Shown in pieces: positions 1-43,495 of a stretch of DNA of 43,495 bases (the stretch's first letter is position 1; the number at the start of each line of letters is the position of its first letter). The stretch lies in NCBI GenBank assembly GCA_016201865.1, contig JACQCA010000037.1, positions 1 through 43,495 on the forward strand, in the 5' to 3' direction. Both the position numbers and the translations under genes were made by a program. Origin of the DNA: Nitrospirota bacterium (GTDB lineage: Bacteria; Nitrospirota; Nitrospiria; JACQBZ01). The notes under the pieces are model-generated. The model had not been told where the DNA came from. It searched no databases and saw only the letters and a list, made by a program, of their open reading frames with translations.

Positions 1-141
1 CAAAGAACAAAGCCGGCACCCGATCACCCCTGGTGCCGTCCCATCAAGCGTTGGAGAGCGCGGACACCACCGGTTCTCGTTTCTTAAAAACCGGACATTT
101 CTAAATTGGTAGGAACCGGACATTTCTATTTTGGCTTGACA
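1..141. mobile_element. Terminal segment of an IS element (IS21-like end)
   Basis: This stretch has no credible gene and ends in a structure typical of an insertion-sequence terminus. Read on the minus strand it begins TGTCAAGCC at 141 and carries two near-identical 21-bp repeats (next entry). Multiple short terminal repeats with a TGT tip are known for IS21-family elements. The transposase genes would lie outside the window to the left, so the family is inferred from the end alone. The last six bases (136-141, TTGACA) read as an outward-facing -35 box toward the glycosyltransferase gene at 195; the hexamer 17 bp further on (TTGCAT, 159-164) is a poor -10. The element seems to border the polysaccharide cluster. 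Confidence 0.5.
89..134. repeat. Two tandem 21-bp terminal repeats of the IS end
   Basis: Positions 89-109 and 114-134 share the core AACCGGACATTTCTA and end in TTGG, differing at two bases, with a period of 25 bp. Such repeats are probable transposase-binding sites in IS21-like ends. The repeat itself is directly visible; the binding role is inferred. Confidence 0.7.
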
Positions 142-194
142 CCCTCTTTCCGGTTTCCTTGCATTTCCAAGCGGTTTTTGTTAGCCTCTATCCC

Positions 195-1337
195 ATGCGC
201 GTACTAATGAATGGAATACCTTTACTTGCACCGCATAGCGGCGTGGGCAATTATATCTGTCAGCTTTCAAGATCTTATGCACGGATCTCCACTGAGTTGC
301 AGATAGTGTACTTTTATGGAATGTTCTTTGGAAGGAGGATGAAGGTTAAGGCCGATGAGCCGTACGTGAGTCTGAGAAAAATTGCAAAAAAGTTTGTTAA
401 CTCGTATCAGGCTTTTCAAATTATTAAAGAGGTGGCGTTTAAATTTGGATTGCTCTCTCAAAAAATTGATTTATACCATGAGACAAACTATATCCCCATG
501 CCGTTTCACGGCCCGATTGTTGTGACCGTTTTTGATCTTTCACTGCACCTTTGGCCGGAAACCCATCCGAAGAACAGAAGAAAATATTTCGAGCGATACT
601 TTTATAAAAGGCTGCCCTGGGCCGCTCACTTTATCACGATTTCGGAAGCGACCAAGGTCCAGATGGTCGAACACCTTGACATCAATCCCGAGAAAATCAC
701 TGTCACGCATCTCGGCGTGGATAATGATTTCAGAAATATACCCGTTGAAGCCGCGAGTGGCATCCTGTCTCATTACGGTCTGACTTATGGGTCTTATATC
801 CTTTATGTCGGCACACTGGAACCAAGGAAAAATATCAACTCGCTCCTGCAGGCGTACGCGCTTTTGCCGAAGAGGATACAAAAAGAACGCACTCTGGTTT
901 TGGCCGGTGGGAGGGGTTGGCTGATGGATAGACTTGAACAAGAGATAAGGAATCTCGACATTGCTTCAACAACGGTTCTGACCGGCTATGTTCCCCAAGA
1001 ACATCTCCCTGCGCTTTACAACGGTGCGACTGTATTTGTCTACCCGTCACTGTATGAAGGGTTCGGCCTCCCTCCATTGGAAGCAATGGCCTGTGGGACA
1101 CCCGTGATCACCTCGAATGTCTCTTCTCTCCCGGAGGTCGTAGGGGAGGCGGGGATCATGGTGGATCCCCATGATGTTAAAAGACTTAAGGATGAGATCG
1201 AGCGTGTCATCGAGGATCTTTCTCATCGGTCCCTGTTGAGTAAACTCGGATTGGAAAGATCCCGGCAGTTTACGTGGAAAGCCTGTGCGAAACAAACGAT
1301 GGATGTCTATTCCCGTGTTCTCAATGGTCGAAAATAA
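195..1337 (+). CDS. Glycosyltransferase family 4 (GT-B fold)
   Basis: Predicted 380-residue cytoplasmic glycosyltransferase that would transfer a sugar from a nucleotide donor during assembly of a surface polysaccharide repeat unit. The start [10 protein letters not shown] at 195 fits the family's first beta strand and the Gly-rich acceptor loop (HSGVGNY). The C-terminal half has the donor-site pattern [10 protein letters not shown] followed by the EX7E motif in [19 protein letters not shown]. An upstream TTG at 159 would add 12 unlike residues and is disfavoured. No clear Shine-Dalgarno is seen. It is the first gene after the IS end and only 14 bp before the flippase gene. Codon use is visibly more AT-rich than in the central window, as often seen in transferred polysaccharide genes. 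The sugar and linkage cannot be read from sequence. Confidence 0.9.
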
Positions 1338-1351
1338 CCCATGGCGATATC

Positions 1352-2614
1352 ATGCGGAACCCATCGGATCGTCTTCTGCCGATCATAAAAAATACCAGCT
1401 CCACAATCTTGATAAGAGGACTTTTTGGCGTTGCCCGGATTATCCTACTGCTTCTGATCGCGCGGAAGTTCGGACCCGCCGATTTCGGACGGCTGTCGCT
1501 GGCCCTTTCAGTTGTTGAACTGTTCAGGTTCGCAGCCGATTTGGGGATCGACACGGTTCTCATCCGGCAGTTTTCGATCAACCGACTGTCCGCCGAAAAA
1601 CTTCTCGGGAACAGCCTGATTCTAAAACTGACAACCGCAACCGCGGGCTATCTTGCCACCGTTTTCCTTTTCCGGATCTTTTACGGCCGAATCGACGCCC
1701 TAAATCTCCTTTTCATCCTGTCCGCCACAATCTACACCACCCTTTTCATCAATGCCTTTGTGAGTTATTACCAGGCCAAACTCCGGATGGCCGAAATCGT
1801 AGGAAGCAATGCGATGTGCGCCGCGGCGTATGTCTTCCTGACGCTCTTGGGCCTGTCGATGAATTGGTCGCTCGCAACGCTTTGTGTCATCATGCCGCTG
1901 AGCGAGTTGGCAAATTTATATCTGATATACAAGGTATATAAAAGAAGTTCCAGTCTGACCTTTTCATTTGATCCTCAAATCATACGGCATCTTCTAAGAG
2001 AGGGATTCCCGGTGGCGTTTTCCAATATCATGGTCGTCACCTATATGAGGCTCGATCAGCTCATGCTGGGCTGGTTCAAGGGGGAGACGGCCATCGGCGA
2101 ATACGCCGCTGCTTTTCGCGTTACCGAGCCGTTTATGCTGGTTTTCACCTCGCTGTCTATCTCGCTCTACGCCTCGCTTTCAGGGGCTTGGGACGGTCCC
2201 CGTGCAAGAATACGAACCACGGCTCTCAGAGTGATCGGGCCCACAGTCGTCATCACGTTCTGTATCGCGTCCCTCTTGTCGCTTTTCTCTCAAGACATCA
2301 TGGGTTTAATTTCTAAGGCGTATACCCATTCGTCCGAAGCGTTGCGTCTGCTCGGTTGGGCGATGATGTTTAAAGCGGTCAATGCCCAACTCACCGCCAT
2401 AATCAACTCAAAGGGTTTATACAGGATTATCACCGTGACGGCCCTGTTGAACCTGGCTATAAACGTATCGCTTAATTTACTTCTCATTCCGCGCTATGGC
2501 ATAATAGGCGCTGCATGGTCGGTGGTTCTGACCGAGGGCGTCAATACAATCTTACAATCCGGCTATATCATAATAGGGCTGAAAAATGTCCGTGCCGTTG
2601 AAATGCAACAGTGA
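1352..2614 (+). CDS. Polysaccharide flippase, Wzx/MATE-like (COG2244)
   Basis: A 420-residue, very hydrophobic protein with about 12 predicted membrane helices, matching the usual size of Wzx-type lipid-linked repeat-unit flippases of the MOP superfamily. The N-terminal pattern IRGLFGVARIILLLLIARKFG followed by GPADFGRLSLALSVVELF is typical of the first two helices of the family, with Arg and Asp residues inside the membrane region (FAADLGID, MRLDQLMLGWF). The start at 1352 is chosen over 1274 because the extra 26 residues overlap the previous gene and are not family-like. The 3-prime end overlaps the methyltransferase start by 29 nt, implying one transcript and coupled translation. It should move an undecaprenyl-linked glycan across the inner membrane for the ligase/polymerase encoded at 3258. 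Confidence 0.9.
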   Translation: MRNPSDRLLPIIKNTSSTILIRGLFGVARIILLLLIARKFGPADFGRLSLALSVVELFRFAADLGIDTVLIRQFSINRLSAEKLLGNSLILKLTTATAGYLATVFLFRIFYGRIDALNLLFILSATIYTTLFINAFVSYYQAKLRMAEIVGSNAMCAAAYVFLTLLGLSMNWSLATLCVIMPLSELANLYLIYKVYKRSSSLTFSFDPQIIRHLLREGFPVAFSNIMVVTYMRLDQLMLGWFKGETAIGEYAAAFRVTEPFMLVFTSLSISLYASLSGAWDGPRARIRTTALRVIGPTVVITFCIASLLSLFSQDIMGLISKAYTHSSEALRLLGWAMMFKAVNAQLTAIINSKGLYRIITVTALLNLAINVSLNLLLIPRYGIIGAAWSVVLTEGVNTILQSGYIIIGLKNVRAVEMQQ

Positions 2615-3251
2615 AAATCTCGATTTAGACCTTCTATATACTTGGGGGGATGAATCCCACATCCGATCGGTGCAGAAGAAGTATGTCAAGTATTTTCAGA
2701 ACAGTTCCGGGCCGGTTCTCGATGTCGGTTGTGGGAGAGGAATCCTCTTGGAGCTCCTTAAGCAGGCGGATGTCAAAGCGTACGGAATCGATCTTTCGCG
2801 CGAATCGATCAAAATATGCCGCGATAGAGGCCTGGATGCGGTCCAGGGAGATGCCCTTGGACATTTGTCGGCGCTTCAAGATCGTTCCCTCGGAGGAATG
2901 ATCTGCTCCCATGTCATCGAGCATCTGGAACCCACTCATGCATTAGACTTCATAGAACAATGCCGAAGAGTCATGAAGTCCGGAGCGAAATTCATCATGG
3001 TTACACCCAACGCGGCCGATCTGCGTACGATGGAACGCTTCTGGTTAGACCTAACCCACATCCGACCGTATCCACAAAAACTTCTCGTTGTACTCCTGGA
3101 GAGGGCGGGGTTCCGTGTAATCAAAATAACGGAAGACCCGGAGCCGAGTCGTAACATGCTGGTCAAGATAGCAAAGCTCTTTCTAAAGATGTGGTTTATG
3201 GGTTTTATGTTTAAAGGGGACCTTGTCGTGATTGCGGAACGCAGAGAGTGA
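2586..3251 (+). CDS. Class I SAM-dependent methyltransferase
   Basis: A 221-residue methyltransferase with the Rossmann motif I VLDVGCGRGILLELL near residue 44, an acidic end of strand 2 (AYGIDLSRESI), motif II-like DAVQGDALGHL, and SHVIEHLEP, typical of Methyltransf_11/23 proteins. Position inside a polysaccharide operon suggests it O-methylates a sugar of the repeat unit or caps the chain; this is inference. It overlaps the flippase gene by 29 nt and is followed 6 bp later by the O-antigen ligase/polymerase. The C-terminal hydrophobic stretch FLKMWFMGFMF may associate with the membrane. Confidence 0.88.
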   Translation: MSVPLKCNSENLDLDLLYTWGDESHIRSVQKKYVKYFQNSSGPVLDVGCGRGILLELLKQADVKAYGIDLSRESIKICRDRGLDAVQGDALGHLSALQDRSLGGMICSHVIEHLEPTHALDFIEQCRRVMKSGAKFIMVTPNAADLRTMERFWLDLTHIRPYPQKLLVVLLERAGFRVIKITEDPEPSRNMLVKIAKLFLKMWFMGFMFKGDLVVIAERRE

Positions 3252-3257
3252 CCGAAC

Positions 3258-4652
3258 ATGGCTGAGATACGAGCATCTTTGCCATTGGTCCTGTTATCGT
3301 TGCCGGGGGTCTTTCTCTACGTTAATACGAGGCCTTTCCTGGCCGTTGCTGCAACCTTCCTGTTAGTTGCTGTTTCGCTTTATCATCTGATTCGCCACCC
3401 TGTTCTTAGTAGGCGGATTCGACAAACGATCGGATGGGTCTTGCTGATATTTTGTGTCTTATTGCTCAGCTATCTCATGAGCGGTCAGGATATTTCAAAA
3501 TTGTTTTCTTATGCTTTTATAAGATACAACGGCAGCATTTTCTTCTGTTTCGTCCCGCTTCTTGCGCTACTGTTTTTAAGGGTGAATACGGTTACGCTGG
3601 CTCGTGTCTTTTTTTTCATGACGTTTCTAATGTCGGCCGTTATCTGTTTATTAGGACTCCTTGAATTCTTTGCGGGCCGTTCGACCTTTCTGCTCAAAGA
3701 TGACGGTATTGGATTAATGTTCGTGGGGCTGAACCGTACGCACAATGCCACGGGAAGCATCACGGCGTTGCTGGGAATTGCAGCGCTGGTCTTTACAGTT
3801 TTCGTGGAAGAATCTCGTGTCAGATTTCGATATCTCATTTATGCATTGGTTTTTTATACGGCCTTGATGCTTACCCTTAGTCGAGGCAGTTTGATGGCGT
3901 TCTTTTTGGCGGCCTGTTTTCTCTTTGCTTGCGCGAAATTGAAGTTTAAAAAAAAGATCCTTCTTCCGATCGCAGCGTTGCTGATAACCTCTGCCGTCAT
4001 GACGCCCATTACCCATTCCTTGGATCGCGTCAAGGCCCTTTTCAATGATCAGTTCTACCGGTCGGATCAAACGAATGCCTACAGGGTGGCCTCGTTGATC
4101 TCGCCGCCGATAACAAACCAATTGGAGACGTTAAGAATCCTTTGTGATCCCCGTTATCCGTTAGATCGAAATAATACGGCCAAGTACCGAAAACTGTTGA
4201 CGGAATATGCGATCGAGTTGTTTAAAGAAAGCCCGATTATAGGAATCGGCTTCGGCCGTTTTGACGACAGCATCTTGTCCCAGGTCGGTTTTAGCGGAAA
4301 AAAGCATTGGGTGTATTTGGCCACGTCGGGCGAGCCCGTCTCGACGGATTGCAATGCGCATAATTCGTATCTGCATTTCCTGGCCGAAATCGGACTGGTC
4401 GGCACCTTGATCATCGTTGGGTTCTGGCTTAAGATATTGGCTGACCTCTATGAAGGGATTCGGGTCGCCGCGGACCATGACGACCGGGTGACCTTTGCCG
4501 TGGGTTTTATGAGCGTGTTCACGCTTTTTCTGCTGGCGTTCACGGAGCATTATTTTGCGGCGCCCACCGTGATGCTGTTCGTTTCATATGTCACCGGGCT
4601 TTGCCTTAACCGTCTTGCTCAGATCCGACAAGAATATTCCGCGGTACAATAA
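3258..4652 (+). CDS. O-antigen ligase / Wzy polymerase family membrane protein
   Basis: A 464-residue polytopic protein with about 10-12 predicted helices. It has the large periplasmic loop characteristic of the Wzy_C (WaaL/Wzy) superfamily between roughly residues 240 and 360, and the conserved pattern AHNSYLHFLAEIGLVG near residue 370, where the His and Glu-containing motif is diagnostic. The segment LTLSRGSLMAFFLA before the loop is also family-typical. Proteins of this fold either polymerise Und-PP-linked repeat units or ligate glycans to an acceptor; the two roles cannot be separated by sequence alone. It lies 6 bp after the methyltransferase gene and 2 bp before the next glycosyltransferase gene, so it is part of the same operon. 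Confidence 0.88.
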   Translation: MAEIRASLPLVLLSLPGVFLYVNTRPFLAVAATFLLVAVSLYHLIRHPVLSRRIRQTIGWVLLIFCVLLLSYLMSGQDISKLFSYAFIRYNGSIFFCFVPLLALLFLRVNTVTLARVFFFMTFLMSAVICLLGLLEFFAGRSTFLLKDDGIGLMFVGLNRTHNATGSITALLGIAALVFTVFVEESRVRFRYLIYALVFYTALMLTLSRGSLMAFFLAACFLFACAKLKFKKKILLPIAALLITSAVMTPITHSLDRVKALFNDQFYRSDQTNAYRVASLISPPITNQLETLRILCDPRYPLDRNNTAKYRKLLTEYAIELFKESPIIGIGFGRFDDSILSQVGFSGKKHWVYLATSGEPVSTDCNAHNSYLHFLAEIGLVGTLIIVGFWLKILADLYEGIRVAADHDDRVTFAVGFMSVFTLFLLAFTEHYFAAPTVMLFVSYVTGLCLNRLAQIRQEYSAVQ

Positions 4653-4654
4653 TT

Positions 4655-5800
4655 ATGAAGGTCGCATTAGTTCATGACTGGTTGACGGGGACGCGGGGAG
4701 GGGAGCGGTGTCTCGATGTTTTTTGCGAGTTGTTCCCTCAGGCGGACCTTTATACGCTGGTGCATGTTCCGGGGAGCGTTTCGCCTTTGATCGAGAAGCA
4801 TCCCATCCGAACCAGCTTCATCCAGCGCCTTCCCTTTCATCAAAGCGCCTACCGGTATTATCTTCCGTTGTTTCCACGGGCGATTGAATCCTTTGATCTT
4901 TCCGGATATGATTTGATCTTAAGCTCAAGCCACTGCGTGGCGAAGGGCGTTCGGGTTCCTCGCGGCGCATGCCATATCGCTTATATCTATACACCCATGC
5001 GTTATATTTGGGATCAGTACGAGGCCTATTTCGGCGGCGGCCGCTCCGCCTGGCCGGTCCGGCGGATCATGCAACTCATTCGGCACGGGCTTCAACGGTG
5101 GGATATAACCTCCAATCGCGATATTCATGCCATCATCGCGATCTCCCTCCACGTGGCGGATCGGATTCGGAGAACCTACGGCCGGTCGGCCGAGGTGATC
5201 TATCCGCCCGTGGATTTTCAGGCCTTTTCTCTTTCGGCGCGAGTGGACGGATTTTATCTCATGGTGACGGCCTTTGCTCCTTACAAACGGGTGGATCTGG
5301 CCGTCGAGGCCTTCAACCGATTAAAGCTCCCGCTGAAGATCGTCGGAACGGGCCAGGATGAAAAACGGCTTAAGGCGATGGCCGGACCGACCGTGGAGTT
5401 TTTAGGTTGGAAATCCGATTCGGAAATTCATGAACTCTATGCCGCAAGCCGCGCCGTGATTTTTCCGGGAGAGGAGGATTTCGGGATCGTTCCGTTGGAG
5501 GCCATGGCCAGCGGGAAACCAGTCATTGCTTATGGGAAGGGCGGGGTCGTGGAGACCGTCGTTCCGTTGCGGGAGTCCAAGGGAAACCCTCCGACAGGAC
5601 TGTTCTTCTATGAACAGACTCCGGAATCCTTGATCGAAACGGTGCGCGATTTTGAATCCCATCGCGACCGATTTGATCCGGTCCAAATCCGGGAGCAGGC
5701 AAGACGGTTTGACCGGCCCCGATTTAAAGAGGAGATTCGGAACTGTATCGAAATAAAATATCAGGAGTTTCAAGAGAAGCGGCATGCTCAAGAAGTATAG
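4655..5800 (+). CDS. Glycosyltransferase family 4
   Basis: A 381-residue GT-B enzyme. The N-terminus MKVALVHDWLTGTRGGERCL is the glycine-rich acceptor-side loop seen in a subgroup of GT4 enzymes (mannosyl- and related transferases of O-antigen clusters). The C-terminal donor domain has APYKRVDLAVEAFNRL, the lysine-bearing loop, and the EX7E motif in EEDFGIVPLEAMASGKPVI. It starts 2 bp after the ligase/polymerase gene and its end overlaps the sugar-1-phosphate transferase gene by 17 nt. It probably adds a later sugar of the repeat unit built on the lipid made by the next gene product. Donor and linkage are unknown. Confidence 0.9.
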   Translation: MKVALVHDWLTGTRGGERCLDVFCELFPQADLYTLVHVPGSVSPLIEKHPIRTSFIQRLPFHQSAYRYYLPLFPRAIESFDLSGYDLILSSSHCVAKGVRVPRGACHIAYIYTPMRYIWDQYEAYFGGGRSAWPVRRIMQLIRHGLQRWDITSNRDIHAIIAISLHVADRIRRTYGRSAEVIYPPVDFQAFSLSARVDGFYLMVTAFAPYKRVDLAVEAFNRLKLPLKIVGTGQDEKRLKAMAGPTVEFLGWKSDSEIHELYAASRAVIFPGEEDFGIVPLEAMASGKPVIAYGKGGVVETVVPLRESKGNPPTGLFFYEQTPESLIETVRDFESHRDRFDPVQIREQARRFDRPRFKEEIRNCIEIKYQEFQEKRHAQEV

Positions 5801-7187
5801 TGAATTCTTCAAGTCCCTGCTTTTTATCCTGGATCTTGTTCTGATCTCCGCGGCATGGCTTTCGGCCTATGCCCTTCGGTTCTACACGGATCTGGTCCCG
5901 GTGACGAAAGGTGTGCCCTTCATTGAGCCTTACCTCATTCTCCTGCCGGCCATCCTGGTCGTCTGGGGAATCGTCTTTAAGGCGTTCGATCTTTATCGCC
6001 CCCGTCGCATCGCATCCCATCTTTCAGAGATCTGGGACATCACGAAGGCCTGCAGCCTGGCGACGCTTCTTATCGTGGCCTTGAGCTTTTTCTTAAGACA
6101 GTTTGAATATTCCCGGATGGTCTTTATCTTCTTTTGGGGCTTCAGCATCTTGCTCATCACGATGAGCCGCTGGGGTTTCCGCGAGCTGGTCCGATTTTTC
6201 AGGCGAAAAGGATACAACCTGCGGTATGCCCTGATCGTGGGCGCCGGCCCGCTGGGCCAGGAACTGGCGGCCCGGCTCCATCGTCATCGCGAGCTGGGGA
6301 TCAAGGTGATCGGCTATCTGACGAGAAAAGAGGCCAAGGTTGGTCGCGAATTACGCGGGATCGAAGTCCTCGGCACCTACGATGAGCTGCCCAAAATCCT
6401 TGAGGCCCGCCCGGTCGACCAGGTCTTTCTTGCCCTTCCCCATGATGCATACGCCAACGCCGAAAAGATCTTCCGCTTTCTCCAAGGCCAGACGACGGAT
6501 GTCCGGATTGTCCCGGATCTTCTCCAGTTCATGACGGTTCGGGGGCAGGCCGAACTCTTCGACGGTCTGCCGATCGTCACCCTTCAAGCGACGCCCTTGT
6601 ACGGTTGGAACCGGATCTTAAAACGGGCGACCGACATTCTCTTTTCATTGACCGTCCTGATCCTGACATCGCCTTTGCTGTCGGTCATCGCGGTTCTGAT
6701 CAAGCTGACCTCGCCCGGCCCGGTTTTGTACCGTCAGAAACGGATGGGGTATGACGGTCGGCTCTTTGAGATGCTGAAATTCCGCTCGATGCGTGCGGAT
6801 GCGGAGAAGGAGTCCGGCGCGGTCTGGGCCCAGGCGGACGACCCGCGACGAACCTCGTTGGGGAACCGACTCCGCCGGACCAGCCTGGATGAGCTGCCGC
6901 AGTTTTTCAACGTCCTGAAGGGGGAGATGAGCATCGTCGGACCGAGGCCGGAGCGTCCGGAGTTTGTGGAAAAATTCAGGGCGATGATTCCCCGGTATAT
7001 GTTGCGGCATAAGATCAAGGCCGGCATCACCGGCTGGGCCCAGGTGAACGGTTGGCGCGGAAACACGTCGCTGGAGGAGCGGATCAAATGTGATCTTGAG
7101 TATATCGAGAAGTGGTCTCTCGGGTTCGATCTGAAGATCATGTGGCTGACGCTCTGGAAAGGTCTCATTAATAGGAATGCCTATTAA
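5784..7187 (+). CDS. Undecaprenyl-phosphate sugar-1-phosphate transferase (WcaJ/polyisoprenyl-P transferase family)
   Basis: A 467-residue initiating phosphoglycosyl transferase. It has four N-terminal membrane helices (about residues 10-130), a central nucleotide-binding-like domain beginning ALIVGAGPLGQELAARL, and a fifth hydrophobic helix (TDILFSLTVLILTSPLL). The C-terminal catalytic domain has PGPVLYRQKRMG, EMLKFRSMR, RRTSLDELPQFFNVLKGEMS, IVGPRPERPEF and KAGITGWAQVNGWRG. This is the long WcaJ/EpsE-type architecture that loads glucose-1-P or a similar sugar-phosphate onto undecaprenyl phosphate. The Asp-Glu of SLDELPQ is the expected catalytic pair. It is the committed first step for the polysaccharide made by genes 195-5800, although encoded late in the operon. 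Its last codons overlap the DUF3108 gene. Confidence 0.93.
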   Translation: MLKKYSEFFKSLLFILDLVLISAAWLSAYALRFYTDLVPVTKGVPFIEPYLILLPAILVVWGIVFKAFDLYRPRRIASHLSEIWDITKACSLATLLIVALSFFLRQFEYSRMVFIFFWGFSILLITMSRWGFRELVRFFRRKGYNLRYALIVGAGPLGQELAARLHRHRELGIKVIGYLTRKEAKVGRELRGIEVLGTYDELPKILEARPVDQVFLALPHDAYANAEKIFRFLQGQTTDVRIVPDLLQFMTVRGQAELFDGLPIVTLQATPLYGWNRILKRATDILFSLTVLILTSPLLSVIAVLIKLTSPGPVLYRQKRMGYDGRLFEMLKFRSMRADAEKESGAVWAQADDPRRTSLGNRLRRTSLDELPQFFNVLKGEMSIVGPRPERPEFVEKFRAMIPRYMLRHKIKAGITGWAQVNGWRGNTSLEERIKCDLEYIEKWSLGFDLKIMWLTLWKGLINRNAY

Positions 7188-8046
7188 GGCTGCTGAAGAA
7201 GTCCGGCTGTTGGACTGGATGGGGATAGATTTTAGGTCTGTCCCCTCCCGGTTGCGGTCATCTGCGGTGAGAACAACCTGGGTCCTTGGGTTCGTCATGC
7301 TCGGTTCGCCGCTCGTTGCGGCCTCGTTGTCCACGTCGACGCCGCAAACCGCGGCGCTTTCCTTTCGGTTCGGAGAACACCTGATCTACGATATTAGTTG
7401 GGCCGGTGTTAAGGTGGGCCGGGGCATTCTTGAATCCGAATCCGGAGAGCCGCTGAACGGCCGCGACGTTCTGCGCGTCCGTTCGACCGCCATGTCCAAT
7501 CGGTTGATCTCGTATTTCTTTCCCGTCCAGGATCGGATCGAGTCCGTCATCGATGCAAACGGACTGTACCCTTATCGGATTACCATCGATCAGAGGCACG
7601 GCCTAAGCCAACGGCACAAGGAGGTTCACTTCGATCAGGACGAACATACGGCTGTGATGACCGCTAAGGGCAGGACGTCTAAATTCGAGATCCCGCCGCA
7701 GGCGCAGGATATCCTCTCAAGTCTGTATTACTTCCGGGCGATTCCGCAATTGGAGAGCGGCCGCTCCGTCTTTATCGATGTTCATGAGAGTAAAAAAAAC
7801 TGGAAATTAGAGATACAGATTCTGGATCGTGAAATGCTTAAGACAGTGATCGGGACGATTCGAACCGTGAAGGTCAAGGCGATCGTCCTTTTTGAGGGGA
7901 TCTTGTGGGATAAAGGGGATCTCTACCTCTGGCTGACGGATGATGAGCGCCGGATTCCGGTCATGATGACCGGTCGGATCGTGATCGGTTCGATTACGGC
8001 GACGCTGAGCGAGGTCGAGCCGCACCGGCTGCTTCCGGCTCCCTAA
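7177..8046 (+). CDS. DUF3108 domain protein, probably exported
   Basis: This matches the DUF3108 family: FGEHLIYDISWAGVKVGRGILES after a hydrophobic N-terminus, then RSTAMSNRLISYFFPVQDRIES and a C-terminal WLTDDERRIPVMMTGRIVIGSITATL. DUF3108 proteins are periplasmic beta-rich proteins of unknown function, often near cell-envelope genes. The start is uncertain. An ATG at 7177 overlaps the previous gene by 11 nt but gives a long polar lead. A GTG at 7267 would start directly at a signal peptide (RTTWVLGFVMLGSPLVAAS) with a cleavage site after AAS, and may be the true start. Its overlap with the sugar transferase gene suggests a role in the same polysaccharide pathway. Confidence 0.8.
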   Translation: MPIKAAEEVRLLDWMGIDFRSVPSRLRSSAVRTTWVLGFVMLGSPLVAASLSTSTPQTAALSFRFGEHLIYDISWAGVKVGRGILESESGEPLNGRDVLRVRSTAMSNRLISYFFPVQDRIESVIDANGLYPYRITIDQRHGLSQRHKEVHFDQDEHTAVMTAKGRTSKFEIPPQAQDILSSLYYFRAIPQLESGRSVFIDVHESKKNWKLEIQILDREMLKTVIGTIRTVKVKAIVLFEGILWDKGDLYLWLTDDERRIPVMMTGRIVIGSITATLSEVEPHRLLPAP

Positions 8047-8071
8047 ATGGTGTGAAGCAGGACATGCCGAC

Positions 8072-8674
8072 ATGACGGGCGATCGAAAAGCCCCGCTTCC
8101 GATTTCATCCAAGACCGCGCTTCTGGTGGTGGATGTCCAGAACGATTTCTGTCCGGGCGGGGCGCTGGCCGTTCCGGAAGGGGATCGGGTCGTACCCGTG
8201 CTGAACGACTATATCCGGCTGTTCCAAGCCAAGCGCGCGCCGGTCATTGCGACGCGGGATTGGCATCCGACGAACCACGGCTCGTTCAAACCTTTCGGCG
8301 GCATCTGGCCGCCCCACTGCATTCAGAATACGCCGGGCGCGGAGTTTCGCGCTGGCCTGAAACTTCCCAAAGAGGTGACGATCATTTCAAAGGGAACGGA
8401 TCCCAGGGTCGAAGCCTACTCCGGATTTCAGCATACGACCTTGAGCGAATGGTTGAGGTCGCGGAAAATCGAGACGGTTTTCGTGGGCGGTTTGGCCACG
8501 GACTACTGCGTCAAGAGCACCGTGCTGGACGCCGTGAAGGCCGGCCTCAAAGCGGTCTACCTTGCGGATGCGTCGCGGGGAGTGAACGTGAAACCGAACG
8601 ACGGCGAACAGGCCGAAGAGGAAATGCAGAAGGCCGGGGCCACAAAAGCTACATTAGCCGAGATCGCGTCGTAG
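8072..8674 (+). CDS. pncA: Nicotinamidase (PncA-type isochorismatase-like hydrolase)
   Basis: A 200-residue cytoplasmic enzyme that would deamidate nicotinamide to nicotinate for NAD salvage. The catalytic triad of the family is visible: Asp21 in VVDVQNDF, Lys107 in IISKGTD and Cys146 in ATDYCVKST. Metal-binding residues are represented by DWH (Asp63, His65) and His82 in the WPPHC motif. The cis-peptide motif GGLATDYC is present. Length agrees with bacterial PncA. It starts 25 bp after the DUF3108 gene, so it may be read through from the polysaccharide operon, but there is no functional link. The downstream gene is convergent. Confidence 0.93.
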   Translation: MTGDRKAPLPISSKTALLVVDVQNDFCPGGALAVPEGDRVVPVLNDYIRLFQAKRAPVIATRDWHPTNHGSFKPFGGIWPPHCIQNTPGAEFRAGLKLPKEVTIISKGTDPRVEAYSGFQHTTLSEWLRSRKIETVFVGGLATDYCVKSTVLDAVKAGLKAVYLADASRGVNVKPNDGEQAEEEMQKAGATKATLAEIAS

Positions 8675-8687
8675 GCTGTATTCGAGA

Positions 8688-9101
8688 TTAAATATCGGTG
8701 GCCAGTTTCTGAGCCGCTTGGGACGAACGGCTGAAGGCGGGGAGAGGGATCTGGACAAGGTCGCTGGCCGGAGCCTTTTGATCCGTGAAGAAATAGCCGC
8801 ATTGGAAATTCACGTCGGCCAAATCGCGTTCGTCGATCGGAAAGGCGACGCAGGGTTTTGGGCGGCCTTCATAAACCATGCATCGCGGGTTCTCATCCGT
8901 GCCGCCGAGGAACGGGCATTTGAAGACCAGCTTGCAGCATTTGCCGCATTGAACGCATTCCCCGGCCCGGTGCTGGATCATCTGTTCGACATAGTCGGGT
9001 TTGACGGCGCAGAGGAAGAATCGTCGGAGCTTGTTGCCCAGCCGCGTCAGGTGGGTGGCGGAGGCGCTTCGCATTAGTTTTCGGAGTTGCCGGTTGGTCA
9101 T
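8688..9101 (-). CDS. YkgJ-family cysteine-cluster protein (putative metal/Fe-S binding)
   Basis: A 137-residue protein with the YkgJ/CxxCxxCC signature GECVQCGKCCKLVFKCPFL near residue 47, followed by CMVYEGRPKPCVAFP, giving seven cysteines in the pattern of the family. Members are thought to bind zinc or an iron-sulfur cluster; the biological role is unknown. The start at 9101 has a GAGGA ribosome site about 6 nt upstream on the minus strand. A probable promoter lies at 9138-9167. It ends 13 bp from the end of the convergent pncA gene. Confidence 0.85.
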   Translation of the reverse strand: MTNRQLRKLMRSASATHLTRLGNKLRRFFLCAVKPDYVEQMIQHRAGECVQCGKCCKLVFKCPFLGGTDENPRCMVYEGRPKPCVAFPIDERDLADVNFQCGYFFTDQKAPASDLVQIPLPAFSRSSQAAQKLATDI

Positions 9102-9137
9102 TCGGTCCTCGGGATTTTCAAAGATAAAAATTGCGTT

Positions 9138-9167
9138 ATTATAATCTTAGAACAATCGATAATGCAA
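9138..9167 (-). promoter_or_regulatory. Probable promoter of the YkgJ gene, overlapping an AT-rich inverted repeat
   Basis: On the minus strand TTGCAT (9162-9167) is followed after 18 bp by a perfect TATAAT (9138-9143), putting transcription near 9131, about 30 nt before the YkgJ start. The same bases form an 11-bp inverted repeat (9129-9139 with 9159-9169, one mismatch) followed on the minus strand by TTTTT, so the site could also act as a weak terminator for the upstream DUF3047 gene. Confidence 0.45.
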
Positions 9168-9196
9168 TTAAATTTTTCGCCTTGCTCGCTGGGTAT

Positions 9197-9892
9197 CTAC
9201 TCTTTTTGAAAACGAAGAATATCGAAATAGCTCTCGGCCGTTGATTGCGTATCGTCCGAATCAATCATGAGCGTCACGCCGCCGACCTGCGGGGGCTCCT
9301 CGCCGAACAGTTCACGGTAGTCCTCAAGAACATTTCGCCTCTCTTGGACCCATGAACCCAGCGGATCGGTTCCATCGCGGAGGACGATGTATCGCGTGTT
9401 CGAGGATTTCGTGCTGGTGACATGGAGATTCTTGGGGGTGAGGTTCTCCCAGATGTACCCGACCAGACGTGTGTTCACGGCCGACGGAAATCTCGGGAAG
9501 AGCACATAAACCTGCGCCGCCTGATCGTCCGTTGTCTTGTTCCGCACATCCCCGCCGTTCGGAAGGACCGTCGCCCTCCATCGCCAGGTCAGGTAAGGGT
9601 AGTCGTGAATGTCGAAATCCAGTTTCTTGTAGAGACCGAAACTGTTTTGTTTGGAGATCAGGTGGAGGACGGGTTTGCCGTCGTTGTTTTCGATCCGTAT
9701 GTCGCGGCCGCCGCCGAACCATTGCTTGAGATCCCACCCGACCGGCAGGCCGTTCGCGCCGAGCCCGCCGCCGGCCGGATCGACGATCAGAGAAGACGGC
9801 CCGGCCGTGGAAAATTCGGCGCGAAGCATTCCCAGGATCAGCAGGACGGCCAGCAGGAGGGCTGAGAAGTATATAAGCCGGTCAAATCGCAC
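9197..9892 (-). CDS. DUF3047 domain protein, exported
   Basis: A 231-residue protein with an N-terminal membrane/signal segment (LIYFSALLLAVLLILGML) and a DUF3047 body: LPVGWDLKQWFGG, KPVLHLISKQNSFGLYKKLDF, YPYLTWRWRATVLPNGGD, DDQAAQVYVLFPRF and the closing VGGVTLMIDSDDTQSTAESYFDILRF. The family is a beta-sandwich of unknown function resembling carbohydrate-binding modules, usually periplasmic. The start is a GTG at 9892, placed where the signal segment begins. A TGATATAAT extended -10 lies only 6 nt upstream of it, suggesting a leaderless transcript (see findings). Confidence 0.87.
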   Translation of the reverse strand: MRFDRLIYFSALLLAVLLILGMLRAEFSTAGPSSLIVDPAGGGLGANGLPVGWDLKQWFGGGRDIRIENNDGKPVLHLISKQNSFGLYKKLDFDIHDYPYLTWRWRATVLPNGGDVRNKTTDDQAAQVYVLFPRFPSAVNTRLVGYIWENLTPKNLHVTSTKSSNTRYIVLRDGTDPLGSWVQERRNVLEDYRELFGEEPPQVGGVTLMIDSDDTQSTAESYFDILRFQKE

Positions 9893-9898
9893 CCTGAA

Positions 9899-9907
9899 AT
9901 TATATCA
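9899..9907 (-). promoter_or_regulatory. Extended -10 promoter of the DUF3047 gene
   Basis: TGATATAAT reads on the minus strand, with TG at 9906-9907 and TATAAT at 9899-9904. No good -35 is present, as expected for extended -10 promoters. The predicted transcription start is at or within a base or two of the GTG at 9892. Confidence 0.55.
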
Positions 9908-9929
9908 TAGTCCGGCGACAAGAAAATAC

Positions 9930-9958
9930 TTGATAAATCACGCCGATTCCTGTACAAG
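9930..9958 (+). promoter_or_regulatory. Possible promoter for the MinD-like operon
   Basis: TTGATA (9930-9935), a 17-bp spacer and TACAAG (9953-9958) give a moderate sigma-70 match upstream of the ATG at 9996. It sits in the 103-bp divergent region shared with the DUF3047 gene, in the opposite direction. Confidence 0.4.
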
Positions 9959-9995
9959 TATACGTGATGCAAGGGAGCCAATCATCACTCTAAAT

Positions 9996-10961
9996 ATGCG
10001 GCTTGGGGATCCGGCGAATCCATCCCGAAACGAGATCTGGGCCGTCGGCGGCGGCAAGGGCGGCACGGGCAAAAGCTTCCTGTCCGCCAACTTGGGGATC
10101 GCGCTTTCCCATCGAGGGAAACGTGTCCTTTTGATCGATGCCGACCTCGGCTGCGCCAATCTCCACACCTGCCTCGGTATCGATTACCCGGAAGCGACGC
10201 TGTCCGATCTTCTCAAAGGCCGCATCAAGCGGATCGAGCAGGCCATCGTCCCGACCGGGATTCCCAATGTCGGCCTCATCAGCGGCGCGCAGGATATCCT
10301 GGAGGTGGCCAACCCCAAGCACGCGCAGAAAGAGCGCCTCCTCCGGCAGATTCAGGGACTGGACATCGAATACATCATCCTGGACCTGGGGGCCGGCACA
10401 TCCTTCAATATCCTGGACTTCTTCCTCATCGCGGATCAGGGGATCCTCGCGGTTCTGCCCGAGCCGACCTCGATCGAAAACGTCTATCGCTTTATTAAGA
10501 GCGTTTTCTACCGTCGGTTCCGGAAGGTGGCCAAGGAGGACGCCGTGAAGGAGATGATCGCGTTGGCGATGGATCAGAAAAACGAATTCGGGATCAAGAC
10601 GCCGTACGATCTGATCGAACAGGTGGCGCGGATGGATCCGGGGGTCGGGGAGCAATTGAAAAAGGAGATGTACAGTCTCCGGCCGAAGTTGGTGGTCAAT
10701 CAAGTCCGATCCAAGGACGACATCACGCTCGGTTTTTCGATGCGGAGCTCCTGCGCCAAATATTTCGGGATCACCGTGGAATACGTGGGTTACGTGGAAC
10801 ACGACGACCATGTCTGGCAGGCCACGAAACGCCGACGACCGTTGCTGACCGAGTACCCGGCGTCCAACGCGGCCCGCGGCATTGAAAAAGTCGCTGCCCA
10901 TCTTGCGGATCACGAACAACTGACGATCGACTATCTCGTTGGCACGGCCCTTCGGCGATGA
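9996..10961 (+). CDS. MinD/FlhG-like deviant-Walker ATPase
   Basis: A 321-residue P-loop ATPase of the SIMIBI/ParA-MinD class. The deviant Walker A is GGGKGGTGKSFLSANLG at about residues 18-34, with the signature lysine two residues before GTGKS. It is followed by LLIDADLGCANLHTCLGI (switch I) and LDLGAGTSFNILDFFLIAD (switch II/Walker B region). The region VLPEPTSIENVYRFIKSVFYRRF is typical of FlhG/MinD-like proteins that act on motility or polarity machines. The C-terminal part (about 175-320) is longer than MinD, and no MinD-like amphipathic membrane helix is obvious. No min or flagellar genes are nearby. The gene overlaps the J-domain/HTH gene by 4 nt (ATGA), so the products are probably made together. 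The start at 9996 is the only plausible one; a GGGAG lies too far upstream to be a clear ribosome site. Confidence 0.9.
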   Translation: MRLGDPANPSRNEIWAVGGGKGGTGKSFLSANLGIALSHRGKRVLLIDADLGCANLHTCLGIDYPEATLSDLLKGRIKRIEQAIVPTGIPNVGLISGAQDILEVANPKHAQKERLLRQIQGLDIEYIILDLGAGTSFNILDFFLIADQGILAVLPEPTSIENVYRFIKSVFYRRFRKVAKEDAVKEMIALAMDQKNEFGIKTPYDLIEQVARMDPGVGEQLKKEMYSLRPKLVVNQVRSKDDITLGFSMRSSCAKYFGITVEYVGYVEHDDHVWQATKRRRPLLTEYPASNAARGIEKVAAHLADHEQLTIDYLVGTALRR

Positions 10962-11578
10962 AGCCTCCCCGCGAGCAAAACTTCTACGAGATCTTCGAGA
11001 TCCCGGCGACGGCGACGCGCGAACAGATTGAGCAGGCATACGAGTTGGCAAAAAAAACCTACGGGGACGCCTCGTTGGCGGCCTATTCGTTGTTCGATCT
11101 GGAAGAACGGAAGGAGATCGTCCGGAAAATCCACCTAGCTTACGAAACGCTTTCGGATGAAAATCGAAGGAAACAGTACGACCGGGAAATCATGAAATTA
11201 GACATTCAGGAAACGCTGCCCCCGTCAGGGTCCGCAGCGATGCAAACAACGAGGGGCGTCGATCGGCCCGATTCTTCGGGAGAAAAGCCTCCGAAGTCCG
11301 AGCCTGTGCCGATCGTGATCGAGTCGCTTACCGGAAGCGAACTCCGACGGATCCGGGAAAGCCGGGGAATTCCGCTTCAGGAGATTGCGAATAAGACAAG
11401 AATCAATATCACGTATTTGGAGTTCTTGGAAAAAAACAAGTACGGTTCCCTCCCGCCACCGGTTTACCTTCGCAGTTATGTCCTCCAATACGCGCGGATG
11501 CTTGGACTTGATCCCATCCCGTTGGCCGATCGGATTTTATCCCTGGTCGAGCAGGCAAAGAAGTCGGATCAACAATAG
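10958..11578 (+). CDS. J-domain-like / RodZ-type HTH fusion protein
   Basis: A 206-residue soluble protein with two recognisable parts. Residues about 7-78 follow a DnaJ J-domain (NFYEIFEIPATATREQIEQAY, then IHLAYETLSDENRRKQYDRE), but the HPD tripeptide that triggers DnaK is absent: the expected site reads KKTYGDASL. Residues about 125-205 match the HTH_25 helix-turn-helix of RodZ and cytoskeleton-linked proteins (GSELRRIRESRGIPLQEIA, TRINITYLEFLEKNKYGSLP, VYLRSYVLQYARMLGLDP). Unlike RodZ it has no membrane helix and the HTH is C-terminal. The linker (80-120) is polar and Pro/Ser-rich. Overlap with the ATPase gene suggests a physical partnership, perhaps as adaptor between the MinD-like ATPase and DNA or a cytoskeletal/envelope target. 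That role is inference. Confidence 0.85.
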   Translation: MKPPREQNFYEIFEIPATATREQIEQAYELAKKTYGDASLAAYSLFDLEERKEIVRKIHLAYETLSDENRRKQYDREIMKLDIQETLPPSGSAAMQTTRGVDRPDSSGEKPPKSEPVPIVIESLTGSELRRIRESRGIPLQEIANKTRINITYLEFLEKNKYGSLPPPVYLRSYVLQYARMLGLDPIPLADRILSLVEQAKKSDQQ

Positions 11579-11621
11579 GGTTCGAGTTTGGGTGAAACGT
11601 TTAAGCAGGAGGTAGAGGCCT

Positions 11622-11792
11622 GTGAATGGAACGGAACGATCGGATGACCTTTATGTTAAATTCAGTCGTTGCGACCAATGCGGCCGGAAACTCTGGAAGG
11701 GGTATTTCCTGATGGTTCCGGATGAAATCCAATCCATGCGGATCACGATCGTCTGCTGGCGGTGCAAATTATTTGGGAAAAAGAACTCGTAG
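11622..11792 (+). CDS. Small zinc-ribbon protein (56 aa)
   Basis: A short gene starting with GTG at 11622, preceded by a strong AGGAGGT (11607-11613) 8 nt away. The product has two CxxC knuckles, SRCDQCGRKLW near residue 17 and IVCWRCKLFGKK near residue 46, separated by about 25 residues, as in a zinc ribbon. The ribosome site, the spacing and the reading of the two knuckles in one frame support a real gene. It is the third gene of the MinD-like operon, 43 bp after the J/HTH gene. Function is unknown; RNA, DNA or protein binding are all possible. Its stop codon abuts a perfect palindrome shared with the end of bioA. Confidence 0.8.
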   Translation: MNGTERSDDLYVKFSRCDQCGRKLWKGYFLMVPDEIQSMRITIVCWRCKLFGKKNS

Positions 11793-11812
11793 GGGCGCAG
11801 CATGCTGCGCCC
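11793..11812. terminator. 20-bp perfect palindrome between convergent genes
   Basis: A self-complementary sequence (GGGCGCAGCA followed by its complement) lies exactly between the zinc-ribbon stop codon (ends 11792) and the bioA stop (starts 11813). It could end transcription from both sides, although neither side has a clear T-run. The flanks GTAGG and CTTAC resemble those of small palindromic repeat elements, and a similar unit is at 37761-37778. Confidence 0.5.
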
Positions 11813-13189
11813 TTACACTTCCGTCACAGCCCGGATGGATTCGCCCAGGATCGAGGCCATCTTTTTCAGTTGGGGGATCGTAACGGACAACGGCGGGATC
11901 AGCGGGACGACGTTTCCGAGCGGCCGGATGATCATCCCGCGCTTTAAAGCCTCTCGAGCCGCCCGATAGCCCATCCGCGCTTCCAACGGATACGGTTCTT
12001 TTGTAACCCGGTCCCTCACCAGCTCGACGGCCGCGATCAGGCCGATCTGGCGAATTTCACCGACATGAGAATAATCCTTCAGCGGTTTTAAGAATCGGAT
12101 CATGGCCTCGATCTTCGGTCGGAGTTTTTCCAGCACATTTTCCTTCTCAAAGATCTCAAGATTGGCCAGGGCCGCGGCGCAGCCGAGTTGATTTCCGGTA
12201 TAACTGTGGCCGTGGAAGAAGGTCTTAAATTCCCGGTATTCGCCTAAGAAGGCCTCATAAATCTCCTGCGTCGCTAAGGTCGCGGCCAGTGGAAGATACC
12301 CGCCGGTCAGACCCTTCGCCACCGCCATTAAGTCCGGCGACACCCCTTCATGCTCACAGGCAAACATCGTCCCGGTCCGGCCGAAACCGGTAAAGACCTC
12401 GTCGGCGATCAACAGAACGCCGTAGCGTGAGGCGAGGTCCCGGATCCGTCTTAAATAGCCCGACGGCCAGGTCAGCATTCCGGCCGCGCCCTGAATCATC
12501 GGTTCCACCACGACCGCGGCAATCCCATCATGATGCCGGGTTAAAACCTTTTCGACCTCCTCGGCGCAGGCCAGGCGGCATTCCGGGTAGGTTTTGTTTA
12601 AAAAGCAACGGTAACAATAAGGCGCTCCGACTTTGTGGGTCGGAAAGCGAAGCGGAGCGTAACAATCATGAAACAGTTCGATGCCGCCCAGGCTGACCGA
12701 GCCGATCGTGTCCCCGTGATAGGCGTTCACCAGCGATACAAATTTTGTTTTTCTGGATTTCCCGCGATGGCGCCAGTACTGAAAGGCGATCTTCAGCGCC
12801 GCCTCCATGGCGGTCGAGCCGTTGTCCGAGAAGAAGACCTTGGCCAGTCCCGGCGGGGCCGCCCGGATCAGTTTTTTCGCAAGCCGGACGGCCGGAATAT
12901 TCGCAAGGCCCAGGAGCGTGGAGTGGGCGATCCGGTTGATCTGGTCTTTCACGGCGCGGTCCAACGCGGCCTTCCGATGCCCGTGCAGATTCACCCAGAC
13001 GGATGAGACGCCGTCGAGATACCGCTTCCCGTGAATGTCGTAAAGATAGACCCCCTTGCCGCGGTCGATGATCAGCGGCCTCTCCTTCTCCCACTCGGCC
13101 ATCTGCGTAAAGGGATGCCAGATGAACTGTCTCGCGTCCTCTTCCATGCGTCGGAGGGCGGCAGGATCTTTCGGAGGCTTTTGTCCCAT
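11813..13189 (-). CDS. bioA: Adenosylmethionine-8-amino-7-oxononanoate aminotransferase
   Basis: A 458-residue PLP-dependent class III aminotransferase that converts 7-keto-8-aminopelargonate to 7,8-diaminopelargonate in biotin synthesis. Characteristic BioA segments are IWHPFTQMAEW near the N-terminus (substrate pocket), DGVSSVWVNLHGH, SDNGSTAMEAALKIAFQYW, NAYHGDTIGSVSLGG, LIADEVFTGFGRTGTMFACEH and the PLP lysine in MAVAKGLTGGYLPLAATL. A start at 13189 is adopted; a second Met at 13147 gives a shorter N-terminus that also fits BioA. It is separated from the bioF-SDR-bioD operon by two plus-strand genes and has its own promoter, whose -10 lies 8 nt before the start codon. Confidence 0.95.
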   Translation of the reverse strand: MGQKPPKDPAALRRMEEDARQFIWHPFTQMAEWEKERPLIIDRGKGVYLYDIHGKRYLDGVSSVWVNLHGHRKAALDRAVKDQINRIAHSTLLGLANIPAVRLAKKLIRAAPPGLAKVFFSDNGSTAMEAALKIAFQYWRHRGKSRKTKFVSLVNAYHGDTIGSVSLGGIELFHDCYAPLRFPTHKVGAPYCYRCFLNKTYPECRLACAEEVEKVLTRHHDGIAAVVVEPMIQGAAGMLTWPSGYLRRIRDLASRYGVLLIADEVFTGFGRTGTMFACEHEGVSPDLMAVAKGLTGGYLPLAATLATQEIYEAFLGEYREFKTFFHGHSYTGNQLGCAAALANLEIFEKENVLEKLRPKIEAMIRFLKPLKDYSHVGEIRQIGLIAAVELVRDRVTKEPYPLEARMGYRAAREALKRGMIIRPLGNVVPLIPPLSVTIPQLKKMASILGESIRAVTEV

Positions 13190-13197
13190 GATCCGGC

Positions 13198-13226
13198 ATT
13201 ATACTTCATGCATCTTGACCAGTAAA
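13198..13226 (-). promoter_or_regulatory. Promoter of bioA
   Basis: On the minus strand TTTACT (13221-13226), 17 bp and a perfect TATAAT (13198-13203) precede the bioA ATG at 13189. Transcription would start at about 13191, leaving at most a few leader bases and no Shine-Dalgarno. Confidence 0.6.
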
Positions 13227-13261
13227 GGCGGTAAAATCCGATTCGGTCGAGCGGCTTTTCC

Positions 13262-13290
13262 TTGACAAAACAGCATCGGTTCCCTATACT
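13262..13290 (+). promoter_or_regulatory. Promoter of the DUF3553 gene
   Basis: TTGACA (13262-13267), a 17-bp spacer and TATACT (13285-13290) form a near-consensus sigma-70 promoter. It argues that translation starts at the ATG at 13348 and not at the TTG at 13291, which lies at or upstream of the transcription start. Confidence 0.75.
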
Positions 13291-13347
13291 TTGAGCGTTT
13301 TTCAGAAGGACCTTCTCAAAAAACGGACGGCGCGGCCGGAATGTTTC

Positions 13348-13584
13348 ATGCAAAGACTTTTCTTAAGATTGAGGGATCAGGTGATCCACCTCCGATACCC
13401 GCAGTGGGGAGTCGGGGTGGTGGTCGAACAGCGTTCCTCCACGGCGTCGGGCGGGATCTGCATCGCGCGCGTCGCCTTTCGAGATGGTGTCGAGCGGTCG
13501 TTCATCAATGATCTTGATAATTACAATTGCTGTTATTATACCGGGGTACGACTCCAGGAAGACTCAAAATCCATTCATCGCTGA
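13348..13584 (+). CDS. DUF3553-like small protein
   Basis: A 78-residue protein resembling DUF3553: RLRDQVIHLRYPQWGVGVVVE, then ICIARVAFRDGVERSFIND and a C-terminal YNCCYYTGVRL. The family is a small SH3/Tudor-like beta barrel of unknown function that also occurs as a domain at the end of UvrD/PcrA-type helicases and near CarD-like proteins. The start at 13348 is chosen because a strong promoter ends at 13290 and because the family-like region begins right after this Met; the upstream TTG frame would add 19 unlike residues. It sits 63 bp before the HD-GYP gene in the same direction and may be co-transcribed with it. Confidence 0.7.
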   Translation: MQRLFLRLRDQVIHLRYPQWGVGVVVEQRSSTASGGICIARVAFRDGVERSFINDLDNYNCCYYTGVRLQEDSKSIHR

Positions 13585-13647
13585 TCATCCGAATGTTCGA
13601 TCCTTCAGGCTCGGACCGGAGCGGACCGGTCGAGAAAAGGGGGGAGC

Positions 13648-15126
13648 ATGACGGATGAAACCATCCTCATCGTCGATGATGAAGAGCACATCCGGCGGTT
13701 GTGCTCCGAAATCCTTCAACGCAAATCCTACCAAACCGTTGCCGTCGCCGGCGCCCAAGAGGCCATCGAGATCGCCCGATCGCAACCGTTTGATCTTCTC
13801 CTGACCGATATCAGCATGCCCGGGATGGACGGACTTGAACTGCTTCGGGCGATGAAAGAAATCCAGAAAGAGATTGCGGTCGTCATTATCACGGGTTACG
13901 GAACGATGGATAACGCCGTCCAGGCCCTGCAGTTAGGCGCGCAGGGGTTCGTCATCAAGCCGTTCTCTCAACAGGAGTTGCTCCAAGCGGTCGAGGACGC
14001 CCTCGAAAAGCACCGCCTTTTCCGTGAGAACCTGCGCCTGAAGTTGCTGGTGCCGCTTTTTGAGGTGGGCCGGACCTTGCTCTCGGAACTGAATCTTCAT
14101 TCCCTTTTGGAGAACTTCACGCGGGTCGTTATAAAAGAAACCCGATCGGACACGGCCGCCGTGATGTTGGTGGACGAGCGCACCCGGGTGTTGCAGGTCG
14201 AGTCCCCGTTCGTGTCCTCCGTCGAATTTCCGGGCGGTGTCTGGCGGCGGATCAAGGAGACCGTCGGCCGATGGGTCTTGGAAAGGAAAACGCCTCTGGT
14301 CCTGGTAAGGCCGAGTCCCTTGGCGAATGAACTGAGGTTCCTTCTCGAAGAAGCCGATCTTTCGGCCTTGGTGGCGATGCCTTTTGTGTCCAAAGATCGA
14401 ATCATTGGCGTTTTGATCCTGTGCAAAAGAACCGGCAACGTATCCTACAACCAGAGCGATCTGGAGCTGACCTCAATCCTGTGCGGGCAGGCGACGATTG
14501 CCATCGAAAATGCCAAGTTGTTCGAGGTCGTTGAGGCAAAGAACCGGGAACTGGAAGAATTTTATTTTGATACCGTCAACGCCTTGGCTCAGGCCATTGA
14601 GGTCAAGGACGTTTACACCGGCGGCCACGGCGATCGGCTGGTGGATCTGGCGATCGCCATTGCGGAGCGACTCGGGGTGCCGCCGGCGGAAAAGACCTGG
14701 CTGAAGTACGCGGCCGCTCTGCATGATATCGGAAAGATCGGCGTGAAGGAAACGATTCTGACCAAACCCGGAAAACTCACACCGGAAGAATACGATGAAA
14801 TGAAGACGCATCCGGCCAAAGGGGCCGAGATCCTGAAAGAGGTGAAATTTCTGGCCCCGGTCGTTCCCATCGTCTACCACCACCAGGAACGATACGACGG
14901 ACGAGGATATCCGGACGGGTTGTCGGGTGATCAGATTCCGATCGGTTCGAGGATCGTGGCCGTTTTAGACGCCTTCGATGCCATGACCACCAACCGGCCC
15001 TACCGAAAGAAACTTCCCTTTGAGACGGCCGTCAACGAACTTCGCCGGCATTCAGGGGTTCAGTTCGATCCCGAGGTGGTGGAGGCCTTCATTCAGGTGG
15101 TCGCCGAGACCTCGTACACGGCCTAA
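13648..15126 (+). CDS. Response regulator with GAF and HD-GYP domains (c-di-GMP phosphodiesterase)
   Basis: A 492-residue, three-domain regulator. The receiver domain (about 5-120) has acidic pair Asp10-Asp11, phospho-acceptor Asp54 in LLTDISMPGMDG, and the switch lysine in FVIKPFSQQ. A GAF domain (about 145-295) follows, containing SALVAMPFVSKDRIIGVLIL and ending TSILCGQATIAIENAKLF. The HD-GYP domain (about 315-485) has HGDRL, ALHDIGKIGV, HPAKGAEILK, YHHQERYDGRGYPDGLSG and DAFDAMTTNRPYRK, so all metal-binding and GYP residues are present and it should hydrolyse c-di-GMP. A strong GGGGGGAG ribosome site precedes the ATG. No histidine kinase is adjacent. The last 75 nt overlap bioD on the opposite strand. 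Confidence 0.94.
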   Translation: MTDETILIVDDEEHIRRLCSEILQRKSYQTVAVAGAQEAIEIARSQPFDLLLTDISMPGMDGLELLRAMKEIQKEIAVVIITGYGTMDNAVQALQLGAQGFVIKPFSQQELLQAVEDALEKHRLFRENLRLKLLVPLFEVGRTLLSELNLHSLLENFTRVVIKETRSDTAAVMLVDERTRVLQVESPFVSSVEFPGGVWRRIKETVGRWVLERKTPLVLVRPSPLANELRFLLEEADLSALVAMPFVSKDRIIGVLILCKRTGNVSYNQSDLELTSILCGQATIAIENAKLFEVVEAKNRELEEFYFDTVNALAQAIEVKDVYTGGHGDRLVDLAIAIAERLGVPPAEKTWLKYAAALHDIGKIGVKETILTKPGKLTPEEYDEMKTHPAKGAEILKEVKFLAPVVPIVYHHQERYDGRGYPDGLSGDQIPIGSRIVAVLDAFDAMTTNRPYRKKLPFETAVNELRRHSGVQFDPEVVEAFIQVVAETSYTA

Positions 15127-15792
15127 ACGCCCCCGTTCCACACTCATGCCGGCCGTAAACGGAAGCATTCCCAGGATCGGCACGGAGGACAATCGTGAGA
15201 AGACTTCGGGATTGGTTTTTTCGGCCAGGCTCGGCGCCGAACGTATCGGGTGGTTGAAGACGACGCCCAGCACCCGCGCGCCGGCTTGATGCGCCCACCG
15301 CACGGTCAGCAGAGTGTGGTTCAACGTTCCAAGACGGGTGGACGCAACGACGACCAGCGGCAATTTCAGAAGACGCGCAAGATCCATCGCCGCGAGGGTC
15401 GGCGTGATCGGCGTGAGCAGACCGCCGATGCCCTCGACTACCATGATCCGGTGTCGGGAGGAGAGGAATTCATAGGCGGAGGCGATGCGGTCCAGCTCGA
15501 TTGCGACGCCTTCGCGCTCGGCGGCCACCCACGGCGCCACAGGGTCTTTGAATCGATAAGGGCAGACCCGGTCCAGGGCGTCATCGACCTCGGCGGCCCG
15601 CATCAAGAAGCGGGCATCGGAAGCGATCCGATCGTTCCCGCGGGATGCGCATCCCGTCTGAATCGGTTTCATCACGCCCACGTCCAGGCCGCGTTTTTTG
15701 AACAGCGCGGCGAATGCGGCCGACACGACCGTCTTGCCGACGCCCGTATCCGTTCCGGTGATGAAGAATCCTTGCGCCATGGCGTCCGGCAT
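15052..15792 (-). CDS. bioD: Dethiobiotin synthetase
   Basis: A 246-residue ATP-dependent carboxylase that closes the ureido ring of dethiobiotin. The P-loop FITGTDTGVGKTVVSAAFAALF is at residues about 6-27, followed by GVMKPIQTGC, VVEGIGGLLTPI with the catalytic Glu-Gly-Gly, and LVVVASTRLGTLNHTLLT. The start overlaps the stop codon of the SDR gene by 1 nt (TAATG on the minus strand), so translation is coupled. The C-terminal tail beyond the core overlaps the end of the convergent HD-GYP gene by 75 nt. Confidence 0.94.
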   Translation of the reverse strand: MPDAMAQGFFITGTDTGVGKTVVSAAFAALFKKRGLDVGVMKPIQTGCASRGNDRIASDARFLMRAAEVDDALDRVCPYRFKDPVAPWVAAEREGVAIELDRIASAYEFLSSRHRIMVVEGIGGLLTPITPTLAAMDLARLLKLPLVVVASTRLGTLNHTLLTVRWAHQAGARVLGVVFNHPIRSAPSLAEKTNPEVFSRLSSVPILGMLPFTAGMSVERGRLGRVRGLGDHLNEGLHHLGIELNP

Positions 15793-16523
15793 TAAATGAT
15801 GCGGCTGTCGAGATTGAAGATCTGTCCCGACACGCCGGTCATCCTTGATAAACGGTAGACGAACTCGGCCGTCTCGTCAATCGGCGGTGCGTGGCCCAAC
15901 AGGTTCTGACGGTCAAGCGTCCGTCGCTGCTTATCCGAGAGCGTCGCCGTCATTCCGGTGGGCTGAATTCCCGGAAAGACGACGTTCAATTGAATGTTAT
16001 GGGGTCCCCATTCCATTGCGACGGACCGGATCAGACCCGTCAGACCGGCTTTGGAGGCGGCATAGTTCGCCTGTCCGGCCCGGCCCTGAACGCCGGCGAC
16101 GGAACCGATGGCGATCACCCGTCCTTCCTGTTGTCGGATTAAACAGTCGCCGACCGCTTTCAGACTGTTTCGGACGCCGGTCAGGTTCGTCTCAAGCACG
16201 GCGTCCCATGCCTCTTCTGTCGTTCGAGCGAGCAGGCCGTCCCTCCGGACGGCCGCATTTGCCACCAGAACATCCAACCGACCCCAAAGGTTCAGCGTGG
16301 CCTCCGTCATGGAGTTCATCTCGGCCGGCGATCGAACATCGGCCCCGAACAGGATCGCTTCCGCACCGAGCGCTTCCAGTGCGGAAGTCAGTTTTTCGGC
16401 GGCTTCTTTATTTCGGTGATAATGGACGACGATTCGGCTTCCGGCCTTTGCGAAGCGCCACGCGATGGCCCGACCCAGTCCGCCGGTCGCGCCGGTGATC
16501 GCAATGACGCGTCGGTCCTGCAT
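15792..16523 (-). CDS. Short-chain dehydrogenase, FabG-like, in the biotin operon
   Basis: A 243-residue NAD(P)-dependent oxidoreductase of the classical SDR type. It shows the TGATGGLGRAIAWRF cofactor loop, the VANAA segment, catalytic Ser in AIGSVAGVQG, and YAASK with catalytic Tyr and Lys. Overall closest to 3-oxoacyl-ACP reductase FabG. It lies between bioF (3 bp away) and bioD (1-nt overlap), so it is an integral part of the biotin operon. That suggests a dedicated ketoreductase in making the pimeloyl-ACP precursor; this is inference, since E. coli uses its general FabG for that step. No bioC or bioH homologue is visible here. Confidence 0.88.
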   Translation of the reverse strand: MQDRRVIAITGATGGLGRAIAWRFAKAGSRIVVHYHRNKEAAEKLTSALEALGAEAILFGADVRSPAEMNSMTEATLNLWGRLDVLVANAAVRRDGLLARTTEEAWDAVLETNLTGVRNSLKAVGDCLIRQQEGRVIAIGSVAGVQGRAGQANYAASKAGLTGLIRSVAMEWGPHNIQLNVVFPGIQPTGMTATLSDKQRRTLDRQNLLGHAPPIDETAEFVYRLSRMTGVSGQIFNLDSRII

Positions 16524-16526
16524 GGG

Positions 16527-17711
16527 TTAGATCAACCCCATGGAGCGGCCGATCTTGCCGAGCGTCTCAAGCGCGTAGTCCAGATCATCGCGGGTATGCG
16601 CGGCCGTGACGGTCGTGCGGATGCGGCTGGTTCCTTTAGGGACCGTCGGGGGACGGATCGCCGGGGCGAAGACGCCGGCCTCAAGCAGCCGTTCGGAAAA
16701 AGCCACGGCCGTTTGACTGTCGCCGATCAGGATCGGAATAATCGGCGTTTCACTGTTTAGGATATTAAACCCGACTGTCTTCAGGCCGTCCGCGTAATGG
16801 TTTCGATTGCGCCATAGGCGTTCTCGGAGTTCCGGCTCTTCTTCCATCAGATCGAACGCGGCCGACGCTGCGGCCGCGACGGCCGGGGGCAGTGCGGTGG
16901 TGTAGATAAACGTCTTTGCCTTGTTGATCAGATAATCAATGAGAACGCGACTGCCGGCCACATAAGCGCCGAAACATCCGAGCGCCTTGCCCAAAGTGCC
17001 CATTTGGATCACGGAGTCGGGAGGCAAACCGAAATGTTCCCCAAAGTGTTCCAGTGTCCCGCGTCCTCCGGCCCCCAGCACGCCCGTGGCATGGGCGTCA
17101 TCGACGAAAACGGTTGCGTCGTGCCGCCGGGCCAACTCCACGAGCCGCGGCAACGGAGCGATATCGCCGTCCATGCTGAATACCCCGTCCGTGACGATGA
17201 CGGTCGGCCGGTGCGCCGGTCGTCGGGTCAAGACCCGTTCCAATGGGTCGAGGTTCCCGTGTTCAAAGACCCGGAAGCGGCAGCCGTTGGAGCGGCAGCC
17301 GTCAATCAGGCTGGCATGGCACAGACGGTCGGCCATCAGCAGGCCGTTGGGAGGAACGAGGCAGGATAGGACGCCGAGATTCGCCATGTAACCCGTGCTG
17401 AAGACCAGGGAGGCCTCCGTGCGTTTGAACCGCGCGATCCGTTCCTCCAGGGCTTCAAGAGGAGCGGCATTCCCCGATATCAATCGGGAGGCGCCGCTGC
17501 CGAGGCCGTACCGGCGGACGGCGGCGATGGCGGCTTCTTTGATCCGCGGATGATCGGCCAGCCCCAGGTAGTCGTTCGAGGCGAGAAGAATAACGGATCG
17601 ACCGCCGATCGTCACACGGCCGGGTCGCTCCGGATCGACGCGCCGCAGAGACCGAAACAGCCCTTCGGTTTTCAGTTCGTTGACGATGTCCAGTTGAAAA
17701 GAGAAGTCCAT
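16527..17711 (-). CDS. bioF: 8-amino-7-oxononanoate synthase
   Basis: A 394-residue alpha-oxoamine synthase that condenses pimeloyl-ACP/CoA with alanine, the first ring-building step of biotin synthesis. Family segments: LLASNDYLGLADHPRI, YGLGSGASRLISGN, HASLIDGCRSNGCRF, FVDDAHATGVLGAGGRGTLEH, and the PLP lysine in MGTLGKALGCFGAYVAGS. The start at 17711 (MDFSFQLDIVNEL) matches BioF; the open frame continues 56 residues upstream but that extension reads through the promoter and is unlike the family. First gene of bioF-SDR-bioD. No Shine-Dalgarno is seen; the predicted leader is only about 9 nt. A closely related enzyme, 2-amino-3-ketobutyrate CoA ligase, is unlikely given the bio neighbours. 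Confidence 0.94.
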   Translation of the reverse strand: MDFSFQLDIVNELKTEGLFRSLRRVDPERPGRVTIGGRSVILLASNDYLGLADHPRIKEAAIAAVRRYGLGSGASRLISGNAAPLEALEERIARFKRTEASLVFSTGYMANLGVLSCLVPPNGLLMADRLCHASLIDGCRSNGCRFRVFEHGNLDPLERVLTRRPAHRPTVIVTDGVFSMDGDIAPLPRLVELARRHDATVFVDDAHATGVLGAGGRGTLEHFGEHFGLPPDSVIQMGTLGKALGCFGAYVAGSRVLIDYLINKAKTFIYTTALPPAVAAAASAAFDLMEEEPELRERLWRNRNHYADGLKTVGFNILNSETPIIPILIGDSQTAVAFSERLLEAGVFAPAIRPPTVPKGTSRIRTTVTAAHTRDDLDYALETLGKIGRSMGLI

Positions 17712-17720
17712 AACGGTTCG

Positions 17721-17756
17721 GTTGACAGCATATACCGGGAGCCGGACGCTGTCAAC
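17721..17756 (-). promoter_or_regulatory. Promoter and candidate operator of the bioF operon
   Basis: On the minus strand TTGACA (17750-17755), 17 bp and TATGCT (17727-17732) make a sigma-70 promoter. A 9-bp inverted repeat, GTTGACAGC (17721-17729) and GCTGTCAAC (17748-17756), separated by 18 bp, covers both promoter boxes. It is placed as a repressor site would be. It does not match the BirA operator in the usual arm order, so the regulator is not identified. Confidence 0.55.
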
Positions 17757-17837
17757 ACGCGGCCCTTTGACTCTTCCAACGGTAAAGGGAGCGGGGTTGG
17801 CGAGCGAATTAAAAATAGGGGCATTCTCAGCCCAAAG

Positions 17838-17873
17838 CGAAGAATCCCCGGTTGTAAGGCCGGGGATTCTTCG
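17838..17873. terminator. 14-bp perfect hairpin downstream of the giant secreted protein gene
   Basis: CGAAGAATCCCCGG (17838-17851) and its exact complement (17860-17873) enclose an 8-nt loop. The hairpin is 33 bp past the end of the minus-strand gene at 17907 and upstream of bioF. No T-run follows immediately on either strand, so rho-independent termination is likely but not certain; transcript-end protection is an alternative. The rest of 17712-17906 apart from the bioF promoter holds nothing I recognise. Confidence 0.55.
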
Positions 17874-17906
17874 TGGCATTCCGTATGGTTTTTTTGAATC
17901 GCGCTG

Positions 17907-20900
17907 CTATGGCATCTTTGTCGAGCCGACCGGCGGCAGTTTGATCGCCCCCAGAATCCCGGTGGGGATACGAACGACCTCCGGTTGTGGAGAACGGATA
18001 TCGTATGCTCCCATCTCGACCCATAAGGATCGATTGATTAGGGCCGGGATGCGCAGTAGCCTATCCAAATCTATCTTCGCCGCCGAGCTGTAGGGAGCCT
18101 TGTTCTCCACAGGGGACCCCGGTCTCAGATGCCAGTTCAGTCCCGGGGGATTCACAAAGAGCGGATTCACATCGATGTTTTTCACACCGCTTGAATAACC
18201 TCCCGTGATATCGTTGTACTGGACGAAGGTAAAACTCTCCGAATTGTTCGCGCTCTGATATTCGGCCTGCTTGGCCGGATTGTCGACATGCAGGTTATCC
18301 GGGGTCCACCGGTAATGGATTCCCCAGGTGTAATCTTTATCCTCTTCTTTCAGATTCCGATGCTTGGGCTGATCGTACTGCAGTCGGTAATTCCCCTGGA
18401 TGATGTTGTTATAGATCTTTGGATCACTGTATCCCGGTGTCTTGGTTAAGTACTCGTGGCCGTTACGCTCACTGTCGATGCCGCCGCCGGCCGGAGTATA
18501 GCTTCCGGCGACGATGTTGCCGACGATTGTATTGTTGTAGACCGCCGCATAGAAGGTATCGTCAAAGGAAAGCGCCCCGCCTCGCGCTACATTTTCCCCG
18601 TGGTCATCGGCGATGTTTTCCGCAAACAGGTTGTTGTAAATTCCGATGACGGAGATGTAATCTCCCACATCTTCAAAGCTGATCGCGCCGCCGTCATCGC
18701 CCGCGTAATTGCGAAGGAAGACGTTGCCGTTGATATCGGCCGGCCCCGTATCCTCGAGGAACATTCCGCCGCCATGATCATCCGAACGGTTTTCAAGAAG
18801 CATATTCCCAAAGACGTTCAGCTTGTCTTTGATCTCATACAGGCTGATTCCACCGCCATAGTCCGGCGAGTAATTGTGGAAGATGAGATTATTAAAGATA
18901 TTGTATTCACCGGGAGGAGGTCCGGGGTTGCTGTCGTCCAGTGTGTGATCCGGCTCATGGTCCGCGACCCCGTATCCGGGCTCGTCATTCACACTGATCC
19001 CGCCGCCATAGCCGCCGGTGTTCCCGTTCTCGGCAATGGTATTCGACCAGATCGATACCGTATGGTTGGACTTATGCAGCCAGATGCCCCCCCCATAGTA
19101 ACCGCCGTTGCGTGTGATGATGCAGTTATTGATATCGACCATTTGATTGCCGTAGTCGCCGAAGATTCCGGCCCCGATCTCGTCTTTGATCGTCCCTCCT
19201 CGAATGGTGAAGCCGCTGATCGCAACATTACGCACGCTGCCGGTCATCCCCCCTCGGCCGATAAAGATGACGGGTCCGCCGTCGACTTTGATGCTCGAGT
19301 AGGATGGTCGGCCGTCGATGATTGTTTCCTGTGGACCGGCGCCGATGATATTGACGTCGGATTCCTTGATCCGGATCCTTTCAGGATAGGTCCCCGGTTT
19401 TACAAAGACATAGCGCGGCGTTGAAGCCGGCAGGTGATTGAGCGCTTCCGTGATGGTTTTATAGGGGCTGCTCATACTGCCGTTTCCGCCGGAGGCTGCG
19501 CCCGCATCCACGAAGACCGACCGTGCATTCATATAGCCGGCCTGTATCGAATTATATACAATACGGATCGGCAGCGCATTCGAGATCCCGGTGGATGTCG
19601 CCACGATGATGGAACCGCTGATGGCCTTGAGGGGAATAAACACATCAATCCGGGTGTCGCTCCAATACGTCACAAGGAGTCTCTGCCCGCTCAGTGTTGC
19701 GGTCGAATAACCCTGGCGATCTCCAAAATTGCTCCCGGTGACATGGAAAATACTGCCCGGTGAAACGGTTGTGGTCGAGAGCATCACGACTCTCAGATCG
19801 ACTCGCGCGGGATCGGCGTTCGGGATGGTTATCGGACCCCCGTCATTCAGCGTCAAAGAGGCAGCATTATTGAACGCCAACACCGGAAGCGTGCTGGACT
19901 TAAAGCGATCCGACTTATTGCGCATCCAAGGATATTGATCGCTCAAAATCAGCTTGGCGAAATTGTTGATTGCAAAAGGAGCGGCATCATTCACCGCCAC
20001 GCCCCCGCCGATGACCGGAGCATTGAGGGGTTGGATATTTCCTCCGCCTCCCTGAGCGCCGGCTAAGTCGGTGAAGCAAAGAGGCAGAAGCGACCAGTCG
20101 GCCTCAAATTTATTTCCGCCCTGGGCAAATTCATAGTTCATATCCAGAGGCGCATAGCAGGGATTATAGCCGGGCAGCGTGGGATCATTTCCGCGGTAGA
20201 TATGAACGCCCGGCGCTGTTCGGACCTCCACCTCCGGTTTCTGCCCCAGCGGCCCACCACCCGGGCATACCGTTGAACCCTCATAGCATAGCGGATTGCC
20301 CATCCAGCCTGCGCCCAGGAAGTAACCGAGATGGTCGTAAATGCCGACCGGAACGCCGGGCACACCGGCTTTTTCTTGAAAAAGAAGGCTTAAGGGCTCT
20401 TCGTCGAGGTTGATGTCGTCAAAGACTCCGCCTTCGACCTCACCGGCGAGGGGCGCCAGCGTATTGAGCCCGACATTGTGATCATTCCGCGCGCCGTCGG
20501 CAACCGTAACGACCGCCAAGTCCGAACCGGCGGGTGAGGCCGAGAAACCGGCCGGCGGGATCACCTTCACCATGTAATCACCGGGGGCCAACCCGCGAAA
20601 TTCATAATAACCTGGCACCGGGCCTTTTATCACACGGCCGAACTCATCCAGATTACACAGCACGAAGCCGTAGGCCGGATTAAACGCTGCATTACATGTG
20701 TAAGGTTTGATCCATCCCTGCGCCAAGGCGTCCGCCTCGCTGAACTGCCCGGTTGTCGTGGTGACGAGCAGCGTCGTTCCCGTGGCGTCATACAATTCAA
20801 CCGTGGCGCCATGGATCGTCCTTTCTTCATCCGGCTCGTAGACGCCGTTGCCGGTCCAACCGAGCGCGGGCTCGAGATGGTCGTAGTACACCATGCCGGC

Positions 20901-22376
20901 GATGTCGCCGCCGCCCGCCGGAATGGCTTCAAGCGTGAGGTCTGCGCGGTAGTTCATGGTGAACCATAAAATATCCCGGCTCATCAGGTTGAAGGCTTTT
21001 CCGGGGAGCGTCGCGTCGATGGGCTCGATCAAGCCGTGATAGCCCGGCGGCAGTGTGACATCCAGATGCCCCGTGATCTCGACCTCTTCAAGCGTGTCGA
21101 AGTTGTACCAGCCAGTGGTATCCGTTGTCGTTTCCTTCCAGATGCTCCCGCTCTCAAGGCGCAGGTTTACCTTGGCGCCTGAAATCGGATTCCCCGCCGT
21201 ATCCATCACATGCCCATTCGCGCGGCCGTAGAAACGCGGGACAAAGATATCCAGACCGGTCACGGGCGTGTTCGGCGTAACCGACACCTCTTGCTGTACA
21301 TAGACATAGTTGAGCGGGACGTCCACCGCATGGATCTTGTACCGACCCGGCGGGACATTGTCAAACTGAAAATTTCCACTGGGATCCGCCTCGGCCGTCG
21401 CCACCGGACGAACCGGCGTGTTCTCGCCATTGGTGAAGAGGATGGCCAGTCCATTGGGCACATAGTCGTTAGGCGTGACACCCGGAGGAAGATTGGTGAG
21501 GGGTTCGTCCACAAACCAGTTCCCATCCGCATCCTTGAGCGCGCCGGTAATGGAGGTCGAGTCTGTTGTTGGGCTTGCGATCTGTCCCAATTTTGAGACA
21601 TACCCGAACCAAACACGATAAAGACCGGCTTCGGTGCCGGGATCGCCCGGGTAAAGCACGGTCTCCCAGCAGTGACTTCCTTCTTCTGTGGTTGTGAGAT
21701 ACCAACCGGTGGTGGTGCTGGGCGAAGTGGACGGATCGGCGCAAACCTTCACCTCCCCTGATGGAAGTCCGGTAAAGTAATACAGCCCGTTCGCATCCGG
21801 TCCGGCAAGGGGAGGCAGCGTTGGACTGGCGCCGCTTATGCCTGTGGCCAGTTGATTACCCTTTTCATCATAGACCGTAAAGGTGACGCCTGCGAGGCCC
21901 GGGTCATCCGGAAAATCATCTTCGCCGTTAACATAGTTATCTTGAAATGCATAAACGAGAAGATTTGCCAGAGGTAAAGGCAGTGGGGGAAGATAGGCAT
22001 CCTTCATGACATTGCCGCCAATGACCTCGAATTCACGGCTGGTCGCGTCATGTCCGGGAGCGCTGAACATAACCAGATATTTTCCGGGAGACGGCACGGT
22101 TGCCGACCATGTATTGCCTGAAACCGTCCCATAGGCAACAAAGCCGCCTCCACCATCCTGGACCATGACATGGGCGTCCGACAATGGGACGGCCGTAGTC
22201 GTGTTCGGGGTTCCATCCGGATTTTGGGAGCCGGAGAAGATGCCTCCGCCAATTGTGGCTGTAGCGGCATGCGCCTTAGTGACAGCGATTCCGCTCCACG
22301 AGACAGCATAAATGTTTATCGTTCCAATCACAATCATCATGCTGAAAATTCGGAGGAGGATCTTTCCCGTTTTCAT
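17907..22376 (-). CDS. Giant secreted multidomain protein: CnaB/SdrD-like repeats, TIG domain, right-handed beta-helix
   Basis: A 1489-residue exported protein. The start at 22376 is preceded by AAAGGGG at a good distance and begins a signal peptide (MKTGKILLRIFSMMIVIGT, ending near AHAATA); an ATG 13 codons earlier is weaker. Residues about 40-800 hold several carboxypeptidase-regulatory/SdrD-B-like beta-sandwich modules, seen as recurring YYFTGLPSGEVKV, FQFDNVPPGRYKIHAV, YYEFRGLAPGDYMVKVIPP. Residues about 855-940 form an IPT/TIG domain (VSPGSIFHVTGSNFGD). From about 949 a pectate-lyase-like parallel beta-helix begins (SVFVDAGAASGGNG, YVFVKPGTYPERI) with many GGGI/GGAI turn repeats. No LPXTG, PEP-CTERM or autotransporter barrel is visible, so the export route and anchor are unknown. 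Plausible roles are adhesion or glycan binding/cleavage at the surface. Confidence 0.88.
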   Translation of the reverse strand: MKTGKILLRIFSMMIVIGTINIYAVSWSGIAVTKAHAATATIGGGIFSGSQNPDGTPNTTTAVPLSDAHVMVQDGGGGFVAYGTVSGNTWSATVPSPGKYLVMFSAPGHDATSREFEVIGGNVMKDAYLPPLPLPLANLLVYAFQDNYVNGEDDFPDDPGLAGVTFTVYDEKGNQLATGISGASPTLPPLAGPDANGLYYFTGLPSGEVKVCADPSTSPSTTTGWYLTTTEEGSHCWETVLYPGDPGTEAGLYRVWFGYVSKLGQIASPTTDSTSITGALKDADGNWFVDEPLTNLPPGVTPNDYVPNGLAILFTNGENTPVRPVATAEADPSGNFQFDNVPPGRYKIHAVDVPLNYVYVQQEVSVTPNTPVTGLDIFVPRFYGRANGHVMDTAGNPISGAKVNLRLESGSIWKETTTDTTGWYNFDTLEEVEITGHLDVTLPPGYHGLIEPIDATLPGKAFNLMSRDILWFTMNYRADLTLEAIPAGGGDIAGMVYYDHLEPALGWTGNGVYEPDEERTIHGATVELYDATGTTLLVTTTTGQFSEADALAQGWIKPYTCNAAFNPAYGFVLCNLDEFGRVIKGPVPGYYEFRGLAPGDYMVKVIPPAGFSASPAGSDLAVVTVADGARNDHNVGLNTLAPLAGEVEGGVFDDINLDEEPLSLLFQEKAGVPGVPVGIYDHLGYFLGAGWMGNPLCYEGSTVCPGGGPLGQKPEVEVRTAPGVHIYRGNDPTLPGYNPCYAPLDMNYEFAQGGNKFEADWSLLPLCFTDLAGAQGGGGNIQPLNAPVIGGGVAVNDAAPFAINNFAKLILSDQYPWMRNKSDRFKSSTLPVLAFNNAASLTLNDGGPITIPNADPARVDLRVVMLSTTTVSPGSIFHVTGSNFGDRQGYSTATLSGQRLLVTYWSDTRIDVFIPLKAISGSIIVATSTGISNALPIRIVYNSIQAGYMNARSVFVDAGAASGGNGSMSSPYKTITEALNHLPASTPRYVFVKPGTYPERIRIKESDVNIIGAGPQETIIDGRPSYSSIKVDGGPVIFIGRGGMTGSVRNVAISGFTIRGGTIKDEIGAGIFGDYGNQMVDINNCIITRNGGYYGGGIWLHKSNHTVSIWSNTIAENGNTGGYGGGISVNDEPGYGVADHEPDHTLDDSNPGPPPGEYNIFNNLIFHNYSPDYGGGISLYEIKDKLNVFGNMLLENRSDDHGGGMFLEDTGPADINGNVFLRNYAGDDGGAISFEDVGDYISVIGIYNNLFAENIADDHGENVARGGALSFDDTFYAAVYNNTIVGNIVAGSYTPAGGGIDSERNGHEYLTKTPGYSDPKIYNNIIQGNYRLQYDQPKHRNLKEEDKDYTWGIHYRWTPDNLHVDNPAKQAEYQSANNSESFTFVQYNDITGGYSSGVKNIDVNPLFVNPPGLNWHLRPGSPVENKAPYSSAAKIDLDRLLRIPALINRSLWVEMGAYDIRSPQPEVVRIPTGILGAIKLPPVGSTKMP

Positions 22377-22636
22377 GTTTGCCCCTTTCGATTCATTGTT
22401 TTTGACGATAGACAATTCGTTAGACGCCGGTAGAGCTGACCTTCACGACGAAATCCCTCGGCACCGAAAAATAAGATCGATAAAAGTAGGCTGTAAATTA
22501 ACTTAAAAGAACAGAGAAAACAATTCTGCAGAGGATTTAGTCCGAATGGATTAGTCCATAAAGGGGGTGAGGGGAGGCGGCGGCAAGGTGTAAATCCCTT
22601 AAGAAAGATATTTGGAGAAGGAAGAGCCCATTGAAC
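22377..22636 (-). promoter_or_regulatory. Upstream region of the giant secreted protein gene with a repeated GGATT(T)AGTCC motif
   Basis: This 260-bp gap has no gene. Two near-identical imperfect palindromes, GGATTTAGTCC (22533-22543) and GGATTAGTCC (22548-22557), lie about 160 bp upstream of the start codon with a 15-bp period, i.e. about one and a half helical turns. They look like an operator for a dimeric regulator; the LuxR-type protein encoded next door is the obvious candidate. I see no confident -35/-10 pair for the minus-strand gene in this region. Confidence 0.4.
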
Positions 22637-22951
22637 TTAGAGGAGAAATTGGAGGCCGATATGGTATTGCGGTTCCTCGGGGTTTTTGTGCACCCATTGC
22701 ACACGCATCATGGTGGGAACCGCAACCGGGATTTCCTCAGATACTATTTCGCACAATAGAAGGGAGGAGACAGAGATCGCCTCCTCGGTGACAAAGCAAA
22801 GTCCGCGCTTGCTGATGTTCTCGACCCGCCCATGGATGGGTGTCTCGACTCTCCTCTCGGTTCCGAAGGGAGGGAGCTGTTTACCCCTAAGCTTCCGACT
22901 GACGATATAGCGGGGACCCTCGCGCCTCTCTTGAGCGCCGCTTTGATTCAT
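22637..22951 (-). CDS. PilZ domain protein
   Basis: A 104-residue single-domain protein. The c-di-GMP-binding signatures are visible: an Arg-rich start (ERREGPRYIVSRKLRG) equivalent to RxxxR, and ENISKRGLCF equivalent to (D/N)xSxxG, followed by a beta-barrel ending HIGLQFLL. It should bind c-di-GMP and transmit it to a partner. Its ATG overlaps the stop codon of the LuxR-type gene (ATGA), so the two proteins are made in a coupled way. The HD-GYP protein at 13648 could be the matching phosphodiesterase in the same cell. No catalytic role is expected. Confidence 0.85.
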   Translation of the reverse strand: MNQSGAQERREGPRYIVSRKLRGKQLPPFGTERRVETPIHGRVENISKRGLCFVTEEAISVSSLLLCEIVSEEIPVAVPTMMRVQWVHKNPEEPQYHIGLQFLL

Positions 22952-23586
22952 CGGGCCGACCTAAGTTTTCCGGGTGGGGCGGAGGAGTCAACCAACCCAA
23001 TCAACTTTCCAAGGATCCCCGAACGGGTTGAGACCCCTGTCTTGAGCATAACGATTCTCAGAAAAGCTTTAACGGTGAAGGGGCTGATCTTCATCCGTTC
23101 GGCAATCTCTTTGCTGGTCAACCCGTGAAGCAAATGCTCGACCGTTTCGCGTTCCCGCTCCGTAAGATGATACTGCAGGGCCATGACGGAAAGATTAATC
23201 AAGCCCTGATAACCGCGCTCGAGCAGCAGGACAACCGATGGATCTGTAGCGTTCCGTGAAGCGAGATCCATATGGAAGGCTCTACAGATATAGAGCCTTT
23301 TGCCGGAGATCAATTCGGTGATAAACGAAGACCCGGAGAGCCCTTCGTTGAGGAGCTCCGTTCGCACCTTATCGGCGAGATAGTTCCCGAGAGATTTCAT
23401 CTTCTGAGGGTTTTCCGGATGGGTCAGTATCTGGATCGCTTCGGTGTTAAACATGATCGGTTTCAGGGAAACGTCCAGCAATATCAGTCCGCTTGTGGAT
23501 GAATTAGGCCGAACTTTAGTATCAGCTCTGTGGTCAAAAGCGTTTTTTTCCTCGTTCCGTTTTTTGAAGTTGCCTATTCCATTCAT
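22948..23586 (-). CDS. LuxR-type transcriptional regulator with N-terminal PAS-like region
   Basis: A 212-residue regulator. The C-terminal HTH (about 140-205) is clear: LTERERETVEHLLHGLTSKEIAERMKISPFTVKAFLRIVMLKTGV. The N-terminal part (SGLILLDVSLKPIMFNTEAIQILTH) reads like the start of a PAS domain, as in one-component sensors; no receiver Asp motif is present, so it is not a standard response regulator. The gene is expressed from a near-consensus promoter and overlaps the PilZ gene by 4 nt. It probably controls neighbouring surface-protein genes; the repeated motif at 22533-22557 is a candidate target. Confidence 0.88.
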   Translation of the reverse strand: MNGIGNFKKRNEEKNAFDHRADTKVRPNSSTSGLILLDVSLKPIMFNTEAIQILTHPENPQKMKSLGNYLADKVRTELLNEGLSGSSFITELISGKRLYICRAFHMDLASRNATDPSVVLLLERGYQGLINLSVMALQYHLTERERETVEHLLHGLTSKEIAERMKISPFTVKAFLRIVMLKTGVSTRSGILGKLIGLVDSSAPPGKLRSAR

Positions 23587-23661
23587 GATGAAAACAGTCG
23601 ACGCGGCATGCCAATTCGCTGTTTACGATCGATATAGAGGTTGTTCACCTATCGCCGTATT

Positions 23662-23690
23662 TTTATACACGTTCTGTGAAGGTTTGTCAA
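23662..23690 (-). promoter_or_regulatory. Promoter of the LuxR-PilZ operon
   Basis: On the minus strand TTGACA (23685-23690), a 17-bp spacer and TATAAA (23662-23667) form a near-perfect sigma-70 promoter. The transcript would start near 23655 with a leader of about 70 nt. Confidence 0.7.
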
Positions 23691-23724
23691 TCATGAAATT
23701 ATGATCAGGAAAACAACACGGCCT

Positions 23725-23753
23725 TTGACTTTTCCGGTTGTTTAGGCTATAAC
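23725..23753 (+). promoter_or_regulatory. Promoter of the YfgM-like TPR gene
   Basis: TTGACT (23725-23730), 17 bp and TATAAC (23748-23753) match sigma-70 with one change in each box. Transcription would start near 23760, 24 nt before the ATG, with GGGAG in between. Confidence 0.7.
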
Positions 23754-23783
23754 TACACCGCTTTAAGACGGGAGAAAAAGGCG

Positions 23784-24578
23784 ATGGCGTACAAGATTCG
23801 AGTGGTGACACGGAAACAGCAGTTAAAAAAACCGGATGAATTCATCAGCGCGGTCGATTGGCTGGGCGAAAAGATTCGAGAGCAGGCCAAGCTCCTATGG
23901 GCCGTGTTGGCCGTGGTCTTGGTCATCGGTGCGGGAATCGGCGCATACGTGTTCCATCAACAACAACAGGAAGCCCGCGCGGCGGCGCTTGCGTTTCAAG
24001 GTTTGCAGTATTACCGTCAACAGGTCCCGGGGGGTGAACTGGGCGCGGCTCTCTCGAAAGAGGAAAATTATAAAAAGGCCGTCGAACAATTTGAGAAGGT
24101 TTTGCAGGACTTTCCTCAAACTCCGACCGCTCCCATCGCGCAGTATTATCTCGGCAATGCGTATCTGGAGCTCAAGGATTTTGAGTCCGCGGCCGCGGCC
24201 TATCGCGCCTTTCTTGAAAAAAATCCGAAGAACGATATCTTAGCCGGGTTGACTTACCAACGATTGGGGTACGTCTTTCTGGCCAAAGACAGTTTTCAAG
24301 AGGCCTCGCTTGCGTTTGAATCGATTGATCGCCTCGCCGGGGCCTTGAACAAGGACGAGGCCGATTATGAATTGGGCCGCCTTGATGAAACCTTGGGTAA
24401 AAAAGAGGAGGCGATTACACGGTATCAGGAGATCGTCAACCGTTTTCCGGAGTCGTTGTTTCTGGCTGAAGCCCAGAAGCGTCTGAGCGCGTTGGGCGTG
24501 GCCGACGTCAAACCGGTTCCGTTGTCTCAGGAGAAGCCGGCGCCTGTGGAAGTTCCGGCGCCGACCGAGAAAAAATAG
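23784..24578 (+). CDS. Membrane-anchored TPR protein, YfgM-like
   Basis: A 264-residue protein with a short cytoplasmic N-terminus (VTRKQQLKKPDEFISAVDWLGEKIREQ), one membrane helix (LLWAVLAVVLVIGAGIGAYVF, about 38-58) and a periplasmic TPR region (about 75-235) with units such as FPQTPTAPIAQYYLGNAYLEL, FQEASLAFESI and ITRYQEIVNRFPESLFLAEA. This resembles YfgM, an ancillary factor of the Sec translocon/periplasmic chaperone network. The C-terminus is Pro-rich. It converges with mltD, with only 12 bp between stop codons and no obvious hairpin. Confidence 0.82.
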   Translation: MAYKIRVVTRKQQLKKPDEFISAVDWLGEKIREQAKLLWAVLAVVLVIGAGIGAYVFHQQQQEARAAALAFQGLQYYRQQVPGGELGAALSKEENYKKAVEQFEKVLQDFPQTPTAPIAQYYLGNAYLELKDFESAAAAYRAFLEKNPKNDILAGLTYQRLGYVFLAKDSFQEASLAFESIDRLAGALNKDEADYELGRLDETLGKKEEAITRYQEIVNRFPESLFLAEAQKRLSALGVADVKPVPLSQEKPAPVEVPAPTEKK

Positions 24579-24590
24579 GCAGGATCGAGT

Positions 24591-26252
24591 CTAAAGGTCT
24601 TTGGATTCAAAGCCGAGAACCAACTGATCACCCGGTCGGATGACGCTACGCTTGCCCAGCCCGTTGTATCGTTTCAAATCATGGATACTGACGTTAAAGC
24701 TCTTCGAGATATCCCAGAGCGTGTCGCCGCCTTTGACGCGGTACATAATTTTCTTCCCGTCGTCCAGGGAGTCCCTCTTCTCTTGTTTATCGTAGGAGGC
24801 CATCAGGATCGGCGCCTTTTTTGAAGCCGATGCCGTCTTGAGACGCGGGTGGCTTGACGATGCGACAAGGCGCTGTTTCGGTTCCGGGGGCGGGGCTTGA
24901 AACTTTGGGATAAACAGAATATCTCCTTCCCGAAACCGCTGGCCTTTGGACAGGTGATTGATCTCTTGAAGGAGCGAGGCCGATGTTCCAAATCGTTTGG
25001 CAATCGTGTAGAGGGTATCGTTCCGACGGATGCTGTAGCGTGTCCCGATGATCTTTCGTTCATCCGGGATCTGACTGTAGGCGTCCGTAAAGATTTGCTG
25101 TGTCCCGACCGGCAGGCGCAGAGGATATTGCTCCATGTAGGGCGGCGTCAGCTCCGTTCGCAATTCCGGATTCAATACCTTGAGGTCCTCGTAGGTGATG
25201 CCGGCGGCCTGGGCCATAATGCGAAGATCGGCCGAGCCCGGTACGGATACCGTCTCATATTGAAAGGGCTCATGATAATCCAATGTAAACCCATATCGTT
25301 CCGGATTCTTGGCGATGATGGTGGCGGCCATGAACTTCGGCACATAGCCTTTTGTCTCCCGCCGGATATGCCGAGTGGACCGAAGATCCCAAAAGTCATC
25401 GGTTTTGGCCTTAATCAAGGCCCGTTCGATTTTTCTCTCACCGGCATTGTACCCGGCCATGGCCAGAGGCCAGGAGCCGAACCTTTCATAGAGATCTTTC
25501 AAATATCGTGCGGCGGCATGAGTCGATTTAATCGGGTCCCGTCTTTCATCCACCCAATTGTCAATCCGAAGGCCGTACAGATGTCCGGTTCCTTTGATGA
25601 ACTGCCAGGGTCCGACGGCCCGTGAGCGGGAATAAGCATACGGATTGAATCCGCTTTCAATCAACGCCACAAACACAAGGTCTTCGGGCAGGCCGTGCTC
25701 TTTGATGATTTCATGCATGAGCGGAATGTACCGTCCGGAACGCTCCAGCCATAATTTGAATCTGTCCCGGATCTCGGTCTGGAAATATTCGATATAGTCC
25801 TCGACGCTTTCATTCAGGACGATCGGGACGTCATAGGTGATCTCTTCGTTGTCCGATGCGGGGTCAATGCCCGATTCATTATCGATCGCATCCGGGGACA
25901 GGTCTTGGACGGTGTTATCCATAGCCGGTTCAGTCGGCGCCAAGGACGTTTCGGCCTTGGCGTCAAGACGAGGAGCGGGGAAGAGGTCCGAGGCTTCGGC
26001 ATCGGATGACGGATTAAAAGGGACGGTGGTCTGGGAGTCCGATTCCTGAGATGACATCGCTTGAGATTCTTCGTGAACCGGTAATGGAACCGAATCCGAC
26101 ATTTCGGCCGCGGCGCCGGATAAATCGTTTATTGAAGGCGATGAAATCGGGCCGGACGGGTTTTGGGTTTTGGAAATCGAAAAGGTGCTGCAGGAAACGA
26201 GGAGCAGCAAACTCAAAAGTAAGAAAGGTTTTTTGGAGGGTCGTCCGGTCAT
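24591..26252 (-). CDS. mltD: Membrane-bound lytic murein transglycosylase D with LysM domains
   Basis: A 553-residue lipoprotein: basic start, hydrophobic stretch and lipobox LLLVSC with Cys21. A low-complexity acidic/Ser-rich spacer of about 120 residues follows. The SLT (lysozyme-like) domain is at about 170-300 with catalytic Glu in FVALIESGFNPYAYSRSRAVG (near residue 197), WQFIKGTGHLYGL and MAGYNAGERKIERAL. Two LysM peptidoglycan-binding domains are seen at about 395-440 (YSIRRNDTLYTIAKRFGTS) and 500-545 (YRVKGGDTLWDISKSFNVS). It cleaves glycan strands to 1,6-anhydro products in the periplasm, attached to the outer membrane. The gene has its own good promoter at 26310-26338. Confidence 0.94.
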   Translation of the reverse strand: MTGRPSKKPFLLLSLLLLVSCSTFSISKTQNPSGPISSPSINDLSGAAAEMSDSVPLPVHEESQAMSSQESDSQTTVPFNPSSDAEASDLFPAPRLDAKAETSLAPTEPAMDNTVQDLSPDAIDNESGIDPASDNEEITYDVPIVLNESVEDYIEYFQTEIRDRFKLWLERSGRYIPLMHEIIKEHGLPEDLVFVALIESGFNPYAYSRSRAVGPWQFIKGTGHLYGLRIDNWVDERRDPIKSTHAAARYLKDLYERFGSWPLAMAGYNAGERKIERALIKAKTDDFWDLRSTRHIRRETKGYVPKFMAATIIAKNPERYGFTLDYHEPFQYETVSVPGSADLRIMAQAAGITYEDLKVLNPELRTELTPPYMEQYPLRLPVGTQQIFTDAYSQIPDERKIIGTRYSIRRNDTLYTIAKRFGTSASLLQEINHLSKGQRFREGDILFIPKFQAPPPEPKQRLVASSSHPRLKTASASKKAPILMASYDKQEKRDSLDDGKKIMYRVKGGDTLWDISKSFNVSIHDLKRYNGLGKRSVIRPGDQLVLGFESKDL

Positions 26253-26309
26253 TGACTGCCTTTCTGCCGAAGCCTTGCACCAGTTACCTTTTACCTCTAA
26301 AATCGGCTC

Positions 26310-26338
26310 ATCCTACCTATTCTTATCAGCAATGTCAA
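26310..26338 (-). promoter_or_regulatory. Promoter of mltD
   Basis: On the minus strand TTGACA (26333-26338), 17 bp and TAGGAT (26310-26315) precede mltD, with a leader of about 50 nt. The remaining part of the 26253-26465 gap holds the divergent promoter of the next gene and AT-rich sequence. Confidence 0.6.
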
Positions 26339-26428
26339 GAAAATTGAACGGTTCGGCTCGTATAACTTTATTTATATAGTGTATCCGGTTTTTGATGATT
26401 GTCAATGCCATTATAAAGCGGCCTTTCC

Positions 26429-26457
26429 TTTACACCCCATGGGTTGTAGTTTATAAT
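26429..26457 (+). promoter_or_regulatory. Promoter of the first TMTC-like gene
   Basis: TTTACA (26429-26434), a 17-bp spacer and a perfect TATAAT (26452-26457). The -10 ends 8 nt before the ATG at 26466, so the mRNA should be leaderless or nearly so. Confidence 0.65.
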
Positions 26458-26465
26458 GTTTGCCT

Positions 26466-28307
26466 ATGGTCATTCTGACCCGTCCGCTGCCGGTTCTTCT
26501 CCTTCTGTCCTTTATCTCCACCCTAATCTACTCAAACACCTTCTCTGCTTCCTTCCATTTCGATGATAACCCCAACATTGTGGAGAATCTCCGGATCAGA
26601 GAACCGGGAAATTTCCTCGATTTTTCCGGCACCCGATATGTCGGTTTCCTATCCTTTGCTCTCAATTACCACGTTAACGGACTGGATGTTTTCGGCTATC
26701 ATTTCGTCAATCTGCTGATTCATACGATCAATGGTTTCCTGGTCTACCTCTTGGTCCTGTTGCTCCTTCAAAGCGGTTTTCATTCTCGACCTTTTTTTCA
26801 GGATATAACCGCTTCTTGGATCGCTTTAGCCACGGCCTTGTTATTTGTTTCCCATCCCGTCCAGACCCAGGCCGTGACCTACATTGTCCAGCGGTTTGCC
26901 TCCTTAGCCGCGTTGTTCTATCTCCTGACCGTCGTCTGTTATTTGAAATGGCGATTGGCGCCGATGGAGAGTAAAAGTCGGTATCTGTGGTACGCCATGG
27001 GTTTGATTTCTACGGCTCTGGCAATGAAGACCAAGGAGAACAGCCTTACGCTGCCGTTGATGATCCTGCTGATGGAGGCGATCTTTTTCAGGCCCTTCAC
27101 AAGGAGGCGGTGGCTGACGCTGGTTCCATTTCTTCTCACGCTGCTGATCATCCCCCTGTCCCGCGTGGATGTGCATGGCGATACCGAAGTCCGGTTGACC
27201 CAACAAACAACCGAGATCAGTCGCTTCGATTACCTCTTGACCCAATTTCGAGTCATTGTGACCTACATTCGATTACTCATTCTGCCGATCAACCAAAATT
27301 TAGACTATGACTATCCCATCTATCATTCCCTGCTGGAACTTCCGGTGCTTCTCTCGCTCCTGTTTCTTTTGTCTCTTTTTATCTTGTCTCTGCATCTTCT
27401 CTTTAACTCAAAGTTCAAAGCGCCCGACTCTCAACTGATTTCCTTCGGTCTTCTCTGGTTTTTTCTAACCCTCTCCATCGAATCTTCGATCATCCCCATC
27501 CGTGATCTGATCTTTGAGCACCGGCTCTATCTGCCGTCGGTCGGATTCTTTTTATCCTTAACGACAACCGTCTCGCATCGCACCGCTTCTGTCCCGCATC
27601 GCGCCTTCCGGCTCTTTCTCGTCCCGTCCTTTACATTGATCCTACTGATCCTTTCAGTGGCGACGTATCAGAGGAATCTCGTCTGGAAGGATGAGGTGAG
27701 CCTTTGGGAGGACGTGGTGCGGAAGTCGCCCGAGAAGGCGAGGGCGCACAATAATCTCGGGCTGACGTATTATGAGCAGCCGCAGCGCTTGGAAGATGCC
27801 GTCCAGGAATATCAGATCGCGTTAAAGATCAAACCGGACTATGTCCAGGCGCAGTATAACCTGGGTCTTGCCTTTTTCAGACAGGGTCGCTGGGAAGATG
27901 CCGCCCAGGCATATGGGACGGCATTAAAGCTGAAACCAGACTTTGCCGATGCCCATAATGACCTTGGAGCCGCCTATCGAAAGCTGGGGCGTCCGGAAGA
28001 GGCCAACCAAGAATATCGGACGGCATTAGAGTTAAAACCGGACTTCGCCTCGGCCCACAATAATCTGGGAGTTACCTACAAAGATCTGGGGCGCTTGGAG
28101 GATGCCATCCGGGAATTTCAGGTCGCGATAAAACTGCAGCCGAATCGCGCAGAGGTTCATTATAATCTCGGAGATGCGTATGGTCGTAAGGGTCAGGTCA
28201 AAGAGGCCATTCACGCGTTTAAACAGGCTTTAGAAATCAAGCCGGACTTTCTTGCCGCCCGGAAGGCTTTAGATTTTCTGTACCAATACAACACGACTTT
28301 CCCCTAA
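26466..28307 (+). CDS. TMTC-like GT-C glycosyltransferase with C-terminal TPRs
   Basis: A 613-residue membrane protein. Residues about 1-400 form around 10 helices with features of GT-C/TMTC-type O-glycosyltransferases: an acidic pair in the first external loop (SFHFDDNPNIVEN), VSHPVQTQAVTYIVQRFASL, and MKTKENSLTLPLMILLMEA. Residues about 415-605 are five to six 34-residue TPR units (for example AHNNLGLTYYEQPQRLEDAV, AQYNLGLAFFRQGRWEDAA), which would be in the periplasm or loop and may hold the acceptor protein. The start ATG at 26466 is preferred to the TTG at 26460 because of the promoter position. Neighbours give no clear substrate; a second, related protein is next to the pilin genes. The 3-prime end overlaps the convergent lipoate ligase gene by 39 nt. 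Confidence 0.82.
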   Translation: MVILTRPLPVLLLLSFISTLIYSNTFSASFHFDDNPNIVENLRIREPGNFLDFSGTRYVGFLSFALNYHVNGLDVFGYHFVNLLIHTINGFLVYLLVLLLLQSGFHSRPFFQDITASWIALATALLFVSHPVQTQAVTYIVQRFASLAALFYLLTVVCYLKWRLAPMESKSRYLWYAMGLISTALAMKTKENSLTLPLMILLMEAIFFRPFTRRRWLTLVPFLLTLLIIPLSRVDVHGDTEVRLTQQTTEISRFDYLLTQFRVIVTYIRLLILPINQNLDYDYPIYHSLLELPVLLSLLFLLSLFILSLHLLFNSKFKAPDSQLISFGLLWFFLTLSIESSIIPIRDLIFEHRLYLPSVGFFLSLTTTVSHRTASVPHRAFRLFLVPSFTLILLILSVATYQRNLVWKDEVSLWEDVVRKSPEKARAHNNLGLTYYEQPQRLEDAVQEYQIALKIKPDYVQAQYNLGLAFFRQGRWEDAAQAYGTALKLKPDFADAHNDLGAAYRKLGRPEEANQEYRTALELKPDFASAHNNLGVTYKDLGRLEDAIREFQVAIKLQPNRAEVHYNLGDAYGRKGQVKEAIHAFKQALEIKPDFLAARKALDFLYQYNTTFP

Positions 28308-29114
28308 GTGACGGTTCCAAGATTCCTGTGAATATTTTGTCTTCATGAGTTGGTGTGCCCGCTCCTGTTCAAGCGGGGTCATGACGGCCGGTTTGAGCCG
28401 GATGCCCAATGCCTTTTCGAATCCGGCCGCGATCCGATGCGAGAGAATTTTAGGGTCCGTGCGGATTTTCAATAGATCATTAAGGCCGATCAGCCGTGTT
28501 CGGCTCTCCCGAATGGCGCTCTCTCGTTGGGATTTATCCGAAAAGCGGAAGAGTTGATACAAAACGGCCGGATCGAAATCCAACAGGAGGGATCCCTGTT
28601 GCATCATCCCGTCCTTCCAGCGACGTTGTGCGCTTCCGATGACCTTTCGGCCGCCGCAGGTGGTCTCATACCAAGAGGTCGACGCAAAACAAAGCGGGGA
28701 CCGACCTGTTTCTTTGAGGGGAGAGCGAACCGTTTTGGGGTCCAACCCCAGCGGCCGAAGCCCCTCGATAAAACCGCGGCTGATGGCCAGAAACGTTTCC
28801 CGAATCGAGTTGGGCAGTTCCGCAACATCATGGCCCGAGGCGACGCAATAGGTCAGGTCGTTTCCGTGCAGCACGGCCCGGCCGCCGGTGATCCGACGGA
28901 CGACCGCGATTCCTTCCCTCCGGCAGACCTCTTCGTCAAGATCACGATCGATCTTTTGAAAATAACCGATCGTCACGGCCGGATGCGACCAAGTGTAGAA
29001 GCGAAGCGTCGGGGGGACGAGTCCGCGGCGGCAGGATTCGGCGATCGCTTCGTCGACCGCCATATTCCAGGCGGCCTCCCCGGGGCCATCCTCTACGATT
29101 CGCCACTCATTCAT
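28269..29114 (-). CDS. Lipoate-protein ligase A / LipM-type octanoyltransferase family
   Basis: A 281-residue BPL_LplA_LipB-fold enzyme of lipoate metabolism. It shows AAWNMAVDEAIAES, PPTLRFYTWSHPAVTIGYFQ, VVRRITGGRAVLHGNDLTYCV (the RRxTGGxAVxH motif), and ETTCGGRKVIGSAQRR with the conserved lysine. A cysteine in LCFASTSWYE occupies the place where LipM-type octanoyltransferases have their catalytic Cys, so it may transfer octanoate from ACP to GcvH or E2 subunits; LplA-type lipoate ligation is the alternative. No lipA or gcvH gene is nearby to decide. It overlaps the TMTC-like gene end on the other strand by 39 nt. Confidence 0.88.
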   Translation of the reverse strand: MNEWRIVEDGPGEAAWNMAVDEAIAESCRRGLVPPTLRFYTWSHPAVTIGYFQKIDRDLDEEVCRREGIAVVRRITGGRAVLHGNDLTYCVASGHDVAELPNSIRETFLAISRGFIEGLRPLGLDPKTVRSPLKETGRSPLCFASTSWYETTCGGRKVIGSAQRRWKDGMMQQGSLLLDFDPAVLYQLFRFSDKSQRESAIRESRTRLIGLNDLLKIRTDPKILSHRIAAGFEKALGIRLKPAVMTPLEQERAHQLMKTKYSQESWNRHLGESRVVLVQKI

Positions 29115-29172
29115 TCTTTATTTCCAACCGGCGGCCGCTTCATTGCGCCCTGATTTTCCGAAAAAAGGGTTT

Positions 29173-29313
29173 TCAATGTTCGGCGTATCCGTTTTTGATG
29201 GGTTCCCGGCCAGTAGATCCGACGACGGTTCGGGCATCGCCTCCAAGGATGCGCAGCCATTTGGCCAATCGTCCCAGCATGGCGTCCGCAATCAATCGGC
29301 GGGCCTGTTCCAT
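29173..29313 (-). pseudogene. 5-prime fragment of a Mut7-C (PIN-like RNase) gene
   Basis: A 46-codon minus-strand frame starting with ATG at 29313 reads MEQARRLIADAMLGRLAKWL followed by RILGGDA. This is the hallmark N-terminus of Mut7-C domain proteins, whose first Asp (here in IADAML) belongs to the nuclease active site. Intact members are roughly 150 residues or longer; here the frame loses similarity after DARTVVG and stops at 29173, 59 bp from the start of the lipoate ligase gene. The later acidic residues and zinc-ribbon are missing and I do not find them in other frames. Read as a decayed gene; a short functional peptide is unlikely. Confidence 0.6.
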
Positions 29314-29388
29314 AGTTCAAATTCCGCTGTTTTTAGAGAGGTGGTATTGTATAATAGGACCGTATCAACCGCAAGAGGAGATCCATAC

Positions 29389-29814
29389 GTGCCCGACTCT
29401 ACAAAAACGGAAAGAAGATCCAAGAGCCGATCGACGATGCTTTCGGACAGGGTAGTGGCGCGTTTCCTCACGGGGAAAACCGTGGAGGGAAACCTTATCC
29501 GGTTCGATCCGGATTCCGGCATCCTCAAGCTTCGAATCGGTTCCGAAAAACGCGAGTTGGACTGCTCCGGATTGAAAGCGATCTTCTTTCTGCGCCGACC
29601 GGCGGCATCGCCTCTGCCCGAATCCCGCCTCAGACCGGGCGGCAAAAAGGTTCGCGTGACCTTCGCGGACGGCGAAGAGATCACGGGATACAGTTACGGT
29701 CTTCATCCCCTTCAGGCCGGATTTTATCTTTTCCCCATCCGTATGAACGATCGCAACGAGCGGATTTACGTGATCCGAAAGAACGCCCTCCGGATCCAGA
29801 CCGAAGAAAAATAA
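29389..29814 (+). CDS. DUF6982-type protein with two similar halves
   Basis: A 141-residue protein starting with GTG at 29389, with AGAGGAG 8 nt upstream. The first half (DRVVARFLTGKTVEGNLIRF to LDCSGLKAIFFLRRP) and second half (KKVRVTFADGEEITGYSYGL to RNERIYVIRKNALRIQ) look like two small beta-barrel units of the DUF6982 type seen in Geobacter- and Nitrospira-like genomes. Function is unknown. The open frame extends upstream to 29143, but that part overlaps the Mut7-C fragment and is not family-like. A TATAAT at 29350-29355 without a good -35 may be its promoter. No link to the neighbours is evident. Confidence 0.72.
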   Translation: MPDSTKTERRSKSRSTMLSDRVVARFLTGKTVEGNLIRFDPDSGILKLRIGSEKRELDCSGLKAIFFLRRPAASPLPESRLRPGGKKVRVTFADGEEITGYSYGLHPLQAGFYLFPIRMNDRNERIYVIRKNALRIQTEEK

Positions 29815-29862
29815 CCCCGTTTTGTATCGGAGGAAAAGATTTCAAAAGGACCCGTTTCCGAC

Positions 29863-29891
29863 TTGACAAGGGGGTAGGGTTGTGTTAGCGT
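29863..29891 (+). promoter_or_regulatory. Promoter of the aminotransferase-serA operon
   Basis: TTGACA (29863-29868), a 17-bp spacer and TAGCGT (29886-29891). Transcription would begin near 29897, giving a leader of about 78 nt that contains a stable hairpin. Confidence 0.55.
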
Positions 29892-29905
29892 AACCCCGTT
29901 TTCTT

Positions 29906-29927
29906 CAGTCTCGTGAAAACGAGACTG
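29906..29927 (+). promoter_or_regulatory. Leader hairpin with GAAA tetraloop
   Basis: CAGTCTCGT (29906-29914) and its exact complement (29919-29927) enclose GAAA, a GNRA-type tetraloop. The bases 29901-29908 (TTCTTCAG) can alternatively pair with CTGAAGGA (29957-29964), which contains the ribosome site of the next gene. The two structures are mutually exclusive in part, so the leader might act as a switch; it matches no riboswitch class I know. Confidence 0.45.
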
Positions 29928-29974
29928 ATCCAGCACACCGCACGTCCATAGAAATTCTGAAGGAGCAAGTCGTT

Positions 29975-31117
29975 ATGCGAAAACGCTATCTTTTGGCGCC
30001 CGGACCCACCCCGGTACCGCCCGAGATTCTTCTGGCCATGGCCCGTCCGATTCTTCACCACCGCGCTCCCGAGTTCGCCGAACTTCTGGGACAGGTGCGG
30101 GAAAATCTGAAATGGCTGTTTCAGACGCAACAGGACGTCATCACCCTTGTCTCGACCGGAACCGGGGGGATGGAAAGCGCCGTGTCCAATTTTCTGTCGC
30201 CGGGCGACAAGGCGTTGGTCATCAACGGCGGTAAGTTCGGAGAACGCTGGCTGAAGCTCTGCCAGGTCTACGGGGCCAAAGTGGAAGAGATCAAGGTCGA
30301 GTGGGGATATGCGGTCGATCCCCAGAAAGTGGCGCAGGTCCTGAAAAAGGATCCCGCGATTAAGGCGGTGTATGTCCAGGCGAGCGAATCCTCGACCGGT
30401 GTGGCCCATGATGTGAAAGCGTTGGGCCAGATCATCAAGCCGCTGGGAGAAACGATCCTGGTGGTGGATGCCGTGAGCGCGATGGGGGTATTTGATCTTC
30501 AGACCGACAACTGGGGCCTTGATGTGGTCGTGACCGGTTCTCAGAAGGCCTTGATGTTGCCTCCCGGACTCGCCTTCGTCAGTGTGAGCGAGAAGGCCTG
30601 GCGACTGGGCGAAAAAGCCAAGAACACCAAGTTCTATTTTAACCTGAAGAAGGAACGGGAAAGCCAAGCCAAGAATCAGACCGCTTATACGGCGGCGGTT
30701 TCCCTCATTGTAGGGCTGCATGAGGTGCTCAAGCAGCTCAAGGCCGAGGGCCTTGCGGCTATCTTTGCGCGTCATAAACAGTTGGCCCATGCGACGCGGC
30801 AGGCGATGCTGGCGACCGGCTTGACCCTGTTTCCGAAGGAATCTCCCAGCGACGCCTTGACGGCCGTGAATGCGCCGGAGGGGGTGGACGGCCAAGCGGT
30901 TTATAAAATATTGCGCGAGAAATACGGGATCACTGCGGCCGGAGGACAGGATCACCTCAAGGGAAAAATCTTCCGGATCGCCCATATGGGTTATGCCGAT
31001 CTGTTTGACGTGATCATCGCGGTCTCGGCCGTCGAGATGGTGATCAAGGGACTGGGCTATCCGATCAAGATGGGCGAAGGGGTCCGGGCGGCGGAAGAAT
31101 TGTTGATGAAAAAGTAA
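29975..31117 (+). CDS. Class V aminotransferase (serine/alanine-glyoxylate aminotransferase family)
   Basis: A 380-residue PLP enzyme. It begins RKRYLLAPGPTPVPPEILLAM, has the PLP-phosphate loop TLVSTGTGGMESAVSNFLS, the cofactor Asp in LVVDAVSAMGVFD and the Schiff-base Lys191 in VTGSQKALMLPPGLAFV. Annotation programs usually call this family alanine-glyoxylate or serine-glyoxylate aminotransferase. It lies 37 bp before serA, and such pairs in other bacteria have been interpreted as the phosphoserine aminotransferase step, with SerA supplying phosphohydroxypyruvate. No serC-like gene is in the window. A GAAGGAG ribosome site is 9 nt before the ATG. Confidence 0.9.
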   Translation: MRKRYLLAPGPTPVPPEILLAMARPILHHRAPEFAELLGQVRENLKWLFQTQQDVITLVSTGTGGMESAVSNFLSPGDKALVINGGKFGERWLKLCQVYGAKVEEIKVEWGYAVDPQKVAQVLKKDPAIKAVYVQASESSTGVAHDVKALGQIIKPLGETILVVDAVSAMGVFDLQTDNWGLDVVVTGSQKALMLPPGLAFVSVSEKAWRLGEKAKNTKFYFNLKKERESQAKNQTAYTAAVSLIVGLHEVLKQLKAEGLAAIFARHKQLAHATRQAMLATGLTLFPKESPSDALTAVNAPEGVDGQAVYKILREKYGITAAGGQDHLKGKIFRIAHMGYADLFDVIIAVSAVEMVIKGLGYPIKMGEGVRAAEELLMKK

Positions 31118-31154
31118 AGTAGGCGAACGAAGATCCAATCCGGGAGAGAGTCAG

Positions 31155-32735
31155 GTGAAGGTATTGGTCAGCGATGCCCTATCCGAAAAAGGCATCGAGA
31201 TTATGAAAAAATTGGGTCTGGAAGTGGACGTGAAGACCCGGCTCAGTCCGGAGGAATTGTTGAAGGTGATTTCGGATTATGACGGGCTGGTCGTCCGAAG
31301 CGCCACGAAGGTGACCGAGAAGGTGATCGAGGCCGCAAAACGTCTGAAGGTGATCGGCCGCGCCGGGTCCGGTCTGGATAACGTGGCTCTGCCGGCGGCC
31401 AACAAGCGCGGGATCGTCGTGATGAACACCCCCGGCGGCAACACGGTGACGACGGCCGAGCATACGATGGCGCTGATCTTTTCCCTGGCTCGCATGGTTC
31501 CGCAGGCGACGGCCTCGATCAAATCGGGCAAATGGGAAAAGAATAAATTCATGGGCATGGAGCTTTACAACAAGACCCTGGGCATCGTCGGGATCGGACA
31601 GATCGGATCCTATGTGACGAAGTTGGCCCAGGGCGCCCAGATGCAGGTGATCGCTTATGATCCCTATCTTTCAGAAGAAAACGCCAAGAAGATGGGTGTG
31701 GAACTGGTGAGATTGGACGATCTCTATCGTCGGGCCGATGTCATTTCGGTGCATGTTCCACTGACACCCGAGACCCAGTCGCTGATCAATGCCGAGGCCA
31801 TTCGGAAGATGAAGGACGGCGTCCGGATCATCAATTGCGCACGCGGCGGTATCGTGAACGAAAAAGATCTTTACGAGGCCTTGGTCAAAGGCAAGGTCGC
31901 CGGTGCAGCGATGGATGTTTTCGAACAGGAGCCGGTGGACCCAGAAAATCCGTTATTGACGTTGGACAACGTCATCTGCACGCCGCATATCGGCGCCGCC
32001 ACGACCGAGGCGCAGGAAAATGTGGCCCTGGCGATCGCGGAACAGATCGCGGATTATCTGGTTCGCGGCCTGGTTCGCGGCGCGGTGAATATTCCGTCCG
32101 TTCCGGCCGATCTCCTGCCCAAGATCCAGCCGTACCTGGTGCTGGCCGAGAAATTGGGCGCGTTTCTCTCCCAGAGCCACGAGGGGGGTCTGGAACAGTT
32201 GACGATCGAATACCGGGGCGATGTGGCCGGGCTGATCACCGCGCCCGTGACGGTTGCGGCCGTGAAGGGTCTGTTGAGGCCGATTTTAGAAGAGCCGGTG
32301 AATGACGTGAATGCCCCGATCGTGGCCAAGGAACGGGGAATCGAGATTAAGGAGATCAAGAGCGCAGAGGCCGGCGAATTTACCAGTCTGGTGGTCCTGA
32401 GGATCAAGGCCGGGTCCCGGGAGGCCTCGGTGGCCGGGACGCTTTACAATCGAAAAGACCCGCGTATTGTGGAGATCGACGGATTGACCCTGGAGGTGGT
32501 GCCGGAAGGTCATATGCTGATGATGATCAACGACGACCAGCCCGGCGTCATCGGAAACATCGGTCGTTTGTTGGGGGACAATCAGGTCAACATCTCGCGG
32601 ATGCAGTTGGGGCGCGAACGCACCGGCGGCCGGGCCATCTCGGTCGTCGGCATCGATTCGCCCGTGACCCCGGACTTGCTCGCAAAACTCAAGAAGCTGC
32701 CTCATGTGCTGTCCGCCAAGCTGATTGAGCTGTAA
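31155..32735 (+). CDS. serA: D-3-phosphoglycerate dehydrogenase, long form with ACT domain
   Basis: A 526-residue NAD-dependent dehydrogenase catalysing the first step of serine synthesis. It starts with GTG at 31155 (MKVLVSDALSEKGIEIM). The NAD-binding domain shows LGIVGIGQIGSYVTKLAQG, with catalytic Arg in IINCARGGIVNE, Glu in VFEQEPVDPENPLL and His in CTPHIGAATTEAQ. After the catalytic part comes the intervening (ASB) domain (about 320-450) and a C-terminal ACT domain (LMMINDDQPGVIGNIGRLLG), the usual site of serine feedback inhibition. Length and domain order match the type I enzyme of actinobacteria, Bacillus and many deep-branching phyla. It is the second gene of the operon. Confidence 0.95.
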   Translation: MKVLVSDALSEKGIEIMKKLGLEVDVKTRLSPEELLKVISDYDGLVVRSATKVTEKVIEAAKRLKVIGRAGSGLDNVALPAANKRGIVVMNTPGGNTVTTAEHTMALIFSLARMVPQATASIKSGKWEKNKFMGMELYNKTLGIVGIGQIGSYVTKLAQGAQMQVIAYDPYLSEENAKKMGVELVRLDDLYRRADVISVHVPLTPETQSLINAEAIRKMKDGVRIINCARGGIVNEKDLYEALVKGKVAGAAMDVFEQEPVDPENPLLTLDNVICTPHIGAATTEAQENVALAIAEQIADYLVRGLVRGAVNIPSVPADLLPKIQPYLVLAEKLGAFLSQSHEGGLEQLTIEYRGDVAGLITAPVTVAAVKGLLRPILEEPVNDVNAPIVAKERGIEIKEIKSAEAGEFTSLVVLRIKAGSREASVAGTLYNRKDPRIVEIDGLTLEVVPEGHMLMMINDDQPGVIGNIGRLLGDNQVNISRMQLGRERTGGRAISVVGIDSPVTPDLLAKLKKLPHVLSAKLIEL

Positions 32736-32773
32736 CCGGTCGGCCCATGATTCTTTCCATTCCGGTTTAAATC

Positions 32774-34048
32774 ATGACCCCATTGAAAGACATGAACCGC
32801 CCGATGCTGCCCAAGGGCATGGCGACCTTCCTTCCTGAAGCGGCGGTTCACAAACGGCAGATCGAGGAAGCGGTTCTGTCCGTTTTTCTGTCCTGGGGTT
32901 ATCAAGAGGTCATCCCGCCCATCTTTGAATACCTGGACGTGATTGCGCGCGGGATGGGCGAAGACCTGATCGAAAAAGGATATAAGTTCGTCGATCGGGG
33001 AAACGGCCGCTTGATGCTTCTCCGTCCGGACATTACCCCCCAAATCGCGCGAATGGCGGCCATGTTGATGGCCGATGCGCCCAAACCGCTTCGGCTCTGC
33101 TATCGGGCCAACGTGTTCCGGCATGAAGAAGAACATGCCGGCCGCGCCCGGGAGCTCTTTCAGATCGGCGGGGAATTGATCGGGCTGGAAGGACCGGAGG
33201 CGGATGCCGAGGTGATCTCGATCGCCATTCAGGCGTTGCAGAAAGTCGGTCTGACGGATTTTAAGGTCGCCATCGGCCAGGTGGAGTTCGTCAGGGGTTT
33301 AATGAACGGCATGGGGCTGCCTGCGGATCTTCAAAAACAGGTCCGCGAGGCCGTGGTCCGTAAAGATCGGTCCAGGCTGACGCAGGTTCTAACGCAGGGG
33401 AATCTTCCGGAGAGCAAGGTCCGTCAAGTCACGGCGATCCTTTCTCTGTTCGGCCGGGAAGAGGTGATCGAACAGGCCTGGGAGCTGACGACATCCCCGG
33501 TCTGTCGCTCGGCGTTGACCCGCTTACGGGAGATCTTCCGGATCCTGATTTCGGCCGGTTGGAAAGACCATCTTCTACTCGATCTGGCCGAAATCCGCGG
33601 ATTTGACTATTATACCGGTCTTGTTTTTGAGGTGTTCGCCAAGGACCTCGGCGTGCCCCTGGGTCGGGGAGGGCGGTACGATTCACTGATCGGAAAGTTC
33701 GGGGCCCCTTGCCCTTCGACCGGTTTTGCGTTTGACGCGGAACAACTGCAATGGGCCTGGCAGAAATCCGTCAAGGCGGTTCCGAGGGTTGCCGTCGATG
33801 TCCTGATCGTGGAGATGCATCGGGACACGACCCGTCTGTTTGCCTTGGCCCGGATGGTGCGAGAGAAAGGCTATCGCGTGCTCCAACACATGGAAAAAAT
33901 GTCGATCAACGAAGCCGTTTCCCGGGCCAAGGCCGCAGGCGCCAAACAACTGTTTGTCTTGTCGGACGGCGAAAAAGCGCTCTGGATGGATTGCCGCACC
34001 GGAAAACAGCAACGCGGCCGGATTTCCGTGCTTGTTTCGAGATTATAG
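32774..34048 (+). CDS. hisZ: ATP phosphoribosyltransferase regulatory subunit
   Basis: A 424-residue protein related to the catalytic core of histidyl-tRNA synthetase: MLPKGMATFLPEAAVHKRQIEE, DRGNGRLMLLRPDITPQIARM (motif 2-like region), RHEEEHAGRARELFQIGGELIG and LLDLAEIRGFDYYTGLVFEVF. The HisS histidine-binding RxxRY-type details are altered, as in HisZ, and motif 1 is weak. HisZ is needed with the short form of HisG for the first step of histidine synthesis. A C-terminal anticodon-binding-like part (about 330-420) remains. True HisS is less likely. It lies between serA and dnaB in one direction. Confidence 0.85.
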   Translation: MTPLKDMNRPMLPKGMATFLPEAAVHKRQIEEAVLSVFLSWGYQEVIPPIFEYLDVIARGMGEDLIEKGYKFVDRGNGRLMLLRPDITPQIARMAAMLMADAPKPLRLCYRANVFRHEEEHAGRARELFQIGGELIGLEGPEADAEVISIAIQALQKVGLTDFKVAIGQVEFVRGLMNGMGLPADLQKQVREAVVRKDRSRLTQVLTQGNLPESKVRQVTAILSLFGREEVIEQAWELTTSPVCRSALTRLREIFRILISAGWKDHLLLDLAEIRGFDYYTGLVFEVFAKDLGVPLGRGGRYDSLIGKFGAPCPSTGFAFDAEQLQWAWQKSVKAVPRVAVDVLIVEMHRDTTRLFALARMVREKGYRVLQHMEKMSINEAVSRAKAAGAKQLFVLSDGEKALWMDCRTGKQQRGRISVLVSRL

Positions 34049-34086
34049 CCGTCGGCATTATAAATAACCCCATCCGGGGAAGGATC

Positions 34087-35472
34087 ATGTCCGTCATCGA
34101 TTTTCCATCACGCAAGAACCCCGAAGCGGAATCCCTCAACAAGGTTCCCCCTCAGAATATTGAGGCCGAGCAGGCCGTGCTGGGCGCGATCCTGATCGAC
34201 AACGCCTCGCTCAACAAGGCGCTTGAGATCATCGGTCCCGAGGATTTCTACAGAGATTCGCACCGGAAAATCTTTTCGGCCGTTCTTGATCTCAATGAAC
34301 GGAACGAGGTGGTGGATCTCATTACGTTGACCGATCAGTTGAGAAAAAAAAACGAGTTGGAAACGGTGGGGGGCGCCGCCTATCTCTCGTCGATCGTGAA
34401 CAGCATACCGACGGCGGCGAATATCCGACAGCACGCGCGGATCATCCACGAAAAGGCCGTTCTCCGGAATTTGATCGAGGTGGCGACGGATATCGTGGGC
34501 CAGGGCTATGATGATCGCGCCCGCGTCGAGGAGCTCTTGGATTACGCCGAACGCAGCGTCTTCGGGATATCCGAGCGAAAACTCAAACCGTCTTTTGTGG
34601 CCGTGAAGGAGATCATCAAAGGCAGCTTTGAGACGATCGAGCGGTTGTATGAAAAGAAAGAGCGCGTGACGGGGGTGGCGACCGGTTTCACGGAATTAGA
34701 CGATATGACATCCGGTCTGCAGCCTTCCGATCTCATCGTGATTGCGGGAAGGCCGTCCATGGGAAAAACGGCGTTGGCGCTCGGCATCGCTCAACATCTG
34801 GGAATCGAAAAGAGGGGCACGGCCGCCATCTTCAGTCTGGAAATGTCGAAAGAGCAGTTGGTGATGCGCATGCTTTGCTCAGAGGCGCGTGTGGACGCCC
34901 ATAAATTACGGTCGGGTTATCTGGGGCGGGCGGACTGGCCGAAGTTAACCACGGCTGCCGGGAGACTGACGGAGGCCCGGATCTTTATTGATGACACGCC
35001 CGCCCTTTCGGTCTTGGAGATGCGTGCCAAGGCGCGGCGGCTGAAGGCCGAACACGGTCTTGATCTGGTGATTGTGGATTACCTGCAACTCATGCGGGGA
35101 CGCGGCGACGCGGACAATCGGGAACAGGAGATCTCCGAAATTTCTCGATCACTTAAGGCGTTGGCTAAAGAGCTTCAGCTTCCGGTGGTGGCCATGTCGC
35201 AGTTGTCCCGTGCGGTCGAAAATCGAGCGGATAGACGACCGGTTCTTGCCGACTTGAGAGAATCGGGAGCGATTGAACAGGATTCGGATATCGTCCTTTT
35301 TATTTACCGTGACGAGGTCTATCACCCTTCCGACGAAAATAAGGGGATTGCCGATATTATTATCGGGAAGCAGCGAAACGGACCGATCGGAAACATCCAG
35401 TTGACCTTTCTCGATAAGTACACGCGGTTCGAAAATCTTGAACGGACGCATGAAGAGGCGGAAGAGTTTTAA
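34087..35472 (+). CDS. dnaB: Replicative DNA helicase
   Basis: A 461-residue hexameric helicase. The N-terminal DnaB domain starts PPQNIEAEQAVLGAILIDN; the RecA-like C-terminal domain has Walker A GRPSMGKTALALGIAQ at about residues 221-236, Walker B LVIVDYLQLMRG, and the family motifs VVAMSQLSRAVENR and LADLRESGAIEQDSDIVLF. Start at 34087 has GGGGAAGGA just upstream; the open frame runs back to 33751 within hisZ and is not used. No intein is present. The usual partner rplI is not adjacent. Confidence 0.96.
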   Translation: MSVIDFPSRKNPEAESLNKVPPQNIEAEQAVLGAILIDNASLNKALEIIGPEDFYRDSHRKIFSAVLDLNERNEVVDLITLTDQLRKKNELETVGGAAYLSSIVNSIPTAANIRQHARIIHEKAVLRNLIEVATDIVGQGYDDRARVEELLDYAERSVFGISERKLKPSFVAVKEIIKGSFETIERLYEKKERVTGVATGFTELDDMTSGLQPSDLIVIAGRPSMGKTALALGIAQHLGIEKRGTAAIFSLEMSKEQLVMRMLCSEARVDAHKLRSGYLGRADWPKLTTAAGRLTEARIFIDDTPALSVLEMRAKARRLKAEHGLDLVIVDYLQLMRGRGDADNREQEISEISRSLKALAKELQLPVVAMSQLSRAVENRADRRPVLADLRESGAIEQDSDIVLFIYRDEVYHPSDENKGIADIIIGKQRNGPIGNIQLTFLDKYTRFENLERTHEEAEEF

Positions 35473-35480
35473 CGGATTGA

Positions 35481-35510
35481 TTGACAGCGCGTTTCGTTAA
35501 ACGATATAAT
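35481..35510 (+). promoter_or_regulatory. Consensus promoter of tatA
   Basis: TTGACA (35481-35486), an 18-bp spacer and TATAAT (35505-35510) are both perfect hexamers. Transcription would begin near 35517, 24 nt before the ATG, with AAGGAGG in the leader. It is among the strongest promoters in the window. Confidence 0.8.
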
Positions 35511-35540
35511 GAGTTGAATTCATCGGTAAGGAGGCAGGCG

Positions 35541-35732
35541 ATGTTTGGACTCGGGCTCCCGGAGATTATTCTCATTCTGGTGATCGTTCTTATCGTGTTC
35601 GGTGTCGGGAAGTTGCCCGAGATCGGTTCGGGGCTCGGTAAGGCGATTCGCGGATTTAAAAAAGGTCTGTCGGAGCCAAGCGAGCCGGATGTCGCCCCCA
35701 AAAAGGACAATTCCGATAATAAAAAGACGTGA
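35541..35732 (+). CDS. tatA: Sec-independent translocase protein TatA/TatE
   Basis: A 63-residue inner-membrane protein. It has one N-terminal helix ([22 protein letters not shown]), the FG hinge, an amphipathic helix ([15 protein letters not shown]) and a charged tail ending DNKKT. It forms the pore-like oligomer for folded proteins with twin-arginine signals. The start at 35541 follows AAGGAGG and gives the family N-terminus MFGLGLPE; upstream codons read through the promoter. No tatB or tatC is next to it. Confidence 0.94.
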
Positions 35733-35784
35733 TCGCCCATTGTAAGTCTTGTTTCTTGTTTTTAATTCATGTTGTCCGGCGTCC

Positions 35785-35813
35785 TTGACTTCTAAAAAGC
35801 CCCGTGATTTAAT
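35785..35813 (+). promoter_or_regulatory. Promoter of the TPR lipoprotein gene
   Basis: TTGACT (35785-35790), 17 bp and TTTAAT (35808-35813) match sigma-70 with one change each. Transcription would start near 35820, about 100 nt before the preferred ATG. Confidence 0.6.
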
Positions 35814-35918
35814 TAATTTAATAAACAGCTCAAGGTTCGTTGGCGGGAAGGGCCGCAGTAAGCCATGCCTGCAAAGCGAGTCCGGTTGAGGCTTGTTGAT
35901 CTAAACGCTGTGAACTCC

Positions 35919-37745
35919 ATGTTAAAACAAGCGATTTGTGGTATTCTAACCTTGGGATTGTTGTCCTGCGCGTCCCTTCCGATGCCGGGGGGCAGCCGCA
36001 GAGGCCATGATCTCGCCTTGACCGATGCCGGATCCGCGCCGATTAAAGACCACCGAGCCTATTATCATTTCCTTCGAGCCTATTCCGCCGAATTAAACAA
36101 CGACGAAGACCAGGCCTTGAAGGAATATTTATCCGCTCTGCGTTACGATAATCGGTCGGTTTTGCTTCTGACGTCCACCGCATCCTTGATGATGAAGAAG
36201 GGGGACGTTTCCGGAGCGACCACCTATATCCAGTCTGCGCTCCGCCTCGATCCGGAAAATATTCCGACCTTAATGTTCATGGCAGGACTCTATTCCAGCC
36301 GAGGTCAATACCGACAGGCCGTCGAAATTTATGACCGTGTCATTCAACTGGATCCCTCTCAGGCGGAGGCCTATCTGAGCGAAGGGAGCCTGTACGCGAA
36401 TCAGCGACAGTTCGATAAGGCCGCACAAATGATTCAGAAGGGAATTGCGTCGGATGCGACTTCGCCGGTGGGCTATTACTATCTCGGAAAAATCAGCGCC
36501 GATCAAAAAAAATATCCGGAGGCGATCGAGGCTTTTGAAAAAGCCGTCTCCCTCGCCCCGGCCTTCGAATCGGCCTATCTCGAGCTGGGATTGGTTTATG
36601 AGGCCCAAGGTGAGATGGCCTTGGCCGAACGGGTTTACCGTCGGGTCTTGGATGAAGTGAACCCGCATAGCCATGAGGTCCGGTACCATCTCATTCAGCT
36701 TTATCTTCAACAGAAGGCATATGATTCGGCCCTGACGGTGCTGGACCGGATGCTGGCCGACGATCCCGAGGATGCGGAGGCCCATCTGAGAAAAGGGCTG
36801 ATCTTTTCAGAAGAAAAGGAATTTGGGAAGGCGATCGAGGAACTGAAAGTGGTTGCGACGGCCCGGCCGAACGAATTAAGGGTGCGGGATTATCTGGCCT
36901 ATCTTTATGAAGAAACCAAAAACTACAAAATGGCCGCGCGGGAATATCAAGCCATCTTGGAAATCGATCCCAATTATGTGGATGCGCATCTCCATTTAGG
37001 CTATCTCGATCATCGCTTGAAAGATACCCCCGCAGCGATTCAACATCTCACCGTGGTCCTCTCATTGGATCCCAAGCGCTCCCAGGCCTATCTTTTTTTG
37101 GGATTGGCCTACTATCAGACGGGGAATTACGAGAAGGCCTTGGAGGTCTTCAAGAAGGGGATCGAAACGGATCCGAAAAATCCGGAACTGCATTTCAATG
37201 TCGGCGCGGTCTATGACAAAATGAATCGTTTCAATGATCTTGTCTCGGCCATGGAACAGACCATTCGCCTGGAACCGAGGCATGCGAACGCGCTCAACTA
37301 TCTGGGTTACACGTACGCCGATCGTGGAATCAAACTGGAAGAAGCGCTTGATCTTATTAATCGTGCGTTGGGGATTAAGCCCGATGACGGCTATTACATT
37401 GATAGTTTGGGATGGGCTTATTATAAATTGGGAAAGATTGATGATGCCTTAGTCCAACTGAACCGGGCCGTTTCCTTGATTCCGGATGATTCCGTGATTC
37501 AAGAGCACCTTGGCGAGATTTATTTGAAAAAGTCGTTGTTCCAAGAGGCCAGAGAGGCCTGGCTGCGATCTTTAGAGCTTGATCCTGAAAACAGCAAGCT
37601 GGCGGACCGATACAAAATGGCCGGTTTCGGCGATCCGGCCAAAGAAGAACGGATCCAGAAAGCCCGTCTGCGAAATTCAAACGCCTCATCTCAACAAAGC
37701 AGCCAAGAGATGACTCTTGAACCTGCGTCTTCCCTCATTCATTAA
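35919..37745 (+). CDS. TPR-repeat lipoprotein
   Basis: A 608-residue protein. From the Met at 35919 it has a lipoprotein signal (LKQAICGILTLGLLSC) with lipobox Cys17; a Met at 35865 would add 18 residues and remains possible. The rest is about 14-16 TPR units of 34 residues, such as YYHFLRAYSAELNNDEDQAL, GYYYLGKISADQKKYPEAIE, AYLFLGLAYYQTGNYEKALE and YYIDSLGWAYYKLGKIDDAL. It is probably a periplasmic, membrane-attached scaffold. It immediately precedes the pilin locus, and TPR lipoproteins (PilF/PilW type) assist secretin assembly, but those are much shorter, so a pilus role is only suggested by position. Confidence 0.85.
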   Translation: MLKQAICGILTLGLLSCASLPMPGGSRRGHDLALTDAGSAPIKDHRAYYHFLRAYSAELNNDEDQALKEYLSALRYDNRSVLLLTSTASLMMKKGDVSGATTYIQSALRLDPENIPTLMFMAGLYSSRGQYRQAVEIYDRVIQLDPSQAEAYLSEGSLYANQRQFDKAAQMIQKGIASDATSPVGYYYLGKISADQKKYPEAIEAFEKAVSLAPAFESAYLELGLVYEAQGEMALAERVYRRVLDEVNPHSHEVRYHLIQLYLQQKAYDSALTVLDRMLADDPEDAEAHLRKGLIFSEEKEFGKAIEELKVVATARPNELRVRDYLAYLYEETKNYKMAAREYQAILEIDPNYVDAHLHLGYLDHRLKDTPAAIQHLTVVLSLDPKRSQAYLFLGLAYYQTGNYEKALEVFKKGIETDPKNPELHFNVGAVYDKMNRFNDLVSAMEQTIRLEPRHANALNYLGYTYADRGIKLEEALDLINRALGIKPDDGYYIDSLGWAYYKLGKIDDALVQLNRAVSLIPDDSVIQEHLGEIYLKKSLFQEAREAWLRSLELDPENSKLADRYKMAGFGDPAKEERIQKARLRNSNASSQQSSQEMTLEPASSLIH

Positions 37746-37760
37746 CATCTGAACCTTCCT

Positions 37761-37778
37761 GGCGGTTTACAAACCGCC
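37761..37778. repeat. Short palindrome GGCGGTTT-AC-AAACCGCC
   Basis: An 8-bp perfect inverted repeat with a 2-bp centre, 15 bp after the TPR gene, followed by TCTACGG and a third copy of AACCGCC at 37789-37795. It may be a terminator without T-run or a member of the GTAG-flanked palindromic repeats (compare 11793-11812). Confidence 0.45.
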
Positions 37779-37800
37779 TCTACGGATAAACCGCCAAAAT

Positions 37801-37862
37801 TTGGCATATCCGTTCCAAAGATTGGCATACCCATTCTTAAGTATCAGATAAGCATACCGTTC
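37801..37862 (+). promoter_or_regulatory. Three imperfect direct repeats upstream of the pilin promoter (putative enhancer)
   Basis: TTGGCATATCCGTTC (37801-37815), TTGGCATACCCATTC (37822-37836) and TAAGCATACCGTTC (37849-37862) share GCATAyCC. They lie about 60-120 bp upstream of the sigma-54 promoter, the usual place for a bacterial enhancer-binding protein such as PilR. The repeats are seen; the regulator is inferred. Confidence 0.5.
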
Positions 37863-37922
37863 ATAAATATTTAACCTATTGATATTATTTGTTATTTTAA
37901 TAGATTTGTCTTCTCATGAATC

Positions 37923-37938
37923 TGGCATGGATGCTGCA
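37923..37938 (+). promoter_or_regulatory. Sigma-54 (RpoN) promoter of the pilin locus
   Basis: TGGCATGGATGCTGCA has the -24 GG (37924-37925) and the -12 GC (37936-37937) separated by exactly 10 nt, agreeing closely with TGGCACGN4TTGCW. Transcription would start near 37949. Sigma-54 control of the major pilin gene with PilS-PilR is well established in Pseudomonas, Myxococcus and Geobacter. Confidence 0.8.
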
Positions 37939-37985
37939 TATTAAGAGGGCAAGTGTAATAAAAACTCTCACAGGAGGTAAATACC

Positions 37986-38489
37986 ATGTTGAAGTATATG
38001 CACGGGAAAAAGGGTTTCACACTGATCGAGCTGATGATCGTGGTGGCGATCATCGGTATCTTGGCGGCCATCGCGATTCCACAGTACATCAAGTACGTGA
38101 AGCGGAGCCGCAGCGCGAATGCGGTGCAGCATGTCGGGGATGTCTGCAAAACGCTCTTGGACTGGAGAGACAATCCGAACATGGGTGACGGGACCTTGCC
38201 GACGGATACAGCCCAGACCGATGCGTCGGGTAAAGCCTATTCGGTTCACTTCCCATCCGAGTCCGGCTACGTGACTACCGGCGATCCGTATTATGCATAC
38301 ACCTGGACTGCGACCGGTCTTGTGACGGCGACGGGGAAAAACGGAGGAACGGCCGACACAAAGGTCCAGTTCTCTATCGTTGCCATGACGGCGGGTACGG
38401 CCGATGTTCCGACTGCGGCCGGCGGGAGTAGCGGAACGGCAATGGCCGGCTGCGCAAGCCAGTCGATGGCGGCCAGCAGCCTCTACTAA
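37986..38489 (+). CDS. pilA: Type IV major pilin
   Basis: A 167-residue type IVa pilin. A short leader ending GKKG is cut by the prepilin peptidase before [20 protein letters not shown], with Glu5 of the mature protein present. The conserved N-terminal helix continues [20 protein letters not shown]. The globular head has Cys in DVCKTLLDW and a second Cys near the C-terminus (AGCASQS), which could close the D-region disulfide. A strong AGGAGGT lies 9 nt before the ATG. The sigma-54 promoter just upstream supports its role as the highly expressed subunit. A strong hairpin follows the gene. Confidence 0.93.
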
Positions 38490-38564
38490 GAGTACGATGG
38501 GTTGCCTTCTTGAAAGAGACAGGAGGGCGTCAGGGCTGTACCACTGTTGGAGGAAAAGGGTAAC

Positions 38565-38605
38565 GATCGTGCGGGAGAGGGCTGATGGTCTGATCCCGCA
38601 CGATC
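38565..38605 (+). terminator. Strong hairpin between first and second pilin genes (terminator/attenuator)
   Basis: GATCGTGCGGGA (38565-38576) and its exact complement (38594-38605) form a 12-bp stem with a 17-nt loop, followed by ATCTTTTG. The T-run is short, so partial termination is expected, letting a fraction of transcripts continue into the second pilin gene. Confidence 0.65.
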
Positions 38606-38622
38606 ATCTTTTGACAAGGCCT

Positions 38623-39102
38623 ATGAAAAACTCAAGCGGTTTTACATTGATCGAGATGATGATCGTGGTCGCAATCATCAGTATCTTAGCGGCCATCGCG
38701 ATTCCTCAATATTTCAAGTACGTGAAACGGAGCCGCAGCGCGTATGCGGTTCAACATGTCGGGTATCTCTGCAAAACGCTCATGGAATGGCGAGAAAATC
38801 CGTACCTCGGCGATGGGGTCTTGCCGACGGATACAACCACGACGGATACGGCCAGTGTGGCCTATTCGGTTCATTTCCCGGCCGAGGCCGTTTTAGCGAC
38901 TTCCGGAGATCCGTATTATAATTACGCCTGGGACTCAAGCGGTCTTGCGACGGCCACGGCTAAGACTCCGGGCCTCGCCCAGTTTGATGTCGTGGTGATG
39001 ACGGCCGGCACTGCCAATGTTGCGGCTGCGGCCGGCGCGGGCAGCGGAACGGCCCTGGCGGATTGCGGCGACCAGTCCATGCATGCGGATGCCCTATATT
39101 AG
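38623..39102 (+). CDS. Type IV pilin, tandem paralogue of the first
   Basis: A 159-residue pilin whose leader is very short (MKNSSG) before FTLIEMMIVVAIISILAAIA. The next part, [20 protein letters not shown], is nearly identical to the first pilin, and the similarity continues through LCKTLMEWRENP and into the C-terminal GTALADCGDQSM. It is clearly a tandem duplicate with a divergent head. The start at 38623 is fixed by the pilin leader; the frame open to 38404 lies inside the previous gene. Only a weak AAGG precedes it, and a hairpin separates it from the first pilin gene, so lower expression is likely. It may be a minor or alternative subunit. Confidence 0.9.
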   Translation: MKNSSGFTLIEMMIVVAIISILAAIAIPQYFKYVKRSRSAYAVQHVGYLCKTLMEWRENPYLGDGVLPTDTTTTDTASVAYSVHFPAEAVLATSGDPYYNYAWDSSGLATATAKTPGLAQFDVVVMTAGTANVAAAAGAGSGTALADCGDQSMHADALY

Positions 39103-39133
39103 GCGAACGTGCTTTTCCGGTTTTGGAGGTCCA

Positions 39134-39619
39134 ATGAGAAACCCGAACGGCTTTAACCTAATCGAGCTGATGGTCGTGGTGGCCATTCTCGCAATTATTG
39201 CCGCGGTTGCGGTCCCGATCTACACAAACAATGTTTATCGCTCAAAACAGGTCGAGGCCAAGACATTGTTGCTGACGCTGAAGGTTGAAGAGGAACAGTA
39301 CCGTGCCGAAAACAACTGCTATGTGAACAGTGTGACTGCGGCAAACCTGCCACAGACCTTCGCGCTTAATGCTAATAGTCGCATCTATAAAATTACCACC
39401 CCGATCCCCGGAGCCAGCGGCGCCTCATGTACCACTGCGGGTTTTCCAAATGATTTCCAGGCCACGGTAACCGGGAAGCTGGCCGGCAGTCGTCCGGATG
39501 ACAAATGGGGAATCTCCAACAAGATACCGGCTCCCGTCCATTGCGACGGCCGAAGCGGGTATACGGCCGATCAAACAGAGGCCTGCCCCGGTTCGGCCAC
39601 GACCGAGATCGAGTATTAA
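39134..39619 (+). CDS. Type IV minor pilin (PilE-like)
   Basis: A 161-residue prepilin-type protein. The leader MRNPNG is followed by FNLIELMVVVAILAIIAAVA, so position +2 is Asn instead of Thr while Glu5 is kept. The head contains YRAENNCYVNS and DDKWGISNKIPAPVHCDG with four cysteines, resembling the PilE/minor pilin type and not the two preceding pilins. TGGAGGT lies 4 nt before the ATG. It follows the second pilin gene by 31 bp and is probably co-transcribed. Role: tip-complex or minor subunit of the same pilus. Confidence 0.9.
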   Translation: MRNPNGFNLIELMVVVAILAIIAAVAVPIYTNNVYRSKQVEAKTLLLTLKVEEEQYRAENNCYVNSVTAANLPQTFALNANSRIYKITTPIPGASGASCTTAGFPNDFQATVTGKLAGSRPDDKWGISNKIPAPVHCDGRSGYTADQTEACPGSATTEIEY

Positions 39620-39679
39620 AAACGGATTCCCGCCTTATTTCATCACGTCCCGTCCGCTGACCTTCGTTAGAGGCCGATC

Positions 39680-41818
39680 ATGTGGGAGCGACGATTGCAA
39701 GCGTGGTTTTGGGTCCCGCCGATTCTTTTATCTTTATTGGTAAATCTTAACGTGCTTGCGAACGGCTTCGGCTGGGATGATGAAAATATTATCCGAAACC
39801 TTGTGATTCCCGATCACGTGTGGGAACTCTTTTCATCCTGGTTGTCGGTTTCCTCATCTTTCAAGGCGGACTCTTCTTATTATCGTCCCTTCGTGGAGCT
39901 TTCCTACATTCTTGATTACAAAATCTGGGGAGACAGCCCTTTTGGGTTTCATCAGTCGGTCTGGCTGGCGCATAGCCTGAATGCGAGTCTCGTCTTCTTT
40001 CTATCTCGGTGTTTGATGAAAGAGGGAACGGGCTCTTACCTTTCTCTTCTTGCCGCGTCCCTCTTTGCAGTGCATCCGGCGCATGCCGAGGCCGTGGCCT
40101 GGATCGCGGGTCGCACGGATGTCTTCTGCACCACGTTCCTGCTGGCATCCTTGCTGCTTTATATCCAGTTCCACCGAACAGGCTATCGGATCCTGTTTGC
40201 GTCATCCATGTCTTTCTTTTTCTTTGCTCTGCTGACCAAAGAGACGGCGGCCGGTCTGATCCTTCTCTTTCCGCTTTATGAATTTCTTGTCGCGCCCCGC
40301 TCGTTTCAGCATCGTTGGCGACATCTGGCTATTGGAGGGACGATCCTTTTCATGATTTTGGGCCTTTATTTCTATCTGCGGATGGTCAAGATCACTGCTC
40401 CTTACGGCAATACTTCTCTCCTGACCTTTTTTAGTCTTACAGGGATTGAGAAGGCGATCGGGGTTTCAGGTTTATATCTTAAGCTGATGTTGTTTCCTTA
40501 TCCTCCTCACCCCTTCATCGCCGCCGTACCGACGTCCGGCTTCTTTTTAATTTTTGCGGGTCTGGCGTTGATCGCGCTTTCAGGCGGGCTGATCGTTGCC
40601 GTCATTCGCCGTGAAATCCTGTTGGGAATGGGATTGGCCTGGACGCTCGCCCTTCTCGCTCCGGCTGTCTCGGTCGGTGTCCTTGGTTTGGCCGCCACCC
40701 CGGCTGCGGAGCGGTATGTCTATTCTCCATCGGCAGGGTTCTTGATGGCTGCTGCGTGGTTGATGATAGAGGGGACTAAAAGGCTTCAGGCGGCAACGGG
40801 CGGGTCTCCACGCAAGATTCTTGTCACGGTATGCCTTTTATGGATTGTTCTTATCGGCGCGGCCGGGCGGGAGACCTGGAACCGGAATGCCGTATGGCGA
40901 AGTCCATCAACCTTTTGGCAAGCCGCCGCGGCTGCATCGCCGGAAGCGGGCTATCCTCACCGAGAACTGGGCGTGCATCTTGCTCGTCAAGGAAAATATC
41001 TTGAGGCCGAGGCCCACTACCGTCAGGCGATTGCGTTTGACGCGAAGGCCCTGGGGCCGGAGCATCCCGATGTGGCCAGGAGTCTTCACAACATGGCGAA
41101 TCTTTATCACGGCCAGGGCCGATATGCCGAGGCCGAGCCGCTCTACCGGCAGGCGGCTTCGATTCGGGAGAAGTCTCTGGGGTCGGAGCATCCTGATGTG
41201 GCTGTCAGTCTCAACAATCTGGGGGAACTTTACCGAATTCAGCATCGGTATGTCGAAGCGGAACCTTTGTACCGGCGTTCTCTGGCCATCTGGGAAAAGG
41301 CCTTGGGGCCGGAGCATCCCTATGCGGCTATGAGCCTCAACAACCTGGCTGAACTTTGCTTTGCTCAAGGCCGGTATGATGAGGCCGAGCGGCTCTATCG
41401 GCAGGCGATTATGATCCGAGAAAAAGCCCTGGGTCCTGACCATCCCTTTGTGGCCGTGAGTCTTTTCGGCTTGGGGGAAGTTTACCGTGTTCAGGGGAGA
41501 TATGCCGAGGCCGAGCCGTTCTACCGGCAGGCCTTGGAGATTCGTGAGAAGGGCTTGGGGCCGGAGCATCTCGACGTGGCGATCAGTCTCAGTAGTCTGG
41601 CAGGACTTTACTTCGTTCAGGGCCGATATACCGAGGCCGAACCGCTCTACCGACGGGCGCTGGAGATCCAAGAAAAAGCCCTGGGTCCGGAGCATCCGGA
41701 GATCGCCGCGAGTTTGCAGGACTATGCGGACGCGCTTCGGAAGATGGAGCGGCGGGAGGATGCGGCGAGGATGGAAGCCCGTGCGAAGGCCATCCGGGAT
41801 AAGCGTATTAAAAACTAA
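39680..41818 (+). CDS. TMTC-like GT-C membrane glycosyltransferase with 42-residue TPRs, next to pilins
   Basis: A 712-residue membrane protein. The first ~400 residues form around 10-11 helices and keep the same marks as the gene at 26466: an acidic pair in the first external loop (NGFGWDDENIIRN), VHPAHAEAVAWIAGRTDVFC and LLTKETAAGLILLFPLYEF. Residues about 415-712 carry six kinesin-light-chain-type TPRs of 42 residues, each with LGPEHP-like turns. GT-C enzymes move sugars from lipid carriers to proteins at the outer face of the inner membrane. Its position 60 bp after three pilin genes suggests that it glycosylates pilin, in the manner of PilO/TfpW/PglL although unrelated in sequence; this is inference. 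The end overlaps the next, convergent gene by 11 nt. Confidence 0.82.
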   Translation: MWERRLQAWFWVPPILLSLLVNLNVLANGFGWDDENIIRNLVIPDHVWELFSSWLSVSSSFKADSSYYRPFVELSYILDYKIWGDSPFGFHQSVWLAHSLNASLVFFLSRCLMKEGTGSYLSLLAASLFAVHPAHAEAVAWIAGRTDVFCTTFLLASLLLYIQFHRTGYRILFASSMSFFFFALLTKETAAGLILLFPLYEFLVAPRSFQHRWRHLAIGGTILFMILGLYFYLRMVKITAPYGNTSLLTFFSLTGIEKAIGVSGLYLKLMLFPYPPHPFIAAVPTSGFFLIFAGLALIALSGGLIVAVIRREILLGMGLAWTLALLAPAVSVGVLGLAATPAAERYVYSPSAGFLMAAAWLMIEGTKRLQAATGGSPRKILVTVCLLWIVLIGAAGRETWNRNAVWRSPSTFWQAAAAASPEAGYPHRELGVHLARQGKYLEAEAHYRQAIAFDAKALGPEHPDVARSLHNMANLYHGQGRYAEAEPLYRQAASIREKSLGSEHPDVAVSLNNLGELYRIQHRYVEAEPLYRRSLAIWEKALGPEHPYAAMSLNNLAELCFAQGRYDEAERLYRQAIMIREKALGPDHPFVAVSLFGLGEVYRVQGRYAEAEPFYRQALEIREKGLGPEHLDVAISLSSLAGLYFVQGRYTEAEPLYRRALEIQEKALGPEHPEIAASLQDYADALRKMERREDAARMEARAKAIRDKRIKN
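41005..41720 (+). repeat. Six 126-bp tandem units encoding TPRs
   Basis: Within the second TMTC-like gene, units of about 126 bp recur, marked by gccgaggccgagccgctcta-like and ggccggagcatcc-like stretches. They are similar enough at DNA level to allow copy-number change by recombination. Confidence 0.7.
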
Positions 41819-42545
41819 TATTCAAGCGGCCGCTGTAAGAGGGGACTTTTGAGAAGTCGGCCTCGGCAACGAAGCTGATCACAAACAGGCTGAATTTAGC
41901 CCCGAGAAAGCCTTTCGTTTCACTTAAGCCGGCCCTATCGAAGCTCACCGAATTACTTTTTTCTTTACTCGTGATCCAAACCTGTCCGATCCCTGCGTAG
42001 GGCGTAACAAACACAAAGCCTTTGCTGATGGAAATATCGGCGCCGAAAACCTTCATGTCGAGATTGTCCACACCCACCAACGTTGTGTAATCGCCGCGAA
42101 TCGCCACGGCCGGGGTGACCAGACTTCCTTTCAGAACAGCCCATTTCAACTCACCGCCGATCTGTCCGATATTTGTTCCAGGCGCCTTTCCATAGCTCAG
42201 CCCGACATCGAAACCCAATGGAAGACCTTTTTGTGCATGGATTTTTGGGAAGAACAGGTAACTGGGCGGAGTTTTAGTGCCGACCATTGCGTTTTTCCAA
42301 GAATCTTCTTTGGCGTCAATATGAACAGCCGTTGCCTCAACCCCGATATCGAACCCCAATAAGCCGAGCGGGGCCGCGGGAGCGAGCGGAGTGTAGCTGA
42401 TCGCCAAACCCAATTGCCGGCTGAGATTGTCAAATTCCGATTGTTTGGTGAGAAGATTGATATCGATATCGTTACTGGCAAAAGCCGGGCTCGAAAAAGC
42501 CAGCACCAAACTCAAAACTGTCACCGTAACGGCCGGATGCGTCAT
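41808..42545 (-). CDS. Predicted outer-membrane beta-barrel protein, function unknown
   Basis: A 245-residue protein with a signal peptide (VTVTVLSLVLAFSSPAFAS, cut after AFA) and alternating hydrophobic/polar strands such as LGFDIGVEATAVHID, LGFDVGLSYGKAPG and FVAEADFSKVPSYSGRLNISF, ending in Phe as is usual for BAM substrates. No family is recognised with confidence; it resembles DUF6588-type proteins. Start at 42545 has AGGGGG 7 nt upstream. It converges with the TMTC-like gene, overlapping 11 nt, so it is probably not functionally coupled to it. Confidence 0.75.
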   Translation of the reverse strand: MTHPAVTVTVLSLVLAFSSPAFASNDIDINLLTKQSEFDNLSRQLGLAISYTPLAPAAPLGLLGFDIGVEATAVHIDAKEDSWKNAMVGTKTPPSYLFFPKIHAQKGLPLGFDVGLSYGKAPGTNIGQIGGELKWAVLKGSLVTPAVAIRGDYTTLVGVDNLDMKVFGADISISKGFVFVTPYAGIGQVWITSKEKSNSVSFDRAGLSETKGFLGAKFSLFVISFVAEADFSKVPSYSGRLNISF

Positions 42546-42635
42546 GAAGAGCCCCCTTTGTGCTTTTTAAACGGAAGACTGTGCAGAAAGCAACCGATGC
42601 GCTTCAAAATATCTCATTGAAGACGCAGAAAGTAC

Positions 42636-42664
42636 TTGACAAATATAAAACTTATAACTAAAAT
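42636..42664 (+). promoter_or_regulatory. Probable promoter of the tRNA-tuf operon
   Basis: TTGACA (42636-42641), a 17-bp spacer and TAAAAT (42659-42664), in an AT-rich stretch, is a near-consensus promoter about 155 bp before the first tRNA, leaving a 5-prime precursor to be trimmed. The rest of the 42546-42825 gap holds no gene that I can see. Confidence 0.65.
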
Positions 42665-42825
42665 TTAAAATTTGCGCCGGTATCTCTGTGTCTTTTCTCG
42701 TCAGTTCAACAGTCACAGCGGCATTACGTATCGGCAGATAATAACTATCACATAATTTTAAGATTGTAAAGCGCTATTTCTTTGATTGGTTTAGTTTTGC
42801 TTGAAGCAACTTTCACGGTTTACCC

Positions 42826-42901
42826 GCCACCGTAACTCAGTCGGTAGAGTAGCTGATTTGTAATCAGCCTGTCGGGGGTTCGATTCCCTCCGGTGGCTCC
42901 A
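42826..42901 (+). tRNA. tRNA-Thr (anticodon TGT)
   Basis: Acceptor GCCACCG (42826-42832) pairs with CGGTGGC (42891-42897); anticodon TGT at 42859-42861 in a TTTGTAA loop; T-loop GTTCGATTC; CCA encoded at 42899-42901. First tRNA of the thr-tyr-gly-thr-tuf cluster. Confidence 0.97.
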
Positions 42902-42941
42902 ATGGGTGAGTTGGGAGTTTGAGTTGACTTGCAGTGATCGA

Positions 42942-43024
42942 GGGGAGGTACCCAAGCGGACAACGGGAACAGACTGTAAATCTGTCGCCATTAGGCTTCG
43001 GAGGTTCGAATCCTCCCCTCCCCA
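42942..43024 (+). tRNA. tRNA-Tyr (anticodon GTA)
   Basis: Acceptor GGGGAGG (42942-42948) pairs with CCTCCCC (43017-43023); anticodon GTA at 42976-42978; a long variable arm follows (class II). Discriminator A at 43024; no encoded CCA, unlike the other three tRNAs here. Confidence 0.96.
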
Positions 43025-43091
43025 ATGCCTTGGGTAACGGGAGCTACCCTGCCCGTGGGTAGATAAAAGGACTCGGCCTTTGCTGGATGAA

Positions 43092-43166
43092 GCGGGAATA
43101 GCTCAGCGGTAGAGCGCCAGCCTTCCAAGCTGGGGGTCGCGGGTTCAAATCCCGTTTCCCGCTCCA
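43092..43166 (+). tRNA. tRNA-Gly (anticodon TCC)
   Basis: Acceptor GCGGGAA (43092-43098) pairs with TTCCCGC (43156-43162); anticodon TCC at 43124-43126; discriminator T, CCA encoded at 43164-43166. Confidence 0.97.
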
Positions 43167-43209
43167 AGTTAGTTTGCGGGTTTGTTAAATGATTAATAAT
43201 ATCGATGTT

Positions 43210-43285
43210 GCCCTTGTAGCTCAGTCGGCAGAGCACTTCCTTGGTAAGGAAGAGGTCACCGGTTCGATCCCGGTCGAGGGCTCCA
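43210..43285 (+). tRNA. tRNA-Thr (anticodon GGT)
   Basis: Acceptor GCCCTTG (43210-43216) pairs with CGAGGGC (43275-43281) with one G-U pair; anticodon GGT at 43243-43245; CCA encoded at 43283-43285. Lies 69 bp before tuf. Confidence 0.97.
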
Positions 43286-43354
43286 GTAAATCAAAGATAA
43301 TCATTGGGTTAGCCAGGATCATGACTGCTTAGCTCATCGGTTGGGGAGGAGAAC

Positions 43355-43495
43355 ATGTCTAAGGCGAAATTTGAGCGGACGAAGCCGCACGTCAATATTG
43401 GGACGATCGGGCACGTGGATCACGGGAAGACGACGCTGACGAGCGCGATCACGAAGGTGTTGTCGGAGAAGAAGATGGCGGAGTATTTGGCGTAC
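43355..43495 (+). CDS. tuf: Elongation factor Tu (5-prime part, cut by window end)
   Basis: The first 47 codons of EF-Tu are present: [19 protein letters not shown], then the G1 loop [25 protein letters not shown] lies 4 nt before the ATG. EF-Tu delivers aminoacyl-tRNA to the ribosome. The order tRNA-Thr, Tyr, Gly, Thr, tuf equals the tufB operon of E. coli; secE, nusG and ribosomal protein genes would be expected further right. The gene runs off the window with its frame open. Confidence 0.97.

Follow-up and report, generated by a model that had tools for sequence, protein, structure and literature searches.

What does a MinD/FlhG-like ATPase work on, and with which partner, when its gene is followed in a Nitrospirota genome by those of a J-like/helix-turn-helix (HTH) protein and a small zinc-ribbon-like protein? 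Positioning of chromosomes, division sites, flagella, chemosensory arrays, and carboxysomes is the work of ParA/MinD-type ATPases, many of which stay orphans because their partners have not been identified. According to the text retrieved of PMC10241942, A/D ATPases bind ATP, dimerize, and bind the nucleoid or the membrane, and a cognate partner stimulates the ATPase and links it to its cargo; the same text calls these partners "extremely diverse" and many of the ATPases "orphans". The window analyzed here is the whole stretch of 43,495 nucleotides of contig JACQCA010000037.1 (assembly GCA_016201865.1). The literature searched, which was open-licence papers only, held no published description of the gene pair reported below.

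The locus and its conserved core

The locus comprises three co-directional genes on the + strand: the 321-aa MinD/FlhG-like (A/D) ATPase at 9996..10961 (ATG at 9996, stop at 10961), the 206-aa J-like/HTH_25 protein (hereafter J/HTH), the candidate partner of the ATPase, at 10958..11578 (ATG at 10958), and the 56-aa zinc-ribbon-like protein at 11622..11792, with a GTG start and the arrangement CxxC-24-CxxC. The coordinates bear out the spacing reported in the preliminary description: the ATPase stop and the J/HTH start overlap by 4 nt (ATGA), the gap from the J/HTH stop to the GTG of the third gene is 43 nt, and the AGGAGGT ribosome-binding site of that gene lies at 11607..11613 (+ strand), 8 nt before GTG 11622. 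Wherever dS was unsaturated, dN/dS was about 0.07-0.2, indicating purifying selection on all three genes, and all three were kept with their order and spacing in 5 genomes of the window's own family. A simple scan upstream of the ATPase found no promoter-like site, and co-transcription is therefore judged from spacing only.

The three-gene operon first proposed holds in part: within family f1 the order is kept and all three genes are coding, but beyond it only the ATPase and J/HTH form a unit, and we rejected the trio as the unit because the zinc ribbon is not linked outside this family. In the Nitrospirota comparison, the zinc ribbon was found downstream of the pair only in f1. The 56-aa protein matched no Pfam or NCBIfam family; its two CxxC knuckles (C17, C20, C45, and C48) are invariant in 5 relatives. 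Judged from these sequences, it would be a putative zinc binder and a lineage-specific accessory, an add-on to a core of two genes. A related zinc-ribbon copy, unlinked to the pair, occurs in a genome of another family (G002:C2).

Linkage and distribution of the pair

The comparative evidence comes from one phylum, sampled as 246 evenly drawn Nitrospirota genomes. J/HTH was found in 35 of these (36 copies), and the ATPase gene lies directly upstream on the same strand for 35 of the 36 copies; in the last one (G265), both genes are at contig ends and the pair is split. A search at class level agreed with this. At least 16 families carry the pair (f1, f3, f5-f9, f11, f16, f17, f19, f20, f27, f33, f37, and f40), and both the distance between the two genes and their outer neighbors differ between genomes, indicating that the linkage is maintained and is not that of one frozen operon. 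An objection open to the preliminary description was that its genes might rarely co-occur, and for the ATPase and J/HTH this failed, as they co-occur essentially always. Its remark that no min, flagellar, par, or mre gene adjoins the pair was also right, and the ATPase is a stand-alone one with a conserved partner. One genome (G002) has two diverged copies of the pair (C107 and C32). Outside the phylum, plasmids yielded ordinary MinD/FleN only and viral contigs distant ATPases only, and a scan of genome contigs with a single query sequence returned only two close Nitrospirota relatives. Deltaproteobacteria may have similar ATPases.

A tree of 53 Nitrospirota ATPases sharing the layout, 42 of them J/HTH-linked and the window ATPase included, has one branch that separates all 42 linked members with a support of 100/97 (bootstrap/SH-aLRT). 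A defined ATPase clade with a strictly linked candidate partner, spread over these 16 or more families, is a concrete and testable pair. Our preferred reading, to which we give a probability of roughly 55%, is that the protein is an orphan ParA/MinD-type switch ATPase and J/HTH its dedicated partner. Strict linkage, the single ATPase clade, and the invariant catalytic residues argue for it, as does the finding that other ATPase subfamilies have other candidate partners, the pattern that A/D systems show. The loss of HPD, the junction with scpA-scpB in family f20, and C-terminal tails that by eye are unlike those of MinD/FlhG, all described below, are further points in its favor. On the other side, adjacency may mean co-expression without binding. 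Under the dedicated-partner reading, the ATPase would bind ATP, form a sandwich dimer, and bind a surface or client, and J/HTH would be its cognate partner.

The other subfamilies in the tree adjoin PilZ proteins, volactin with a 140-aa protein, or flagellar genes. PilZ-domain genes stand directly beside related ATPases, upstream at L106, L107, and L108 and downstream at L104 and L105, which suggests that the module also exists in a form linked to c-di-GMP. At L109 (G278:C2:43000-62900), positions 9662-12264 of the - strand hold a paralogous MinD-like ATPase, the 140-aa protein, and volactin, an actin-family protein (PF25216, 286 bits); this cluster is possibly an actin-plus-A/D-ATPase module. 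At L111 (G068:C1:243000-262900), positions 9300-14305, the ATPase paralog is from Nitrospira and faces a PilZ gene, confirmed by domain search, and fliS/fliD/flaG/flagellin-like genes.

The ATPase is a distinct relative of FleN and FlhG

The identification of the first gene as a MinD/FlhG-like ATPase is supported by its motifs, by Pfam (CbiA/AAA_31, over cut-off), and by its best PDB matches, which are FleN (5e-29) and FlhG, followed by archaeal MinD (1e-21) and bacterial MinD. It has the features of the A/D superfamily, namely the deviant Walker A with the signature lysine, the switch I D-x-D, and switch II, carried by the segments KGGTGKS, DADLG..N, and LDLGAGTS, which vary little or not at all among 27 relatives. 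The deviant Walker A KGGTGKS occupies residues 21-27 (10056..10076, + strand), and K21, G22, G23, G25, and K26 are invariant in 27 relatives; D48, D50, and D130 are likewise invariant across the 27 aligned ATPase sequences. A fold search with the ATPase model also returned FleN/FlhG first, with poor TM-scores; the models of the two proteins were built from 3-sequence alignments, had mean pLDDT of 44 and 47, and were too poor for docking.

Compared with FleN/MinD, the ATPase has a helical insertion of about 50 residues (residues ~176-226; 10521..10673, + strand; from the alignment to FleN), in which residues 170-248 of the window protein align to FleN residues 172-200. Relative to FleN, the extra residues follow the helix behind switch II and precede the next strand, and the low-confidence model predicts helices at 182-193, 203-213, and 215-227. 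The insertion starts with a conserved basic patch, KSVFYRRFRKV (residues 168-178; 10497..10529, + strand), which may bind DNA or the partner. The net charge of the 15-residue basic segment is about +2 to +7 in J/HTH-linked ATPases and +1 to +5 in the other subfamilies, and the occurrence of the patch, somewhat weaker, in subfamilies that lack J/HTH speaks against the dedicated-partner reading. On inspection only, the C-terminal tails are short and not basic-amphipathic, unlike the tail of MinD/FlhG.

The best PDB matches raise the alternative that this is a true FlhG/FleN regulating flagella, which is already contradicted and which we consider scarcely tenable. The flagellar explanation was rejected on the FliF profile: 28 of the 35 carriers, among them the window genome, have no FliF. 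FlhG/FleN belongs to flagellated bacteria and is encoded with flhF in a flagellar operon, and the neighbors of the pair are non-flagellar. FliF is present in 7/35 carriers versus 146/211 non-carriers (Fisher p = 6e-8 with kinship ignored; the contrast is less sharp when counted by family), and in at least one carrier with flagella, G265, a different MinD-like ATPase is encoded next to flgN-flgK-flgL. The pair is thus independent of flagella. FlhG/FleN activates FlhF through an N-terminal DQAxxLR motif; no motif of this type was present in the aligned N-termini of the ATPases, which, together with the insertion, also argues against a flagellar FlhG. The score against the NCBIfam model minD_bact was 72.9 bits, below its cut-off of 212.9. 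Given this score, the non-flagellar setting, and the separate clade, no characterized MinD or FlhG is an ortholog of the ATPase; such orthology would have undercut the preliminary description.

The candidate partner has a J-like domain that lacks HPD and a RodZ-type HTH

J/HTH combines a J-like domain without HPD (residues 8-75; 10979..11182, + strand; Pfam DnaJ 36.4 bits, over cut-off) with a RodZ-type HTH_25 domain (residues 129-186; 11342..11515, + strand; Pfam HTH_25 72.7 bits). The HPD motif, located between J-domain helices II and III, is needed for DnaK stimulation. In the window protein its usual place is taken by TYGDAS, and it was found in none of the 42 distinct relatives with a J region (a forty-third relative consists of the HTH part only and was left out of this count). 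The expectation that the J-domain recruits chaperones did not survive this result. A module that recruits chaperones, its J domain bringing DnaK to some assembly, is compatible with the Pfam DnaJ score, but with HPD absent from every member that has a J region we consider it very improbable, and a co-chaperone J domain was ruled out by this loss. Having lost HPD, the J-like domain would not activate DnaK; in the dedicated-partner reading, it would instead act as a helical module that docks onto the ATPase or activates it.

The RodZ-type HTH would hold the client, which may be a cytoskeletal or chromosome factor protein, or DNA. The family profile of the HTH matched Thermotoga maritima RodZ from the MreB complex (2wus_R, 6e-12) and CT009 (3e-11), and an aromatic pair is kept in the HTH (VYLRSY), the counterpart of F60/Y64 in E. 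coli RodZ. In RodZ, this type of HTH binds MreB. It could accordingly be imagined that the HTH binds MreB and that the ATPase regulates where the cell wall grows, which the conserved aromatic pair and the presence of MreB in nearly all carriers would fit. However, nearly every genome of the phylum has MreB, with the pair or without it, so that its presence is uninformative; the window genome has a second, RodZ-like HTH_25 gene (C85); and inspection of the 206-aa protein found no transmembrane or hydrophobic stretch. We therefore regard such an elongasome module as quite unlikely. Against the NCBIfam rodZ models, J/HTH scored far under cut-off.

The HTH also underlies the main rival to the dedicated-partner reading, a transcriptional switch of the FleN-FleQ kind, in which the HTH binds DNA and the ATPase modulates it, with no positioning involved. 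The closest solved relatives of the ATPase are FleN, including the FleQ-FleN complex, and related ATPases pair with PilZ proteins, which are of the c-di-GMP type. Nevertheless, HTH_25 is the RodZ type, MreB-binding in RodZ and with the aromatic pair kept here, and J/HTH is without an AAA+ or receiver domain; we judge the switch unlikely. Returning to J/HTH as a dedicated partner, its N-terminus is a point against that reading, as it is unlike the rule for A/D partners given in the retrieved text of PMC10241942: a basic start, MK(K/R), occurs in part of the family only, and there is no long disordered tail.

Candidate clients and the chromosome side

In the window's class the neighbors of the pair are housekeeping genes (bioA, htrA, ispD/F, cysE, and tldD/E), and conserved neighbors were for this reason set aside as a guide to the client. 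The preliminary description had named type IV pili and the polysaccharide machinery as conceivable clients. For type IV pili the case is weak, with only prepilin-like genes in the window and PilT in 242 of the 246 genomes, with or without the pair; of the window proteins scanned, none was a pilus ATPase, a secretin, or PilC. Phylogenetic profiles were uninformative for a type IV pilus or MreB client, both being near-universal. The polysaccharide proposal finds no support, as no polysaccharide gene is a conserved neighbor of the pair. Elsewhere in the window, a prepilin-like protein with a confirmed N_methyl domain is encoded at 38404-39102. The gene at 17907-22415 on the - strand encodes 1502 aa that include SdrD_B and CarboxypepD_reg domains, and its product is probably a large protein of the cell surface or one for adhesion.

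Family f20 offers a more specific association. There scpB and the ATPase gene overlap by exactly 4 nt, which is invariant in the f20 genomes examined and covers at least 8 genera (loci L047, L048, L050-L059, and L086-L090). Where it was read, the operon has the order scpA, a HEAT-repeat protein (recognized by eye), scpB, ATPase, and J/HTH, and its ScpA and ScpB were confirmed by Pfam. The link to scpAB is confined to f20 and may reflect one historical event. Together with the conserved basic patch, and with no basic amphipathic tail to be seen on the ATPase, this operon leads us, on the sequences at hand, to favor slightly the nucleoid or chromosome side over the membrane as the place where the ATPase would act. 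If the association held generally, the pair would be a condensin accessory that works with SMC-ScpAB in nucleoid organization in all carriers, and the invariant overlap and the lack of an obvious membrane tail on the ATPase are consistent with this. Outside f20, however, the neighbors are bioA, htrA/ispDF, tldD/E, and others, and at C19 the window genome encodes a further, ParA-like ATPase, and we hold a general condensin role to be unlikely. Equally doubtful, in our estimate, is the fuller version of the dedicated-partner reading, a new, phylum-wide A/D positioning system in which a J-domain, its chaperone function lost, has been turned into the partner of a MinD-like ATPase and the two act on the chromosome or condensin (ScpAB) and not on flagella, the division site, or plasmids.

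Comparison with known systems

FleN/FlhG (Pseudomonas FleN, 5j1j and 8p53; Geobacillus FlhG, 4rz2) share the A/D fold and motifs with the window ATPase, at about one-third identity over ATPase residues 13-170, and the C-terminal part matches weakly. They differ in that the window ATPase has the insertion of ~50 residues and a non-flagellar context, with most carriers having no flagella, and their partners are FlhF or FleQ, whereas the partner here would be J/HTH. Bacterial and archaeal MinD belong to the same superfamily and have the deviant Walker A, but the window ATPase scores far under minD_bact, has no adjacent min genes, and has no visible basic amphipathic tail. Similar in arrangement are the orphan ParA/MinD-type positioning ATPases (ParC, McdA, and others) of PMC10241942, which, in the text retrieved, likewise have an adjacent, subfamily-specific candidate partner; that text does not name a partner type made of a J-like domain and a RodZ-type HTH.

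For the partner, RodZ shares HTH_25 and the conserved aromatic pair, but J/HTH has no transmembrane or periplasmic part and is fused to a J-like domain. SflA of Vibrio (PMC7226244), compared here by description, is a DnaJ-domain protein with a genetic link to FlhFG and likewise brings together a J-domain and an FlhG-type ATPase; it differs in being a transmembrane TPR/Sel1 protein that is not encoded adjacent to flhG, acts on flagella, and has no HTH. MinD, FlhG, DnaJ, and RodZ are each an easy annotation for one of the two proteins, and each would mislead.
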